Below, in pieces: positions 1 through 64,000 of a stretch of 64,000 nucleotides of DNA (positions within the stretch are counted from its first letter, which is position 1; the number at the start of each line of letters is the position of its first letter). A program made the translations under genes and the position numbers. The stretch is from Tridacna crocea (taxonomy: Eukaryota > Mollusca > Bivalvia > Cardiida > Cardiidae), in contig OX031065.1 in the NCBI GenBank assembly GCA_943736015.1, positions 46,292,992 to 46,356,991 of the forward strand, given 5' to 3'. The notes under the pieces are model-generated. The model ran no database searches, was not told where the DNA came from, and saw nothing but the letters and a program-made list of their open reading frames with translations.

Positions 1-207
1 TTTAGAATGTTCCACACTGATAGCAGTTGCAGAAAACAAATTAAGTGTTGCAAGAATTATGAAATCTGTCTTTTGAAAGGAAAAAAAACATTGTGGGAAA
101 TGGAGAAAATGCTGGTTATCAGCATTTTCTCCTTTTCCAACAGTGTTTTCAAAATTGCTCTTTTCCTTGAGGTTGCTAAAACTTGAGATTGTGAGGTATA
201 GGCTTAA
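1..207 (-). mobile_element. Palindromic MITE A, cut by window start
   Basis: Central stem at ~86-155 with AAATGCTGGTTATCAGCATT at its dyad; L end decayed near 200. The R end is degenerate or outside the window. Confidence 0.75.
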
Positions 208-485
208 ACAGTTATAGGTTAGTGAAGCTTGATACAAAATCACATTGTAGAAAAATAAATATAAACAGTAGGACCATTATTACTGTTCATAGCTAACCTG
301 AGAACCTTGTTTGCTATATTTCCTATTCAAAGTAAAATGGTTTTCAACAATTTAAAACCAAAACCCCATTTTAAAGACCCTGGGGAGGAAGGGTTTTGAA
401 AATAAAGTGGAAAAAAATATATTTGTTATCAGCAGTTTTCTATTCCCAAAATATTTTCTACTCTTTCTGATATAAATCCATTGAG

Positions 486-714
486 TTAACCCTTTACCCC
501 ATAAGGCATTTCTATGGTATCTCTAATTGACCCTAAATAACAGCAAGGATGAAGCCGTTTCTTATGTGCATATGACATCTTTTAATAGTGTAGAAAACAT
601 TGTGGAAAAAGGTGAAATTGCTTGTCACAAGCAATTTCACCTTTTGCCACAATGTTTTCCAAAGGCTCCTATAAGCAATGTGTAAAAATGAGTATCTATG
701 GGGTAAGGGGTTAA
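486..714 (+). mobile_element. Palindromic MITE B, complete
   Basis: TTAA on both sides. Ends read CCCTTTACCCCATAAGG and GGTAAGGGG; the core is GAAATTGCTTGTCACAAGCA, distinct from subfamily A. Confidence 0.85.
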
Positions 715-721
715 TTCATGT

Positions 722-816
722 TTCAAAGGATAGAAAGTAGTGCTGGTAAAAGCAGCAAAATGCTGATAACAAGCATTTTCTGGTTAACCCACAATGTTTT
801 TGATAGCCCCATTTAT
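722..816 (+). mobile_element. Palindromic MITE A fragment
   Basis: Decayed core only (AATGCTGATAACAAGCATTT); ends not recognisable. Confidence 0.5.
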
Positions 817-1258
817 TAGTCTTACACGAAACTTTGCAACAAATGCGCAGCTGAAATACAGACCACAACCTGGTGGGATTCAAACCCATACACATGAGAT
901 GTTCATTTATCGAGGTTCAAAAGACCAACACCATAACCACCGAGCCAAAGAGAATTCTCTTCAATGCAGTTGTTAGGTATTGATTTAACCCTTTCCCAAA
1001 CAAGCCCTGCTTTTTACGTGTCTGCAGTAAAAGTCTTTTGAAAACACTGTGGGAAAAGGAAAAATTGCTCGTAACGAGCGATTTCTCTTTTTCCCACAGT
1101 GTTTTCTACCCTTTTTGGTAACTTTCTGCCATTTTTTCAAAATTGAAAATTGTCATCTGCAAACTCTTTCAGTTTGGAAGAGACCAAAATTTGTCGTTTG
1201 GGAAAGGGTTAATGCGGGATCAAGCTATGCAGCAATGAAGGAGTGATCTCCCGTAACA
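817..1258 (-). mobile_element. tRNA-derived SINE, split by a MITE
   Basis: On the minus strand it has an A-box-like TTTGGCTCGGTGGTTATGG and a B-box-like GGGTTTGAATCCCACC. Body segments are 817-984 and 1213-1258; a subfamily C MITE (985-1212) sits between them. Relatives at 15573-16296 and 42660-42798. Confidence 0.7.
985..1212 (+). mobile_element. Palindromic MITE C, complete, inserted in a SINE
   Basis: TTAA on both sides. The C core is GAAATTGCTCGTAACGAGCG; ends read CCCTTTCCCAAACAAGCCC and GTTTGGGAAAGGG. Confidence 0.85.
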
Positions 1259-1432
1259 CTTAAGGTTATTAAAACTCAGATTCATTAGGAAATAGGTAAA
1301 TAGGACAGGCCAACTATGTACAAGATACCATGTCTGACATAGACACTGAACAAAAAGCGATCACCAAAGCTTAATTCAGCACTTTGCACTCAAATAAGCT
1401 AATTAAAAATAACACCACAGTAACAATCACAA

Positions 1433-1625
1433 TCATGTTTTTCGAACAGATCTTGAAACATTTCCTTTCTGTAACCTTTCAACCACTTTCGAAACGTCTA
1501 ATGGCTCTGTTTCGTACGGAGTTTCAGAGTTGAAGACCCAGTTGACGTATTTCTCCATTTTTGGCCCATCGATCTCCATGTCGGCTTGGATTATTGCTCT
1601 CTTGAGGTCATCAACAGATATTGGA
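1433..1625 (-). CDS. TSNAXIP1: TSNAXIP1 exon 16, terminal
   Basis: Encodes [20 protein letters not shown] through SVRKT and TGA at 1435-1433. I saw no AATAAA on the minus strand between 1433 and 1210, so the polyadenylation site is not located. Confidence 0.88.
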
Positions 1626-4600
1626 CTGGAAAGGAAATGAAAGAGAAAACAGGATGATGATTATTCTTATCGGTATGTCGCTCTAATGGATAAAGTTACA
1701 TTAAACCTTATCCTGCTAAATAAGGGAAACGAAACTTACAAACTGACTGTGAAAACCCAAATTTTGCTTTAACCCATTACCACACAATCCATACTTTTGA
1801 CGCCCCTGAGAAAGAAGCCTTTTGAAAACACTGTGGGAAAAGGAGAAGATGCTGGTAACCAGCATTTTCTCCTTTTCCCACAGTGTTTTCTACCCTTCCC
1901 AGAACAAATTTCAATTTTTCAGTCACCTTTGTTTTGTTGTATGCAAATGCTTTCAATTTAGACCAGTCTAAAATTTTCTTGTGTGGTAAAGAGTTATCCA
2001 GGGATAGGGCTGTGCCACTTGTAAAATATTACTGATGATGTTCACCAGAGGAAATAAATTTTGATCTTTCATCATAAAAAATATATATTCTGTATTTACT
2101 TACTTGGTGTCCAGCTGAGCTTTTATTTCATCTACATATTTGTGTTTCTGTTGTAGATCCCATTTTCTAACTTCGTCCAAAAATGGCCCCGTTCTACCTT
2201 CATCATCCTGAAAGTAGGATGGACTTTTTTATTCCTTTGGTCATTAACCCTTTACTCCATAGATACTCATTTCTACACATTGCTTACAGGAGCCTTTGGA
2301 AAACATTGTGGCAAAAGGTTACCAGCATTTTCTCCTTTTCCCACAATGTTTTCTAAAGGCTTCTTTCTTTCAAAGGGTCGTCAAAAGTAGGGATTGTGTG
2401 GTAATGGGTTAATAAGAGTTATTAAGACTTGGGAATTGTATGGTAAAGAGTCAAAGAAATGTCTCTATAATGGTATGACTACATACACTGATAAAACACA
2501 TCTCAGACACTTGCGTTACTTCTGCTTGCACAGGCAGGCCCAACAATAAAACTGACAATGTGAGAGCAAAACTGGTGTCCGTGGTCGTGAGGTAGAGCAT
2601 CCGCCTCATAACCTAAAGGTCCTGAGTTCGATACCCGGGAGCGGGTGTCAACTTTGGGATTTTTCATTGGCCCACACATTAGGCGCGAGTACTGGTGTAG
2701 TTCCCAGGAAGCAGAATCGCGAGAGATTAGTATAAGTTGTAAGAACTTGTTTCTCAATCGATGTAAAATAAATATGTTTAAACTAAACTAAAACTGGACT
2801 AACCTCCATAAATAAGTTTTTATACTCTATTTCGTCCACCTCCTTATTGTCCATTTCTGCTTCGGCTGCTGTTGCCATGGTAGCAAGAGCATCGGCATCA
2901 ATCTCTCCAAAATAACTAGACACCCCTTCTCTGAAAGTACATGTACAACAATTAAGAAAATTCTTATTTCAGAAATTAATCCTTTACCAAACAATCCCAA
3001 GTTTTAACTAGCCTGAGAAGACAGCCTCTTGAAACATTGTGGGAACTGCAGAAAATGGTAGTAACCAGCATTTTTCTCCTGTCCTACAAAGTTTTCTAGC
3101 CTCACAAAAACACTTTTCAACATTTGAGGAACAATTAGGCTGTAGTTTGCTAATGCTTTTAACCCTTTCCAAAACAAGCCTTGGTTTTTATGTGTGTGCA
3201 GTAAAAGTTCTTTTGAAAACACTGTGGAAAAAGGAGAAATTGCTTGTAATGAGCAATTTCTCCTTTTCCCACAGTGTTTCTACCCTTTTTGAGAACTCTC
3301 TGCCATTTTCTCCAAATCTATCCCTTTCCCATAGTGTTTTCTACCCTTTTTGAGAACTTTCTGTCATTTTCTCCAAATCTAAAAATTGTTGTCTGCAAAC
3401 TCTTTTGGTATGGAAGAGTCCAAAATTTGTTGTTTGGGAAAGGGTTAACTCTTGGCAGTCTAAATCCTGGTCATTTGGTAAGGCACAAAATTCCTGAGAT
3501 CTGATTTCTCTATTTCCTTTTTTGTCCATTTACAAACTGTTTTCAAAATCATTTTAGTTATATCATCCTCTTTGACAAGGATGAAAACATTCAGAGAAAG
3601 GAGAAATTGCTTGTGACTATCAATTTCTCCTTTTTCCACTCTGTTTTTGAAAGCTTTAATTCTCTGGGTTGCTAAGAAATGTGATTGTTTGGTACATTGT
3701 TAACAAAAAATCGCAAAATATTTGACAAAGCCACCTGTCTGCTTTCCCAGAAAACCATACAAAAATGCAAGCATGCATTCAAGCATGCACAGACAGACAG
3801 ACAGACAGACACACATACACCAAAGCAACATCTTGACTACTACATTTCGCTCACTGCAAGTGACACCATCTGTTTTCTAAAATAATAGATGTTTATAGTG
3901 GCTTATATAGAGGTTTATAGAGGTTTTTAATCCTTTACCAAACAATCCCTGGTTTTTACGACCAAGTAGGCTTGACAAAAATGCACTGTTGCTCACAAGC
4001 CATAAATTAAAAAATTGGAATGATATTTAGAATTGCAGGTAAATACTACTCTGATCTTTACCAAGAGACAAAATTGAACAATATTTGAGAAATTGAAAAC
4101 AATTGCAGGCAGTAAATTAAAGGTGGATAAAATGACAAAATACTAGTATGTCTTTGATAGGTCAGAAAACATTGTGGAAAAAGGAGAAAATGCTGGTTAC
4201 CAGCATTTTCTCCTTTTCCCATAATGTTTTCAAAACTCTTCTTCATTAGGTTTGTCAAAACTAGGGATTAACAGTTTTTAAGTTTTCTCCATTAGGGTTG
4301 CTTAAATTCAAGATTTAAAATGTTAAAACTAACTTGAACTCTGCCTTGGTGAGTTTGCCCTGGTTTCCTTTGTCCATGTCTATAGATGTTAGATGGTTCA
4401 TCAGTTTCTGAATCATTTGTAATTGGGTGTGATAAACCTCCTCGTCAATCTGCGTCAAGATAAAGATTATTGATTGATTGATTGTATGGTGTTTAACACC
4501 GGTTTCAACACTATTTCAGTTATATTGCAGTGGCCAGTGCACCTATCCATGCTTTCCTGTAGTCTCTTTTACCAGTACTCTGCACAATTTTTCTTTCAAA

Positions 4601-7600
4601 GCCACTGGCTGCTTTCCCACATATCCTACACTGAAACAATGCTCAGTGGTGGGAGAGGAATGAATCCTATCACAATAGACTATCATCAATCCTTGGAAAG
4701 AAAATGGCTGAGCCAGAGATTGAGCCCACAACCCCTAGTTCTAAAGTCCTGCATGTTACCAAATGAGCTACCGGGTTCAGCAATAATTGAATGAAAGGGA
4801 TCAAACTCCAAGTACCATTTTAAACAAAACATTCAAATATGACTAGTTTCAGTATTCTAAAGCTATGAACAGCAAAGTTTTTGAATAGTCCAAATTCAAA
4901 GCATCTGCAGGCATCACTTTAAATGGAGCTTAAAAGATTGAACATGGTGGGAAAAGGAGAAAGTGCTGGTTACCAGCATTTTCTCTGTTTCCGAGTATGT
5001 TTTCGAAAGCCCTCTTTGTTAGAATCGTTAAAACTCAGGATTTTGCAGTAAAGATATAATTCTTTACCTCACAGTTTCAACTTTTAATGACCTTTCTAGA
5101 AATAGGCTTTTGAAAACATTATGACAGAGGAGAAAATTATTCAGATGATATAAGTGTTATATTCAGTAAACTGCTTTTAGAATTTTGACCAATCTATAAA
5201 TATGTCTATGGAATTCTGTTGTAGAAGTGACCTTGACTTATGCTTTTCCCTGACAACCATAAACTTAAATGCCCAAGAGAAAGAAGCCCTTTGAAAACAT
5301 TGTGGGTAAAGGAGAAAATGCTGGGTGCCAGCACTTTATCCTTTTCCCACTATATTTTCTACCTTTTCAGTCCCCATCTGTCTGTCTGAGTCTGGACTAT
5401 TTGTCTTGAACTGCTTTCTGATTTTGAAAATATCAAATTTTCACATAATTTAAGCAACTTGATAACCTTGAAAAGGCAATGTGTTGAGTCGGGGTTTCAG
5501 AGCCAAGACTTAACAGTCAAGGTCACCAAATGGGCTCAAAGGTCACATGGACTTGATAACTACCTTTAAGCATAATTTATATCGCCTTTCTTTGCAGACT
5601 TCATTATATGTTTACCAAATGACAAAACTGTAGACATGTTCAAATTGAAAGCATTTGCAGATAACAACATACATGTGAATCAAAAAATGAATTTTGAATT
5701 TCAAAAGGTAGAAAACATGGTCACCAGCATTTTCTCCTTTTCCCACAATGTTTTCAAAGGCTTTCTTTCTCAAGTTCGTTAAAAGTCAGGATTGTGTGGT
5801 AAAGAGTTATATGAAAATATATTGAATACTGTAATATCATACCTCCCCTGTGAGAACACCATGAAACAAGCCTATATGTTCATCATGATTATATCTCTGA
5901 CAAGCATCATGTAAGTTGTAGCCCCATTCTGTAATCATCTGCTCCAAACCAAATCTTCTTTGCAGATAAATGTACAAAAAGTCACCCATCTTTTCACGGA
6001 CGCCATCTGTTTTCTAAAATAATAGAGATTTATAGTGGTTTATATAGAGGTTTATAGAGGTTTTTAACACTTTACCAAACAATCCCTGGTTTTTACGACT
6101 CTGAGATAGAAGCATTTCGAAAACATTGTGGGATAAGGAGAAAATGTTGCTAACTAGTATTTTCTCCTTTTCCCACATCATTTTCTTCCCTGCAGGAAAA
6201 AATAGTTTAATTTTTGAGTTACGATTTTTTTGTCATCTGCAAGTGCTTTCAATTTGGACTAGTCTAAATTTTTTTTGTTTGTAAAAGGGTTAATTCATCA
6301 ATATCAGTGTCTTTGAATCCACTGAGAGAGATTCTATTTTCATGTTTGAAATAAAATACATGTATTTATACAATCCACTGAATCACAAAAAAAGATTAAA
6401 TGTTTCTCATCTAACAAGTAATTTTGTTGAAATGATTTCCCCCAACGGAAAAATTTACTCAACCGTGTAACTTAAAATCGCTCCCAGTCTGACATTTTTC
6501 ACTGAATTAAAAAAAGAAAAAAAAAGGTATAAAGTTTCACCAAATTCCATTGGATGGTTTTGGAGATATTCTCCTGGACGGACACATGGACACACAGATG
6601 GATTGATGAATGGAAGAACATATAGACAATGATAAAACTACAAGGCTTTTTTTTGGTGGAGGATGAAAATACTTTGAGATCTGAAAGTTCTTTTGAGCAG
6701 AAAATTATACCCCTATCAAACTTTCAAAATTGGAAAGTAACCCAACTTCTGATTGGCTAAACCAAATGGTTTAGCCAATCAGAAGTTGGGTTACTTTCAC
6801 AATTGGAAAATCATGGAGAATAAGACAAAGAATGTCCTCAAGAATGGTTGGTGAATACAGACCCTGACTCGACATCCTGTGCATCTTCAACTGGATCTAC
6901 AATGACCACAAATCCCATTACAGTTGTGAAAAGGGCTTTTCGGATTATATAGAGAATATTTGTTGTTTGTAGTGAAAGATCGAAATTTATTTCATCGAGT
7001 GAACACCATCGGTAATATTTTCACAAGTGGCACAGCCACGAGTGAAGGTATTGCCGATGGTGTTCATGAGATGAAATCAATTTTGATCTTTCACCAAAAA
7101 AAACAAATATTATATTTATTTCATGCTTTTTACCCTTTTTTGGAGAGCTTTATAGAAATCCAGTACAGTTCTTTTCCGTTATTCCCCATGGATAACCCCT
7201 CCCGCATAGCGACACATTACAATATTACGTCAAGCGCGAGAAATGTAAGGTATATGACGTCATATTTCCCATTTGGTTGTGAGGCACACACAATTTACCT
7301 ACGCAACAACAACATGAAAATCGGTATTTTCACTGGTGGTACCAGTGTAAGATCGAAAAATATTTTCACTGCTATTTCTCGATATCTTATCGGAAAGCAT
7401 GAAATAAAATCTGCATATTTTGTTAAAATTATGAATTTGAAAACAAGTTAAACTTACGGCTGCATCATGGGCCCCTTTCTCTCTCCATATATCTTTGATG
7501 AGAAGTGAAGCATCTCTTTTACCGAGACGACGATTGCGAACAGGACCCTCATGTTGCAAGTATTTAGGGACAGATGGACCAGTGCCCTATAAACACGAGA

Positions 7601-10600
7601 AAAACAATGATTCCTCAGATCTTTAACCCTTTGCCAAACAATCCCTGGTTTTTACGACCCTGAAATAGAAGCCTTTTTGAAAACATTGTGGGAAAAGGAG
7701 AAAATGCTGGTAACCAGCATTTTCTCCTTTTCCCACAATGTTTTCTACCTTTCACAAAATAAATTTCAAATTTTCAGATATTTTTTTTTTTGTTGTCTGC
7801 AAATGATTTCAATTTAGTCTAGTCCAATACTTTGTAGTATGGGAGAGGGTTAATACAGAATATATTTTATTTGCTGAAAGTTTTATTTTTGCATTTTTGC
7901 CAATTCCAAATAACAACAATGAGCTGAACCCTTTACCCCACAATTCCGACTTTTACCAACCCTGAGGAAAGGGCCTTTTGAAAACATTGTGGGAAAAGGA
8001 GAAAATGCTGGTAACCAGCATTTTCTCCTTTTCCAACAATGTTTTTTACCCTTCTCAAAGGGGATTTCAAATACTGAGTCATGCTTATTTTGTTGTCTGC
8101 AAATGCTTTCAGTTTAGACCTATCTAAACTTCTGTCATTTGGTAAAGAGTTAAAGGTAAGAAATGTGTAAAGTTCGCTTATTTCATTTGTCCCTAAGCGA
8201 AGTACATGTATGATAAACCTACATATGGCTGGTATATTTTTGAAGTTATTGCAAATACATTTTATTTTCTTTCACAAGTTACCTTGACCTAAGGGTCCAA
8301 AGTAAGAGATAAAGCTTGTTTGGAAGCTCACAATAACGTGTATTACAAGGATCTAGGCTACACATGAAAAACGTGAACTTGGGCTCTCTTGATTGTATGC
8401 ATTTTCTAACACCATCAACTTACTTGTCCATCAAAGTATTCTGCCCCTCCAGCGTCCACGACTTCTCCCGAGGCCATCTCTTGTAGAAGTATGTCAACAA
8501 TCTCGTTACTTGTCTTTCCTTCAGAAAGTTCTTTCCATCGAGCCATACCACCTTTTATGTTGTCCGCACATTTATCCCAGTCAGGTCTGTCGAAGGAAAA
8601 AGTATTCTTTTACAATTTCAGTGATAAGGGTGCAAATGTAACAATTTGCTTGAGCATCTAAAATGTTTACAAACAATCCAGTGTATGAGTTAAAATGAGG
8701 AAAATTGCTTTCGAAAACACTGTGAGAAAAAGAAGAAAATGCTGGTAAACAGCATTTTCTTCTTTTCCCACAATGTTTGCTACTATTTCAAAGACATATA
8801 TCTTCTCATATAAGCCACTTTTTATTGGCCATCTGTGATATCTATCAATTCTGAAGATGTCCTCAATTTCGTTGTTTGGTAATTTTTCTACCACATCTCT
8901 ACCCACAATGTTTTTCAATTGAATATAAAACACATCTTACATCCATATTTTTCTCCACATTTGAATTGCAATTATTTTTTGTTTCTCTAGAATTGGCTTG
9001 CACAGTAATTAACCAATAAACACACAATTCAACTATACTGGGACCTACACTTTTGAAAACATTATGGGAAAGGAGAAAATGCTGGTAACCAGCATTTTCT
9101 CCTTTTCCCACAATGTTTACTAACCTTGGTTAACAAGAATGTAACAGGGGTAGATGCTCATTGCAATTAATTACTTTTTTTGCTTCAATATTTTCAAAGG
9201 TATCTGCTGCAAATGTATGACTTGCATTCACTGAAGAGGTTTTCTTTGCTCATAAATGGTTTAGAATATATGGTTACCAAAAACTTTGGTTTTTTATTAT
9301 CAAATTTATCTATTTTCAATGCATACCTTGGTGTAGAACTTCTTCGAAGAGTTTCACATTCAGTGTAGAACTCATCTCGCTGTTTAACAACCTGTTTGTG
9401 AACCTCCAACAGAGCACTGAAATATTTATATCGATACAATTTTCCCTTGATCAAACAATCTGGTGTTTTAACTTTTTACAAAACATCAAAATTTTAGACC
9501 TGTCCAAACTGAAAGCTTTTGTAAATGAAGAAATTACTAAAAAAATGAAATTTATAACTAAAAGGTTATTAAACATTGTGGGAAAAGGAGAAGATCCTGG
9601 TTTCCAGCATTTTCTCCTTTTCCAACGATATTTTCAAAAGACTCTTTTCTTATGATCACCAAAATTCGGACTTATGTGTTAATCTATTACCACACAATCC
9701 CTACTTTTGATGACCCTGAGAAAGAAGCTTTAAGAAAACATTGTGGGAAAAGGACAAAATGCTGGTAACCAGCATTTTCTCCTTTTCCCATAGTGTTTTG
9801 TACTCTTCACAAAACAAATTTCAAATTTTCAGTCACTTTTATTTTGTCATTTGCAAACGCTTTTGATTTAACCCATTACCACACAAACCCTACTTTTGAT
9901 GCCCCTGAGAAAGAATCGTTTTGAAAACACTGTAGGAAAAGGAGAAAATGCTGGTAACCAGCATTTTCTCCTTTTCCCACAGTGTTTTCTACCCTTCCCA
10001 GAACAAACTTCAATTTTTCAGTCACCTTTATTTTGTCATATGCAAATGCTTTCAATTTGAACCAGTCTAAAATTTTGTTGTGTTAAATAGTTAAACAAGC
10101 CAAAAATTTTGTCGTTTGGTAATGAGTTAAAGAGTTTCATACTGAACAGTCATATTGGCCTTGTATTGTTTGATATTGAACAAGTTTTTTCTTGTAATGG
10201 CTAAGTTTGTCATTTTGTATTTAACCTATTACCACACAATCCCTACTTTTGCCGACCCTGAGAAAGAAGCCTTTAGAAAACATTGTGCGAAAGGAGAAAA
10301 TGCTGGTAACCAGCATTTTCTCCTTTCCCCACAATGTTTGCTACCCTTCACAAAACTAATTTCAATTTTTCAGTCACTTTTATTTTGTCACCTGCAAATG
10401 CTTTCGATTTGGACAAGCCTAAAATATTGGTATTTGTTAAAGAATTAAAGGACCATTTTAACTGTACCAATCCAACACCATAGTTTGCTAATTAAAAATG
10501 TAATGAAAATTTAATGTATTACATTTTTCGACAGTTCAAACTAAACAGGACTTGAAAAAGTACAATACTTACTCATGTTCTTGTTTCAGTCTATCAAAAT

Positions 10601-13600
10601 CATTCTGCATAACTCCAACACTTTCTAGAAGTTCCTGAAATGAACATTTAACGGCAAATCCGAATGTATTCATAAAACCACCAAGCAAGTTTAATTTCAA
10701 ACTGTATGAATTAAATCAAGTTTACGAATACCTCAACCATCCTATGGGCCACAACAACCTCTAATAATCTAACAGTCACTATGAAAATTGCAGATGCTCT
10801 ACATCTTCAAGTAGGAATGCTTCTCCTAAAATTTCAGTCTGGTAGACTTAAAACTACAGGTAGACTATAGACAAATTGTATCCTTTAACTCTATGCCACA
10901 CAATCCCGACTTTTAACAACCCTGAGAAAGAAGCCTTTTGAAAACATTGTGGGAAAAGGAGAAAATGCTGGTAACCCTCTAAACACCAAATTTTCATTTT
11001 TTAGTCACATTTATTTTGTCGTCTGCAAATACTCTCAATTTGGACCAGTCAAAAATTCTAGATCTGTTGTTTGGTAAAGAATTAAGCTATATTTGATTTG
11101 TCACATACAAATGCTTTCATATTGGCCAAGTCTAAAATGTTATTGTCCAGTCACAAGTTAACTCTTTACCACACAATCCCGACTTTTAACGACCCTGAGA
11201 AAGAAAGCCTTTTGAAAACATTGTGGGAACAGGAGAAAATGCTGGTAACCAGCATTTTCTCCTTTTCCCACAATGTTTTCTACCCTTCCAAAACCAAATT
11301 TCAGTTTTTCAGTCACATTTATTTTGCCGTCTGCAAATACTCTCAATTTGGACCAGTCTATAATTCTGTTGTTTGGTAAAGAATTAAGCTATATTTGATT
11401 TGTCACATACAAATGCTTTGATATTGGACAAGTCTAAAATTTTATTGTCCAGTCACAAGTTAACCCTTTCCCAAACAAGCCCTGGTTTTTACATGTCTGC
11501 AGTAAAAGCCTTTTGAAAACACTGTGGGAAAAGGAGAAATTGCTCGTAACGAGCAATTTCTCCTTTTCCCATAGTGTTTTCTACCCTTTTTGAGAACTTT
11601 CTGCCATTTTCACAAAATCTAAAATTGTCGTCTGCAAACTCTTTCAGTTTAGAAGAGCCCAAAATTTGTCATTTGGGAAAGGGTTAATTCAGCCAGACTT
11701 ACATTGTGTTTTTTATCAAGGCCCTCAAAGTCCCTCCTGGGTATGACATCACCATAGTTAGCCACCATTTCATGCAATCTCTGTGTAGCTAGTTTCTCAT
11801 CCTCCCTGGCTTTTCTGCATAGTAACAAAAAGGGTAAAACAAGAGGTTTAAAACTGCCCCTGTCTACTGTCTTTCTACTGTCTCAAAGTATGTAACTGCA
11901 GAAAACTGGCCTTGCTTGGAGATAGATATAAATGTCTATCTTGTATTTGTAAAAGGGGACATTCATACTGCCTTGCTATACTTAGCTTTTGAAAAAACAC
12001 AGTAATGAATTAGCACTGAGACCTAAAGGTCTTGTGTTCAATACCTGCCCTGGAAATTTATTGATCAGAACTGTTACATTATGTTATAATTTAATAGTTG
12101 ATAATGGATTACTTGTACTACTTTAACTCATTACCAAACGAAAAAATTTTAGGCTTGTCCAAATCGAAAGCATTTGCAGACAACAAAATAAAAGTGACTG
12201 AAAATTTGAAATTTGTTTTGTGAAGAGTAGAAAACATTGTGGGAAAAGGAGAAAATGCTGGTTACCAGCATTTTCTCCTTTTCCCACAATTTTTTTGACC
12301 CTGTTGGAAACAAATTTCAATTTTTGAGCTATGTTTATGTTTTTGTCTAGGAGTGCTTTCAATTTGGACTGGTCTAAAAATGTGTCGTTTGGTCAAGAGT
12401 TAAAGAGGATCCTACCGAAAACACTGTGAAGCAAGAAGAAATACTAGTACTTGAAACCAGCATTTTCTCCTTTACCCACAATATTTTCTACCCTTCCCAA
12501 AACAAATTTCACTTTTTGAGTTCCATTTATTTTGTCTGCAAGTGCTTTAAATTTGGACCAGTCTAGAATTGTGTTGTTTGCTAAAAAGTTAAATTACCAA
12601 ACAATGGCTACTTTTGACGACCCTGAGAAAGAAGCCTACAGAAAATATTGTAGGAAAATGTTTTCTCCCCTTCACAAAACAAATTTCAAAGTTTCAGTCA
12701 CTTTTATTATGTTGTCTACAAATGCTTTCGATTTGGACAAGCCTAAAATATTGTCCTTTAGTAATGATTTAAAGACTAGAGTCTTTAGCAGCTGAAAAAC
12801 AATCTGACTATATGAACATGAGAGCATTTTAAGATGTTAAGTAACACGCATAAACTATGAGGTACTGATGATGGATGGTGTCTTTTGGTAGAGTAGAAAA
12901 CATGGATAGAAACGGAGAGAAAATGCTGTTTATCATTTCTTCCACATCTAAGGAAGACACAGGATTGTTCGCAACAGAATCAAGAGCCTCTACTTACTTG
13001 AGTGCTATTTTTAGCATCACAGGATCCTCTTCCTCCTCAGCATCCTGTTTCTGGGACATTTGATAATCTTCCTGTTGGTATCTTAGATCGTTAATGTCTG
13101 ACTGTAACAACTTGCGGGCATCCCTCTCGTCCCTGTACTGTTTGTATACAGATGCGAGTTCATCCTGGAGTTTGTTGACTTGAGTTTGAAGGTCCTTTTG
13201 TTCATTCTTTAAATCTTCTATCTTTCTGTATAAACCCTTGTTTTCATTTTTGAAGTCTGTCATTTCTATCAAGATGAAAATGATTCTTTTCATGAAACAT
13301 GATCCCCGACAAAAGCTGAAAATCAAATCTTTACCAAATCTATGATATGAAGTCAATACTAAAAATAATCTTTACCAAAGAAAATACAAGATTTTTCCCA
13401 AATCCTTTTCTCTTTACCCTAAAACAAATTGAAAGCATTTACAGATGATAAAATTAATATAACTCAAATGACAGTATGCTAGTTACCTGCATTTTCTACT
13501 TTTCCCATACTGTTTTTAAAAGCTTTCAGTCAAATAGCTGCTGATTGTATGGTAAGACTTTAACAAGAGATCATTAAATCCTCCAACAAAAATTCCTGAC

Positions 13601-16600
13601 AAGGGTATCTTTACATTTGTAAGTCCAAGTATATCCTGCATCTGGTCAGCTACAATCATCACAATGATTATATGACCCCTGTGTTATGGTGACTTATGTT
13701 CTAATACAAAGCAAAAAAGATTTACCTTGCTTTTCCTCGTCCCTAATGGCCATAATCTTTTGATCACACTGTTCTGACACAGTGACCAGCATTTGCTGGA
13801 AATAGAAACAAAATAACCCTTTCCCAAACAAGCCCTGGTTTTTACGTGTCTGCAGTAAAAGTCTTTTGAAAACACTTTGGGAAAAGGAGAAATTGCTCGT
13901 AACGAGCAATTTCTCCTTTTCCCACAGTGTTTTCTACCCTTTTTGAGAACTTTCTGCCATTTTCTCAAAATCTAAAATTGTCATCTGCAAACTCTTTCAG
14001 TTTGGAAGAGTCTAAAATTTGTCGTTTGGGAAAGGGATAAATGGATGGATGGATGGATGGATAGATGGATGGATGGATGGATGGATGGATGGATGGGTGG
14101 GTGGGAAGGTGGGTGGGTGGGTGGATGGATGGATAGATGGGTGGTTGGGTGGGTGTGTGGGTCAATAGATCCAAGATCAGATTGCATATTTCATGCAGTC
14201 TGATATTAATCCAGTCTGCCAACAAAATTGAGTACAGTCATGATAGGCTGTCAAAGTCACAGCAATTTATGCCTATGTCAATCTTCAATAATATGGTAAG
14301 TAGAGGATATTCTTTTGGTGAAAGATCGAAATTTATTTCATCGAGTGTGCCACTCATGAAAATATTACCAATGGTGTTCACTCGATGAAATAAATTTTGA
14401 TCTTTCACCCCCCCCCCCCCCAAAAAAAAAAAAAAATAAAAAAAAAAGATCTATTTATTTATTTATTTCATGCTTTTAACCCTTTAACCCTTTCTGGAAG
14501 GAGCTTTATCAAAATCCAGTACAGTTCTTTTCCGTTATTCCCAGTGGTGTACCCCTCCTGCATAGCAACGCATTACAATATTACGTCAAGCGTGAGAAAT
14601 GTAAGGTAAATGACGTCATATTTCCCATCTGGTTGTCAAGCAGGCGCAATTTACCTAGGCAACAAGAACATATAAATCGGTATTTTCACTGGTTGTACCA
14701 GTGTAAGATCAAAAAATATTTTCAGTGCTATTTCTCGATATCCTACCGGAAAGCATGAAATAAAAAGAACTATAGTATAGATAGTACATGTATATACATA
14801 CCTTTAAAGGCTCAAGTTCTCTGATCTGTTGTCTCTGGTAGGCAAACATCATTTCATATTCATTTTTGATACTGGACAATAATGGCTTGTAGGTTTTAAA
14901 GTCTTCTATCAAATACTCAAATACTTCACGGTGGGCCTGGTAGAAATAGAAATGTCCTTAACTCTTTACCAAACAACAAATTTATAAACTAGTCTAAATT
15001 CAAACCATTTGCAGATGACAAAGTAAAGGTAACTGAAAATTTAAAATTTGTTTTGGAAAGGGTAGAAAAGATTGTGGGAAAAGGAGAAAATGCTGGTTAC
15101 CAGCACTTTCTCCTTTTCCCACAATGTTTTCAAAAGGCTATTTTCTCAAGGTCTTCAAAAGTTGGGATTGTGTGGTAATGGGTTAACTCTCTACCAAACA
15201 GCAAAATTTTAGACTTATCTGCGTGGAAGAAATTTACAGACTAAAATTTACAAATTTTCAAATGATAGTATGTTGTCCTTGAATAGGTAGAGGCCATTGA
15301 GGGAAAAGGAGAAAATGCTGGAAACCAGCATTTTCTCCTGTTCCCACGATGGCTTCACAAGATTTTTTTTGCAGTGTCGTTAAAACTTGTGGCAAAGGGT
15401 TAGAAAAACAATGTACATTCCTTAAGAAAATCACAACATAATCAAAAGTGTAGATACAATTTCTTTGATCACATAATCAACAGTCATGGCAAAAACAAAT
15501 TTTATCATCAGATTACAAATTGCCTGCCACTTCATTGAGTGAATTTTCTTTAGAAAATAAAAAAAGCTCTGTATTAAATGCATAGCTAAAATACAAACTG
15601 CACCTGGGGGAATTCAAACCTGTGCAGAAAAGGATCCTCATTTCTTAAGGTTTTAAAGGTGGCAGATTTTGGGACAAAAATTTTACATAAATGCAAAAAA
15701 AATCCTTATACTCTCAAAGCCTTTTAATTTGCTTTCATAAAACCCCAGTAGTCGAAAACCATCCGACAACGCGAGAAATTAGAGATTCACTATGGCTAAG
15801 TTTGACTCCAACGGGAGACACATTCTATTTTTAGATGATCAATTTGCTCATTTACATACAAGAATACACAGACGAAGTTTCAAACATAGCGTCCACATAA
15901 GACATTGTGGAAAATAATTATTACATGTTTGTTATGTAATGGAATTTAAGTGTTATTAGTCACGTGCCAGTCACTTGACATTCCCACAATGCTTTATTGA
16001 TTTTTGGCGTGAAATCTAAAAATACCTTAAGAGGCTAGGTAGCCTTTTAAGGGAATGTCATCAAAAAATTTTTTTTTTGTAATTTTATGAGTCTTAATTA
16101 TTGATGATTTGTATTATTTTTCCATACGAATTTCAGTGACATATATATTTCTTAAATTGGTGAGATGTAAAAATTCTAAATACCCACCTTTAAATGACCA
16201 GCACCTTAATCACTGAGCTATGGAGAATTCTTTCTAATGCAGTTGTCAGGTATTAATATTATACAAGAAGAAGCTATGCAGTAAGGATTGAGTGATCTTA
16301 TGTAAGGAAGCATTGTGGGTAAAGGAGAAAATGCTGGTCACCAGCATTTTCTCCTCTCCCTCAATGTTTCTTTCTCAAAAGATTTCTTTCTCAGGATAAA
16401 AGGTTAAGTAATAAATAAATCATAATACCATACTGACCTGTAACCTTAGCTCATTTGGCTCCACTTCAATAGCATCTAATGCCCTCAACTCTTTCTTCAA
16501 GTAGTTTTCCAGTTGCTCCAGGAACCGTGGTTTAGGAATCATATTTGGTTTACCGATCTGTTCATCACTGACAATCACCAAGCTCTTATCTTTGGTCATT

Positions 16601-19600
16601 ACTAGTGAGGTTGTCGGAACAGAATGTCCACTAGCATGTGCTGGCCATGGGTCAAGTTCTCCAGATTTCGTGTCCACATATGGCTTTAATGATAAAGTAA
16701 TTATATGTGAATTTTTTTTTTCAGTCTCTTTCCAACTGCCCATAACAGGTACAACAAAAACTTAGACAATATCAATGGAAATAGAGACAGTTTACAGTAT
16801 TTGACAAATACCATTTATTAGGAACAGTACTTTTCTTGTTTCCTTTTTTTGGCAAATTTATACACATGAAACTTATAAAATGCTTATAATTATATTTAGT
16901 CTCTTACCAACATTTTCAGGGTTTTTTTGGTGCTATCCTGAGCAAAAACAATTTATTAAAATATTTCAGTCTAAAATTTAGTCATGTGGTAAAGAGTTGA
17001 TGTTTCTTCGCACGATTCAATGCGTTATCAATACTGTACTGACAAAGACAGCCTTCGAAAACATTGTGTGAAAAGGAGAAAATGCTGGTTACCAGCATCT
17101 TCCCCTTTTCCCACAATGTTTACTCCTGTTTCACTGCCAAATCTTATAATTCCAGCCACATCTTTACATTTTTTTTTTAACCCTTTCCCAAACAATCCCT
17201 GGTTTTTACAGGTCTGGATTAGTAGTTTTTTGAAAACATTGTGGGAAATGGAGAAAATGCTGGTAACCAGCATTTTCTCCTTTTCCCACAATGTTTTCTA
17301 CCCTATCATAGACAGAAATCATCTTTTCAGCAAGAGTTGAATTGTCGTCTGCAAATGCTTTCAATTTGGTCTAGTCCAAAAGTTTGTCGTTTGGGAAAGG
17401 GTTAAAATGCTTTCCATCTGGACAACTCCACCAAGTCTTTTTTGTTGCTAAGTATAGAGTCAACAGATATTTCATTTGCTTACCCGAAGGGCTCTAGGTG
17501 GTGGTAATGCATGAACTTTGCCATTGACAGAATATGTTGGTCCACTGAAACCTTGTAGTTTTTCATGCTGTCGAGGTGAAATATTTGGAATTGGCTTCAC
17601 TCTGTAAAAACAAACAAAAAAGTTAAAGTCCTCAATATTCATAACATGCCAATTTTAAAAGTTTTGCTAATCTTGCCCATTAAAATAATATGATTTTGAA
17701 TGGCCCATCTGTATAACTTTTTACCAGAGGACAAAATTTTAGACTTTTCCAAATTGAAAGCTTTTGCAGACAAAATAAAAGTGACTCAAAATTGAAATAT
17801 GTTTTTAAATGGTAAGAAAACATTGTGGGAAAAGGAGAAAATGCTAGTAAACAGCTTGTTTTCCTTTTCCCACAATGTTCTCACAAGTCCACTGTCCCAG
17901 GGTCGTTAAAACTAGGCATTGTGTGGTAAAGGATTTTAAATGAATAAAAAAGTGTTTGAAAGTAGTGGTAACTTTCCGGAAAAAAGAACATGCTGCTGTA
18001 ACTAATGAGTTTCCCTAATTACTTGAATTCCATACTAGGAACCTTTACCATAGTGGTTACCATACCATAATTCCTGGATTCCAAAGACTTTCAAGGTATT
18101 TAACTCATTACCAAACGATAAAATCTCAGACAAGTTGAAATTGAAAGCATTTGCAGACTACGAAATAAATGTGGCTCAAAAAATTAAAACTTGACATTGG
18201 AAGGGTAGAAAACATTGTGGGAAAAAGAGAAAATGCTGGTTACCAGCATTTTCTCCTTTTCACACAGTGTTTTCAGAACATGGCTTCTTCCTTAGGGTTG
18301 TTAAAGCCAGGGATTGTTTGGTGAAGGGTTCTTCACATCACATGGCAATTTGAAAGACATCCAAAATGGGAGCATCAGCAGATGATAAATCAAATGTGGT
18401 AAAACCTTTACCACAAAATGATGACTTTTTGAAAGGCCATCTTTCACATGGTTATTAAAACTCAGTGTTGTGTGGTAGAGGTTTAGCATTTCTTCTAACA
18501 CAAAGCGATGCAGTAAGGTCTATGATTATGAAGAGATTGTGCTGCTTGTATGAAATACCACAGGATTTGACATTCTATAACCAAAATAAATGATCAAATA
18601 TGAAAAAAAAAAATCTCCCCTTTATAATATAAACACAAGGAATGCAACGTCTCAATTGCCGGCGCTAGCACCCTACAGCCTTTCCCAACCAAAATCACCC
18701 ACGAAACAAACATTGATCATAATTTCCTTTAGCCTAGCGATACACAACAGAAAAATGTACCTGCGACATTCGGTGATTCCTCAGTAGACACCTTTTAACC
18801 GGAGATATCCATCATGTTTTACAATTTTTTTTAAATTTCTATCCATCGGTGATTCCTCAGTAGACACATGTTAACCAGAGATATCCGTCATGTTTTACAA
18901 CTTTTTTGGAAATTTCTATCCATCGAGGAGGCCATTCGCTGATGTCACGGGAAGAGCCAGGAAGCGCATTTTCGGATTACGTATTACAATTATTTTTTTC
19001 GTTTTTAGATATATTTATGGATATCACTTGATACTTAAGATTTTTCTAGAAGTAACTAACAAAGGTATTTGACTGTATTCTCTTTTAAAGAAAAGCTATT
19101 TTACTCTACATGTAATCCGAAAATACACTTCCTGGCCTTTCCTGGGAATCCCGTGACGTCAGCGAATGGCCTCCTCGATGGATAGAAATTTTCAAAAAAG
19201 TTGTAAAACATGACAGATATCTCCGGTTAACATGTGTCTACTGAGGAATCACCGAATGTCGCAGGTACATTTTTCTGTTGTCTATCGCTAGGCTAAAGGA
19301 AATTATGATCATTGTTTGTTTCGTGGGCGATTGTGGGTGAGAAATGCTGTCTTGTGCTAGCACCGGCAATCGAGACGTTGCATTCCTTGTGTTTATATTA
19401 TATAGGGGAGATTTTTTTTTCTCATATAAGATCATATATTTTGGATATAGAATGTCAAATTCCTGTGGAAATACAAACCTAGGTCCTCTCACCCACAGGG
19501 TAGCTCTCTTACCACCAAGCAAACCCTGTCCATCCAAATTCCTTTCCCTTTTTATTATTTTCTCACAATTCGATATTTTTTGGTAAAGGGATAGACACGA

Positions 19601-22600
19601 TTTGCAAAGTTTTATCCGGCGAAGTGTATCCGGTTACTGCACTACTTCAGGAAATATCCTAAATATTTAGCCAAAATTTGATATCAGAGGTGTTACGAGA
19701 GACCACTCCTTCCTGCATGGCATACTCCCGATTTAAATACAATACCTGGCTACTGCGTCAGGGAGATATCTCTTTGGCTCAGTGGTTAGGGTATTGGCTT
19801 TGCGTCCAGGAGTTCGGAGTTCGAATCCCGCTCCGATCCTTATTTCTGCCATGCATTTATTCATTTGTTTCTTTGTTACGGACTTTGTGATATACGACGT
19901 TGGGTGACTCACGACCAGATGCCCGGCTAGCTCAGTTGGTAGAGCTGCGGTACTAGTGTTCCGGGGGTCGTGGGTTCGAGTCCCGCGTCGGGCACACTTT
20001 TCTCCCTTGATTTACTTCATTGGCGACGAGGTAAATTGGTGAACGCGGGATGCGGCACCAGCGGTCCATGGTGACTGAAAGGGGAGTTGGTTACTCCCAA
20101 AAATCAGGAGGGGGAGGAGTGTTGTGATATACGACGTTGGGTGACTCACGACCAGATGCCCGGCTAGCTCAGTTGGTAGAGCTGCGGTACTAGTGTTCCG
20201 GGGGTCGTGGGTTCGAGTCCCGCGTCGGGCACACTTTTCTCCCTTGATTTACTTCAGTTCGTAAGATGGGGGCTCGTCCGGGATTGGCCATTGAGCCATT
20301 AATCCCATTTGTTGTCCAAAAATCGGACTTCCTGCCTAATAAGGCTTTGAGTCATCAATAAATGATGACTTTAAGAGGGGGTGTGTTATGGGAGACCACT
20401 CCTTCCTGCATGGCATACTCCCGATTTAAATACAATACCTGGCTACTGCGTCAGGGAGATATCTCTTTGGCTCAGTGGTTAGGGTATTGGTCTTGTGTCC
20501 GGGAGTTCCGGAGTTCGAATCCCGCTCCGACCCTTATTTCTGCCATGCATTTATTCATTTGTTTCTTTGTTACGGACTTCGTTCGTAAGAGAGGGTTTTA
20601 CTCTGGTATCCTAAATCGTTAAGGCAGTATACCAAAAATTACCCTAAAGGTGGCAGTCTTGCGACTGCAAGTCGTCCATCGCTCATTTTAAAGTAGAAAA
20701 GAAACTGCAGCAATTATCAGCTTTCAGGAGTCGTCATGGTGATGTAAACAATTCTAGTACCAGTGATCTCCCTTGTTGATACTCTTCGTAGGGCGCGCTC
20801 GATTTGGTCTTCTACTGCGTCTTGAAGGTCTCATGTTATAATCGAATGCATAAAAAAGCACCCCTTACCCCGTTGTCTGCACATGTCATATTCTTCGAAG
20901 ATTCGACCTGTCTTATGGTGTCACACCATTTGTTTTGGGCCATATTGAAAATAGAGTGAAACTGGCGATCTTTGAAGCCTCACAGATCGCTAATTTGCAA
21001 AACTTTTGCTTTCCCTTTCTCTTGCTGTCTAAAGTATGCCCATAGTCCTTTAAGAAAATGCATTAAGAACAACATGTCAACCGATCGCGTTTTTCTTAAA
21101 AATGACGGGCATCCTAGATTGTTCCCTCTCAAAAGTTCATATAGTTCATATAGTTGTAGAGACCAATTACACTTCCTAGTGTATAAGCAAGGTGCTTCTA
21201 TAATAAGCACCTGTTCACCCTCGTGACCCTAATTTTTTGTTCCTCTCGTGACACAAAATAGTCCACTCAATATACGATAAAAGCACATCTAAGTGGTTAT
21301 CCAATGCCTAAATTTGAAGCAAATCTAAATCAGATACCATCAAGCCCTCTTAGCTCCATACAACAGTGCAACAAAAGTGCTACTGCAAATTTTCACATAT
21401 GGGACTACTCTTGAAGTCCTCCTACGAACCGGAAGCAGTCTCGCAGTGGTGCGACACCTATATATGACGCATCACACTCCCCGCTATCGGGGAGACTGTA
21501 GTGATACGCGCCATAAAGTAGCAATTGAGAAAATGGCTTTTATCAATACGTTTGAGGCTGTAGTAATCGTACGCGCTATAAAGTAGCAATGGAGAAAATG
21601 GCTTTTATCAATATGTTTGAGGAAAAATCAGACTTGTTTTAGCTCCGGATTTCTCTAAACTGCTGATTACAGCTGAATGAATCGCACCAGGTAGCGTTTT
21701 ATTGAGTTTAGTTTAAACATATTTATTTGACACCGATTGAGAAACAAGTTCTCACAACTTAATGAACTTATAATAATCTCTCTCGATTCTGCTTCCTGGG
21801 AACTGCACCAGTACTCGCGCCGAATGTGCGGGCCAATGAAAAATCCTAAAGTTGACACCCGCTCCCGGGTATCGAACTCAGGACCTTTAGGTTATGAGGC
21901 CGCCGCCCTGCCTCACAACCACGGACACCACACACGTTTATTGAGTAAACGTTTGTTTTAGTTTGATTGTCAAAGTAACGGAATCTTAATTGTCTCGTAG
22001 AAATGTACGTGGTCCGGTTCTGTACCCAGGATGTCCAAATTAGATACATGTAGATGAGTATTTGTAGAATGCCATCCAGCGGGAGATAATGCCCCTCCCC
22101 CCTTTTCACCGTAAGACATGTTATTTTTAAAAGAAATTTAATTGTCTGTGCCTGTATGGGGCCCTAAATTCATAACATTGTCTCATGGCCAGCTCTCAGC
22201 AGGTATTTTAAAGAAAGTGGAAGAAGAATCTTTTGAAAACAAAAAAGCTGACATGTTCCAAGATAAATCTACAGGAATGCGAATATTAAAACTCTTTTGT
22301 GGTGCAATTTCAAGAGAAGTGAAATAATGAAAAGAAAACCTGCCATCAATATAACTCTTTTTCCTAATTGTTTTGCATGTTGTTGCAAAGGTGATTTCTT
22401 TTTTTCAATCAGTCATTTTTCGAGAAAACCCCAACTTATCGTTGGAAAAGGAGTGGTTCCTGTGAAAAGGGGGGGGGGGGGCCTCCGGACAAAAAAATGT
22501 AGATTGTGCTCTACATGCAGCGAGGAAATGTTCCCGGAAAATGGTCTTTGAAAGTATGTAAACCAATAATCATTCAAAGTTATTTTTCTCTGGATATAAG

Positions 22601-25530
22601 TTAACAAAATTGTCAGGGAACTGTCTTTATCTTGGTAAGGAAATCAGGGACAGTTCGCCAGGCCTATTTCTCATGTATAAATCTACAAAAGCAAAATGCT
22701 TTCTCCTTTTGACGAGACTCGAAATTCGTTTGGGATTCGAATCGGTCAAATCCTTTTGATTTCAAGATTTAAAATCTATGTTGTCATTCGAATTAATAGA
22801 TATTTCATAGCTCCAGATAAGAGGGAATGATGATATTTTAACTCCATTATTTAGCCTCCAAACCCTATGTTGTGGGTACTCATTAGAATCGTCTCGTCGA
22901 GACGATTCTAATGAATACCCACAACATAGGGTTTCTTTGAAAATAATTAATATTTTCACTTTTGAAATCAAAATCACTCCCTCTATCTGGAACTCTTGAT
23001 ATTTGTTCCACAAATCATTCACGTCGCTCGTATTTAGGCTTGTCTTATTCATATTATAAAGAAGCCTGAAGAATAAACATGTCCACTGTTTTACTTCAAC
23101 GCAAATTACGACTTTTTTTTCACCCAAAACTAATATCAAGAAGTAGTTTACAAGCCTAGTGATCGTATATATATAACGATCCCTGACAAGCCAGATGCAG
23201 TTAAAGTGAAATAGTTATTTAATGTGAAGGTCTCCTCGTGTTTAGAACTGGAAACGTCAAATCCATCTGTATGATCATAGGCCTCTGAAACTCTATTGGT
23301 TTATCAAGGGATAACCAAACTTTCATTATACTTTTTATAGGACACTAGCTGTTTCTATAAATAGCACATTGGGGGATTCCCTCTGTATCGTGTATATATA
23401 TATATATACTGTGAACATTAGATCGGGTCAGCTGATAATATGAGTTCTCCCTACGCTGATTTTGTAACAAGGACGCCAACCTTGTCAGTTCTACGCGCAA
23501 TATGCGGTTTTGAATTTTCGCGGTTTTACAAGTATTTTTTAACCATTTACAACTTTCTGTACTTTCCATTGCATCCTATATTGTAACAATGCCAGATTAA
23601 TCCTTTGTTCATGCCGTTACATACAGTCGGTCATCTATAGCATGCGTCCATAATTACAGTTAACTTGCCAGACGGAAGAGTTTATTTATTGCACACACCT
23701 TACAAAACCGGCAGGTAATTTCGTTTCGTGTTTGAAAATATTCTCGTTTAGCCATGCGCTAAACAGGCTGATATTCAACCAGTCACGGTTTGCGCATGAA
23801 TTCTAGTAATGGCCCTTTTCTTTTTGTTTAAAATCAATAAATAAGCCATGATGAAGTTTATAACATTTTTCTCATGGACTTCGATCTATTGGGCGAATTG
23901 GTGTAAGGATATATATAGATATAGAGGATATTTGGTTTTTTTTTTTTTCGGTGAAAGATCGAAATTTATTTCATCGAGTAAACATCATCGGTAATATTTT
24001 CACGAGTGGCACAGCGAATGGCCACCCAGACAAGCAGAAATTGGCAAAAGAAATCGTAAAACATGACGGATATCTCCGGTTAAAAGGTGTCTACTGAGGA
24101 ATCGCCAAATGTCGCAGGTACATTAATTGTTCATGTTGTTGTGTTGTCTATCGCTAGGCTAAAGGAAATTATGATCAATGTTTGTTTCGTGGGTGATTTT
24201 GGGTTGGAAAGGCCGTCTTGTGCTGGCGCCGGCTATCGAGACGTTGCATTCCTTGTGTTTATATTATATAGGGGAGATTTTTTTTTTTCATATTCTATCA
24301 TTTATTTTGGTTATAGAATGTCAAATTCCTGTGCTAAAAAATAGACCATGTTTCCAGTCAGGGTCGACCTTGGCCATAGTAAATCTCTAATTTCTCTTTT
24401 TGTCGGATGGTTTTCGAATACCGGGGTTTTATGAATGAAAATTGAAAGGCTTTGGGAGTATAGATCTATAAGGATGTCTATTTTTTTTTGTATTTTTGTA
24501 AAATTTTCATCCCAAAATCTGAAGGGCCACCTTTAACCCTTTCTTGGAGGAGCTTTATCAAAATCCAGTAAAGTTCTTTTCCGTTATTTCCCATGACGTA
24601 CCCCTCCCGCATGGCAACGCATCATATTACGTTAAGCGCGAGAAATTTAAGGTAAATGACGTCGTATTTCCCATCTGGTTGTCAGGCATGCGCAATTTAC
24701 CTGGGCAACAAGAACGTGAAAATCGGTATTTTCACTGGTGGTTCCAGTGTAAAATCGAAAAATATTTTCATTGCTAGATCTAGATCTATTTCTCGATAGG
24801 CTATCCTACCGGAAAGCATGAAATAAATACAGGGGATACACAAATGTGATATAAGCGTTCGAATCGACCAAGGGCAATTTTAGTGTTCCATGATAGTCTA
24901 GAACAATAGAGCTTCAAAGGCCATATGCATAATTTATCGAATTACGTATATCTAGATTGTTGAACTCTTTACCAAACAACAAAATGCTCGACTTGTCTAG
25001 AAACATAGCTGCAAAGTATTTGCAGTTGTCAGGCTTTTAGAAATGGGCTCAAATGGTGGAAATTGTTTTTTAAAAAAAGGCCAAAAAGTATTGTTGGAAG
25101 AGGAGAAAATGCTGGTTACCAAAAGCCTCTTCAAAGACATCAAATCAGCATTTCAACGACTGCTGATTTGTCGTCTGCAAATTCTTTGAGTTTGGTCCAG
25201 TTTGGTCCCAACTATTGTTGGAAGAGGAGAAAATGCTGGTTACCAAAAGCCTCTTCAAAGACATCAAATCAGCATTTCAACGACTGCTGATTTGTCGTCT
25301 GCAAATTCTTTGAGTTTGGTCCAGTTTGGTCCCCCCCCCCCCCCCCCCCCCCCCCCCCTTAATAACTGGTGACCTTCTGTGCATTTAAGAAATAGATCTA
25401 GATCTCAATCTTCGATTGCAATAGTAGGAAAAAAAATCTAGAACAGATCTAGATCTGCTTATCGAGTTGATCTTGCGTTTAGATTATTTCTTTCGATTCA
25501 CTGGAAATTTTACCTGACTTTGTAAAACAT
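1433..25530 (-). CDS. TSNAXIP1: TSNAXIP1 ortholog, 16 coding exons, 706 aa
   Basis: Coding exons in transcript order (minus strand): 25530-25514, 17601-17484, 16683-16438, 14936-14802, 13795-13726, 13265-12998, 11814-11703, 10634-10573, 9416-9327, 8586-8424, 7586-7458, 6013-5843, 4449-4334, 2930-2804, 2207-2104, 1625-1433. All introns are GT-AG and all phases agree, giving 2121 nt with a terminal TGA. Residues ~95-172 match the TSNAXIP1 N-terminal domain ([16 protein letters not shown], then [18 protein letters not shown]). A charged coiled coil follows (~190-300), then the family block STPRPDWDKC and an EF-hand-like helical C-terminal half. Human TSNAXIP1 is about 660 aa. Family knowledge: it binds TSNAX (Trax) and is expressed in testis and ciliated cells. 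The start is the ATG nearest the first donor; in-frame ATGs at 25605 and 25611 would add 25 or 27 residues but overlap the 5' leader of the divergent neighbour. Most introns carry palindromic MITEs. Confidence 0.9.
1769..1997 (+). mobile_element. Palindromic MITE A, complete
   Basis: Flanks TTAA/TTAT. Stem uses the CACTGTGGG/CCCACAGTG variant in both arms. Lies in the last TSNAXIP1 intron. Confidence 0.88.
2033..2090 (+). repeat. Fragment of element F
   Basis: Decayed copy of the F palindrome's right arm (ATGTTCACC.. then AAATAAATTTTGATCTTTCA). Confidence 0.5.
2104..2207 (-). CDS. TSNAXIP1: TSNAXIP1 exon 15
   Basis: Encodes [20 protein letters not shown] then [13 protein letters not shown], matching the FVQKLWEQYMDEKDEYL region of the family. 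Confidence 0.88.
2244..2412 (-). mobile_element. Hybrid MITE: B end joined to A half
   Basis: Left end is a B terminus (TTACTCCATAGATACTCATT); right half is an A element with L end. The switch is inside the central stem (GGCAAAAGG then TTACCAGCATTTTCTCC). TTAA on both sides. Confidence 0.8.
2573..2796 (+). mobile_element. tRNA-derived SINE
   Basis: tRNA-like head with A box TCGTGAGGTAGAGCATC, a CTCATAA anticodon-like loop (CAT) and B box GAGTTCGATACCC, then a ~150-bp body ending AATATGTTTAAACTAAACT. Second copy, opposite strand, at 21707-21966. Confidence 0.75.
2804..2930 (-). CDS. TSNAXIP1: TSNAXIP1 exon 14
   Basis: Encodes [20 protein letters not shown] and YKNLFME, equivalent to the human LLNYRSLFMEDEE stretch. 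Confidence 0.88.
2976..3479 (+). mobile_element. Palindromic MITE A, interrupted by a C copy
   Basis: L end and core at 2976-3158; the remaining R end (CAGTCTAAATCCTGGTCATT) resumes at 3449 after the C insertion 3159-3448. Confidence 0.75.
3159..3448 (+). mobile_element. Palindromic MITE C nested in A, with internal duplication
   Basis: TTAA on both sides. About 60 bp including the right stem arm (CCACAGTGTTTCTACCCTTT and following) is tandemly repeated at ~3262-3381, making the element ~290 instead of ~228 bp. Confidence 0.8.
3560..3706 (-). mobile_element. Palindromic MITE fragment
   Basis: Decayed core GAAATTGCTTGTGACTATCA with matching right arm; L-like end GATTGTTTGGTACATTGTTAA. Confidence 0.5.
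3794..3814. repeat. (CAGA)n microsatellite
   Basis: Five to six tandem CAGA units. Confidence 0.8.
3858..3975. repeat. Duplicate of TSNAXIP1 exon 12 edge plus flanking intron
   Basis: Nearly identical to ~6000-6107: the first exon-12 bases, its acceptor, the TTTATAGAGG motif and the L end of the adjacent MITE. A local segmental copy within a neighbouring intron. Confidence 0.75.
4050..4275 (-). mobile_element. Palindromic MITE A
   Basis: Good core stem (4163-4231); both ends decayed. Confidence 0.7.
4334..4449 (-). CDS. TSNAXIP1: TSNAXIP1 exon 13, EF-hand-like
   Basis: Encodes [20 protein letters not shown] then LTKAEFK, resembling a degenerate EF-hand loop (D-x-D-x-G...E). Ends in phase 2 with a GTTAGT donor. 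Confidence 0.88.
4466..4784 (-). mobile_element. tRNA-derived SINE with ATTG tail
   Basis: Minus-strand tRNA-like head (GGTAGCTCATTTGGTAACAT, B-box-like GGGCTCAATCTC) at 4784-4700; body runs to a (TTGA)n-type tail at 4466-4482. Confidence 0.7.
4876..5056 (-). mobile_element. Palindromic MITE A
   Basis: Core GAAAGTGCTGGTTACCAGCA; R end truncated; L end GGATTTTGCAGTAAAG. Confidence 0.65.
5057..5215 (+). mobile_element. Palindromic MITE A, decayed
   Basis: L end CTTTACCTCACAGTTTCAAC and left arm remain; the right arm is largely lost. Confidence 0.5.
5265..5372 (+). mobile_element. Palindromic MITE A, core fragment
   Basis: GAAAGAAGCCCTTTGAAAAC and most of the stem; both termini missing. Confidence 0.6.
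5605..5812 (-). mobile_element. Palindromic MITE A lacking one stem arm
   Basis: R and L ends intact, but the left stem arm is deleted after AGAAAACATGG so no hairpin can form. Confidence 0.75.
5843..6013 (-). CDS. TSNAXIP1: TSNAXIP1 exon 12
   Basis: 57 codons, phase 0. Encodes [20 protein letters not shown] and a following helix ending FHGVLTGE. Its acceptor-side edge has been copied into the next intron at 3858-3962. Confidence 0.9.
6064..6293 (+). mobile_element. Palindromic MITE A, complete
   Basis: TTAA flanks; core GAAAATGTTGCTAACTAGTA is off-consensus. Confidence 0.85.
6734..6797. repeat. Perfect 31-bp-arm hairpin
   Basis: Arms 6734-6764 and 6767-6797 are exact inverted copies (CTTCTGATTGGCTAAACCA at the tip) with a 2-nt spacer. 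A weaker relative lies at 58356-58424. Confidence 0.9.
6951..7408 (+). mobile_element. Element F, ~455 bp, with 5' palindrome
   Basis: Begins GTGAAAGATCGAAATTTATT, folds back with an arm ending at ~7090, then a unique 3' body containing TATGACGTCATA and ending GGAAAGCATGAAATAAA. Copies at 14302, 60270, 63728 (minus) and a broken one at 23927-24834. Confidence 0.8.
7458..7586 (-). CDS. TSNAXIP1: TSNAXIP1 exon 11
   Basis: 43 codons, phase 0. Encodes [20 protein letters not shown] and [14 protein letters not shown], corresponding to the family segment with the DVVNLLKDAWKE helix. Confidence 0.9.
7623..7853 (+). mobile_element. Palindromic MITE A, complete
   Basis: TTAA on both sides; consensus stem. 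Confidence 0.9.
7925..8153 (+). mobile_element. Palindromic MITE A, complete
   Basis: Flanks TGAA/TTAA; consensus core, R end GGTAAAGAGTTAA. Confidence 0.88.
8424..8586 (-). CDS. TSNAXIP1: TSNAXIP1 exon 10
   Basis: Encodes [20 protein letters not shown] and [12 protein letters not shown], a strongly conserved block immediately after the coiled coil. Confidence 0.92.
8660..8885 (+). mobile_element. Palindromic MITE A, degenerate
   Basis: Stem tip GAAGAAAATGCTGG/ATTTTCTTC carries matching changes in both arms. Confidence 0.7.
9009..9140 (+). mobile_element. Palindromic MITE A, truncated
   Basis: L part and full stem (9051-9118); R half absent. Confidence 0.7.
9327..9416 (-). CDS. TSNAXIP1: TSNAXIP1 exon 9
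   Basis: Encodes [20 protein letters not shown] and then ETLRRSSTP. The STPRPDW family motif is split across the junction with exon 10. Confidence 0.9.
9468..9682 (-). mobile_element. Palindromic MITE A
   Basis: R end first; preceded by a leftover L end at 9444-9467. Shares TTAA 9679-9682 with the next element. Confidence 0.8.
9679..10130 (+). mobile_element. Palindromic MITE A, interrupted by another A
   Basis: Segments 9679-9867 and 10095-10130; the R end (AAAAATTTTGTCGTTTGGTA) resumes after the insertion. Confidence 0.85.
9868..10094 (+). mobile_element. Palindromic MITE A nested in A
   Basis: TTAA flanks; stem variant CACTGTAGG/CCCACAGTG. Confidence 0.88.
10221..10448 (+). mobile_element. 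Palindromic MITE A, complete
   Basis: TTAA flanks, consensus core. Confidence 0.9.
10573..10634 (-). CDS. TSNAXIP1: TSNAXIP1 exon 8
   Basis: 62 nt encoding [20 protein letters not shown], coiled-coil continuation. Ends in phase 2. Confidence 0.87.
10885..11085 (+). mobile_element. Palindromic MITE A lacking right arm
   Basis: Deletion right after GCTGGTAACC; otherwise complete with TTAA flanks. First half of a tandem segmental duplication. Confidence 0.85.
11158..11387 (+). mobile_element. Palindromic MITE A, complete
   Basis: TTAA flanks. Followed by a 75-bp spacer (11386-11460) matching 11083-11160. Confidence 0.9.
11460..11687 (+). mobile_element. Palindromic MITE C, complete
   Basis: TTAA flanks; core GAAATTGCTCGTAACGAGCA. 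Confidence 0.9.
11703..11814 (-). CDS. TSNAXIP1: TSNAXIP1 exon 7
   Basis: Encodes [20 protein letters not shown], matching the conserved NFGDVVPRRDFE region of the family. Ends in phase 0. Confidence 0.9.
12123..12403. mobile_element. R-R symmetric form of palindromic MITE A
   Basis: Both halves carry an R end: ACCAAACG..TTTTAGGCTTGTCC on the left and GGACTGGTCTAAAAATGTGT on the right, around a normal core. The 281-bp element is close to a full-length palindrome. TTAA flanks. Confidence 0.85.
12411..12592 (+). mobile_element. Palindromic MITE A, degenerate left half
   Basis: Left arm decayed (AACACTGTGAAGCAAGAAG), R half normal to GTTAA. Confidence 0.65.
12589..12774 (+). mobile_element. 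Palindromic MITE A without core
   Basis: L and R ends present; the stem tip is deleted (AAATATTGTAGGAAAATGTT). Confidence 0.75.
12873..12970 (-). mobile_element. Palindromic MITE A fragment
   Basis: GAGAGAAAATGCTGTTTATC with poor right arm; abuts TSNAXIP1 exon 6. Confidence 0.4.
12998..13265 (-). CDS. TSNAXIP1: TSNAXIP1 exon 6, coiled coil
   Basis: 89 residues dominated by Lys/Glu/Gln heptads ([20 protein letters not shown]), then [13 protein letters not shown] and an acidic [15 protein letters not shown] tail as in the vertebrate protein. Confidence 0.9.
13410..13562 (-). mobile_element. Palindromic MITE A, decayed
   Basis: R-type segment AAATTGAAAGCATTTACAGA, right arm CATTTTCTACTTTTCCCATA, left arm lost. 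Confidence 0.55.
13726..13795 (-). CDS. TSNAXIP1: TSNAXIP1 exon 5
   Basis: Encodes [20 protein letters not shown], the start of the coiled coil. It ends in phase 1 and completes a Glu codon with exon 6. Confidence 0.88.
13813..14040 (+). mobile_element. Palindromic MITE C at an ATAA site
   Basis: Flanked by ATAA on both sides instead of TTAA. Core GAAATTGCTCGTAACGAGCA. Confidence 0.88.
14041..14160. repeat. (GGAT)n / (GGGT)n microsatellite
   Basis: About 110 bp of imperfect GGAT, GGGT and GATA units directly abutting the MITE terminus. Confidence 0.9.
14163..14222. repeat. Degenerate hairpin (AGATCCAAGATCAGA family)
   Basis: TAGATCCAAGATCAGATTGC pairs imperfectly with GCAGTCTGATATTAATCC. 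Better copies at 38403 and 58624. Confidence 0.55.
14302..14766 (+). mobile_element. Element F, complete
   Basis: Same layout as 6951-7408, with a homopolymer C/A tract (14408-14450) at the end of the palindrome. Confidence 0.8.
14802..14936 (-). CDS. TSNAXIP1: TSNAXIP1 exon 4, end of N-terminal domain
   Basis: 45 codons, phase 0 at both ends. Encodes [20 protein letters not shown] and [19 protein letters not shown], the most diagnostic block of the family. Confidence 0.93.
14958..15186 (-). mobile_element. Palindromic MITE A, complete
   Basis: TTAA flanks. Shares 15183-15186 with the next copy. Confidence 0.9.
15183..15403 (-). mobile_element. Palindromic MITE A
   Basis: Degenerate stem (GGCCATTGAGGG / CCCACGATGGC), core GAAAATGCTGGAAACCAGCA. 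Right flank TTAG. Confidence 0.8.
15573..16296 (-). mobile_element. tRNA-derived SINE, split by element D
   Basis: Same SINE family as 817-1258. Segments 15573-15650 and 16192-16296 flank element D. Confidence 0.65.
15651..16191 (+). mobile_element. Element D, TTAA-flanked, inserted in a SINE
   Basis: Reads TTAA-AGGTGGCAGATTTTGGGAC ... AATACCCACCT-TTAA, a second TTAA-targeting family. Relatives at 24340-24537 and 36705-37137 (minus). Confidence 0.75.
16303..16406 (-). mobile_element. Palindromic MITE A fragment
   Basis: Core GAAAATGCTGGTCACCAGCA with short flanks. Confidence 0.65.
16438..16683 (-). CDS. TSNAXIP1: TSNAXIP1 exon 3, start of N-terminal domain
   Basis: 82 codons, phase 0 at both ends. 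Contains [10 protein letters not shown] and [20 protein letters not shown], the opening of the TSNAXIP1 N-terminal family domain. Confidence 0.92.
17040..17140 (+). mobile_element. Palindromic MITE A fragment
   Basis: Left L-side remnant and full stem; R end lost. Confidence 0.65.
17177..17405 (+). mobile_element. Palindromic MITE A (CCCAAAC variant), complete
   Basis: Termini CCCTTTCCCAAACAATCCC and CGTTTGGGAAAGGG with an A core; intermediate between A and C. Confidence 0.88.
17484..17601 (-). CDS. TSNAXIP1: TSNAXIP1 exon 2
   Basis: Encodes [16 protein letters not shown] through PPPRALR between a TTTTTACAG acceptor and a GTAAGC donor. It is proline-rich and probably disordered, upstream of the conserved N-terminal domain. 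Confidence 0.85.
17713..17939 (-). mobile_element. Palindromic MITE A
   Basis: Core GAAAATGCTAGTAAACAGCT; ends slightly decayed. Confidence 0.8.
18100..18332 (-). mobile_element. Palindromic MITE A
   Basis: Left TTAA; right flank mutated (GGGTTCTT). Confidence 0.82.
18333..18485 (-). mobile_element. Palindromic MITE A without core
   Basis: R- and L-type ends joined; stem deleted. Confidence 0.5.
18558..19468. mobile_element. Element E, 911-bp fold-back
   Basis: Long inverted arms start CACAGGATTTGACATTCTAT at 18559 and end at 19468 with the inverse. Arms are ~350-430 bp around a ~120-bp centre. The left arm contains a 78-bp tandem duplication (18769-18846 and 18847-18924). A partial copy lies at 24013-24345. 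No ORF of note. Confidence 0.85.
19770..19838 (+). repeat. tRNA-like sequence in 5' LTR of Y
   Basis: A-box-like TGGCTCAGTGGTTAGGG and B-box-like AGTTCGAATCCCG at tRNA spacing; acceptor pairing is weak, so not an intact tRNA. Repeated in the 3' LTR. Confidence 0.65.
19921..19993 (+). repeat. tRNA-Lys-like sequence inside LTR 1 of X
   Basis: Acceptor GCCCGGC/GTCGGGC pairs with one G-U; D arm GCTCAGTTGGTAGAGC and T arm GTGGGTTCGAGTCCCGC are sound. The anticodon arm has an extra base and mismatches, so no anticodon can be assigned. Closest to tRNA-Lys in the acceptor, D and T arms. Probably a Pol III promoter in the element, not a translation tRNA. Confidence 0.7.
20158..20230 (+). repeat. tRNA-Lys-like sequence inside LTR 2 of X
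   Basis: Identical by eye to the copy at 19921, 237 bp downstream, as expected for LTR partners. Confidence 0.7.
20267..20284 (+). promoter_or_regulatory. Primer binding site for tRNA-Pro
   Basis: TGGGGGCTCGTCCGGGAT is the 18-nt complement of a tRNA-Pro 3' end (as used by gammaretroviruses), directly after the Y LTR. Confidence 0.8.
20455..20533 (+). repeat. tRNA-like sequence in 3' LTR of Y
   Basis: Second copy of the A-box/B-box segment, with a few differences (GTCTTGTGTCCGGGAG instead of GCTTTGCGTCCAGGAG). Confidence 0.65.
20591..21706. other. Unassigned intron sequence with one tandem duplication
   Basis: No recognisable gene. A ~62-65-bp unit (CTGTAG..ATAAAGTAGCAATTGAG..) is duplicated at 21496-21557 and 21558-21622. 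Open frames here are short and show no family signature. Confidence 0.6.
21707..21966 (-). mobile_element. tRNA-derived SINE
   Basis: Reverse copy of 2573-2796; tail GTTTAGTTTAAACATATTTA at 21707-21727, tRNA-like head near 21940-21850. Confidence 0.75.
21967..23926. other. Unassigned part of TSNAXIP1 intron 1
   Basis: Contains a G homopolymer at 22469-22480, a palindrome at 22860-22934 and a TA microsatellite near 23395-23409. No coding signal that I can support. Confidence 0.6.
22860..22934. repeat. 75-bp near-perfect palindrome
   Basis: AAACCCTATGTTGTGGGTA.. mirrored by ..TACCCACAACATAGGGTTT, with GTCTCGTCGAGAC at the centre and essentially no loop. One mismatch pair seen. Confidence 0.9.
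23927..24834 (+). mobile_element. Element F broken by E and D fragments
   Basis: F left part 23927-24013, E fragment 24013-24345, D fragment 24340-24537, F right part 24535-24834. The D/F junction is at a TTAA that is intact in other F copies. Confidence 0.75.
24955..25334. mobile_element. Palindromic MITE A remnant with 124-bp tandem duplication
   Basis: R end at 24962-25060, then a unit (TATTGTTGGAAGAGGAG..TTTGGTCC) repeated at 25089-25210 and 25213-25334. Only one stem arm per unit. Confidence 0.75.
25331..25359. repeat. Poly-C run
   Basis: About 28 consecutive C, immediately 3' of the tandem duplication and ~150 bp from TSNAXIP1 exon 1. Length may be unreliable in assembly. Confidence 0.85.
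25514..25530 (-). CDS. TSNAXIP1: TSNAXIP1 exon 1 (17 coding nt)
   Basis: Encodes MFYKV plus two bases of an Arg codon, then a GTAAAA donor. Its phase fits exon 2 exactly, and the position matches the expected divergent promoter. It is the weakest exon of the model because it is so short and the start is ambiguous. Confidence 0.6.
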
Positions 25531-25639
25531 ATGCCGGTTGGTCACAAAAAATAACTGGGAACCAATGAATAAGGCTGTTTTATATCGTGTCGTAATCAGT
25601 GACATTAACATCCGGGTTATTTCGTGTAGAAAGAGGAAA
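25531..25639. promoter_or_regulatory. Compact bidirectional promoter of TSNAXIP1 and RANBP9/10
   Basis: Only 109 bp separate the two divergent start codons. The interval holds a CCAAT box (25562-25566) and ACATCCGG at 25608-25615, the reverse complement of an ETS-type site CCGGATGT. No TATA box is well placed. CCAAT and ETS sites are typical of TATA-less bidirectional promoters. The function is inferred from layout; transcription starts cannot be read from sequence. Confidence 0.65.
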
Positions 25640-25829
25640 ATGGCTACGTCTAGTGAATCAACACCAAGTGAACCGTCAAAATCCTCTTCTGTGGACCCTG
25701 AAGAACGCTTGAAACGTTTATATCCCACAGTAAATGAGGAAGAAACCCCATTGCCGCGTGCCTGGAGTGCTAAAGACAAGTTTAATTATCTTGGATTGTC
25801 GCAGGAAAACCTCAGAGTTCATTACAAAG
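25640..25829 (+). CDS. RANBP9/RANBP10: RANBP9/10 exon 1
   Basis: Encodes [19 protein letters not shown], then [20 protein letters not shown] and [13 protein letters not shown], the conserved lead-in to SPRY. An in-frame ATG at 25538 precedes this start, but the family alignment and purine-rich context AAAATGG favour 25640. Confidence 0.93.
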
Positions 25830-28800
25830 GTATTTGTTTTGGTTTACACGACGGAAATATCGGCAGTCGTCATTGACTTTTTTGCGTTTTAATTTTAGGA
25901 TCATGAATTTGAAGTCTTGGGTGGTTGTTTAAAACTCACAAATGTATGAAATAGAAAATATTCAACAACTTACAAAATTTAATCATAGAAATTAGAATTT
26001 TATTGTTTGCATAAATTAGACTAGTTTACTGTCATGGTCTATTTCTTGATCGAGTTCTTTGTTTAATCAGCTGATCGAAATATATTATTTCATAGAAAGG
26101 AGCCCAAGGAGTTCTTTAGCACTAAACAATATTTTAGACTGGTCTAAATTGAAAGAACACCTTAAAGTCATATTGAATTCAGCCAAGACGTTGGTATCCT
26201 TGTCTGAAGGAGAAAAAAAAAATTGTGTGGAAAGGAGAAAATGCTGTTAATCACCATTTTCTCCTTTTCCCACAATTTTTTCTAAACTCTTCTTTCTCAG
26301 GGTTGTCAAAAATAAGGATTGTGTGGTAAAGGGTTAAGATAAACAATTGACTTTCTATTGGATCTATGCACTACTACAGATAACTGTCCCCAAAGGGGGT
26401 ACCCCCCCAAAGGCAATGTTACTTTTTGACTGGTTGCCTCTGGGTACAGAGACAATCCAGACAAAATCAGATGAAAGTTCCGCTCAGATTTTGCGTGTAA
26501 GTTTGAACTCTTATAATTTCCATTTTCGTGAAAATAGAGCACAAAACTAGGATTTAAACATACCTGTTGCTTGTGTATTCAATATTCCTTTGTTTGAAAT
26601 ACAAATACTTTCAATTTAAATGCTGAACGTGAGAAAAAAATGTGTATTTCATCAGTTACTCAAGTTGTTTACATTCCCGAAAACATACGAAATGGCCACC
26701 ACGCACTAAAAATTTCGTCAGGGATTTTTTGGAGATAAACATGTTATAAACGACTTCTACAAGCTCTGTATGTAATGAATGGTTTAACGATTTATTTTTG
26801 GTCATGTTTATTACTAAAAGCTAATTGCATTTCTCTGCAATAGGGATAAAAGCGACGAAACAGAAAGTCAGTATATAGCGCTCTATATTTGCTACCGGAA
26901 AAACTTGCGATGGACTTGAGACAGTATGGTGTACAGTAAATGTCCAAACATGAAGAAGATTACCGGAGCATCTCATTATTGAGACTAATCTATGTATACA
27001 TTTGATTTAAATACAATATATTGCAATGCACTGAGCCCTGTAGCTTATACATGTACTTGAGACTAATACAGATAACCGATTCAAAAGGCAATTTTAACTT
27101 CTGACTGGTGCGTAATAAATGTCCAAATATGAAAGGCAGTGGTTCTGAAATATTTTGAAAGTCTGCTTGTCCACAGACAAGTGTTGATCACAAATTTACT
27201 TGTCCGTATCAAAAACCCATTTGTCCATACTTATAAGTTAAATGTAAAAGGATCAGATGCACATAATACTGAATATAACAGTAAATAAACAAATGAATAC
27301 CAAAAGTTTTCAGTGTTCCCACAGGCTTTTTATTTGAAGGGTACACTTATGCCCTGAGCTGTAAATCTGGGTGTAAGATTTCATATTACAGGGTATGACA
27401 ATAATGGTTCCAAATAGAAGTAAAGTAATCAATAATGATGTTTTTATACCACAGAAGTATGTTGTATTAAGATATGTGTGTAAATTCTCTGTTGAGAAAT
27501 CGGTAAAAAGCTGAAAAAGACGGTCTGAAGTGACTCTGGTTGGACAATGTCAAAAAGGAACATCGTGTTGTGTCATGGGTTTCTGTGTTTTTTATGCATC
27601 AAGCATCTTTTCATGCGTGTTGATTTATGGATAGGTTTTTCCGCGTGATTTGGCAATAATTTGTCAATAAGGGCAGCAAGTAACTTCGAATCCCATTTTA
27701 CAACAGTAATACGGATAATGGATTTTCTTTTAATGTTTTTTGTTCGTACGTGGGGCTTCGCATATAACCAAAATTTGTTACGTGAATTTCAATTCTACAG
27801 GCCTAACATGCTTTATGCAACAATTTGCGTGAGTGGGAACACTGGTTTTGTCTCGTCTAAAAATAAGCTGCCCTTTATTCTAGTCTGCTAAAAGCAGAAC
27901 TGCTTACATATTTTTCAAACACACTAATTGTCCGCTTTTTCAAGCTGTGGGAAATCAATCTGCCATGAATCAAAAACTCCCTTTTCCTTCTTGGCGTCCT
28001 ATGCCTTGTTGTACACTGCCTCACTTTTTTCTTTTCTTCTCAGCCTGAAAGTTTTTATGAAGTCTTTTGAAAACATTGTGGGAAAAGGAGAAAATGCTGG
28101 TTACAGCATTTTCTCCTTTTCCCACATTCAGGGCTTCCCCTGCAAGTTTTAATTTTTGTGCCATCAAATTCGCCACTTCATAAAAATTAGGGCCAGTAGG
28201 AGCCAACTGAGGTAGCCACATAGTGCTTTAGATACTTCAGTTTATTGGCCAATGCTAAAGCTTCTAAATACATTGCTCAATAGTGTTGTACAAGCTTACT
28301 TATGTTTCTTTTTCCCCAATGGTTTCAAGGTTTTGAGCTGCAGGGACATAGAATTTGTATTTTAAAAGTAATACAGCTCCTTAATTCTATGACTGCCAAT
28401 CTGTTAGAATTCCGTTAGTTTTTAAGAAATTCAGGAAGACATTTGGGATTGTGTGGTGAAGGGTTACAACATCATTTCTATTATCCTAAAAAATACTTAC
28501 TTAAGTTTAATTTTTTAAAAGGTCTTTATTCCGGTCTTTTCTCTCAGTATGAGTGTCCTAGTATATAGTTACTTGTTCCTGTGCTATCACTAACACAAAG
28601 TGGCCTACAAAGTGTAAAAAGTGTAATCCCCCCCCTCCCCCCCCCCCCCCCCCCCAATTCATTCAGCATTTTCACATCATACAATCATCCTTGTTTTTCC
28701 TCATTATAAGACATATTTTAGCGCCTACTTTAGCGTTTTATACATATATTTGAGTAAACTTACTGTTTAAAGTCATCATCAAAGCTAAAGACAGTCTGAA

Positions 28801-31800
28801 ATGCTTTTGATTGGACAACGTCAAACTGACATGTTGTGTCATGGGTTTTCACGCTTTTTCGACGATCCATTTTTTCATATCAGTTAATTTTCAGAAATTG
28901 TTTTCAGCATTATTGTGCATAAAATTTTCGGTATATGTAGCAACTAACTCCAAAATCTGTCATTTTTACGCTAGATAAGCAGATCAATACCATTATCATG
29001 TTTTTCATTAACAACATCGATAAATACACACGATTAATTTCTAGCCAGTGAAAAGATGTAGACCAGGTAACCAGGTAAGGCATACTGAAGGCGTGGCTTT
29101 AGAAATTATGGGCGGTGACTAAATCTTGTATCTGATAACTGATTGGTTTGATATAGGGTGCTCAAAGGGGCGTGACAAAATATTGATATTTGATTGTTTA
29201 GCAGTGGTGTGTATGCAAACTTGTATGATGTGCAATTTAGACAAGACCGTTAATGAATGCCAGCCTGATAAGGTGTGATAAACAGTTACGCGGGCTTCCT
29301 TTACACTTGATACATACTGTGTATGTCAGAGGATAGTTTATAGACATTTACTTGTCGCCAATACATTTGCCAATGCTTCATTTTTGGTGCCATTTTTTCT
29401 AAATTTTCGCATTTGGCGCCACTGGCGATCGACAGCGGGAGCCCTGCACAGTGTTTTCTTCCCTTCCCAAAACGACCAGTCACTTTCATTTTGTCGTCTG
29501 CAAATGCTATAATTTGGATGGGTCTAAAATTTTGTCGTTTGGTAATGAGTTAATTATTTTTGGAGAAAAAGCCACCAATGGCTAAAAAAGCTAATGCCAG
29601 GATCTGTAAATGTTTGGATTGTTCAGGGACAGGTTAATTAGGTGGAGTGTACAGGCGAGTTGTGCTTGTAGTCATGTACGTTTTGTTCTCTAGGTGTTGG
29701 AAAAACTCATAAAGATGCTGCCAGTGTGAGAGCAACACATCCCATACCGACATCATGTGGCATTTATTATTTTGAAGTGAAGATTATTAGCAAAGGAAGA
29801 GATGGGTATGTATTGCAAGTGTTAACCCATTACCACACAATCCCTACTTTTGACGCCCCTGAGAAAGAAGCCTTTTGAAAACATTGTGGGAAAAGGAGAA
29901 AATGCTGGTAACCAGCATTTTCTCCTTTTCCCACAATGTTTTCTACCCTTCACAAAACAAATTTCAAATTTTCAGTCACTTTTATTTTGTCGTCTGCAAA
30001 TGCTTTCAATTTGAACCAGTCTAAAATTTTGTCGTGTGGTAAGAAATTTTATCGGAGAAAGGAAAAATGTAAGTTGCTGGCATTTTCTCCTGTTCCCTCA
30101 AAGTTTTCAGGAGTTTTCAGGAGTTTTCTTCTTTGGTGTCATAATAATGTGGGACTTTTTGTTTAAAGATGCTGTGGTTCATGCAGTGGTCATCAAGGGT
30201 CAGTACAGTTTCATGCTGTTGTATGCTTAGATATACAACTTCAAATAACTGATGCTGACCTCTATACTGACCTATATTAAATGTTGTAGTTAACAGGTGT
30301 GACTCTTGCAAAGTATCACAAGTGTCATGTATTATGCTGCATACAGTTGCAAATGATGTAGGAGGGATGATCAGAAAGATCGTGGACCACCTCATTATTT
30401 TGAAAACTACTACTTTTGAATTACAAAACTACTACTTTTGAATTACAAAAATTTTCATAGAAGAGCAGTGATTATCTGATAACTAACTCAAGCTTTCTAA
30501 TGTTGTCATCTTCAAGTAGGTTAAGGAGACATCATTTTCATGACAACATATACTGCATTACTGGTCCAAAATATCTGACTATGTTTTATTTGAGCCGAGA
30601 AAAATCATGGAGTTTTATGTCAAACTCAGAAAGTAGATTCATCATGCAAAAGCAACATATAAACAAACTGGACTATGATAAAGAGGAAATGCCAATTCAT
30701 TTTTAAGTAAACTTTTTTTTTTTTATTTCAGCTATATGGGTATTGGACTTGCTGCTCAAGGTGTAAACCAAAATCGACTTCCAGGTATATTTTATGAATG
30801 TGATCAAAACTCTGTTCTCTATGAAGTTGATTAGTTTCTTTGGTGTTATCCCTTTACACACACAATGATGACTTTTAAAGCCCCTAAAAGAGAAAGCTTT
30901 TGAAAACATTGTGGGAAAAGGAGAAAATGCTGGTTACCAGCATTTTCTCCTTTTCCCACAATGTTTTTTACCCTATCAAAGAAAAATAATTTCATATGAG
31001 CCACATTGAAACTGTCATCAGCAAATGCTTTCAATTCAGACAGGTCTAAAATCATGTTCTGAGGTAAAGAGGTAAGCTCTATTTTCAACTCTAATGGTCA
31101 ACCCATTACTGCACAGTACAGACTTTTAATGACCCTGAGTAAGAAAGCTTTTGAAAACTTAGTGGGAATAGGATAAAATGCTGGTGACCAGCATTTTCTT
31201 CTCTTCCCACTTTGTTTTCTACCCTTGTCAAAACAAAGATAAATTTTTGAGACACATAAATCGTTATCTGCAGATGCTTTCAATTCGGGCTAGTTAAAAA
31301 GATTCTGTCATTTGGTAAAGAGTTAAATTCCAGGACACCTACAGTAGAGCTATCAATGAGTCCCTTTAGCATTACAAACAGCATGTCATCATGTCACTAT
31401 TTTGCTCTCTCTCATTAATTCTTTACCAAACAACCAGATTTTAGACTGGTCCAAATTTAAAGCATTTTGTACAAAATGAATGTAACTAAAGAACTGAATT
31501 TTGTTTTAGGAAGGGAAGAAAACATTTTGGGAAAAGGAGAAAATTCTAGTTACCAGCATTTTCTCCTTTACCCAAGATGTTTTTAAAAGGCTTCTTTCAC
31601 AGGGGTATTGAAAGTCGGGATTGTGTGGTAAAGGGATATGATGGGAGAGGACTGATACATATAGCAGTAATTTTCAACAGTCAATATAAAGACTGTTGAA
31701 TGATGATTTGAACTTAACCCTTTGCCCTATAAGGCATTTCTATGGTATCTCTAAATGACCCTAAATAACAACAAGGATGATGCTGTTTCTTATGTTTATG

Positions 31801-34800
31801 TGACACCTTTTGATAGCATAGAAAACATTGTGACAAAAGGTGAAATTGCTCGTTACGAGCAATTTCACCTTTTGCCACAATGTTTTCCAAAGGCTCCTAC
31901 AAGCAATACATAGAAATGAGTATCTTTGGAGTAAAGGGTTAAATCTCTGGATTACACTTTACTCTTTATCACATGATCCAGTTTTTAATGAGCCTGATGA
32001 AAAGAGCTTTTGAAAAGATTATGAAAAGAAGGAGAATGTACTGGTAAGCAGCATATCCTTTTTACAACAAATCTTCTTGTCCTTTTACAAGCAAAAACTT
32101 TAATTTGATGAACATGCTTTCAATATTGACAAGTCTAGAATTTGACTGTTTGATAAACAGCTAAAAGAACTATCTTTTATATATATTTCTGTTTTCATTT
32201 GATATCAGTACTAAAAGGAGGGTCAATAACTAGAACATTCAGCTGCCTACCAGGTGGCTCATTGGTGAGCATGTCGGACTCATGACCTGGTGGTTGTGAA
32301 TTCGATACCCGGTTGAGGCGAACTTTCTTTCCGGCGTATTTTCGCCTCTCACCTCTGCTGAAACAAGTGAGAAAAGTAGTCGGTGGCTTTGGAAGGAAAG
32401 TTGTGTAAGTAGCGGTATGAGAAAGCCAGGAAACGCATGTGCGTCACCTACTGGCATGATATGACCATAGCTGTTAAAGTGGCGTTAAACCCAAATACCA
32501 ACCAATACCAAGAACATTCAGCTATGTTGGAAAAGCATTGTTTCTAAAGGAAGGGACCCCTAGTTTCTAAGGAAGCATTAAAATAAATGCCCTCAACCAT
32601 CCTACAGTGATAATGTCTTCTTATGGCATTCAGTAAATCTCGGCCTTGTTTTATACCCTTCTGAAAACAGGATGACTGCTTCAAAAATATGTAGTAATGA
32701 AATCATTAACTCATTACCGAACAACAAATTTTTGGACTGGACCAAAGTCGAAGCATTTGCAGACAACGATATAAGTATAGCTTAAATTATATTTTGTGTC
32801 TTTGATTAGGTAGAAAATTTTGTGGGAAAAGGAGAAAATGATGGTTACCAGCATTTTCTCCTTTTCTCACAATGTTTTCAAAAGCCATCTCCTACAGGGT
32901 CTTTAAAAGTCGGGATTGTGTGGTAAATAGTTAAGCAGCGAAGTCCCAATAAGTGAGGCCTAGGTCACCAAATCCTCAACTATTTTACCAAACCACAGCA
33001 TTTTAGACTGGTTCAAAGTGAAAGCATGTATGCAAATACTACTAAAATCCTGCACAAATTACAAAACTTTTGTTTCAAAGGGTTGAAAACATGGTGGATA
33101 AAAGAGAAATATGCCGGTTACCAGTAATTTCTCTTTTACCCTCAACATCTTTTAAAAGTCATTTTCCTTGGGGAGGGTAGGGGTTTAAAACTCAAGATGA
33201 TGTGATAAAGGATTATAACAATAGTTCTTCTTTTTAGCGCATGCTTTTGGTGTTGAGACGATTCAGATTAGTAACAACAACAAAGTTAATTGTGATAGAA
33301 CTTAAAAAAAACCTCTTGTTAGAACCCCTATCCCAAAAATGTTTAATCTTATGACAATTTTCAATTTCTTTCAGGTTGGGATAAACAGTCATTTGGTTAC
33401 CATGGTGATGATGGAAACTCCTTCTGTTCCTCAGGTCAAGGTGAACCCTATGGGCCAACATTTTCAACTGGAGATGTTATAGGTTGTTGTGTGAATCTTA
33501 TAGAGAACACATGTTTTTATACCAAAAATGGTATCAATTTAGGTATGATCCTTTCTCAGGAAACAAGTTACTTTGATTTTTGATACATATAAGTAGCCTA
33601 CTGGCTTATGGGTGAATATGTCATGCTCAAGTATTTGACTATCTGTCCTTATGTTTACCTGACATCCAGCCAGAAGTTGATTGAAATGGTGTTTTAATAG
33701 AAAAAACAATGGAAGCAAAAGATCGTTTTTGGAGTTGAAATATAGAAAAAAAAAGAGTTATGGAGCTTGTCTTTTCTCTTTACCAACTGGCAAAGCTTTC
33801 GAAGATTTTAATTTGCAGAAAACTGTGTATCATTTTTATGGAAATTTTTCTGTTCATTTGAGATGTGAAAAGGTTTCATTTGTGGACGTAATTCATATAT
33901 CATTTGTAGAAACTTTGAAAACATTTAATACCTCATCCATCAACCAATCAGTGTTAAATGTCCATGATGTCAGAGTAAATAAACTTTCATGGTGGACTAT
34001 TAAAATATAGTAGAGTGAAAGTTTAGTATTTTGTCTTGAAAAAGACCTCTGGCCAAAATTTAAAATAAGAGTTAACATGAAAATATGAATTTCTAGACTT
34101 GTACTGGCTAGGTAGTCTTAGGCTTTGAGTTTTGGGGGCTCATTGTTACAAGTGTAGAACTGGTAACCTATATGCCCAGGGTTCGAGCAGCACTGGATCC
34201 ACTGGGCTTTTGTCATGGGATTGTCCTTGGGTAGGACACGTTGGAGCTCTAGCCTAGTACTGTTAAAACATGAACATATTAGCTGTCACTGTGATATAAA
34301 TGAAATAATGTTGAAAGCAGGGTAAAAAACCATTCAATCAATCAGTCAAGTTCTTTTTCCATCAACCTTGCCCAAGATGGAATCTACAGTAGTAGAGTAA
34401 ATTAGATATGGCAAAAGTCTCCCTAATGACATCATCCATTGTTTTCTGAATATCAACTTGCATAATACCTGTATGTAGCTCCAAATGGTGTTTGTCTCAA
34501 AGGGAAATGATCGCATCCCAAATGTATTTGTACATAGTCTGCGTCATGTGGCAGAAAAAGGTGAACACAAACAGTTTGTAGTGTCCATTCTTTAGACCAT
34601 GGATACTGTACTTTGGACAGCACTTGAATATTACTGCAATAAAAAGTTCTGTTTCAGAAGAAAGTCATTCCAAATTCTTCCTGCAAGAAATGACTACCAT
34701 TTCTTTGATTAGATCTTAACCCCTTTACCATACAGTGATGACTTTTAACAACCCAGGGAAAGAAGCCTTTTGAAACTTTGTGGAAAAAGGAGAAAATGCT

Positions 34801-37800
34801 GGTAACCAACATTTTCGACTTTTCCCACAGTGTTTTCTACCCTATCAATGTTATGTTATGAAAAGTTATGCCATTTGATCTCAACTCAAATTGTCTACAA
34901 ATGCTTGCAAATTGGACAAGTATAAATTTTTGTCGTCTAGTTAAAGGTTAAATGTGATACTTATTGATTTGTGCTTTTGAAATGCCAAAATGTTAAATTT
35001 ATATGCATTAACAATAGTTTGATATGCATTGATTTGAAGTCTTATAAAAAGTAAAATAGCATTTTTCACCGGCTTTTTCCAGTTTATGCTTTTAAATACC
35101 ATTGTTGAAAAACAGTGTTACTCTTTTTACGTTTTAATTAAAATCATATTGTCTCTCTTTTTCAGGAATAGCATTTACAGATTTACCAGTAAGTATTACT
35201 GTTTCAAACTGTACAAAGTTGGAATCCTTGATGGTTTGTTCACAGAGGACAATATTTTAGACTGGCTCATTCTGAAATTTTTTTGCAGACAACTTCATGT
35301 GTATAATGAGGCACAAATTACGAAAATGTTCTGTTTAGTTTGGTCTAATCTTAATTTTTTCTGTCTACAAAACATGGTTTTGCCAATGGTACTTAATCCT
35401 TTCCCAAACATTTTAACAATCCCTGGTTTTTACGACCCTCTGAAAGAAGCCTTCTGAAAACATTGTGGGAAAAGGAGAAAATGCTGGTAACCAGCATTTT
35501 CTCCTTTTCCCACGATGTTTTCCTCTTTTGTGTGGCTCAAATAATGGCATTTGTGTTTGATACCAGCTTTTTTTTCCCCTTTTCCCACAATGTTTTCGAA
35601 AGGCTTTTTTTTTTTTTCAATTTGGGATTCAGTGGTAAAAGAAATTTGTATTGACCTGTATATACATGTATCGTTTGTATTTTCAGCATGGATTGTATCC
35701 CACTGTGGGTTTACAGACCCCAGGAGAGGTTGTAGAAGCAAACTTTGGACAGTCTCCATTTGTGTTTGATATAGAGGATTATATGAGGGTAAATATGTTT
35801 TTACCTTTTACGCTTCCCTAAAATTTTCATGTTTGGTCCGTCTGTCTGTCCAGCATTGCTGCTTTCTTGTCCAGGCCATAACTTTTTTCCCTATTACCTA
35901 CTGTCTAAATAAAAATGTATGAATGTAAACCACATCTAAATGACACATGTTGATCAAAAGTTATTTCTGTAGGTCAAAGATCAAGATCACAGCAGGGTCA
36001 TATTAGTGTTTTGGGGATAGTGTTTGTCTTAGGCCTGTAACTTCTTTGTTTATGAATGAATTTGAGTGAAACTGCACAGATATCTCAACCAGCGACTTAA
36101 ACCTTATTTCAGTTATGTTTTTGGGGCCAGTAAACGTACTGATATACATGTACATACTTTTTTGGATTTCCAAAAGCCTTCTATGTAAATTGTTGTTAGT
36201 GTAATGAAGGGTAAAATTTCATCAGTCTTGTGAATGCTGTCACCAAGAGTTTATATAAGCTGTTAATGCTAACCAATGAAAGTTTAAAGATACTGGTGTT
36301 GATAAATTTGAATCATTATTGTAGGAGTGGAGAAAGAAGACAAATTTAACCATTGAAAAATTTCCAGTCAGTGATAAAAAAGGAGAGTGGCAAATGGCCC
36401 TACAGAAGTGAGTAATTTAACTTTCATACAGATAAGTTGTTAACCCTTTACCAGACGACAAAGCTATAGCTTGTCTAAATTGAAAGCATTTGCAGTTGAC
36501 ACTTTCATTGTTCCACAAATCGTGCAATTTTTCTTTGATAGGGTAGGAAATATTGTGAGAAAAGGAGATTATGCTGGTCACTAGCATTTTCTCCTTTTCC
36601 CGCATTGTTTTCAAAAGCTGTCTTCTCGGGGTCTAAAAATGTCAGGATTGTGTGGTAGAGAGTTAAGCAATACAAATCTTCAGTAATTAAGAATCGTAAA
36701 ATTAACAAAAAAAATTTTTTTTGGTAGTATTCCCTTAAAAGCTATGTAGCCTCTTGAGGTAATTTTAGATTTCCTGCCAAAAATAAAAAAAAGGCATTGT
36801 GGGAATGTCAAATGACTAGCACGTGACTAATGACACTTAAATTCCACAACATAACAAACATGTAATTATTTTCCATAATGTCTTCTTCGGATGTTATGTT
36901 TGAAGCTTCATCTGTATATTTCCAGTGTGTAAATGAGCAAGTTGCTCACATAAAAATAGACTATGTTTCCCGTCGGTCTCGACCTGGGCCATACTAAATC
37001 TCTAATTTCCCTTGTCGGATGGTTTTTGACTAATGGGGTTTTATGAATGAAAATTAAAAGGCTTTTGGAGTGTAAGGGTGATGATTTTTTTTGTATTTTT
37101 GTAAAATATTTGTCCCAAAATCTGAAGGACCACCTTTAAGATTAGATGTTGGACTTGTAAACTAGACACCTTCTGAAAAAGGGGGCTTAATGTATCACTA
37201 GGGCTCCGTACCGGTACTCGATATATATCGAAAACCGGTATTTTACGTTCGATAGATATATCGGATCGAACGTTTCTGTATCGATCAAAATATCGATCAT
37301 CAAAAGAAAATAAAAGTAAAGCATATAAATACCCAATTTAGTTGTTTTTAACTGCGAAATTCATTACGAGTTTACTTTAGGTAATCTCTAAAGTCGAGTA
37401 GTCGTAGAGGTAGGTGTGGCTACCTGGGAAACTTACAACCAATCGAAATGCGTCATTCTTTATTACTCGCCCTGTACCCGTTACACAATGGATGACAATT
37501 AGCTAGTACCCCTATTCTCGTTCCCCCGTCATGTTGTTTGAAATCTGCAAATTATGCATCAATCAGCAGATTGCAGACAAATTTACGCTGATAATTGGTC
37601 AATATAGTTGATTAAAGAAAGGTAATGAACATCTCGTGATGTGATAGAGAGGTAGCGATGGAAATAATTGAAGCCGTGACCTTTCAACCTTCCTAAGATT
37701 TTATTTGGTCGATCTTTTAATATTGCCGAAAAATGTGGCTCGAAAATCAAATCTCTTTTTCCATTAGATTATCTGAAATCAGTGTTCCGACTCTAGTAAA

Positions 37801-40800
37801 TTATTGTGTACATCATTTTATAGACTTGAAATTTGCATAACAAATGTTAATCACACTCGAGACCTCACGTAAGAAAAAACATGGACAAAAAAGGCCATTA
37901 TCTGTTTATCGTGAGTAAAATAACAGGTTTTGATGCTACATGTAGTTCTAATCCTTATTGAGAAATCTATGTCGAATCATGCGAACATACCTATCCAGAA
38001 ATTAACACGCATGAAAAATTGTTCGGTGGAAAAAAAAACCACGGAAACCCATGACACAACAAAATGTCTCCTTGACATTGTCCAATCAGAGTCCTCTTAG
38101 ACTGTCTTTTCAGCTTTTTAATGAGTAGTAAATGTAGATCTAGTTAGAATTCATATTAATTTAGGCCTACATAATTATGAAATTTCAATACAATCTAGAA
38201 GTGTTAAATTTGCGGTATTTTGTTTTTCAGGTATGCTGAAAAAAGAACAAACACAATTTTCGCATTTTTTTCTTTCTTTTGAAAATTGAAATATCATATG
38301 ATATATCGAATATCGATCATTTTGTATCGATACAAATATCGTATCGATCAAACTGACCGATACGGAGCCCTATGTATCACTATCCAATTTCTCCTTATTG
38401 GACAGTGTAGATCCAAGATCAGACTGCACATTCTGTGCAGTCTGATCTTGATCTACACTGTTCGCAAAAGGTCAGTGAGTCACGCTAGCACCCTAGGGGT
38501 TAATACTTGATATTTTTAACATGTAGGATCAAAACTCAACCATCTTTTGTTAGAAGTCTTCCACATTTCTGGATTGAATATTTGCCCATTGGGCCATAGT
38601 AGTGATGAGAAAAAAGGCAGTAGAAAACATTGTGAGAAGAGTAGAGAATGTTGGACACCAGCTCAATGTTTTCAACCCTTTCAGCAAAGCTTGTCATTAC
38701 TTCAGCCATGATTTATCTGTGATCTGCAAATGCTGTATATTTGGATCTGTCTTAACTCATTATCAAATGACAATATTTTAGGCTTGTCCAAATTTAAAGC
38801 ATTTGCAAACGACAAAATGAAAGTGACTGAAAATTTGAAATTAGTTTTGTGAAGGGTAGAAAACTTTGTGGGGAAAGGAGAAAATGCTGGTAACCAGCAT
38901 TTTCTCCTTTTCCCACAATGTTTTCAAAAGGCTTCTTTTCCAGGGGGCGTTAGAATTAGGGATTGTGTGGTAATGGGTTAACTTTTGTCGTCTAGTAAAG
39001 AGAGAATCTGGTGGTATCTTTTTTTCTAGAAAAATTGTGTCTTGTCGGTGACCTTTTTAAAAAAATATTGCTGCAAGAAAAATTGAAAATCTTCTGTTCG
39101 CAACCACTTCTGACATGAGTACATCTATTTCCTGTTCATGAACTGTATAACAAATTCACCGACCACAAACTTGTTCTGCAATGAAATGAGTTGTTCGAGT
39201 TTTGTGGCAAATGTACTGTATGAGAGTTGTCTCTTGCACAATACCCAAATTATGAAAAAAACTCGGGTGATTTGTAAAGGACCACAATGTTTTTTTTTTT
39301 TAACAGAATTGTATACACATACCTAGTTCACTATGGACACTGCTCGACAGCTGAAAGTTTTGCCAAATCTACCAATCAGACATTGGAAGAAGAAGTCTCC
39401 TCTATACGAAATAGACAACGTAAGTTACAATCTTTACCGAGTCTCCTCTATATGAAATAGACAACGTAAGTTACAATCTTTACAGATAACTGCTGTGGAT
39501 GACTTGTTTCTACCTTGAGCAAAACTTTATTTAACTCTTTACCAAACAACAAAATTTTACACTTTTCCAAGTTGAAAAAATTTGCAGACAACAAAATAAA
39601 CATGACTCAAAAATTGAAACTTGACTTTAGAAGAGTAGAAAACATGGTGGGAAAAAGGAGAAAATGCTGGTTACCAGCATTTTCTCCTTTCCCCATAATG
39701 TTTTCAGAAAGTTTCTTTCTTAGGGCCATGAGGACCTGGGATTGTTTGGGAAAGGGTTAAACATTCTGGTCGAAGGAACTATTTCTTGCAAAAGTGCCAC
39801 AAAATCTGACTGTCTTGAATTTACAAAAGTATGGTACCTGCTGGAAGCTCCACCTGCAATTTTGCCATCCTTGTGTGAACCTCATAAATTTAAACAGCAG
39901 ATTCGCAAGACTGAATATTTATATTTTCCTTGGGGACTAAAGAATTATTTTCCCTGTAACTTTGACCTTCATGTACTTAAGTGCAATCTTAAGTTTGAGT
40001 GTCTCTGTTTACTATTTAAGTGCTAATTGGCAGGTGTATTTCTCATTATGTGGTAAACTCATGTTGATTTACAGAGAGATTCAAGGCAATAATAGTAACT
40101 AGGAGTAAACTGCTTATGTGCGAAATTTGCAGCCCCAGTTTTTGTTAGGAAGCATCTAGTCTGAAATTAAGTTTCAATGAACTGCAGAACTTTACGATTT
40201 GAGTAAATTTCGCCTAACTTTGTGCCAGATCATATTCTGAGTAAAGCAGGGATTGTTATGTTTGTATATTCCATCCACCCCAACAATGCGTAGAAGTATC
40301 CAGTTTATCCTGAAAGTTGAGTTCTCAAAGTCCTTTCTGGCAAGAAAAATGTTGCGGTGTTGCACAGTTTAATCGAAGATCTGACTGTGTATTATGTGCC
40401 GTCTGATCTTAATCCTTCCCCAAACAACAAACTTTTGGACTAGACCATATTAAAAGCATTTGAAGACGACAATTCAACTCTTGCTGAAAAGATGATTTCT
40501 GTCTATGATAGGGTGGAAAACATTGTGGGAAAAGGAGAAAATGCTGGTTACCAGCATTTTCTCCTTTTCCCACAATGTTTTCAAAAGGCTACTATTCCCG
40601 ACCCGTAAAAACCAGGGATTGTTTGGGAAAGGGTTAATCTACTTTGTCCTCAAAAAGCAGGAGAATTATGCTTAGCAGCCGATTGGTCAACTCACTTTTT
40701 GAAAGGGTTCTAGCACTGATTCTGGTTTACATTTGTTTCAGGGATATCCAAACTTGTACTGAAAGGGAGAATGGGTGAGGCTATAGAGGCTACACAAATG

Positions 40801-43800
40801 TCATATCCAGGTCTTCTAGAGAGAAATTCCAATTTATTATTCATGTTAAAATGTAGACAGTTTATAGAGATGGTGAATGGAACTGACAGTGAAGTACGCG
40901 GGGCTGCACTAAGGAGCCCCAGATCTCAGCACGGTGGGAGTAACAGATCTAGTCCCTGTAGGAGCCCAGTACACCACTCACTCTCCCCCAGAGTTACACC
41001 ACTGTCCACAAACTCAGGAAATAACAGTCCAAACAGATCAAAGTCAGTCAGCAAATCTCTCTCAAACTCTCAAAAGTATCCACAGACTGCCAACTCCAAC
41101 CAGATTTCAAGCAGCAACAGTTTAGGGAGTAACAACAGTCAAAACTCGCAGTCGGACTTGAAAACCATTTCAGAGGAGACCATGAATGCGGCCAATATTG
41201 CTCATTCAAACTTATCTGTGAATAATGTTAGTGTCAATGGAAATCAGTCAAGATGTATAGAGGACGTGGAAATGTTAGAGGGAGTTAATATGCTTGACGA
41301 GAATTCAGTTGTGACTAATGGTGATAGTTCTTCCAACGGACAGTACATGAATGGAGAAAGCTGTCATCATGACAAAGACATTGAAATGGGTAGGTTGGTT
41401 GGTGCTAGAAAAGAGTGTGTACAAGAGTACATGTATTTAGATTTTTACCTCTTGACAAACTTATTGACTTGCTTGGTAAAGGGTTGTATTGTGAAGTCTG
41501 AAATACAGTCAAATTGGTAATGGGATAACATTATGATATGAGGTTATTCAACCCTTTCCCAAACAATCCCTGGTTTTCACAACCCTGAAAAAGAAGCCTT
41601 TTGAAAACGTTGTGGGAAAAGGAGAAAATGATGGTAACCAGCATTTTCTCCTTTTCCCACAATGTTTTCTACCCTGCTGGAAACAAATTTCAATTTTTGA
41701 GAACTTGCGTTTATTTTGTTTTCTGTAAGTGCTTTCAATTTGGACTAGTCTAAGATTTTGTGGTTTGGTAAAGAGTTAACATGCTTGGGTACGATACTGA
41801 ATTCTATTGGATGAGTACCTTGCAGAACCAGTCTATATTTTTGACGAGGCGACAGCCGAGTCTGAAAGATAAATTGGTTTTGCAGTGTGCTAGTAACCAG
41901 CATTTTCTCCATTTCCCACAATGTTTTCTACCTTTCCCAAACCAAATTTCAATATTTCAGTCACATTTATATTGAAGTCTGCAAATGCTTACAATTCGGA
42001 CCAGTCTAACATTTACTTGTGTGGTAAAATTACCTCTGTGCAAACTTCCATGTTTATAAGGTATTGGCTCATCCAGGATTTGCCACAGAATCATTTGGTT
42101 TAAAAAAAAGAAAGAAATCCTGCATTATATGCTTTCTGTCATCAAAGTGATTACATTTAACCCTTTACCACAGGATGACGACTTCTGACGCCCCTGAGGA
42201 AGAAGCCTTTTGAAAACATTGTGGGAAAAGGAGAAATGCTGGTAACCAGCATTTACTCGTTTTTCCACAAAGTTTTCTACCCTATCAAAGCTAAATTGCA
42301 CCATTGGAGCCACTTTGAAATTGTCGTCTGCAAATGCTTTTAACTTGGATAGGTCTTAAATTTCGCGGTGTGGTTAAGGGAGGGGGCGGTGTTTACAGGA
42401 GATACATGTAACTACTTCTTAACACATTAGCAAGCATTTGCAGACGACAAAATAAAAGTGACTGAAAATTTGAAATTAGTTTTGTGAAGGGTGAAAACAT
42501 TGTGGGAAAAGGAGAAAATGCTGGTTACCAGCATTTTCTCCTTTTCCCACAATGTTTTCAAAAGGCTTCTTTCTCAGGGGCGTCAAAAGTAGGGATTGTG
42601 TGGTAATGGCCCTAATGGGCTAACAGCATAGCTTCATCCCATATAAAGTCAATACCAAACAACTGCATTTGGGAGAATTCTCTTTGGCTCTGTTATGGTG
42701 TTGGTCCTTTTAACCCGAAAAAATGAGAGTCTCTTCCACAAGGGTTTGAATCTCACCAGGTGCAGTTTGTATTTCAGCTATCCATTTGTTGTGAACTTAC
42801 ACCTTAACCCATTACCACACAATCCCTACTTTTGACGCCCCTGAGAAAGAAGCCTTTTGAAAACACTGTGGGAAAAGGAGAAAATGCTGGTAACCAGCAT
42901 TTTCTCCATTTCCCACAGTGTTTTCTACCCTTCCCAGAACAAATTTCTATTCTTCAGTCCCCTTTATTTTGTCATCTGCAAATGCTTTCAATTTGGACCA
43001 GTCTAAAATTTTCTCGTGTGGTAAAGAGTTAACTTATTACTAAACGACAATATTTTAGACTGGTCCAAATTGAAAGCATTTGCAGACGACAAAATGAAAG
43101 TGACTGAAAATTTGAAATTTGTTTTGTGAAGGGTAGAAAACATTGTGGGAAAAGGAGAAAATGCTGGTTAACAGCATTTTCTCCTTTTCCCACAATGTTT
43201 TCTAATGGCTTCTTTCTCATGGGCATCAAAAGTAGGGATTGTGTGGTAATGGGTTAATAAGAGCAACTATTACAGAACTTTCCATTGCACACTTGGAGAC
43301 TGTTTCATCATGATTTAGAATGATGAAGCAGATGATGTAGATGAAAAGGAAGACTTTATGTTCTGTGCAATCAAGTCTTCATCTACCCAGTAGATGGATA
43401 GAACTGCTCAATGTCCTTTTGCAGACTATTTAGTTCAAGGTTAAGCTGCGCAGAGGGTGTAGTCTGTTTTATTATACTGCAAAGAAATTTCTGGTGATTT
43501 GATTGGTTAACATGGCAGGAACATTATAATTATCATGTTCCCTGGCAAAAACAAAAAAAAAAAGACAGTTTCCCTTTTGAGTGCCCCTTAAACATCACTA
43601 CACATGCAGCACAACATCCAAAATGGCGGTGTCTATCGATCACCAGATTGCATATTTATGCACCAAACTGCATGTTTTAGTGACGTCACTTTCCAGTGAC
43701 ATCAGTTTCCATTGAATTCGTGCTCTCATAAGGGAATTTCCTTTTCTCGATTCGTGAAATTGTAAAACAGGAAAATTTCGCCCTTTTAAAGGGTAAAACT

Positions 43801-46800
43801 TTGCAGTATAATAAATTTGTTGTACGGTCAGGTGGCAGGGGACTTGGAGACTTGTTCACGGCTGTGGTGAATCATGTCGCCACCTCGCCTTCGGCTTGGA
43901 GCGACATGATTAACCACAGCCGTGAACAAGTTTCCAAGTCCCCTGCCACCTGACCGTACAACTCATACTGTTCTGATCTTCAGTCACATGTTGTGCGAAT
44001 TATCAAATGAAATATGCTTTAAAAAAAATAGAGTGTGCCAGGACCCCCAAATTTCCTGAATTGCACCAAAAAATAAGGTGTTTGCCTTCCTGCATTCATT
44101 TGAAGGTGGGTCAAAAGACCCCCAAATGACACAGTTCAGGGTAAACTCTTGTATGCACAAATGCTACATCTTCTCAGAATTGTCCCAAACCAGGGTTCTC
44201 ATTTGACCATGGACTAGGGTTAACTCTTTACCAAACGACAAGATTTTAGACTGGTTCAAATTGAAAGCACTTGCAGTCGACAAAACGAACATAACTCAAA
44301 AATTGAAATTTGTTTCCAACAGGGTAGAAAACATTCTGGGAAAAGGAAAAAAATGATGGTTTCCAGCATTTTCTCCTTTTCCCATAATGTTTTCAAAAGG
44401 CTTCTATCTGAGGGGCGTAAAAACAAGGGATTGTTTGGGAAAGGGTTTAGATGCTTGGAAATTTGAAATGGCCCGTTTTTGACGCTCATAAATTTCTGCT
44501 TAAGTATCAATTGGACGCACAAGATTATTGTCTAAAGCTTCATATAAACTAGTTCATGTGCATCTGGCAGAAATACATAGTTTATCAAAGACAAGAAGGA
44601 CATAGCTCTGCTTATCACAGCAATTATCTCTTTACCAACCAATAACATTTTGGGCTTGTCCAAATTGAAAGCATTTGCAAACAACAACATAAATTTTTGA
44701 AGCAAAATTGAATTTTGACTTTGGAAAAGCATGTAAAAAAAACATAGTGGGAAAAGGGGAAATGCTGGTTATCAGCATTTTCTCCTTTTCTCACAATTTT
44801 TTCCAAAGGCTTCTTTCTCAGGATCATCAAAAGTCGGGATTGTTTGGTAAAGGGTGAAGCTAGTTAGTGGCAAATCATTCTGTAAAAGAATGACAAAGAT
44901 GTTCAGTCAGTTAGCTAGTGTAAAATGACATGTTTTCAAATTAACTGCTACCCTAAGTGACAGATGCATGTCAAATCATGCTGTAATACTTCTAAAAAAA
45001 GTAAACTGATATGAAATAAAGATTGCCAAATAAAACTCGAAAAGCCATGACAACAACAAATGCGAGTTTGACATGGGCTGATCAGAGGCACTTCAGTAAC
45101 CAGCATTTTCTCCTTTTCCCACAATGTTTTCTACCCTATCATAGATATAAATCATCTTTTCAGCAAGAGTTGAATTGTCGTCTGCAAATGCTTTCAACTT
45201 GGTCTAGTCCAAAAGTTTGTCGTTTGGGAAGGGGAAAGGGTTAAATGAAAATTTAAAACAACATGTAAATGTAGATTGGGCAATTGGGGTAATGAGGAGG
45301 GAATGGAGCCTTTTTAGTTCACCTTAGCATGAAGTGCTAAAGGTGAGCTATTGTGATCGTCCTATGTCCGGCGTCGATTGTCCGTCAACTATTTCTTTAA
45401 ACATCTTCTTCTCCTAAACCACTGGGCCAATCTTCATGAAACTTTGCAGGAATGTTCCTTGGGTGAAGCTCTACTGAAATTTTTCAAAGAACTGAATTCC
45501 AGCCATAACTCTGGTTGCCATGGCAACAAAAAAAAAAAAACAAACCAAAATCTTTGAAAATCTCTGAAACTAGAAGGCGTAGAGTTTTGATATTTGGTAT
45601 GTGGCATCTCCTAATGGACTTCTACCAAGTTTGTTCAAATTATGCCCTTGGGGTCAAAACTGGCCCCCACCCCAGGGGATAACAAATTTGAGCATAGGAA
45701 CAAAGAAAGAAAACTTTAAAAATCTTCTCTTCTGAAACTTGAAGGCATAGAGCTTTGATATTTGGTATGTGGCATCTCCTAGTGGACCTCTACCACCCCG
45801 GGGTCACAAGTTTGAGCATTGGAAGAAAGAAGGAAAACTTTAAAAATCTTCTCAAAAACTAGAAAGGGTAGAGCTTTGATATTTGGTCTGTTGCATCTCT
45901 TAGTGGACCTCTACCCAGTTTGTTCAAATGATGCCCCTGGGGGTCAAAACTGGTCCCACCCCGGGGGTCACAAGTTTGAGCATAGGAACAAAGAAGGAAA
46001 ACTTTAAAATTCTTCTCCTCTGAAACTAGATGGTGTAGAGCTTTGATATTTGGTATGTGGCATCTCCTAGTGGACCTCTACCAAGTTTGTTTAAATCATG
46101 CCCCTGGGGTCAAAACTGGCACCACCAAGGGGTCACAAGTTCGAGCATAGGAACAAAGAAGGAAAGCTTTAAAAATCTTCTCTGAAACTAGATGGTGCAT
46201 TTTCTCCTTTGCCAACAATGTTTTCTACCCTTCCCAAATCAAATTTAAATTTTTGAAGCACATTTATTTTTTCAGCACATTTTTTTTGTCATCAGCAAAT
46301 GCTTTCAATTTGGACTAGTCCAAAATTTTGTCGTTTGGTAAATAGTTAAGTCTTTCAATTTTACTTGACTAAACCACAGGAATGACATCAAAACCTTGGA
46401 ATTAAAAAAATATGAAACTGGAAATCCTTTGATCACAAATTACTTTGTATAGAAAGAAAACTACAGATTAAAATGTGAATGGTTTACAGGACCATGCGTT
46501 GCAATACATGTCCAATACCAGCCCAAAACACTACAGTGCCAGCAAAAAAGAAACAAAATCATAAATATTCATGTTGATCAACCCTTTACGAGATTTTAGG
46601 CCTGTCTTGAGTGAAAGGACTTGCAGATTACAAGTTTAACCCTTTACCACTCAATGCAGACTTTAACTCTTTACCACACAATCCCGACTTTTAACGACCC
46701 TGAAAGAGAAGCCTTTTGCAAACATTGTGGGAAAAGGAGAAAATGCTGGTAACCAACATTTTCTCCTTTTCTCACAAAGTTTTCTACCCTATGATAGTAA

Positions 46801-49800
46801 AATTGCACGATTTGAGCCACTTTGAAATTGTCGTTTTCAAATGCTTTCAAGTTTGGCAAGTCTAAAACTTTTCCGTGTAGTAATGGGTTAAACGACCATG
46901 AGAAAGAAGCCTTGTAAAAACTTTGTGGGAAAAGGGGAAAATCATCATTTTCTCCTTTTTCCCACAATGTTTTCTACCCTAAGAAAAATTGGACCACTTG
47001 AGGAACCTTGAAATTGTCATCTGCAAATGCTTTCAATTTGGACAAATGCTAAACATTTATCATCTTGAAAAGGGTTAAAGATGCACCCTCATAGCCAAAA
47101 AGGAAAAAAAAAAAAACCATTGTTAAAATTGGATAGACTTTAGAATTACATATACATGTATTCAAAATTTAGTCGGCTTTGTAGAGATAGATAAATTGCT
47201 AAAATGTATATGGCTTAACCCATTACCACACAATCCCTACTTTTGACGCTCCTGAGAAAGAAGCCTTTCAAAAATACTGTAGGAAAAGGAAAAAATGGTG
47301 GTAACCAGCATTTCTCCTTTTCCTACAGTGTTTTCTACCCTTTCCAGAACAAATTCAATTTTTCAGTCACCTTTATTTTGTCGTCTGCAAATGCTTTGAA
47401 TTTGAACCAGTCTAAAATTTTCTCTTGTGGTAAAGTGTTAAAGGATGAACACATGTATTGGATGTCTTACATTTAACCCTTTACCCCATAATGCATTTCT
47501 ATGGTATCTGTAATTGACCCTTAATAACAGCAAGGATGAAACCATTTCTTGTGTGTATATGACATCTTTTGATAGCAAAGAAAACATTGTGACAAAAGGT
47601 GAAATTGCTTGTCACGAGCAATTTCACCTTTTGCCACAATGTTTTCCAAATGTTCCTACAAGCAATGCGTAGAAATGAGTATCTATGGAGTAAAGGGTTA
47701 AAGAAACATAACAACGGTAATTTCTTTGACGGCCTTCAGAAAATGAGTTGCATCTACTGTCATAATCTATGCATCCTTGTAACTGTCAAAGGCAACATTG
47801 GATATGAAGATACCATACAAATATTAGTTGTACAGTCATTTGGGCCTAGAAACTTGTTCAAGGCTGTGGTGAATCATGTCACCACCTCGCTTTCAGCTCG
47901 GGGCAACATAATCCACCACAACAGTACTGTTTCAAACAAGTTTCCAAGTTCAGTGGCACATGTCTGTACAACAATTTATTATACTGCAATATTTTACCAA
48001 TCCAGGGGTGTTAACACAATCCCTACTTTCGACAACCCTGAGAAAGAAGCCTTTAGAAAACATTGTGGGAAAAGGAGAAAATGCTGGTAACCAGCATTTT
48101 CTCCTTTTCCCACAGTGTTTTCTACCCTTTACAAAAGAAATTTCAAATTTTCTGTTACTTTTATTTTGTCGTCTGCAAATGCTTTCAATTTGGACAAGCC
48201 TAAAATATTGTCGTTTGGTAATGAGTTTAGCGAACTTTACCTGTTTTTTGGTAAAAAAAAATGAGTACACTGACAAGGTAGAATTCCCCATCTGAGTGCC
48301 CCAATTCAGTGAAAACTGACATCACTGAAACCTTGGTAAAGCATGGAGTGGATAAAAAAAAATGTATCGGTCAAATTAGAAATTATCCTACATATAACAA
48401 TTATAAGAATAGTGTGTTGCCTGCAAGAGCAGGATGTTGAAAATGCAATTTATGAAGTATGCATGGTAAATATAAACCCAGGTTATTGCTGGTCATTTTG
48501 AAATCTTAAGTTTTTTAAAAGCATTTGCAAAAAAAGAAATAAATGTGGTTCAAATAATGATGTTTGCTCTGTTGGGATAGAGAACTACTTGTTAAAAGTG
48601 GAAAATGTTCTTTGGTTGTATTTTTATTTTCATATTTGCATTTTCTTCCTTGCACAGTGTACTCAATAGCTTCCTTACAGGCTGTTAAAACACAGGACCA
48701 CGTGGGAAAGGATTGTCCGTTTACCACACTACCCGAGATTAATTTCAATGACCCTGAGGAGGAAGGGGCCTTTAGAAAACCTTATGGGAAAAGAAGAAAA
48801 AGCTGATAACCACCATTTTCTTTTTTTCCCACAGTGTTTTCCACCCTTTGTAAGATAAATTTAGAGTTGAATTTAGTTAGGTTTGCCTTGTTTAAGAGCT
48901 CAGTGTATGTTTTACTATATCCAGGGTGCTCCAATATCTCTTTACAATACAATTTCATGGTTTAACTCATTACCGAACGACAATATTTTAGGCTTGTCCA
49001 AATCGAAAGCATGAAAATGACTAAAAATATGAAATTAGTTTTTGTGAAGGGTAGAAACCATTGTGGGAAAAGGAGAAAATGCTGGTTACCAGCATTTTCT
49101 CCTTTTCCCACGATGTTTTCAAAAGGCTTCTTTTCCAGGAGCGTCAAAAGTAGGGATTGTGTGGTAATGGGTTAATGACCTGCGAGATGACAGCCTTTGG
49201 AAAACATGGTGGGGCAAGTACCTTTTCCCAAAATGTTTTCATTGCAACAAAACCTAATTTTTTGACTCGCATTTATTTTTTGATCTGCCAATGCTTTTAA
49301 TTTGGACAAGTCTAAAACTTTATCATAAGTTTAAGTGGTTAACCCAATACCACACAATCCCGACTGGTAACCAGCATTTTCTCCTTTTCCCGCAATATTT
49401 TCTACCCTTCACAAAACAAATTTCAAATTTTCAGTCACTTTTATGTTGTCGTCTGCAAGTGCTTTCAATTTGGACAAGCCTAAAATATTGTGGTTTGGTA
49501 ATGAGTTAAGTGGTTAAACCAGATACTTGAAATGACAGTGAGGAAGAAGGCATCTTAAACCATTGTAGGACAAGAAGAAAATGCTGATTACTACTGTTTA
49601 CTTCTTTTCCCACAATGTTTTCTGTCATTTCAGAGGTAAATTTCACCAATAGAGGAGTGGTTAGTTTGTTATATGCATTGCATCTCATTTTGGACAAATC
49701 TGAAATATAGTTGTTTGGTAAAGTGTTGAACTTCTGTAATTTATTATTATTCTTTTTCTTCCAGAAATAGATCAACCATCTCAAAAGCGACAGCTGTGTG

Positions 49801-52800
49801 GGGGAAATCAGGTGGCAATAGAGAAAATGTTGCAGTTTGGTCGTGAGTTGCAATCCATGAGTGTTAGACTACGAAAGGAGTTTGGGCCAAATGAAACAAA
49901 CAAAAAATCACTGCAGGTAATTTTCTGTGAAATTTTTTTTTCCTGGTCAAAATTCATTCTGTGTTTAACATTTCTTTCAATATAATGTTCAGGAAGGTTG
50001 AGGAAAATTGACACTGTAGGAAATTTATTTTTTTTTTCACCCTTGAAAAAAAATAAAAATATTTTGGGAAATGGAATAAATGTTACATCATCCTTTTCTC
50101 ACAATGATTGAATCCTTTACCACACAATCCTGAGTTTAACTCTTTCCCAAGCAATCCCCACTAACAACCCTTAGAAAGAGGCCTTTTGAAAAACATTGTG
50201 GGAAAAGGAGAAAATGCTGGTAGCCAGAATTTTCTCCTTTTCCCACAATGTTTTTTGTACTTCCCAAAGCAAATTTTAGAATTTGAGTCTCATTTTTTTT
50301 GGTCGTCTGCAAGTGCTTTCAGTTTGGACAAGTCAAAAATATTGTTGTTAGGTAAAGAGTTAAACGACCTTTAGGAATAACCCTTTTGCAAATATTGTGG
50401 GGAAAGCAGAAATTGCTGGTAACTAGTATAATATCCTTTTCCAAAAATGTTTTCTGCTCCTACAAAGATTTAACTCGTAATTTTGGCCACATCTACTTAG
50501 AGGTCTGCCAAATTTCTTTCAGTTTTGATCTACTCAAGTCTAAAACTTTGTCGCTTTGTAAAGCGTTTAAGAAAAAAAAAAAATGTTTTGAGTTAATCTA
50601 ATTATTTGCAAGAGAATGCATTCAATTTTAACAAGTCTTTAGACAAGTCTAAAAGTTTATTTGCTTATACCCCTGTCAAACCCAACTCATTCCCATAGCG
50701 TTCTAAAATTGTTGTGAAACTGACTTGAACTGTCTTTGGACAGAGGGGACGTACTATCAAACTTTTTACAATCTGTTTACAAAGTTAATGGGTGGGTATA
50801 GGACAGCTTTGGATGAGAGGGATGCTCTAGAACTGTGAGCCTGCTCAAAATGTTCTGCTGTCCATCCCATCCTATAATTTCGTGGATTGACAACTTACTT
50901 AACTCTTTACCGAACGACAAAATTTTAGACTGGTCCAAATTGAAAGCATTTGCAGACGACAAAATAAAGGTGACTGAAAAAAAGATTTTTTTTCTGGGAA
51001 GGATAGAAAACACTGTTGGAAAAGGAGAAAATGCTGGTTACCAGCATTTTCTCCTTTTCCAACAGTGTTTTCAAAAGGCTTCTTTCTCAGGGGCGTCAAA
51101 AGTAGGGATTGAGTGGTAATGGGTTAACCCTTTACCAAACGACAAAATTTTAGACTTGTCCAAATTGAAAGGTTTTGCAGACGACAAATTGAATGTGACT
51201 TAAATAATGAAATTTGTCTGTGACAGGGTTGAAAACATTGTGGGAAAAGGAGAAAATGCTGGTTACCAGCATTTTCTCCTTTTCCAACAATGTTTTCAAA
51301 ATCCCTATACTCCAGGGTCATCAAAAGTCAGGATTGTGTGGGAAGAGTTAAAACATGATGGACATACAACAAACGAACTGCCATTCTTTGATCCTAATAG
51401 AGACGCAATGCATTTGGGTATCGTTTGGTAGTGCATTTGCATTTTACTGACAGAAATTACATGTCCTATGTTGAGAGAAGCCAGTTTTACAATTTTGTTG
51501 ACCGAGATAAGACTTTTCAAGAATAGGGTTAGTGAGACAGGGGATTAAGGCAATATCAGGCCAAAATTACACATTCTAGCATGACTGCAACTCATTTTCA
51601 GACTGTCTGGACAAGGAAGACATTCTAAGAAAAAGTTTGATGTGACTGGAACTTTAACAGTGAAAAACATGTGGTACTTTATGATTGGGATCTGTTTGAA
51701 TTTACTCATACAAACATTATATGTGAATTATGGCCCTCTTGTTAACATTTCAGGATGCATTTAGTTTATTAGCCTATTCTGATCCCTGGAACAGTCCTGT
51801 CGGTGCTCAGTTAGACCCTGTGATGAGAGAGCCTGTGTGTGCAGCACTCAACAGTGCTATATTAGGTAAACCACAGATCAGATCATGTTTGTACATAGGA
51901 GCCATGTGCTGTAAAAAGTGGTCTTAACTCTTTACCACACGAGAAAATTTTAGACTGGCCCAAATTGAAAGCATTTGCAGATGACAAAATAAAGGTGACT
52001 GAAAAATGGAAATTTGTTATGGGAAGGGTAGAAAACACTGTGGGAAAAGGAGAAAATGCTGGTTACCAGCATTTTCTCCTTTTCCCACAGTGTTTTCAAA
52101 AGTCTTCTTTCTCAGGGGAGTCAAAAGTAGGGATTGTGTAGTAATGGCTTAATGTATTTGCAAAAAGTATCGACCTAGGTCAGCCTGCGCAGTCCGCACA
52201 GGCTGATGTAGGCCAAAACTTTTTGCTTTTGGTAAATTTTATGTGTGTCAAAGGACCAGTCTACCTCAGGACTTAGTCGATTATCATACAGAATGTGGGT
52301 AGAAATGTTGGAGCTACAAATGCCAGAGGGGGGAAACAAAACAACACAGTTTGAAATTTCAAAGTGGTAAATATGCCAGAAATGAAAATGTGCTAGGTAA
52401 AATTGTCAGATGTTTTAACTAGTATGTAGATGAGGGGAAAAAAGACGGAAACATTTTACATTTTACACCAGTAAAATAATTCTCTCTAGGATATTCTGAA
52501 ATTGGTTCATCTTTCTTTGAATCTGTCTCATTTGTCTATTGAGTTGACAGGTCAGTATTTTCTCCTGTTTCTGAATTGTTTTCAGCTATTTCAAAGACAG
52601 ACATCTGTTAAGCTACACTGAGTTTGTGGTCTACAAATGATTTCAGTTAGGGCAAGTTGAATTTAAGTTATGTGTTTAACTCATTACCAAACGACAATAT
52701 TTTAGGATTGTCCAAATTGAAAGCATTTGCAGACGACAAAATAAAGGTTACTGAAAAATTGAAATTAGATCTGGTAAGGGTAGAAAACACTGTGGGAAAA

Positions 52801-53071
52801 GGAGAAAATGCTGGTTACCAGCATTTTCTCCTTTTCCCACAATGTTTTCTAAAGGCATCTTTCTCAGGGGCATCAAAAGTAGGGATTGTGTGGTAATGGG
52901 TTGAAAGTTTAAAAGAATTCTTTACATTGTTTTGTTTCAGAGTCACATGGCCTTCCCAACAAACCACCCCTTGAATATGTGATATTTCAGACAACTGAGT
53001 GCATGAACCTTATGTCTAAAGCAGGCATTGCGTCAAGTGCCTTCGCATCGTTGGACGACTATCTGCACTGA
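25640..53071 (+). CDS. RANBP9/RANBP10: RANBP9/RANBP10 ortholog, 12 coding exons, 628 aa
   Basis: Coding exons: 25640-25829, 29694-29805, 30732-30784, 33375-33542, 35166-35188, 35687-35788, 36325-36407, 39307-39419, 40742-41389, 49765-49916, 51754-51865, 52941-53071. All introns are GT-AG and the sum is 1887 nt, in frame to TGA. Domains: short Ser/Pro N-terminus, SPRY/B30.2 (~64-216), LisH (~246-275), CTLH (~280-340), a Ser/Asn-rich linker (~340-495) and the C-terminal CRA (~500-628, ending DDYLH as in vertebrate RANBP9/10). Family role: scaffold of the CTLH/GID E3 ubiquitin ligase in nucleus and cytoplasm. It lacks the long proline/glutamine-rich N-terminus of mammalian RANBP9. Invertebrates usually have one gene for this vertebrate pair. 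Head to head with TSNAXIP1. Confidence 0.95.
26098..26337 (-). mobile_element. Palindromic MITE A
   Basis: Core GAAAATGCTGTTAATCACCA, L end to TTAA 26334-26337; left side decayed. Confidence 0.75.
26338..28057. other. Unassigned RANBP9/10 intron 1 sequence
   Basis: No gene recognised. A stretch near 27490-27680 resembles in reverse the interior of the hAT-like element at 37199-38372 (both contain a TTGGACAATGTC-type motif and GTGTCATGGGTTT). Confidence 0.5.
28058..28126. mobile_element. Palindromic MITE A core hairpin only
   Basis: TTTTGAAAACATTGTGGGAA.. with full right arm to TTTTCCCACA; no terminal ends. Confidence 0.75.
28127..29449. other. Unassigned intron with poly-C and a degenerate hAT-like stretch
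   Basis: C-rich run at ~28626-28656. 28780-29010 shares motifs with the element at 37199-38372. Nothing else supportable. Confidence 0.5.
29450..29554 (+). mobile_element. Palindromic MITE A, right half
   Basis: From CAGTGTTTTCTTCCC to GGTAATGAGTTAA. Confidence 0.75.
29694..29805 (+). CDS. RANBP9/RANBP10: RANBP9/10 exon 2 (SPRY)
   Basis: Encodes [20 protein letters not shown] and [10 protein letters not shown], the first SPRY strands. Acceptor CTCTAG, donor GTATGT. Confidence 0.95.
29822..30050 (+). mobile_element. Palindromic MITE A, complete
   Basis: Lies 17 bp inside intron 2, very near the exon 2 donor. Right flank mutated. Confidence 0.85.
30051..30731. other. Intron 2 remainder
   Basis: A weak MITE remnant at 30060-30125 and a short direct repeat (AACTACTACTTTTGAATTAC) at ~30404-30445. 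Nothing else seen. Confidence 0.5.
30732..30784 (+). CDS. RANBP9/RANBP10: RANBP9/10 exon 3 (SPRY)
   Basis: 53 nt encoding [17 protein letters not shown], a strongly conserved SPRY core strand. Confidence 0.94.
30845..31074 (+). mobile_element. Palindromic MITE A, complete
   Basis: Consensus stem; flanks mutated (TTAT/GTAA). Confidence 0.85.
31097..31326 (+). mobile_element. Palindromic MITE A
   Basis: Flanks TCAA/TTAA; stem mildly degenerate. Confidence 0.82.
31415..31638 (-). mobile_element. Palindromic MITE A
   Basis: R end at TTAA 31415; L end GGATTGTGTGGTAAAGGG. Confidence 0.85.
31714..31942 (+). mobile_element. Palindromic MITE B, complete
   Basis: TTAA flanks; core GAAATTGCTCGTTACGAGCA inside the AAAAGGTGAAAT/ATTTCACCTTTT stem. 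Confidence 0.9.
31958..32164 (+). mobile_element. Palindromic MITE A, decayed
   Basis: L- and R-type ends recognisable; stem lost. Confidence 0.5.
32247..32517 (+). mobile_element. tRNA-derived SINE
   Basis: A box GTGGCTCATTGGTGAGCAT, B box GAATTCGATACCC, body with GAGAAAGCCAGGAAACGCAT, tail AAACCCAAATACCAACCAAT. Second copy at 57521-57775. Confidence 0.78.
32706..32934 (-). mobile_element. Palindromic MITE A, complete
   Basis: TTAA flanks; core GAAAATGATGGTTACCAGCA. Confidence 0.88.
32982..33216 (-). mobile_element. Palindromic MITE A, degenerate
   Basis: Core GAAATATGCCGGTTACCAGT. Confidence 0.65.
33375..33542 (+). CDS. RANBP9/RANBP10: RANBP9/10 exon 4 (SPRY)
   Basis: Encodes [20 protein letters not shown] and [20 protein letters not shown], the SPRY ligand-binding face. 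Confidence 0.96.
33543..34124. other. Unassigned intron 4 sequence
   Basis: An open frame at 33681-34010 (109 codons) has no family signature, no splice context and AT-rich composition; I treat it as non-coding. Confidence 0.5.
34125..34348 (+). mobile_element. Degenerate tRNA-derived SINE
   Basis: B-box-like GGGTTCGAGCAGC, conserved-looking GGATTGTCCTTGGGTAGGAC body and (CAAT)n-like tail. Confidence 0.55.
34716..34951 (+). mobile_element. Palindromic MITE A, complete
   Basis: TTAA flanks; slightly degenerate stem. Confidence 0.85.
35166..35188 (+). CDS. RANBP9/RANBP10: RANBP9/10 exon 5, 23-nt microexon
   Basis: Encodes IAFTDLP flanked by TTTTTCAG and GTAAGT. The peptide matches LGIAFTDLP of the family, so the microexon is real despite its size. 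Confidence 0.93.
35393..35638. mobile_element. Possible L-L form of palindromic MITE A
   Basis: An L end and full stem (35393-35522), then ~45 bp, then a second right arm and reversed L end (GGGATTCAGTGGTAAAAG). Either a symmetric L-L element or two abutting halves. It lies ~48 bp before exon 6. Confidence 0.55.
35687..35788 (+). CDS. RANBP9/RANBP10: RANBP9/10 exon 6 (end of SPRY)
   Basis: Encodes [20 protein letters not shown] and [11 protein letters not shown], the last SPRY strands and linker. Confidence 0.96.
35820..36130 (+). repeat. GGTCAAAGATCAAGATCAC-type dispersed repeat
   Basis: Resembles in style the 59630-59930 repeat (Gly-codon-like GGTCAAAGGTCA motifs). Weakly supported. Confidence 0.4.
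36325..36407 (+). CDS. RANBP9/RANBP10: RANBP9/10 exon 7
   Basis: Encodes [20 protein letters not shown] and EWQMALQ, leading into LisH. Confidence 0.94.
36440..36666 (-). mobile_element. Palindromic MITE A, complete
   Basis: TTAA flanks; core GATTATGCTGGTCACTAGCA. Confidence 0.87.
36705..37137 (-). mobile_element. Element D, 5'-truncated copy
   Basis: Ends at GACCACCT-TTAA; inverse of 15651-16191 with the far end missing. Confidence 0.7.
37199..38372. mobile_element. hAT-like non-autonomous DNA transposon, 1174 bp
   Basis: Perfect 8-bp target duplication TGTATCAC (37191-37198 and 38373-38380) and terminal inverted repeat TAGGGCTCCGTA...TACGGAGCCCTA. Subterminal regions are rich in ATCGAT/CGATAC motifs (possible transposase binding sites). 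No transposase ORF. The 8-bp duplication and TAGGG end fit the hAT superfamily. Confidence 0.88.
38403..38460. repeat. Short hairpin element
   Basis: CAGTGTAGATCCAAGATCAG pairs with CTGATCTTGATCTACACTG around ACTGCACATTCTGTGCAGT. Nearly identical copy at 58624-58681; decayed ones at 14163 and 40372. Confidence 0.85.
38600..39008 (+). mobile_element. Palindromic MITE A, interrupted
   Basis: Decayed copy 38600-38751 whose R end (TTTTGTCGTCTAGTAAAGAG) resumes at 38982 after the nested element. Confidence 0.7.
38752..38981 (-). mobile_element. Palindromic MITE A nested in A
   Basis: TTAA flanks; consensus stem. Confidence 0.9.
39307..39419 (+). CDS. RANBP9/RANBP10: RANBP9/10 exon 8 (LisH)
   Basis: Encodes [20 protein letters not shown] and [11 protein letters not shown], the LisH dimerisation motif and start of CTLH. 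Its last ~25 nt and donor are tandemly duplicated in the intron (39395-39484). Confidence 0.94.
39395..39484 (+). repeat. 46-bp tandem duplication of the exon 8 3' end and splice donor
   Basis: Units start 39395 and 39441 (GTCTCCTCTATACGAAATAG vs ..TATGAAATAG, one mismatch). Each includes CAACGTAAGT, so two potential donors lie 46 bp apart. Confidence 0.9.
39531..39760 (-). mobile_element. Palindromic MITE A, complete
   Basis: TTAA flanks; core consensus. Confidence 0.88.
40409..40637 (-). mobile_element. Palindromic MITE A, complete
   Basis: TTAA flanks; inserted in or beside a decayed short hairpin element (40372-40412). Ends ~100 bp before exon 9. Confidence 0.88.
40742..41389 (+). CDS. 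RANBP9/RANBP10: RANBP9/10 exon 9 (CTLH and linker)
   Basis: Encodes [35 protein letters not shown], then a ~150-residue Ser/Asn-rich linker with SPR/SPV repeats, ending near DKDIEMG. The open frame runs to 41520 past the GTAGGT donor, so that extension is intronic. Confidence 0.94.
41548..41779 (+). mobile_element. Palindromic MITE A, complete
   Basis: Flanks TCAA/TTAA; core GAAAATGATGGTAACCAGCA. Confidence 0.87.
41889..42028 (+). mobile_element. Palindromic MITE A, right half
   Basis: Starts in the stem tip (GTAACCAGCATTTTCTCC) and runs to the R end. Confidence 0.75.
42157..42380 (+). mobile_element. Palindromic MITE A
   Basis: Left TTAA; core GAGAAATGCTGGTAACCAGC; right end GGTGTGGTTAAGG. 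Confidence 0.83.
42419..42623 (-). mobile_element. Palindromic MITE A, internal deletion in R end
   Basis: R end shortened (ACATTAGCAAGCATTTGCAG); stem intact. Confidence 0.82.
42660..42798 (+). mobile_element. tRNA-derived SINE
   Basis: Plus-strand relative of 817-1258; TTTGGCTCTGTTATGGTGTT and GGGTTTGAATCTCACC. Confidence 0.65.
42804..43032 (+). mobile_element. Palindromic MITE A, complete
   Basis: Tail-to-tail with the next copy, sharing TTAA 43029-43032. Confidence 0.9.
43029..43257 (-). mobile_element. Palindromic MITE A, complete
   Basis: TTAA flanks; core GAAAATGCTGGTTAACAGCA. Confidence 0.9.
43468..43815. mobile_element. 348-bp MITE with 17-bp perfect TIRs
   Basis: TIR TTTATTATACTGCAAAG at 43468-43484 and exact inverse at 43799-43815. 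The interior has TGACGTCAC and no ORF. Adjacent to the palindrome at 43819. Confidence 0.8.
43819..43962. repeat. 144-bp near-perfect palindrome
   Basis: GTTGTACGGTCAGGTGGCAG.. mirrored to ..CCGTACAAC, with a short CTCGCCTTCGGCTTGG centre. A decayed copy at 47826-47975 is also joined to a TTTATTATACTGCAA terminus. Confidence 0.85.
44220..44449 (-). mobile_element. Palindromic MITE A
   Basis: Left TTAA; core AAAAATGATGGTTTCCAGCA. Confidence 0.85.
44626..44856 (-). mobile_element. Palindromic MITE A
   Basis: Ends mildly decayed; core GAAATGCTGGTTATCAGCAT. Confidence 0.8.
45094..45244 (+). mobile_element. Palindromic MITE A, right half
   Basis: Begins GTAACCAGCATTTTCTCC, ends GGGAAAGGGTTAA with a short GGGGAAA insertion. 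Confidence 0.78.
45318..46194 (+). repeat. Dispersed repeat with ~150-bp tandem units
   Basis: Starts TTCACCTTAGCATGAAGTGC; from ~45545 a unit (GAAAACTTTAAAAATCTTCT ... GATATTTGGTATGTGGCATC ... GGGGTCAAAACTGG) recurs about four times. Includes a 14-bp palindrome GTTGCCATGGCAAC at 45514-45527. Confidence 0.8.
46195..46348 (+). mobile_element. Palindromic MITE A, right half fused to tandem array
   Basis: Array sequence switches at GATGGTGCATTTTCTCC into the right stem arm; R end to TTAA 46345-46348. Confidence 0.75.
46636..47078 (+). mobile_element. Palindromic MITE A, interrupted in its L end
   Basis: L end 46636-46662 (ACCACTCAATGCAGACTT), nested copy, then ACGACCATGAGAAAGAAGCC resumes at 46890 to TTAA 47075-47078. 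Confidence 0.85.
46663..46891 (+). mobile_element. Palindromic MITE A nested at the L-end TTAA
   Basis: Sits in the ACTTTTAACGACC motif of the host element; TTAA flanks. Confidence 0.88.
47215..47441 (+). mobile_element. Palindromic MITE A, complete
   Basis: TTAA flanks; both stem arms share the variant TGTAGGAAAAGG/CCTTTTCCTACA. Confidence 0.88.
47473..47701 (+). mobile_element. Palindromic MITE B, complete
   Basis: TTAA flanks; B ends and core. Confidence 0.9.
47826..47990. repeat. Decayed copy of the 144-bp palindrome
   Basis: GGCTGTGGTGAATCATGTCA and inverse remnants, then CAATTTATTATACTGCAA. Confidence 0.65.
48010..48231 (+). mobile_element. Palindromic MITE A
   Basis: First ~10 bp of the L end missing (TTAACACAATCCC); otherwise complete. 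Confidence 0.85.
48719..48870 (+). mobile_element. Palindromic MITE A, truncated
   Basis: L end and degenerate stem; R end missing. Confidence 0.6.
48962..49175 (-). mobile_element. Palindromic MITE A
   Basis: TTAA flanks; short deletion in the R end. Confidence 0.87.
49176..49338 (+). mobile_element. Palindromic MITE A, decayed
   Basis: Starts TGACCTGCGAGATGACAGCC; the stem tip is lost; R end TCTAAAACTTTATCATAAG. Confidence 0.55.
49339..49509 (+). mobile_element. Palindromic MITE A lacking left arm
   Basis: L end ACCACACAATCCCGACTGGT jumps directly into ACCAGCATTTTCTCC. TTAA flanks. Confidence 0.83.
49511..49732 (+). mobile_element. Palindromic MITE A, decayed
   Basis: Core AAAATGCTGATTACTACTGT; ends 30 bp before the exon 10 acceptor. 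Confidence 0.6.
49765..49916 (+). CDS. RANBP9/RANBP10: RANBP9/10 exon 10 (CRA)
   Basis: Encodes [20 protein letters not shown] and a polar tail, the first CRA helices. Acceptor CTTCCAG, donor GTAATT. Confidence 0.95.
50107..50567 (+). mobile_element. Palindromic MITE A, interrupted in its L end
   Basis: L end 50107-50135, nested copy, then ACGACCTTTAGGAATAACCC resumes at 50362. Decayed. Confidence 0.75.
50136..50363 (+). mobile_element. Palindromic MITE A nested at the L-end TTAA
   Basis: TTAA flanks; same internal site as the nest at 46663. Confidence 0.85.
50899..51127 (-). mobile_element. Palindromic MITE A, complete
   Basis: Both arms share CTGTTGGAAAAGG/CCTTTTCCAACAG. Shares TTAA 51124-51127 with the next copy. 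Confidence 0.9.
51124..51351 (-). mobile_element. Palindromic MITE A, complete
   Basis: TTAA flanks; consensus left arm. Confidence 0.9.
51754..51865 (+). CDS. RANBP9/RANBP10: RANBP9/10 exon 11 (CRA)
   Basis: Encodes [20 protein letters not shown] and [13 protein letters not shown], nearly invariant in the family. Confidence 0.96.
51924..52152 (-). mobile_element. Palindromic MITE A, complete
   Basis: TTAA flanks; 60 bp into intron 11. Confidence 0.9.
52160..52232. repeat. Imperfect hairpin
   Basis: GCAAAAAGTATCGACCTAGG pairs with CTGATGTAGGCCAAAACTTT around CCTGCGCAGTCCGCACAGG. Confidence 0.65.
52676..52904 (-). mobile_element. Palindromic MITE A, complete
   Basis: Left TTAA, right TTGA; ends 37 bp before exon 12. 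Confidence 0.9.
52941..53071 (+). CDS. RANBP9/RANBP10: RANBP9/10 exon 12, terminal
   Basis: Encodes [40 protein letters not shown] and TGA (53069-53071). Confidence 0.96.
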
Positions 53072-53187
53072 CGAGTGTTGTAATTCATAGAAACCCATAC
53101 CACCTCAAGTTGATATTTCTCAACCCTGTACAGAACAATCCCGTGTTTTAACGAACCCTAAAGTAGTCTGTTTCAGATTTGTCCAAA

Positions 53188-53416
53188 TTAACTCTTTACC
53201 AAACGACAATATTTTAGGCCTGTCCAAATCAAAAGCATTTGCAGACGACAAAATAAAAGGGACTGAAAATTTGAAATTTGTTTTGTGAAGGGTAGAAAAC
53301 ATTGTAGGAAAAGGAGAAAATGCTGGTAACCAGCATTTTCTCCTTTTCCCACAATGTTTTCTAAAGGCTTCTTTCTCGGGGGCGTCAAAAGTAGGGATTG
53401 TGTGGTAATGGGTTAA
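53188..53416 (-). mobile_element. Palindromic MITE A, complete
   Basis: TTAA flanks. Preceded by an L-end remnant at 53123-53150. Confidence 0.88.
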
Positions 53417-53571
53417 TCTTTTACTGCACAATCTGGAGTTGTAATGAGCCTTGGAATGAAATACTTGCAATATTTATCATGTCTAAAATTTAAAATCTGG
53501 TAAAGAGTTAGCTTCAGTCGTTGCCTCTTTGAGACAGAATTGCAGGCAAAGATTTTTGTGAAAATGTCATT

Positions 53572-53800
53572 TTAACCCTTTCCCAAACAGCAAATTTTGG
53601 AACAGACCAAATTGAAAGCATTTTGCAGATGACAAGTTAACAGTTGCTAAAAATATGGTTTTTCTATATGATAGGGTAGAAAACATTGTGGGAAAAGGAG
53701 AAAATGCTGATTATCAGCGTTTTCTCCTTTTCCCACAATGTTTTCAAAAGACTTCTATTCCTGGCCTGTAAAAACCAAGGATTGTTATGGAAAGGGTTAA
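53572..53800 (-). mobile_element. Palindromic MITE A, complete
   Basis: TTAA flanks; core GAAAATGCTGATTATCAGCG. Confidence 0.88.
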
Positions 53801-53848
53801 CGTCAGGATAATCAATGTGAATGAAGGTGAGACTTACAGAGAAAAGGC

Positions 53849-54075
53849 TTAACTCTTTCCCATACAATTCCAAGTTTTAACGACCCTAAGAGGGCTTATA
53901 AAAACATTGTGGAAAACGGTGAAAATGCTGGTAACCAGCATTTACTGCATTTTCTCACCAATGTTTTCTATCCTATCAAAGACAGGAATTTTCATTTGAA
54001 CCGTATTTGATTTGTTGTCTGCAAATGCTTTTGCTTTGGTTGAGATCAAAATTTTGTCGTCTGGTAAAAAGTTAA
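53849..54075 (+). mobile_element. Palindromic MITE A
   Basis: TTAA flanks; stem degenerate in the right arm. Confidence 0.85.
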
Positions 54076-54149
54076 ATCAATGCTGCAAAGGTAGAATGCC
54101 CAATTACGATTAGGATGCAGTTAAAGATGATAAAAGTTTAATTTATAGG

Positions 54150-54378
54150 TTAAGTGTTACCAAACAACAAAATTTTGTACCTGTCCAAATTGAAAGCATT
54201 TGCAGATGTCTAAATTAATGTGACTAAAAAATTTGAACTGGATTTGGGAAGGGTAGAAAACATTGTGGGACAAGGAGAAAATGCTGGTCATCAGCATTTT
54301 CTCCTTTTCCTACAATGTTTTCAAAAGCTTTCTTTTTCGGAGTCGTTAAAAGTCGAGATTATGTGGTTAAGAGTTTAA
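54150..54378 (-). mobile_element. Palindromic MITE A, complete
   Basis: TTAA flanks; core GAAAATGCTGGTCATCAGCA. Confidence 0.87.
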
Positions 54379-54614
54379 CTTTTACGAATGAATCATAAGT
54401 GGCTTGTAAGGTCAATGGTAACCAGCTCTCCCAAAGATGGAAGGTGCCAAGATAAGGTGAATAGCATTTACAAGATATCAGTGTTACACTATATTTACTG
54501 ATGAGTTAGTTAGTCTGTGGCCCCCAAACTCCCATTTGAAAAGATGAAAGATGTCGACATTAGCCAAATAGCCTTCATGAAAGCTATAATGTTACATGAT
54601 ATTTACCTGTGAGT

Positions 54615-54825
54615 TAGGGGTCATATTCCTTAAATAAAAGCACTTTTGAAAACAATTTGGAAAAGAGAAAAATGCCGGTAAGCAGCATTTTCTCTTTTTC
54701 CTTCAATGTTTTCTACCTAATTGAAAAAAAAAAAAAATCGGATCATTTGAGGCAGATTTTATTGGTCTTCTTCGACTGCTCTTGCAAACAAAAAGTCTAA
54801 AATTTTGTTGTCTGGTAAATGGTCA
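54615..54825 (+). mobile_element. Palindromic MITE A, degenerate
   Basis: Core AAAAATGCCGGTAAGCAGCA; R end recognisable. Confidence 0.65.
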
Positions 54826-54853
54826 ATAGGACTGCTTCTAAAATAATGGATCT

Positions 54854-55085
54854 ATCAACCCTTTATCTGATATGCCAATTTTAGGCTCTTCCATTTCAGC
54901 AGCAAATAAAGAATATGATGTCAAAAATATGGACAAATGAGGATACAGATATCTGATTGAGTGGAAAACATTGTGGGAAAAGGAGAAATTGCTCGTTACG
55001 AGCAATTTCTCCTTTTCCCACAGTGTTTTCAAAAGCTATCTGTTGTTGATACGTCGAAGTGAGTATCTATGGAGTAAAGGGTCAA
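54854..55085. mobile_element. Hybrid MITE: R-type half joined to B end, C-type core
   Basis: Left half R-like (CCAATTTTAGGCTCTTCC), core GAAATTGCTCGTTACGAGCA of C type, right terminus GAGTATCTATGGAGTAAAGG of B type. Confidence 0.75.
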
Positions 55086-55198
55086 GGATGAATGATGTCT
55101 GATCCAATTATGTTTTGAGGTTAATGCTATCTTTGAAACATGTTTTTGAAATTAGAAATGAGTGATTATAACTTCGAAATACATTGTCAGAAGCTTGA

Positions 55199-55426
55199 TT
55201 AACCCTTTCCCAAACAACAAATTTTGGACTCTTCCAAACCAAAGGAGTTTGCAGACGACAATTTTAGGTTTGGAGAAAATGGCAGAAAGTTCTCAAGAAG
55301 GGTAGAATACACTGTGGGAAAAGGAGAAATTGCTCGTTACGAGCAATTTCTCCTTTTTCCACAGTGTTTTCAAAAGGCTTATACTGCAGACATGTAAAAA
55401 CATTGGCTTGTTTGGGAAAGGGTTAA
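55199..55426 (-). mobile_element. Palindromic MITE C, complete
   Basis: TTAA flanks; the only clearly minus-oriented C copy. Confidence 0.9.
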
Positions 55427-55809
55427 GGAGTTTAGATGCATTCACAATTCTCTTTAGATCAAGTGTAGATGAAGATCAAGCTGCATGAAGTGAAAAAACC
55501 TGCAGCCTTGTTTTGTTTTGAAATCTGCAAGACTTGGTACGCTGTTTTACATCACAGTCTTTCTTCTGTGAAAGAGTGGGTAGTATTTCATTGGTTGAGC
55601 CATATAAAAATTTTTCAGGAATTTCTAACAGTGTGGACGAAATTAAAACTTGTCATCTTGGGGAGATTTTGGGTGTTTGAAAGCCATTTTCATTCCAAGA
55701 TTAAATTATTCTATAAAATACTATTTTAGTTTTTGCACTGCCACAGATTGTTTCTTTTCAGTGGGCAATTGCCTCTTTTTCACATTTAGTCCTCTACTGG
55801 TCAAGAAGA

Positions 55810-56038
55810 TACTATTACCAAATGACAAAATAATTTTGGACCTGTCCAAATTGAAAGCATTTGCAGACGACAAAATAAATGTGACTGTAAAATTGTAATT
55901 TGGTTTGGGAAGGGTAGAAGACATTGTGGGAAAAGGAGAAAATGCTGATGTTCAGCATTTTCTCCTTTTCCTACAATGTTTTCCAAAGGCTTTTTTCTTA
56001 GGGTTGTTAGAAGTCGGGATTGTGTGGTTAAGAGTTAA
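55810..56038 (-). mobile_element. Palindromic MITE A
   Basis: Core GAAAATGCTGATGTTCAGCA. Shares TTAA 56035-56038 with the next. Confidence 0.87.
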
Positions 56039-56261
56039 CCCTTTACCACACAATCCCGACTTTTAACACCAGTGGAAGAAGCCTTTTGAAAACATTGTAG
56101 GAAAAGGAGGAAATGCTGGTAACCAGCATTTTCTCCTTTTCCCACAGTGTTTTCTACCCTTCCCAGAACAAATTTCAATTTTTCAGTCACCTTAATTTTG
56201 TCGTCTGCAAATGCTTTCAATTTGAACCAGTCTAAAATTTTGTCTTGTGGTAAAGAGTTAA
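56035..56261 (+). mobile_element. Palindromic MITE A, complete
   Basis: TTAA flanks; head-to-head with the preceding copy. Confidence 0.9.
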
Positions 56262-56843
56262 GGTAACCATCGATCAGATTCTGGGTTCTTTCTTATCTTT
56301 GTTCATCTCTGAAACCTGGGTCCTGATGTAACTGGAAAATTATAGTGGCCATGTCTATGAAAATTTAGCAATGAAGCATGATACCTTTTTGTTCATTTTA
56401 ATGCAAAGGTCAAGGTTACTCTTACTAAAAATAGAACGGTATATATGATGATAAGCAGATTATGGTACTTCTATCATTGCATTCATTCATAGATAATGGA
56501 CGGGTGTTGATGTTGGTCACCATAATCTAACAACAAGTGGAAATCTGCCTTCATTGTACAGACAAAGTAGTCAGGTTTTAGAGAATTCTCTTGAGGGAAA
56601 AAAAATGGCAATTTTCGTTGTGAACATAATTTTTACTTTCTTTGATGATGGCCAGGTTTTTGATGACGGTTTGATTTGGCATGAAAAATAGTGCAAAAGT
56701 GGATTCTTCAATAACTTTAGAAATGGTTAAGACATTCTAGCCAAGTTAGGTTAAACCAAAATTCTTGAATCTTTGCTAAATATGTCCTTGTTTTGAATTA
56801 TTATTTGTTGGAGGACTTTGTCTTTCTGTCTGTTGCATGTCAG

Positions 56844-57072
56844 TGAACCCTCTACCCCATAAGGCATTTCTATGGTATCTTTAATTGACCCTAAATAACA
56901 GCAAGGATGAAGCCATTTCTTATGTGTATATGACACCTTTTGATAGCATAGAAAACATTGTGGCAAAAGGTGAAATTGCTTGTCACGAGCAATTTCACCT
57001 TTTGTCACAATGTTTTCAAAAGGCTCCGACAAGCAATGTGTAGAAATGAGTATCTATGGAGTAAAGTGTTAA
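56844..57072 (+). mobile_element. Palindromic MITE B, complete
   Basis: Left TGAA, right TTAA; B core. Confidence 0.9.
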
Positions 57073-57326
57073 GGAGGCTTCCTTTCTCCACTCCCAATAT
57101 ACTTTGAATTGATTCATAAAAACAGGTTATGGAAATGTAAGCCATTATTTTCAAGACATCTAGGCTATATTTTTTACCATTTTTTACAAGACCACTTTGA
57201 AGAAGTCAAATGTCATTACTTTGGCACCATGTTATACAAGTATCTTTCATGTGTTTTGCTTTCTGAAGCTGTTTTGTTAGGACCATATCTGGCATATGCT
57301 GCCAGGGATTTACCTAGATGTTAAAA

Positions 57327-57465
57327 TCTTTACCAAACACATTTGGGGAAATGAGAAGATGCTGGTAATCAGCATCTTCTCCTTGTTCACAATGTTTTCA
57401 AAACCCTTCTTCCACCAGGGCTGTTGATATGTGGAAAAACATTGATTGTGTGATAAAAGATTACA
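57327..57465 (-). mobile_element. Palindromic MITE A, truncated
   Basis: Stem tip GAAGATGCTGGTAATCAGCA with both arms carrying the same change. Confidence 0.65.
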
Positions 57466-57520
57466 TAAATAGATTATTGATATTTGAGGTCATCAGGATA
57501 TTTTTATTTCTCCACGCCCG

Positions 57521-57775
57521 CCCAGGTGGCTCAGTGGTGAGCGTGTCGGACTCGTGATCTGGTGGTTATGAGTTCGATACCCGGTTGAGGCGAACTTTCT
57601 TTCTGGCGTATTTCTGCCTGTCACCTCTGCTGAAGCATGTGAGAAAAGTAGTTGGTGGCTTTGGAAAGAAAGTTGTGAGTGAGAAAGCCAGGAAACACAT
57701 GTGTGTCACCGACCGCCATGATACGACCTTAGCTGTTAAAATGGCTTTAAACCCAAATACAACCAATACAACAAT
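57521..57775 (+). mobile_element. tRNA-derived SINE
   Basis: Copy of 32247-32517: GTGGCTCAGTGGTGAGCGTG, GAGTTCGATACCC, tail AACCCAAATACAACCAATAC. Confidence 0.8.
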
Positions 57776-57869
57776 TATTTCTCCACATTTGCAAGAATAT
57801 GGATGAAAGGTATCTTTTTAGCATTTCACGGACAAAGAAGAAGTATTGTACAGATAAAGCTTCTAAGTC

Positions 57870-58034
57870 TATACCATGCAACAATGTTTTAATTTGTCCA
57901 TACGGAAGTAGATGATAAACAGAATGCCCAGTTGATGATATTTTTCTCTGAAAGGGTAGAGGATAGAGGAAAATGCTGGTTACCAGTATTTGTTTCTTCC
58001 ACCATGAAATTTCCAAAAGCATTTCTACAGGATC
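57870..58034 (-). mobile_element. Palindromic MITE A, decayed, cut by a B copy
   Basis: R-type segment and core GGAAAATGCTGGTTACCAGT; possible L-end remnant resumes after 58262. Confidence 0.55.
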
Positions 58035-58262
58035 TTGACCCTTTACCCCATAAGGCATTTCAAGGTATCTCTAATTGACCCTAAATAACAGCAAGGATGA
58101 AGCCGTTTCTTATGTGCACATGACATCTTTTGATAGCATAGAAAACATTGTGACAAAAGGTGAAATTGCTTGTCACGAGCAATTTCACCTTTTGCCACAA
58201 TGTTTTCCAAAGGCTCCTAAAAGCAATGTGTAGAAATGAGTATCTATGGAGTAAAGGGTTAA
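58035..58262 (+). mobile_element. Palindromic MITE B, complete
   Basis: Left TTGA, right TTAA; B core. Confidence 0.9.
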
Positions 58263-58623
58263 TTACATGGAACTGTTTGGTACAGGGTTGAACCGTACAC
58301 TAAGGTCTGCAATTACCAATGATTCTGAATTTCATATGAAGTCTAATTTCTAGAGTTAGAAAGCAAAGCTACTTCTGATTGGCTAAACCATTTGCTTTAG
58401 CCAGCCAGAAGTCAAGTTACTTTCAAATGTAGAAAAGTCTCGAGTATGTGACTTAGAACTTTCTTAACCCTCTTGATCAATATAGGCTGCAAAAACAATT
58501 ATAGTTATGAAAAGTCCTTTAAGCTCAGAATTAATGATTAAGACCTTTTTAACAAAGGAAAAACAGCATGGAATATTGCTATATCATGGTCATTTCCTTA
58601 AGGATATATATCCTAGCAGAAGA

Positions 58624-58681
58624 CAGTGTAGATCCAAGATCAGACTGCACATTCTGTGCAGTCTGATCTTGATCTACATTG
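58624..58681. repeat. Short hairpin element
   Basis: Nearly identical to 38403-38460. Confidence 0.85.
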
Positions 58682-59402
58682 TCTGCAATAGTAACTGTAT
58701 TGGTTTCAGGGGTTAAAGCTGTAAGAATGGTTAGTGAATACAGGCCTCTGCAGTACAATTATGAAGATTCTTGTAATAAATATTATTTTACATTTTTCAA
58801 TTTTAGAGGGTGTTATACCTGCTGAATTTTTAACACATTTTCATGTACAGTATTTTATTGAAGTCTGTCATGTTTTCTATTTGTCATGAATTTGTGTGTC
58901 TTCTCATTTTTTTGTTGTAGATATTAGTTATGTCATAATGTATTATTAATATGGAAAAAAAAAAAAGATATTTCTTGATTAGAAAGACCTGTTGCAAATA
59001 TCATTACAAAAATAAAGGCTAGCGTGTTCTTAAGTTTATCACTATAACACTATTATTTCAAAACTTGCTAAACCTGCCGTATTGTGGCATATTTTAAAGT
59101 ATAAAACACCTTCCATGTTCAATTAGTTACCTTTGTGATGTGTGAATGAAATGTAAAAGCAGCCAGATTTTAATTGTTTTTGTACCATTCTCTTGTTGTG
59201 CCTCGAAATGAAAAGTGTTTTTTGAACTCACAGTAAAGGAAATAAACTGGTGAATTAGTGAAAGTCTTGTTTATTATGTCTGGTTGATCGTAGTTGATCG
59301 TGTTATACCTCTTTCCCCCACCCACCCACGTAGTAGAGGTGGGTATACTGGCTCTACCGTGTGTGTCTGTCCGTCCTTCTGTCGTGTTTTCTTTTTCGTG
59401 CT

Positions 59403-59626
59403 TTGACTCTTTACCACACGAGAAAATTTTAGACTGGTCCAAATTTAAAGCATTTTCAGACAACAAAGGTGACTAAAAAATAGAAATTTGTTCTGGGCAG
59501 GGTAGAAAACACTGTGGGAAAAGGAGAAAATGCTGGTTACCAGCATTTTCTCCTTTTCCCATGGTGTTTTCAAAAGGCTTCTTTGTCAGGGGTGTCAAAA
59601 GTAGGGATTGTGTGGTAATGGGTTAA
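59403..59626 (-). mobile_element. Palindromic MITE A, complete
   Basis: Left TTGA, right TTAA; 5 bp missing in the R end. Confidence 0.88.
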
Positions 59627-59629
59627 TTA

Positions 59630-59930
59630 ACTCAGAACCAGTGAAACTCTGAAACTTTATACAGTGTTGCTCATGATCTAAAGCGATGCTCTAGAGCTTT
59701 TAGGGTCACATAGGTCAAAGGTCAATGTCACAGGTGAACTTCTTTTGAAAATCGTTGCTGTGCTTTTACACAGTAGCTATTTGACATAGGACCCTGAAAC
59801 TTTATACAAGTGTTTGCTCATGACTGAAGGATGTGCCCTAATGTTTTTAGGTCAAATGGGTCAAAGGTCAAGATCACTGGTGATATTTGTTTTGAAAACC
59901 TTTTCTCTTTGCAGCCTCAGTGACAAGGTG
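59630..59930 (+). repeat. Two imperfect ~130-bp units
   Basis: CTGAAACTTTATACA and GGTCAAAGGTCA motifs recur at ~130-bp spacing. Confidence 0.55.
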
Positions 59931-59978
59931 CTGGTGGTGGTATTTTGCCCGCTTTGCAACAGTTTTAGTCTTTTCTTC

Positions 59979-60195
59979 ACTTTTACCGAACAATCTCGTT
60001 TTAATGAACCTCAGAGGGGAGCGTTTTGAAAGGATTGTGGGAAAAGGAGAAAATGCTGGTTTACAGCATTTTCTCCTTTTCCCACAATGTTTTCTATCCT
60101 TTCATGCACATCCCTTCACATTAGCTATTCCTAAGTTGTTGTCTGCAGATGCCTAGAATGTTGCGAGTCGAAAATTGTTTTTGGTACAGAATTTA
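59979..60195 (+). mobile_element. Palindromic MITE A, degenerate
   Basis: Good stem, decayed ends. Confidence 0.7.
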
Positions 60196-60269
60196 TCAGA
60201 CAACGTAATGATAAAATTAATCGATTTGAAAGCAATCGTTGACGAAAAAAAAAGATACGGTTATGATAT

Positions 60270-60724
60270 AGAGGATTTTTTTTTTCGGTGAAAGATCGAA
60301 ATATATTTCATCGAGTTAACACCATCGGTAATATTTACACTAGTGGCGGAGCCACGAGTGAAAATATTACCGATGGTGTTCACGAGATGAAATATATTTC
60401 GATCTTTCACCGAAGGAAACAAATATTCTATTTATTTCATGCTTTTAACCCTTTCTGGGAGAAGCTTTATGAAAATCCAGTACAGTTCTTTTACGTTATT
60501 CCCCGTGGCGTACCCCTCCCGCATAGCAACGCATTACAATATGACGTCAAGCGCGAGAAATCTAAGGTATATGACGTCATATTTCCTATCTGGTTGTGAG
60601 GCACGCGCAATTTACCTAGGCAACAAGAACGTGAAAATTAGTTTTTTCACTGGTGGTACCAGTGTAAGATCGAAAAATATTTTCAGTGCTATTTCTCGAT
60701 ATCCTACCGGAAAGCATGAAATAA
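60270..60724 (+). mobile_element. Element F, best-preserved copy
   Basis: Palindrome 60288-60415 with a GGCGGAGCC centre, then the 3' body with two GACGTCA motifs and terminal GGAAAGCATGAAATAA. Confidence 0.85.
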
Positions 60725-61004
60725 GATGGAAGTCTATAAAAAAATATTCAACACCGATTGACGTTCTTGAATGAATTATGAGACAGAAAATCGTCGGCTG
60801 ACTTCAAAAAACTTCGTAACTACAGCTTGTTTCAAACTGTAGTTATGAGGTTTTTGAAGTAAACCAAAGAAATGTAATTTGTCCGATGCCAGGTTTTTTT
60901 TGTTCAACGGAACTTCAGCACAAAATTTGCAGTAAAATTGAAAAGCTCTTATCTTTTCCCTACTCCACTTTGACAAATATAGGTTTATGGAGACTGAGGG
61001 TGGT

Positions 61005-63014
61005 TTAGATTGAAAATATATTTACTAAAGGACTGTTTGGTGAGAACAGACTTGGACCCCACTCAGTAACAACAACTTGGTCACCACGCGCGCAGATTGC
61101 ATATGGGATTCGAACCCCGTCTCTAGAGGAGATGAACTTATTCTGTAGTAGTCTACCGCCGTCTGATAGCACTTGTATCACATTGTTATCCAAACATAGA
61201 AACACAGATCCATTTTCATGACTGGAGACTCCCCAGGGAGAGGCTGGAGTCTGGTAGGTCCATTTTACCGTCCCTGATTGGTCGACACACATCAGGGTCC
61301 TGTTATCGCGGTCCGATACTAGTATGTTACCACTTTGAGTGACGTCAAGGAATCTTGGCCAGCTAAACAATTGTTCACCTGAATTGTCGTTTGAAATGGA
61401 TACTAGGATCTCCCCACCCATACTGATGACGTCAACACACTGTGTGCCTATTACACAACAAGACACCACACACTTTTCGTCCGGTAGACATGCTATACCT
61501 TCGTATGGCTTGCTTGTTACAATTGTTTCTTTAAAAGTCAGAACAGACTCCGTTTCTACCAGTGCTAGTTCGGACTTCTCTGGTAAGGTCACTACAACAA
61601 TAGACGAATCTGGTATCCCAGCAACGCAAACAGGACATTCAAGTGCAAGTGCACCATAAAACGGTGTCGCAGAAGAAAACTCACATTTCAGCACCATGCC
61701 ATTGTGAGCATCTGTTAGAATCATATAGTTACCAATTGTTATGATGCCTGTCAGCTGCCAACATGAAGTCGAAATTTCCGGTGTTTGTACACTGAACGTG
61801 ACCTTAGCTCGTGTCGGTACAGACCGTCTTCTTCCCGTTCTTTCAGTCGAGGCACTGGTTCCGACGGTGCTTCGTGGTGTTACATTTGGAGTATTGAAAT
61901 CCTGTGACCAGGTCAAGCTTGATGCCATCGATTCACGTGGTGTCGTTCCTCCAAATGTTCTAGCAGACAATGGTGGATTTCTAGGGGTCGTCAGTACAGG
62001 AGAAATTTCATTCATTATTGGGTTGAAAGACGGTTTTACTCTAGCTCTGTTGCCCCTGGATCGACTTTGCACGACCACAGAGCCTAACGCAGGCATGTTC
62101 TCGAATACCCGTTCTAGTTCACGATTGACTACAAAATGTACCTCCATACCGGACGGTTGGTTGCCAAGAGACTGCAAGACACCATCATAATCGTGTACCT
62201 GACGCTCAATGTGGGATATTGTATTCAGAATATGAAAACCGTTTCCATGGCTACATATATCTTCCAACTGTTCTGCGGTATCGTTAATTTTCCCTAAAAT
62301 TACAGAAGCTTGTTGATTTTCTGTAAGCTGTCTCGTTCCAGTGTCTCTTATAGTGGTTTTCATTTCTGCTAATTGGCGTAAAGCTGTTTGGTAGAAAAAT
62401 GTCATTTTCGTTTCTAAATCTGTAAGTTCAGTCATCGCTTTTTCCTTACTGTCTTTCAAAATGTTATTTTCTGGAGAGTCTCCGTTTATGAGTTTCTTTG
62501 TCGTTTTTATTTGGCTTTTAAGTTTATTTCTCAATAGATCTATTTTGGGTTGAAACTTTTCCACAGCTTCTTCAATGCTAACACACTCGCAGTTGTTTCC
62601 CTTATGTTGTTTTACGACACAATAAGCACACACTGGTAATGAACAACGTAAACAGTAAAACTCTTTCGTTCTCCCTTTGTGAATTTCACATTTTAACAAA
62701 GACTCATCTGAGGCCTGAGAACCGTGTGTCATGACGGCATTCAACAGACTGGCAAGAAAGGTGTCGACCGGAAATACATTTGCCCAATCTTTTGGCGGGA
62801 GAGACAGGGACGGTCTTTGAATTTGAGTTCGGTCGTTTGGACATTTAAAGAACACTGCCGCCCTGTCTGTTACTGTTTGTTTAATGTGGTCGTCTAGACA
62901 CTGTTTGCAGAATGTGTGACCGCAAGGTAGAAGTCGAGGATCCGTATAACGTCCAAGACAAATAGCACACATTAAATAGTCATTTTCTACGTTTCTTATC
63001 ACTCTTTCCGCCAT
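61005..63014 (-). CDS. Single-exon TRIM-like RING/B-box protein with C-terminal propeller, 669 aa
   Basis: RING finger at residues 16-61: Cys16, Cys19, Cys31, His33, Cys36, Cys39, Cys58; the expected last Cys is Asp61 (CPND instead of CPxC). B-box2 at ~109-142: Cys109, His112, Cys121, Cys124, Cys129, Cys132, His137. A coiled coil spans ~150-290, then a Ser/Arg/Pro-rich linker (~300-400). The C-terminal ~260 residues contain NHL-like propeller strands (GNILVSDRDNRTLMCVDQSG). This resembles the TRIM2/3/56/71-type proteins greatly expanded in bivalves; likely role is E3 ubiquitin ligase, substrate unknown. The start is ATG at 63014; three codons upstream the open frame begins with TTG, which is not a start. 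The CDS is uninterrupted, unlike the other two genes. Confidence 0.9.
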   Translation of the reverse strand: MAERVIRNVENDYLMCAICLGRYTDPRLLPCGHTFCKQCLDDHIKQTVTDRAAVFFKCPNDRTQIQRPSLSLPPKDWANVFPVDTFLASLLNAVMTHGSQASDESLLKCEIHKGRTKEFYCLRCSLPVCAYCVVKQHKGNNCECVSIEEAVEKFQPKIDLLRNKLKSQIKTTKKLINGDSPENNILKDSKEKAMTELTDLETKMTFFYQTALRQLAEMKTTIRDTGTRQLTENQQASVILGKINDTAEQLEDICSHGNGFHILNTISHIERQVHDYDGVLQSLGNQPSGMEVHFVVNRELERVFENMPALGSVVVQSRSRGNRARVKPSFNPIMNEISPVLTTPRNPPLSARTFGGTTPRESMASSLTWSQDFNTPNVTPRSTVGTSASTERTGRRRSVPTRAKVTFSVQTPEISTSCWQLTGIITIGNYMILTDAHNGMVLKCEFSSATPFYGALALECPVCVAGIPDSSIVVVTLPEKSELALVETESVLTFKETIVTSKPYEGIACLPDEKCVVSCCVIGTQCVDVISMGGEILVSISNDNSGEQLFSWPRFLDVTQSGNILVSDRDNRTLMCVDQSGTVKWTYQTPASPWGVSSHENGSVFLCLDNNVIQVLSDGGRLLQNKFISSRDGVRIPYAICARGDQVVVTEWGPSLFSPNSPLVNIFSI

Positions 63015-63276
63015 TTCACTCAAGCACTATTATTTCCTTTGTGTGATTTTTTTTCTTAAGTTATAGTAAAATCATTTTTACTTGGTTCCCTCTATTCCAA
63101 ACAATTATCAATGAAGATAATCAATGTGTCTCGTTAGTTGGCGTAACTTACTATACTTTGAGTGGTTCTTGTAATGAAAGTCCTTCTCTATTAGCCCTCA
63201 TTCTGAAATGAAAATTTTGAGCCGATAGAAAAAAAAAACCCAAACAATGTTTCTCAAAGCTCAGAATAATATCTCC

Positions 63277-63499
63277 TTAACCCTTTACCAAACGACAAAA
63301 TTTTAGACTGGTCCAAATTGAAAATACTTGCAGACGACAAAATAAATGTAACTCAAAAATTGAACTTTTTTCCGGTGGGATAGAAACATTGTGGGGAAAA
63401 AAATGCTGGTTACCAGCATTTTCTCCTTTTCCCACAGTGTTTTCCAAAGGGTTCTTTGTCAGGGTCGTAAAAACCAGGGATTGTTTGGGAAAGGGTTAA
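63277..63499 (-). mobile_element. Palindromic MITE A, complete
   Basis: TTAA flanks; ~260 bp upstream of the TRIM-like start. Left arm shortened (GGGGAAAAAAATGCTGG). Confidence 0.87.
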
Positions 63500-63727
63500 C
63501 GGACAATGTAAATCTAAGAGCAGACTGAAATATCGGGATAGTTGAGGACGTTGGCTCGGTCCCCTAGGCCGGCCTTCTAATGTTGTTGCTTGTCATTCTA
63601 ATGAGCCGTGAGTTTCCGTGAGACAGTGCTGTACGCCGAGCACGTTAACAGACCAGGCGTAACTTAGGATGGGTTTCGTGCTGTATCGTGTACTGTAACA
63701 TGAAGAACAACCTTAAGATGCAATATT

Positions 63728-64000
63728 ATTTCATGCTTTCCGGTAGGATATCGAGAAATAGCAGTGAAAACCAGATGGGAAATATGACGTCATATACCTT
63801 ACATTTCTCGCGCTTGACGTAACGTTGCTATGCGGGAGGGGTACGCCACGGGGAATAAGGAATAAGAACTGTACTGAATTTTGATAAAGCTCCTCCCAGA
63901 AAGGGTAAAAAGCATGAAATAAATAGAATATTTGTTGTTTTTTTTTCGGTGAAAGATCGAAATTTATTTCATCTCGTGAACACCATCGGTAATATTTTCA
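63728..64000 (-). mobile_element. Element F, internally deleted and cut by window end
   Basis: Reverse copy starting TATTTCATGCTTTCCGGTAG; ~100 bp missing after GCAGTGAAAA; runs off the window inside the palindrome. Confidence 0.8.

Follow-up and report, generated by a model that had tools for sequence, protein, structure and literature searches.

The closest described relatives of the elements reported here are Helenus, a group named by Kojima in 2024 for TRIMs with a tRNA-like LTR sequence, found in six animal phyla including bivalves (PMC10886601). Helenus elements are 311–1263 bp long; each of their two LTRs holds a tRNA-like sequence that includes an A and a B box, and they have a primer-binding site (PBS) and a polypurine tract (PPT). 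In animals they have 4-bp target duplications, their bivalve primers include tRNA-Pro and tRNA-Ser, one zebrafish family forms tandem arrays, and in fungi gene finders take their modules for tRNA genes (PMC10886601). The available text of that paper states that Pol III transcription of Helenus is not validated, names Gypsy-13_CGi, a Gypsy element sharing a Helenus PBS, for tRNA-Pro in oyster, lists molluscan hosts from five orders of Pteriomorphia with no heterodont in its Table 1 and no word on any screening of heterodont genomes, and proposes an age of >470 My for molluscan Helenus (PMC10886601). A search of the available literature for Helenus or TRIMp3 found no other paper on the group. 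Cassandra is a miniature, non-coding plant TRIM with 5S rRNA and a Pol III promoter in its LTR (PMC10886601). A third system, biv-TRIM (Satovic 2019), occurs in heterodont and other bivalves, with terminal repeats of 202–218 bp, tandem copies, an interior of 77–80 bp, a PPT that is mostly GGGGAGA, a conserved TGATCCCAAAGGAC and no unambiguous PBS (PMC6934838).

The window (the whole 64,000-nt stretch of Tridacna crocea DNA analysed) contains two nested elements, X and Y, that match the available description of Helenus in length range, LTR pair, non-coding interior, PBS, PPT, 4-bp duplications, Pro and Ser primers and tandem arrays. X also shares the box-bearing tRNA-like sequence in its two LTRs; Y has the boxes in its LTRs, and Rfam, taken up to E = 10, gives it no tRNA match. 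Two differences stand out: the host is a heterodont, whereas molluscan Helenus is listed in Pteriomorphia only, and Y has its A box in a 25-bp hairpin and lacks TTTT, neither of which is seen in the Helenus description as available. Judged by their sequence, X and Y are further members of this published class, in a host clade unlisted for it. The first-pass annotation had called a tRNA-bearing animal counterpart of Cassandra notable; its novelty is pre-empted by the publication of Helenus (PMC10886601). Like X and Y, biv-TRIM is a bivalve TRIM with tandem copies, and its terminal repeats are close to the 207 bp of Y, but its available description mentions no tRNA-like LTR (PMC6934838); the X and Y interiors of 100 and 117 bp, and the absence of TGATCCCAAAGGAC from the window, rule it out. 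Cassandra shares the miniature size, the lack of coding sequence and the Pol III promoter boxes in the LTR, but has a 5S rRNA module and plant hosts where X and Y have tRNA-type boxes; it is ruled out by Rfam, which at gathering scores finds tRNA only, and no 5S, in the window. The tRNA-headed SINEs of bivalves (for example, 57519–57790) share the A and B boxes, but the LTR pairs, PBS, PPT and 4-bp duplications rule out a SINE identity for X and Y, SINEs having ends set by a LINE-like or A-rich tail and not being known to have LTRs, PBS or PPT.

Nested elements X and Y and their genome copies

Both elements are real and lie where they were first described (Table 1). PBS-like sites and purine tracts in each bear out the annotated TRIM order of LTR, PBS, interior, PPT and LTR, and the nesting of X in the first LTR of Y holds, the Y 5′ LTR being split by X and the 3′ LTR uninterrupted. 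The LTR pairs stand as annotated; their sizes (134 bp for X, about 205 bp for Y) are revised by the genome copies to 137 and 207 bp. These copies place the true start of the X LTR at TGTTGTG, of which the first X LTR in the window lacks three bases. The X LTRs of the window are 100% identical over 135 nt, and direct-repeat comparison of the Y pair gives 95% and 97% identity over two ungapped stretches; because the former are identical and the latter differ by about 4.5%, X inserted later than Y. No exact 4-bp duplication was found around the X of the window, whose left flank is ACGGACTT and right flank GTTCGTAAG, the unsplit second LTR of Y reading ACGGACTTCGTTCGTAAG. The simplest reading would be that X inserted with a GTTC duplication and that eight bases were then lost at the left junction. 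Another X–Y contact is found at a separate locus (L037), where a second X adjoins a diverged Y-type LTR and has the opposite orientation.

Table 1. Coordinates of elements X and Y, their parts and older Y-type LTRs in the window
Feature	Position	Strand	Basis or remark
Element Y, whole	19691..20590	+	direct repeats and genome copies
Y target-site duplication, left copy (GAGG)	19687..19690	+	identical to 20591–20594
Y target-site duplication, right copy (GAGG)	20591..20594	+	matches left copy
Y 5′ LTR, first part, up to X insertion	19691..19885	+	about 95% identity with 3′ LTR
Y 5′ LTR, final 10 bp	20257..20266	+	leading GTTC doubles as inferred target duplication of X
Y interior, 117 bp, non-coding	20267..20383	+	genome copies
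Y primer-binding site, 18 nt	20267..20284	+	complementary to host tRNA-Pro 3′ end plus CCA
Y polypurine tract AAGAGGGGG	20373..20381	+	read from sequence
Y 3′ LTR, 207 bp, intact at insertion point of X	20384..20590	+	repeats and genome copies
A box, Y 5′ LTR, TGGCTCAGTGG	19775..19785	+	box search
B box, Y 5′ LTR, AGTTCGAATCC	19818..19828	+	box search
A box, Y 3′ LTR	20468..20478	+	box search
B box, Y 3′ LTR	20512..20522	+	box search
Hairpin, Y 5′ LTR; 3′ arm is A-box region	19740..19796	+	letters identical to 20433–20489
Hairpin, 25 bp, Y 3′ LTR; A box within 3′ arm	20433..20489	+	−33.7 kcal/mol, z −6.93
Element X, whole	19886..20256	+	direct repeats and genome copies
X 5′ LTR, without first three bases	19886..20019	+	repeats and genome copies
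X interior, 100 bp, non-coding	20020..20119	+	genome copies
X primer-binding site, 11 nt	20021..20031	+	complementary to host tRNA-Ser(GCT) 3′ end plus CCA
X polypurine tract, 14 purines, adjoining 3′ LTR	20106..20119	+	read from sequence
X 3′ LTR, full 137 bp	20120..20256	+	genome copies
tRNA-like module, X 5′ LTR; A box 19928–19939, B box 19973–19983	19921..19995	+	ARAGORN, Rfam 43.5 bits, boxes
tRNA-like module, X 3′ LTR; A box 20165–20176, B box 20210–20220	20158..20232	+	ARAGORN, Rfam
TTTT, possible Pol III terminator, X 5′ LTR	19998..20001	+	same place in 22/23 X 5′ LTRs
TTTT, possible Pol III terminator, X 3′ LTR	20235..20238	+	same place in 21/23 X 3′ LTRs
Diverged old Y-type LTR, split by MITE (980–1212); A- and B-box regions kept	805..1258 (approximate ends)	−	
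Diverged old Y-type LTR, A box damaged	42612..42812 (approximate ends)	+	
Diverged old Y-type LTR fragment, B-box part degraded	16101..16295 (approximate ends)	−	

The T. crocea assembly (1.049 Gb, 31 contigs) was searched with only the best candidates scored, so that counts are lower bounds: the 900-bp region gave at least 62 matches, and X alone at least 43 scored matches out of 560 first-look candidates. The mitochondrial contig of this assembly (29,009 bp) was recognized by an open frame with 99% identity to ND5 of T. crocea and 94% to that of T. squamosa. Individual copies were examined at 23 loci for X and 18 for Y (the window counted in both, the overlapping L004 excluded); two-LTR copies measure 368–375 bp for X and 529–535 bp for Y. 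Scored with the X LTR starting at TGTTGTG and the Y LTR ending at GTAAGA, both offsets picked from the data, 17 of the 18 Y loci and 17 of the 23 X loci are bordered by exact 4-bp target duplications, and the 168 other boundary offset pairs gave a mean of 0.18 (X) and 0.17 (Y) matches, with maxima of 7 for X (1,1) and 5 for Y (−1,−1). An exact duplication is missing from a single Y locus (L024, first LTR truncated) and from six X loci: L001 (the window), L002 (one mismatch), L006, L033, L037 and L041. X and Y therefore both have dispersed copies with their own target duplications, in line with the earlier suggestion of a class rather than an accident. Tandem LTR–interior arrays with three or four LTRs of X or Y occur at L003, L018, L021 and L025, and their outer ends retain 4-bp duplications. 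Mean LTR–LTR divergence is 0.5% at 16 Y loci and 3.2% at 21 X loci, low values that point to recent movement of the sampled copies, which as the best-scoring ones are biased towards young ages. Twenty 10-kb stretches at round-number genome positions contained no X and two Y-type LTR remnants (E up to 1e-4). A 24-mer of the X LTR had no exact match in viral contigs, and a 31-mer of the X module (20165–20195) had 94 exact copies in the genome (reversed-pattern control, 0).

The Y PBS 18-mer is exact at 17 of 17 other Y loci and in the window, the X PBS 11-mer at 13 of 23 X loci. CCA is added to the 3′ ends of tRNAs. Exact matches in the host genome number 14 for the 3′ end of tRNA-Pro and five for that of tRNA-Ser; two of each were fetched, and ARAGORN called one as tRNA-Pro(AGG) and one as tRNA-Ser(GCT), with the second tRNA-Pro match uncalled and the second tRNA-Ser match uncalled even with longer flanks. 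The two host 3′ ends are CCCGGACGAGCCC and CCATCCTCGTCG. According to the available text, the 18 nt of the Y PBS are contained in the MLV probe that targets the binding site of proline tRNA (PMC4587795). In the literature, as available, the string ATCCTCGTCGCCA is found only in tick miRNA papers, and the tRNA-Ser match was therefore taken from the host's own gene.

Elsewhere, a window-wide swarm of MITE-like repeats of about 230 bp has palindromic cores (for example, 980–1212, 29821–29979, 42803–43032 and 51924–52155); one family of 65-nt cores numbers 83 copies across the 64 kb at an identity of at least 60%, and the 25 longest inverted pairs listed are 84–95% complementary. Just upstream of Y lies a large inverted repeat (18565–18838 and 19187–19460; 274-nt arms, 91% complementary, 348 nt apart). 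The tRNA-headed SINE (57500–57790) is tRNA-Thr(CGT) by ARAGORN, with no Rfam call at gathering score, and the SINE of 57519 has relatives in five of the 20 sampled 10-kb stretches (E up to 1e-4). An open frame on the reverse strand (61005–63026, 673 codons stop to stop) encodes a RING-finger, TRIM3-like protein whose best named matches are from heterodont bivalves (Mercenaria 53%, Dreissena 50%, Mya 49%) and which has a 90% identical relative in ENA sequence; another, on the forward strand (40720–41520), resembles an exon of a RANBP9/10-type protein.

Promoter boxes, tRNA-like modules and the Y hairpin

Pairs of A and B boxes number five in the window (two in X, two in Y and one in the SINE, at 57527), with none in 100 mononucleotide shuffles of it. 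A tRNA-like segment had been annotated in every LTR, with a covariance-model check proposed; this holds for X, whose module is recognized as tRNA by Rfam at 43.5 bits in both LTRs (gathering 29), but only in part for Y, where the boxes are present though none of the six Rfam matches of the LTR up to E = 10 is a tRNA. The top one places mir-2066 on the hairpin (20.6 bits against a gathering score of 100; E 0.076) and was regarded as a chance hit. Given 10 X loci, ARAGORN found two modules per locus; of these 20 it read two as Thr(AGT), and in the other 18 the anticodon was short and unassigned. It could not assign an anticodon to either X module of the window, and it reported no tRNA in Y, whether in the window or at three other Y loci.

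The box-holding stretch aligns in all LTRs compared, 47 of X and 37 of Y. Variants per position, their significance untested, are 0.42 in the A box, 0.73 in the B box and 1.04 in the LTR overall for X, and 0.0, 0.18 and 0.29, respectively, for Y. Diverged Y-type relatives are present in the window (Table 1) and outside it, at L037, L047 and L056; the A-box region is kept at the same place across them, with the box itself damaged in old2. The letters of the B box survive in old1, old2 and L056; they are degraded in old3, missing from L047 (right half unrelated) and cut away by X in L037. Retention of the A-box region in diverged relatives indicates that the module is old in the Y lineage, and since the boxes align in all X and Y LTRs compared, with the Y A-box region co-located in older relatives, they are not recent single insertions. 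The Y module shares 41 of 57 nt (72% identity) with the SINE head in the window, and ancient capture of a SINE head is a possible source of the module. A MITE-like copy occupies a similar spot in the Y-type LTR, at a TTAA-like site, both at 980–1212 and in L056.

The stem formed by 20433–20489 was equalled in stability by none of 200 shuffles, and five Y-type relatives gave hairpin z-scores of −4.15, −2.83, −3.77, −2.91 and −1.60, with 0, 1, 0, 1 and 10 of 200 shuffles as stable; a sixth, old3, folds to only −8.0 kcal/mol and was left out of the shuffle test. As RNA, the X LTR has a stability like that of its shuffles, 42 of 200 of which match it (z −0.71). Across seven Y-type sequences, 87.7% of cells in the hairpin pair, against 36.5–55.6% for slid partners. 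Two-sided changed pairs in the same seven number three, against a shuffle mean of 2.0 (156 of 500 shuffles reach 3), a covariation result that speaks neither for nor against an RNA function. At the usual distance upstream of an A box, a Pol III start would fall near the hairpin loop, and both arms would then be present only in a complete 3′ LTR transcript.

Predicted transcription and competing explanations

All 16 intact Y copies are free of TTTT, a set that excludes the truncated L024 and the Y of the window with its X insertion. For the 323 bp unique to Y, dinucleotide shuffles predict 2.9 TTTT runs and P(0) = 0.0145, a value from one family and computed post hoc; 5 of 196 window segments of 325 bp also lack the run, and X has one TTTT against 0.8 expected by shuffles. 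LTRs from 16 copies of Y and 23 of X contain neither AATAAA nor ATTAAA, and AATAAA lies inside 16 of 16 Y interiors, an arrangement ill-suited to a Pol II transcript. Taken together, the TTTT and AATAAA/ATTAAA patterns would suit Pol III better than Pol II.

We consider it probable (roughly 85%) that X and Y are two Helenus-type TRIM families of T. crocea, with predicted Pol III transcription and a Gypsy-type partner in trans. The A and B boxes would recruit Pol III, with a putative start inside the 5′ LTR. For X, most transcripts would end at the TTTT that follows the module, giving short tRNA-like RNAs, and a minority would read through to the TTTT of the 3′ LTR, yielding an RNA with the module at both ends (R). 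Lacking TTTT, a Y transcript would run on into the flank, still with both LTR copies for first strand transfer. Host tRNA-Ser would then prime reverse transcription of X and tRNA-Pro that of Y, and an autonomous Gypsy-type element would provide reverse transcriptase and integrase in trans. An extended version, which we hold only tentatively and think unlikely, sets Y apart as a distinct kind of Pol III-driven LTR that has lost its tRNA fold, placed its A box in a conserved 25-bp hairpin arm across the likely start of R, and rid itself of all TTTT runs, which would let Pol III transcribe the whole element as a single unbroken RNA. If so, the hairpin would serve a promoter function or the template jump of reverse transcription.

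It is also conceivable, if doubtful, that both are ordinary Pol II TRIMs whose boxes are disused relics, left by a SINE or tRNA that an ancestral LTR once captured. The Y module without a tRNA match, the TATA-like TTTAAATA at 20425 in the Y LTR and the broken A box of one diverged relative (old2) would all fit such relics, but the boxes are less variable than the remaining LTR by the untested counts above, Y has no TTTT, and polyadenylation-type hexamers are absent from the LTRs of all 39 copies while AATAAA sits in every Y interior. That the X module is a host tRNA gene still working as a tRNA is very improbable: its Rfam score and the two Thr(AGT) calls among 20 modules lean that way, as does the report, in the available text, that seven bivalve Helenus families can encode tRNA-Thr (PMC10886601), but the other 18 modules and both in the window have no assignable anticodon, and the copies lie in LTRs with target duplications. 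Hardly credible at all is a single insertion of a SINE or tRNA gene into each LTR of this locus, or an origin of the LTR pairs by local tandem duplication alone, for although both modules look tRNA-derived and LTR–interior–LTR–interior–LTR copies exist at the four array loci, the former is ruled out by the module stretch aligned in all 47 X and 37 Y LTRs compared and the A-box region co-located in old Y-type LTRs, and the latter by separate, dispersed loci each with its own 4-bp duplication.

Under the Helenus-type reading with predicted Pol III transcription, X with TTTT beside Y without it forms a natural pair for testing full-length RNA production by Pol III LTR elements. The published tRNA gene count for T. 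crocea (1,760 in the available text; PMC10858879) may include X LTR modules. The heterodont host extends the range of Helenus beyond the Pteriomorphia listed so far in the available text, and its presence in heterodonts would mean that the class is older than the proposed >470 My, or arose several times, or has moved between species.
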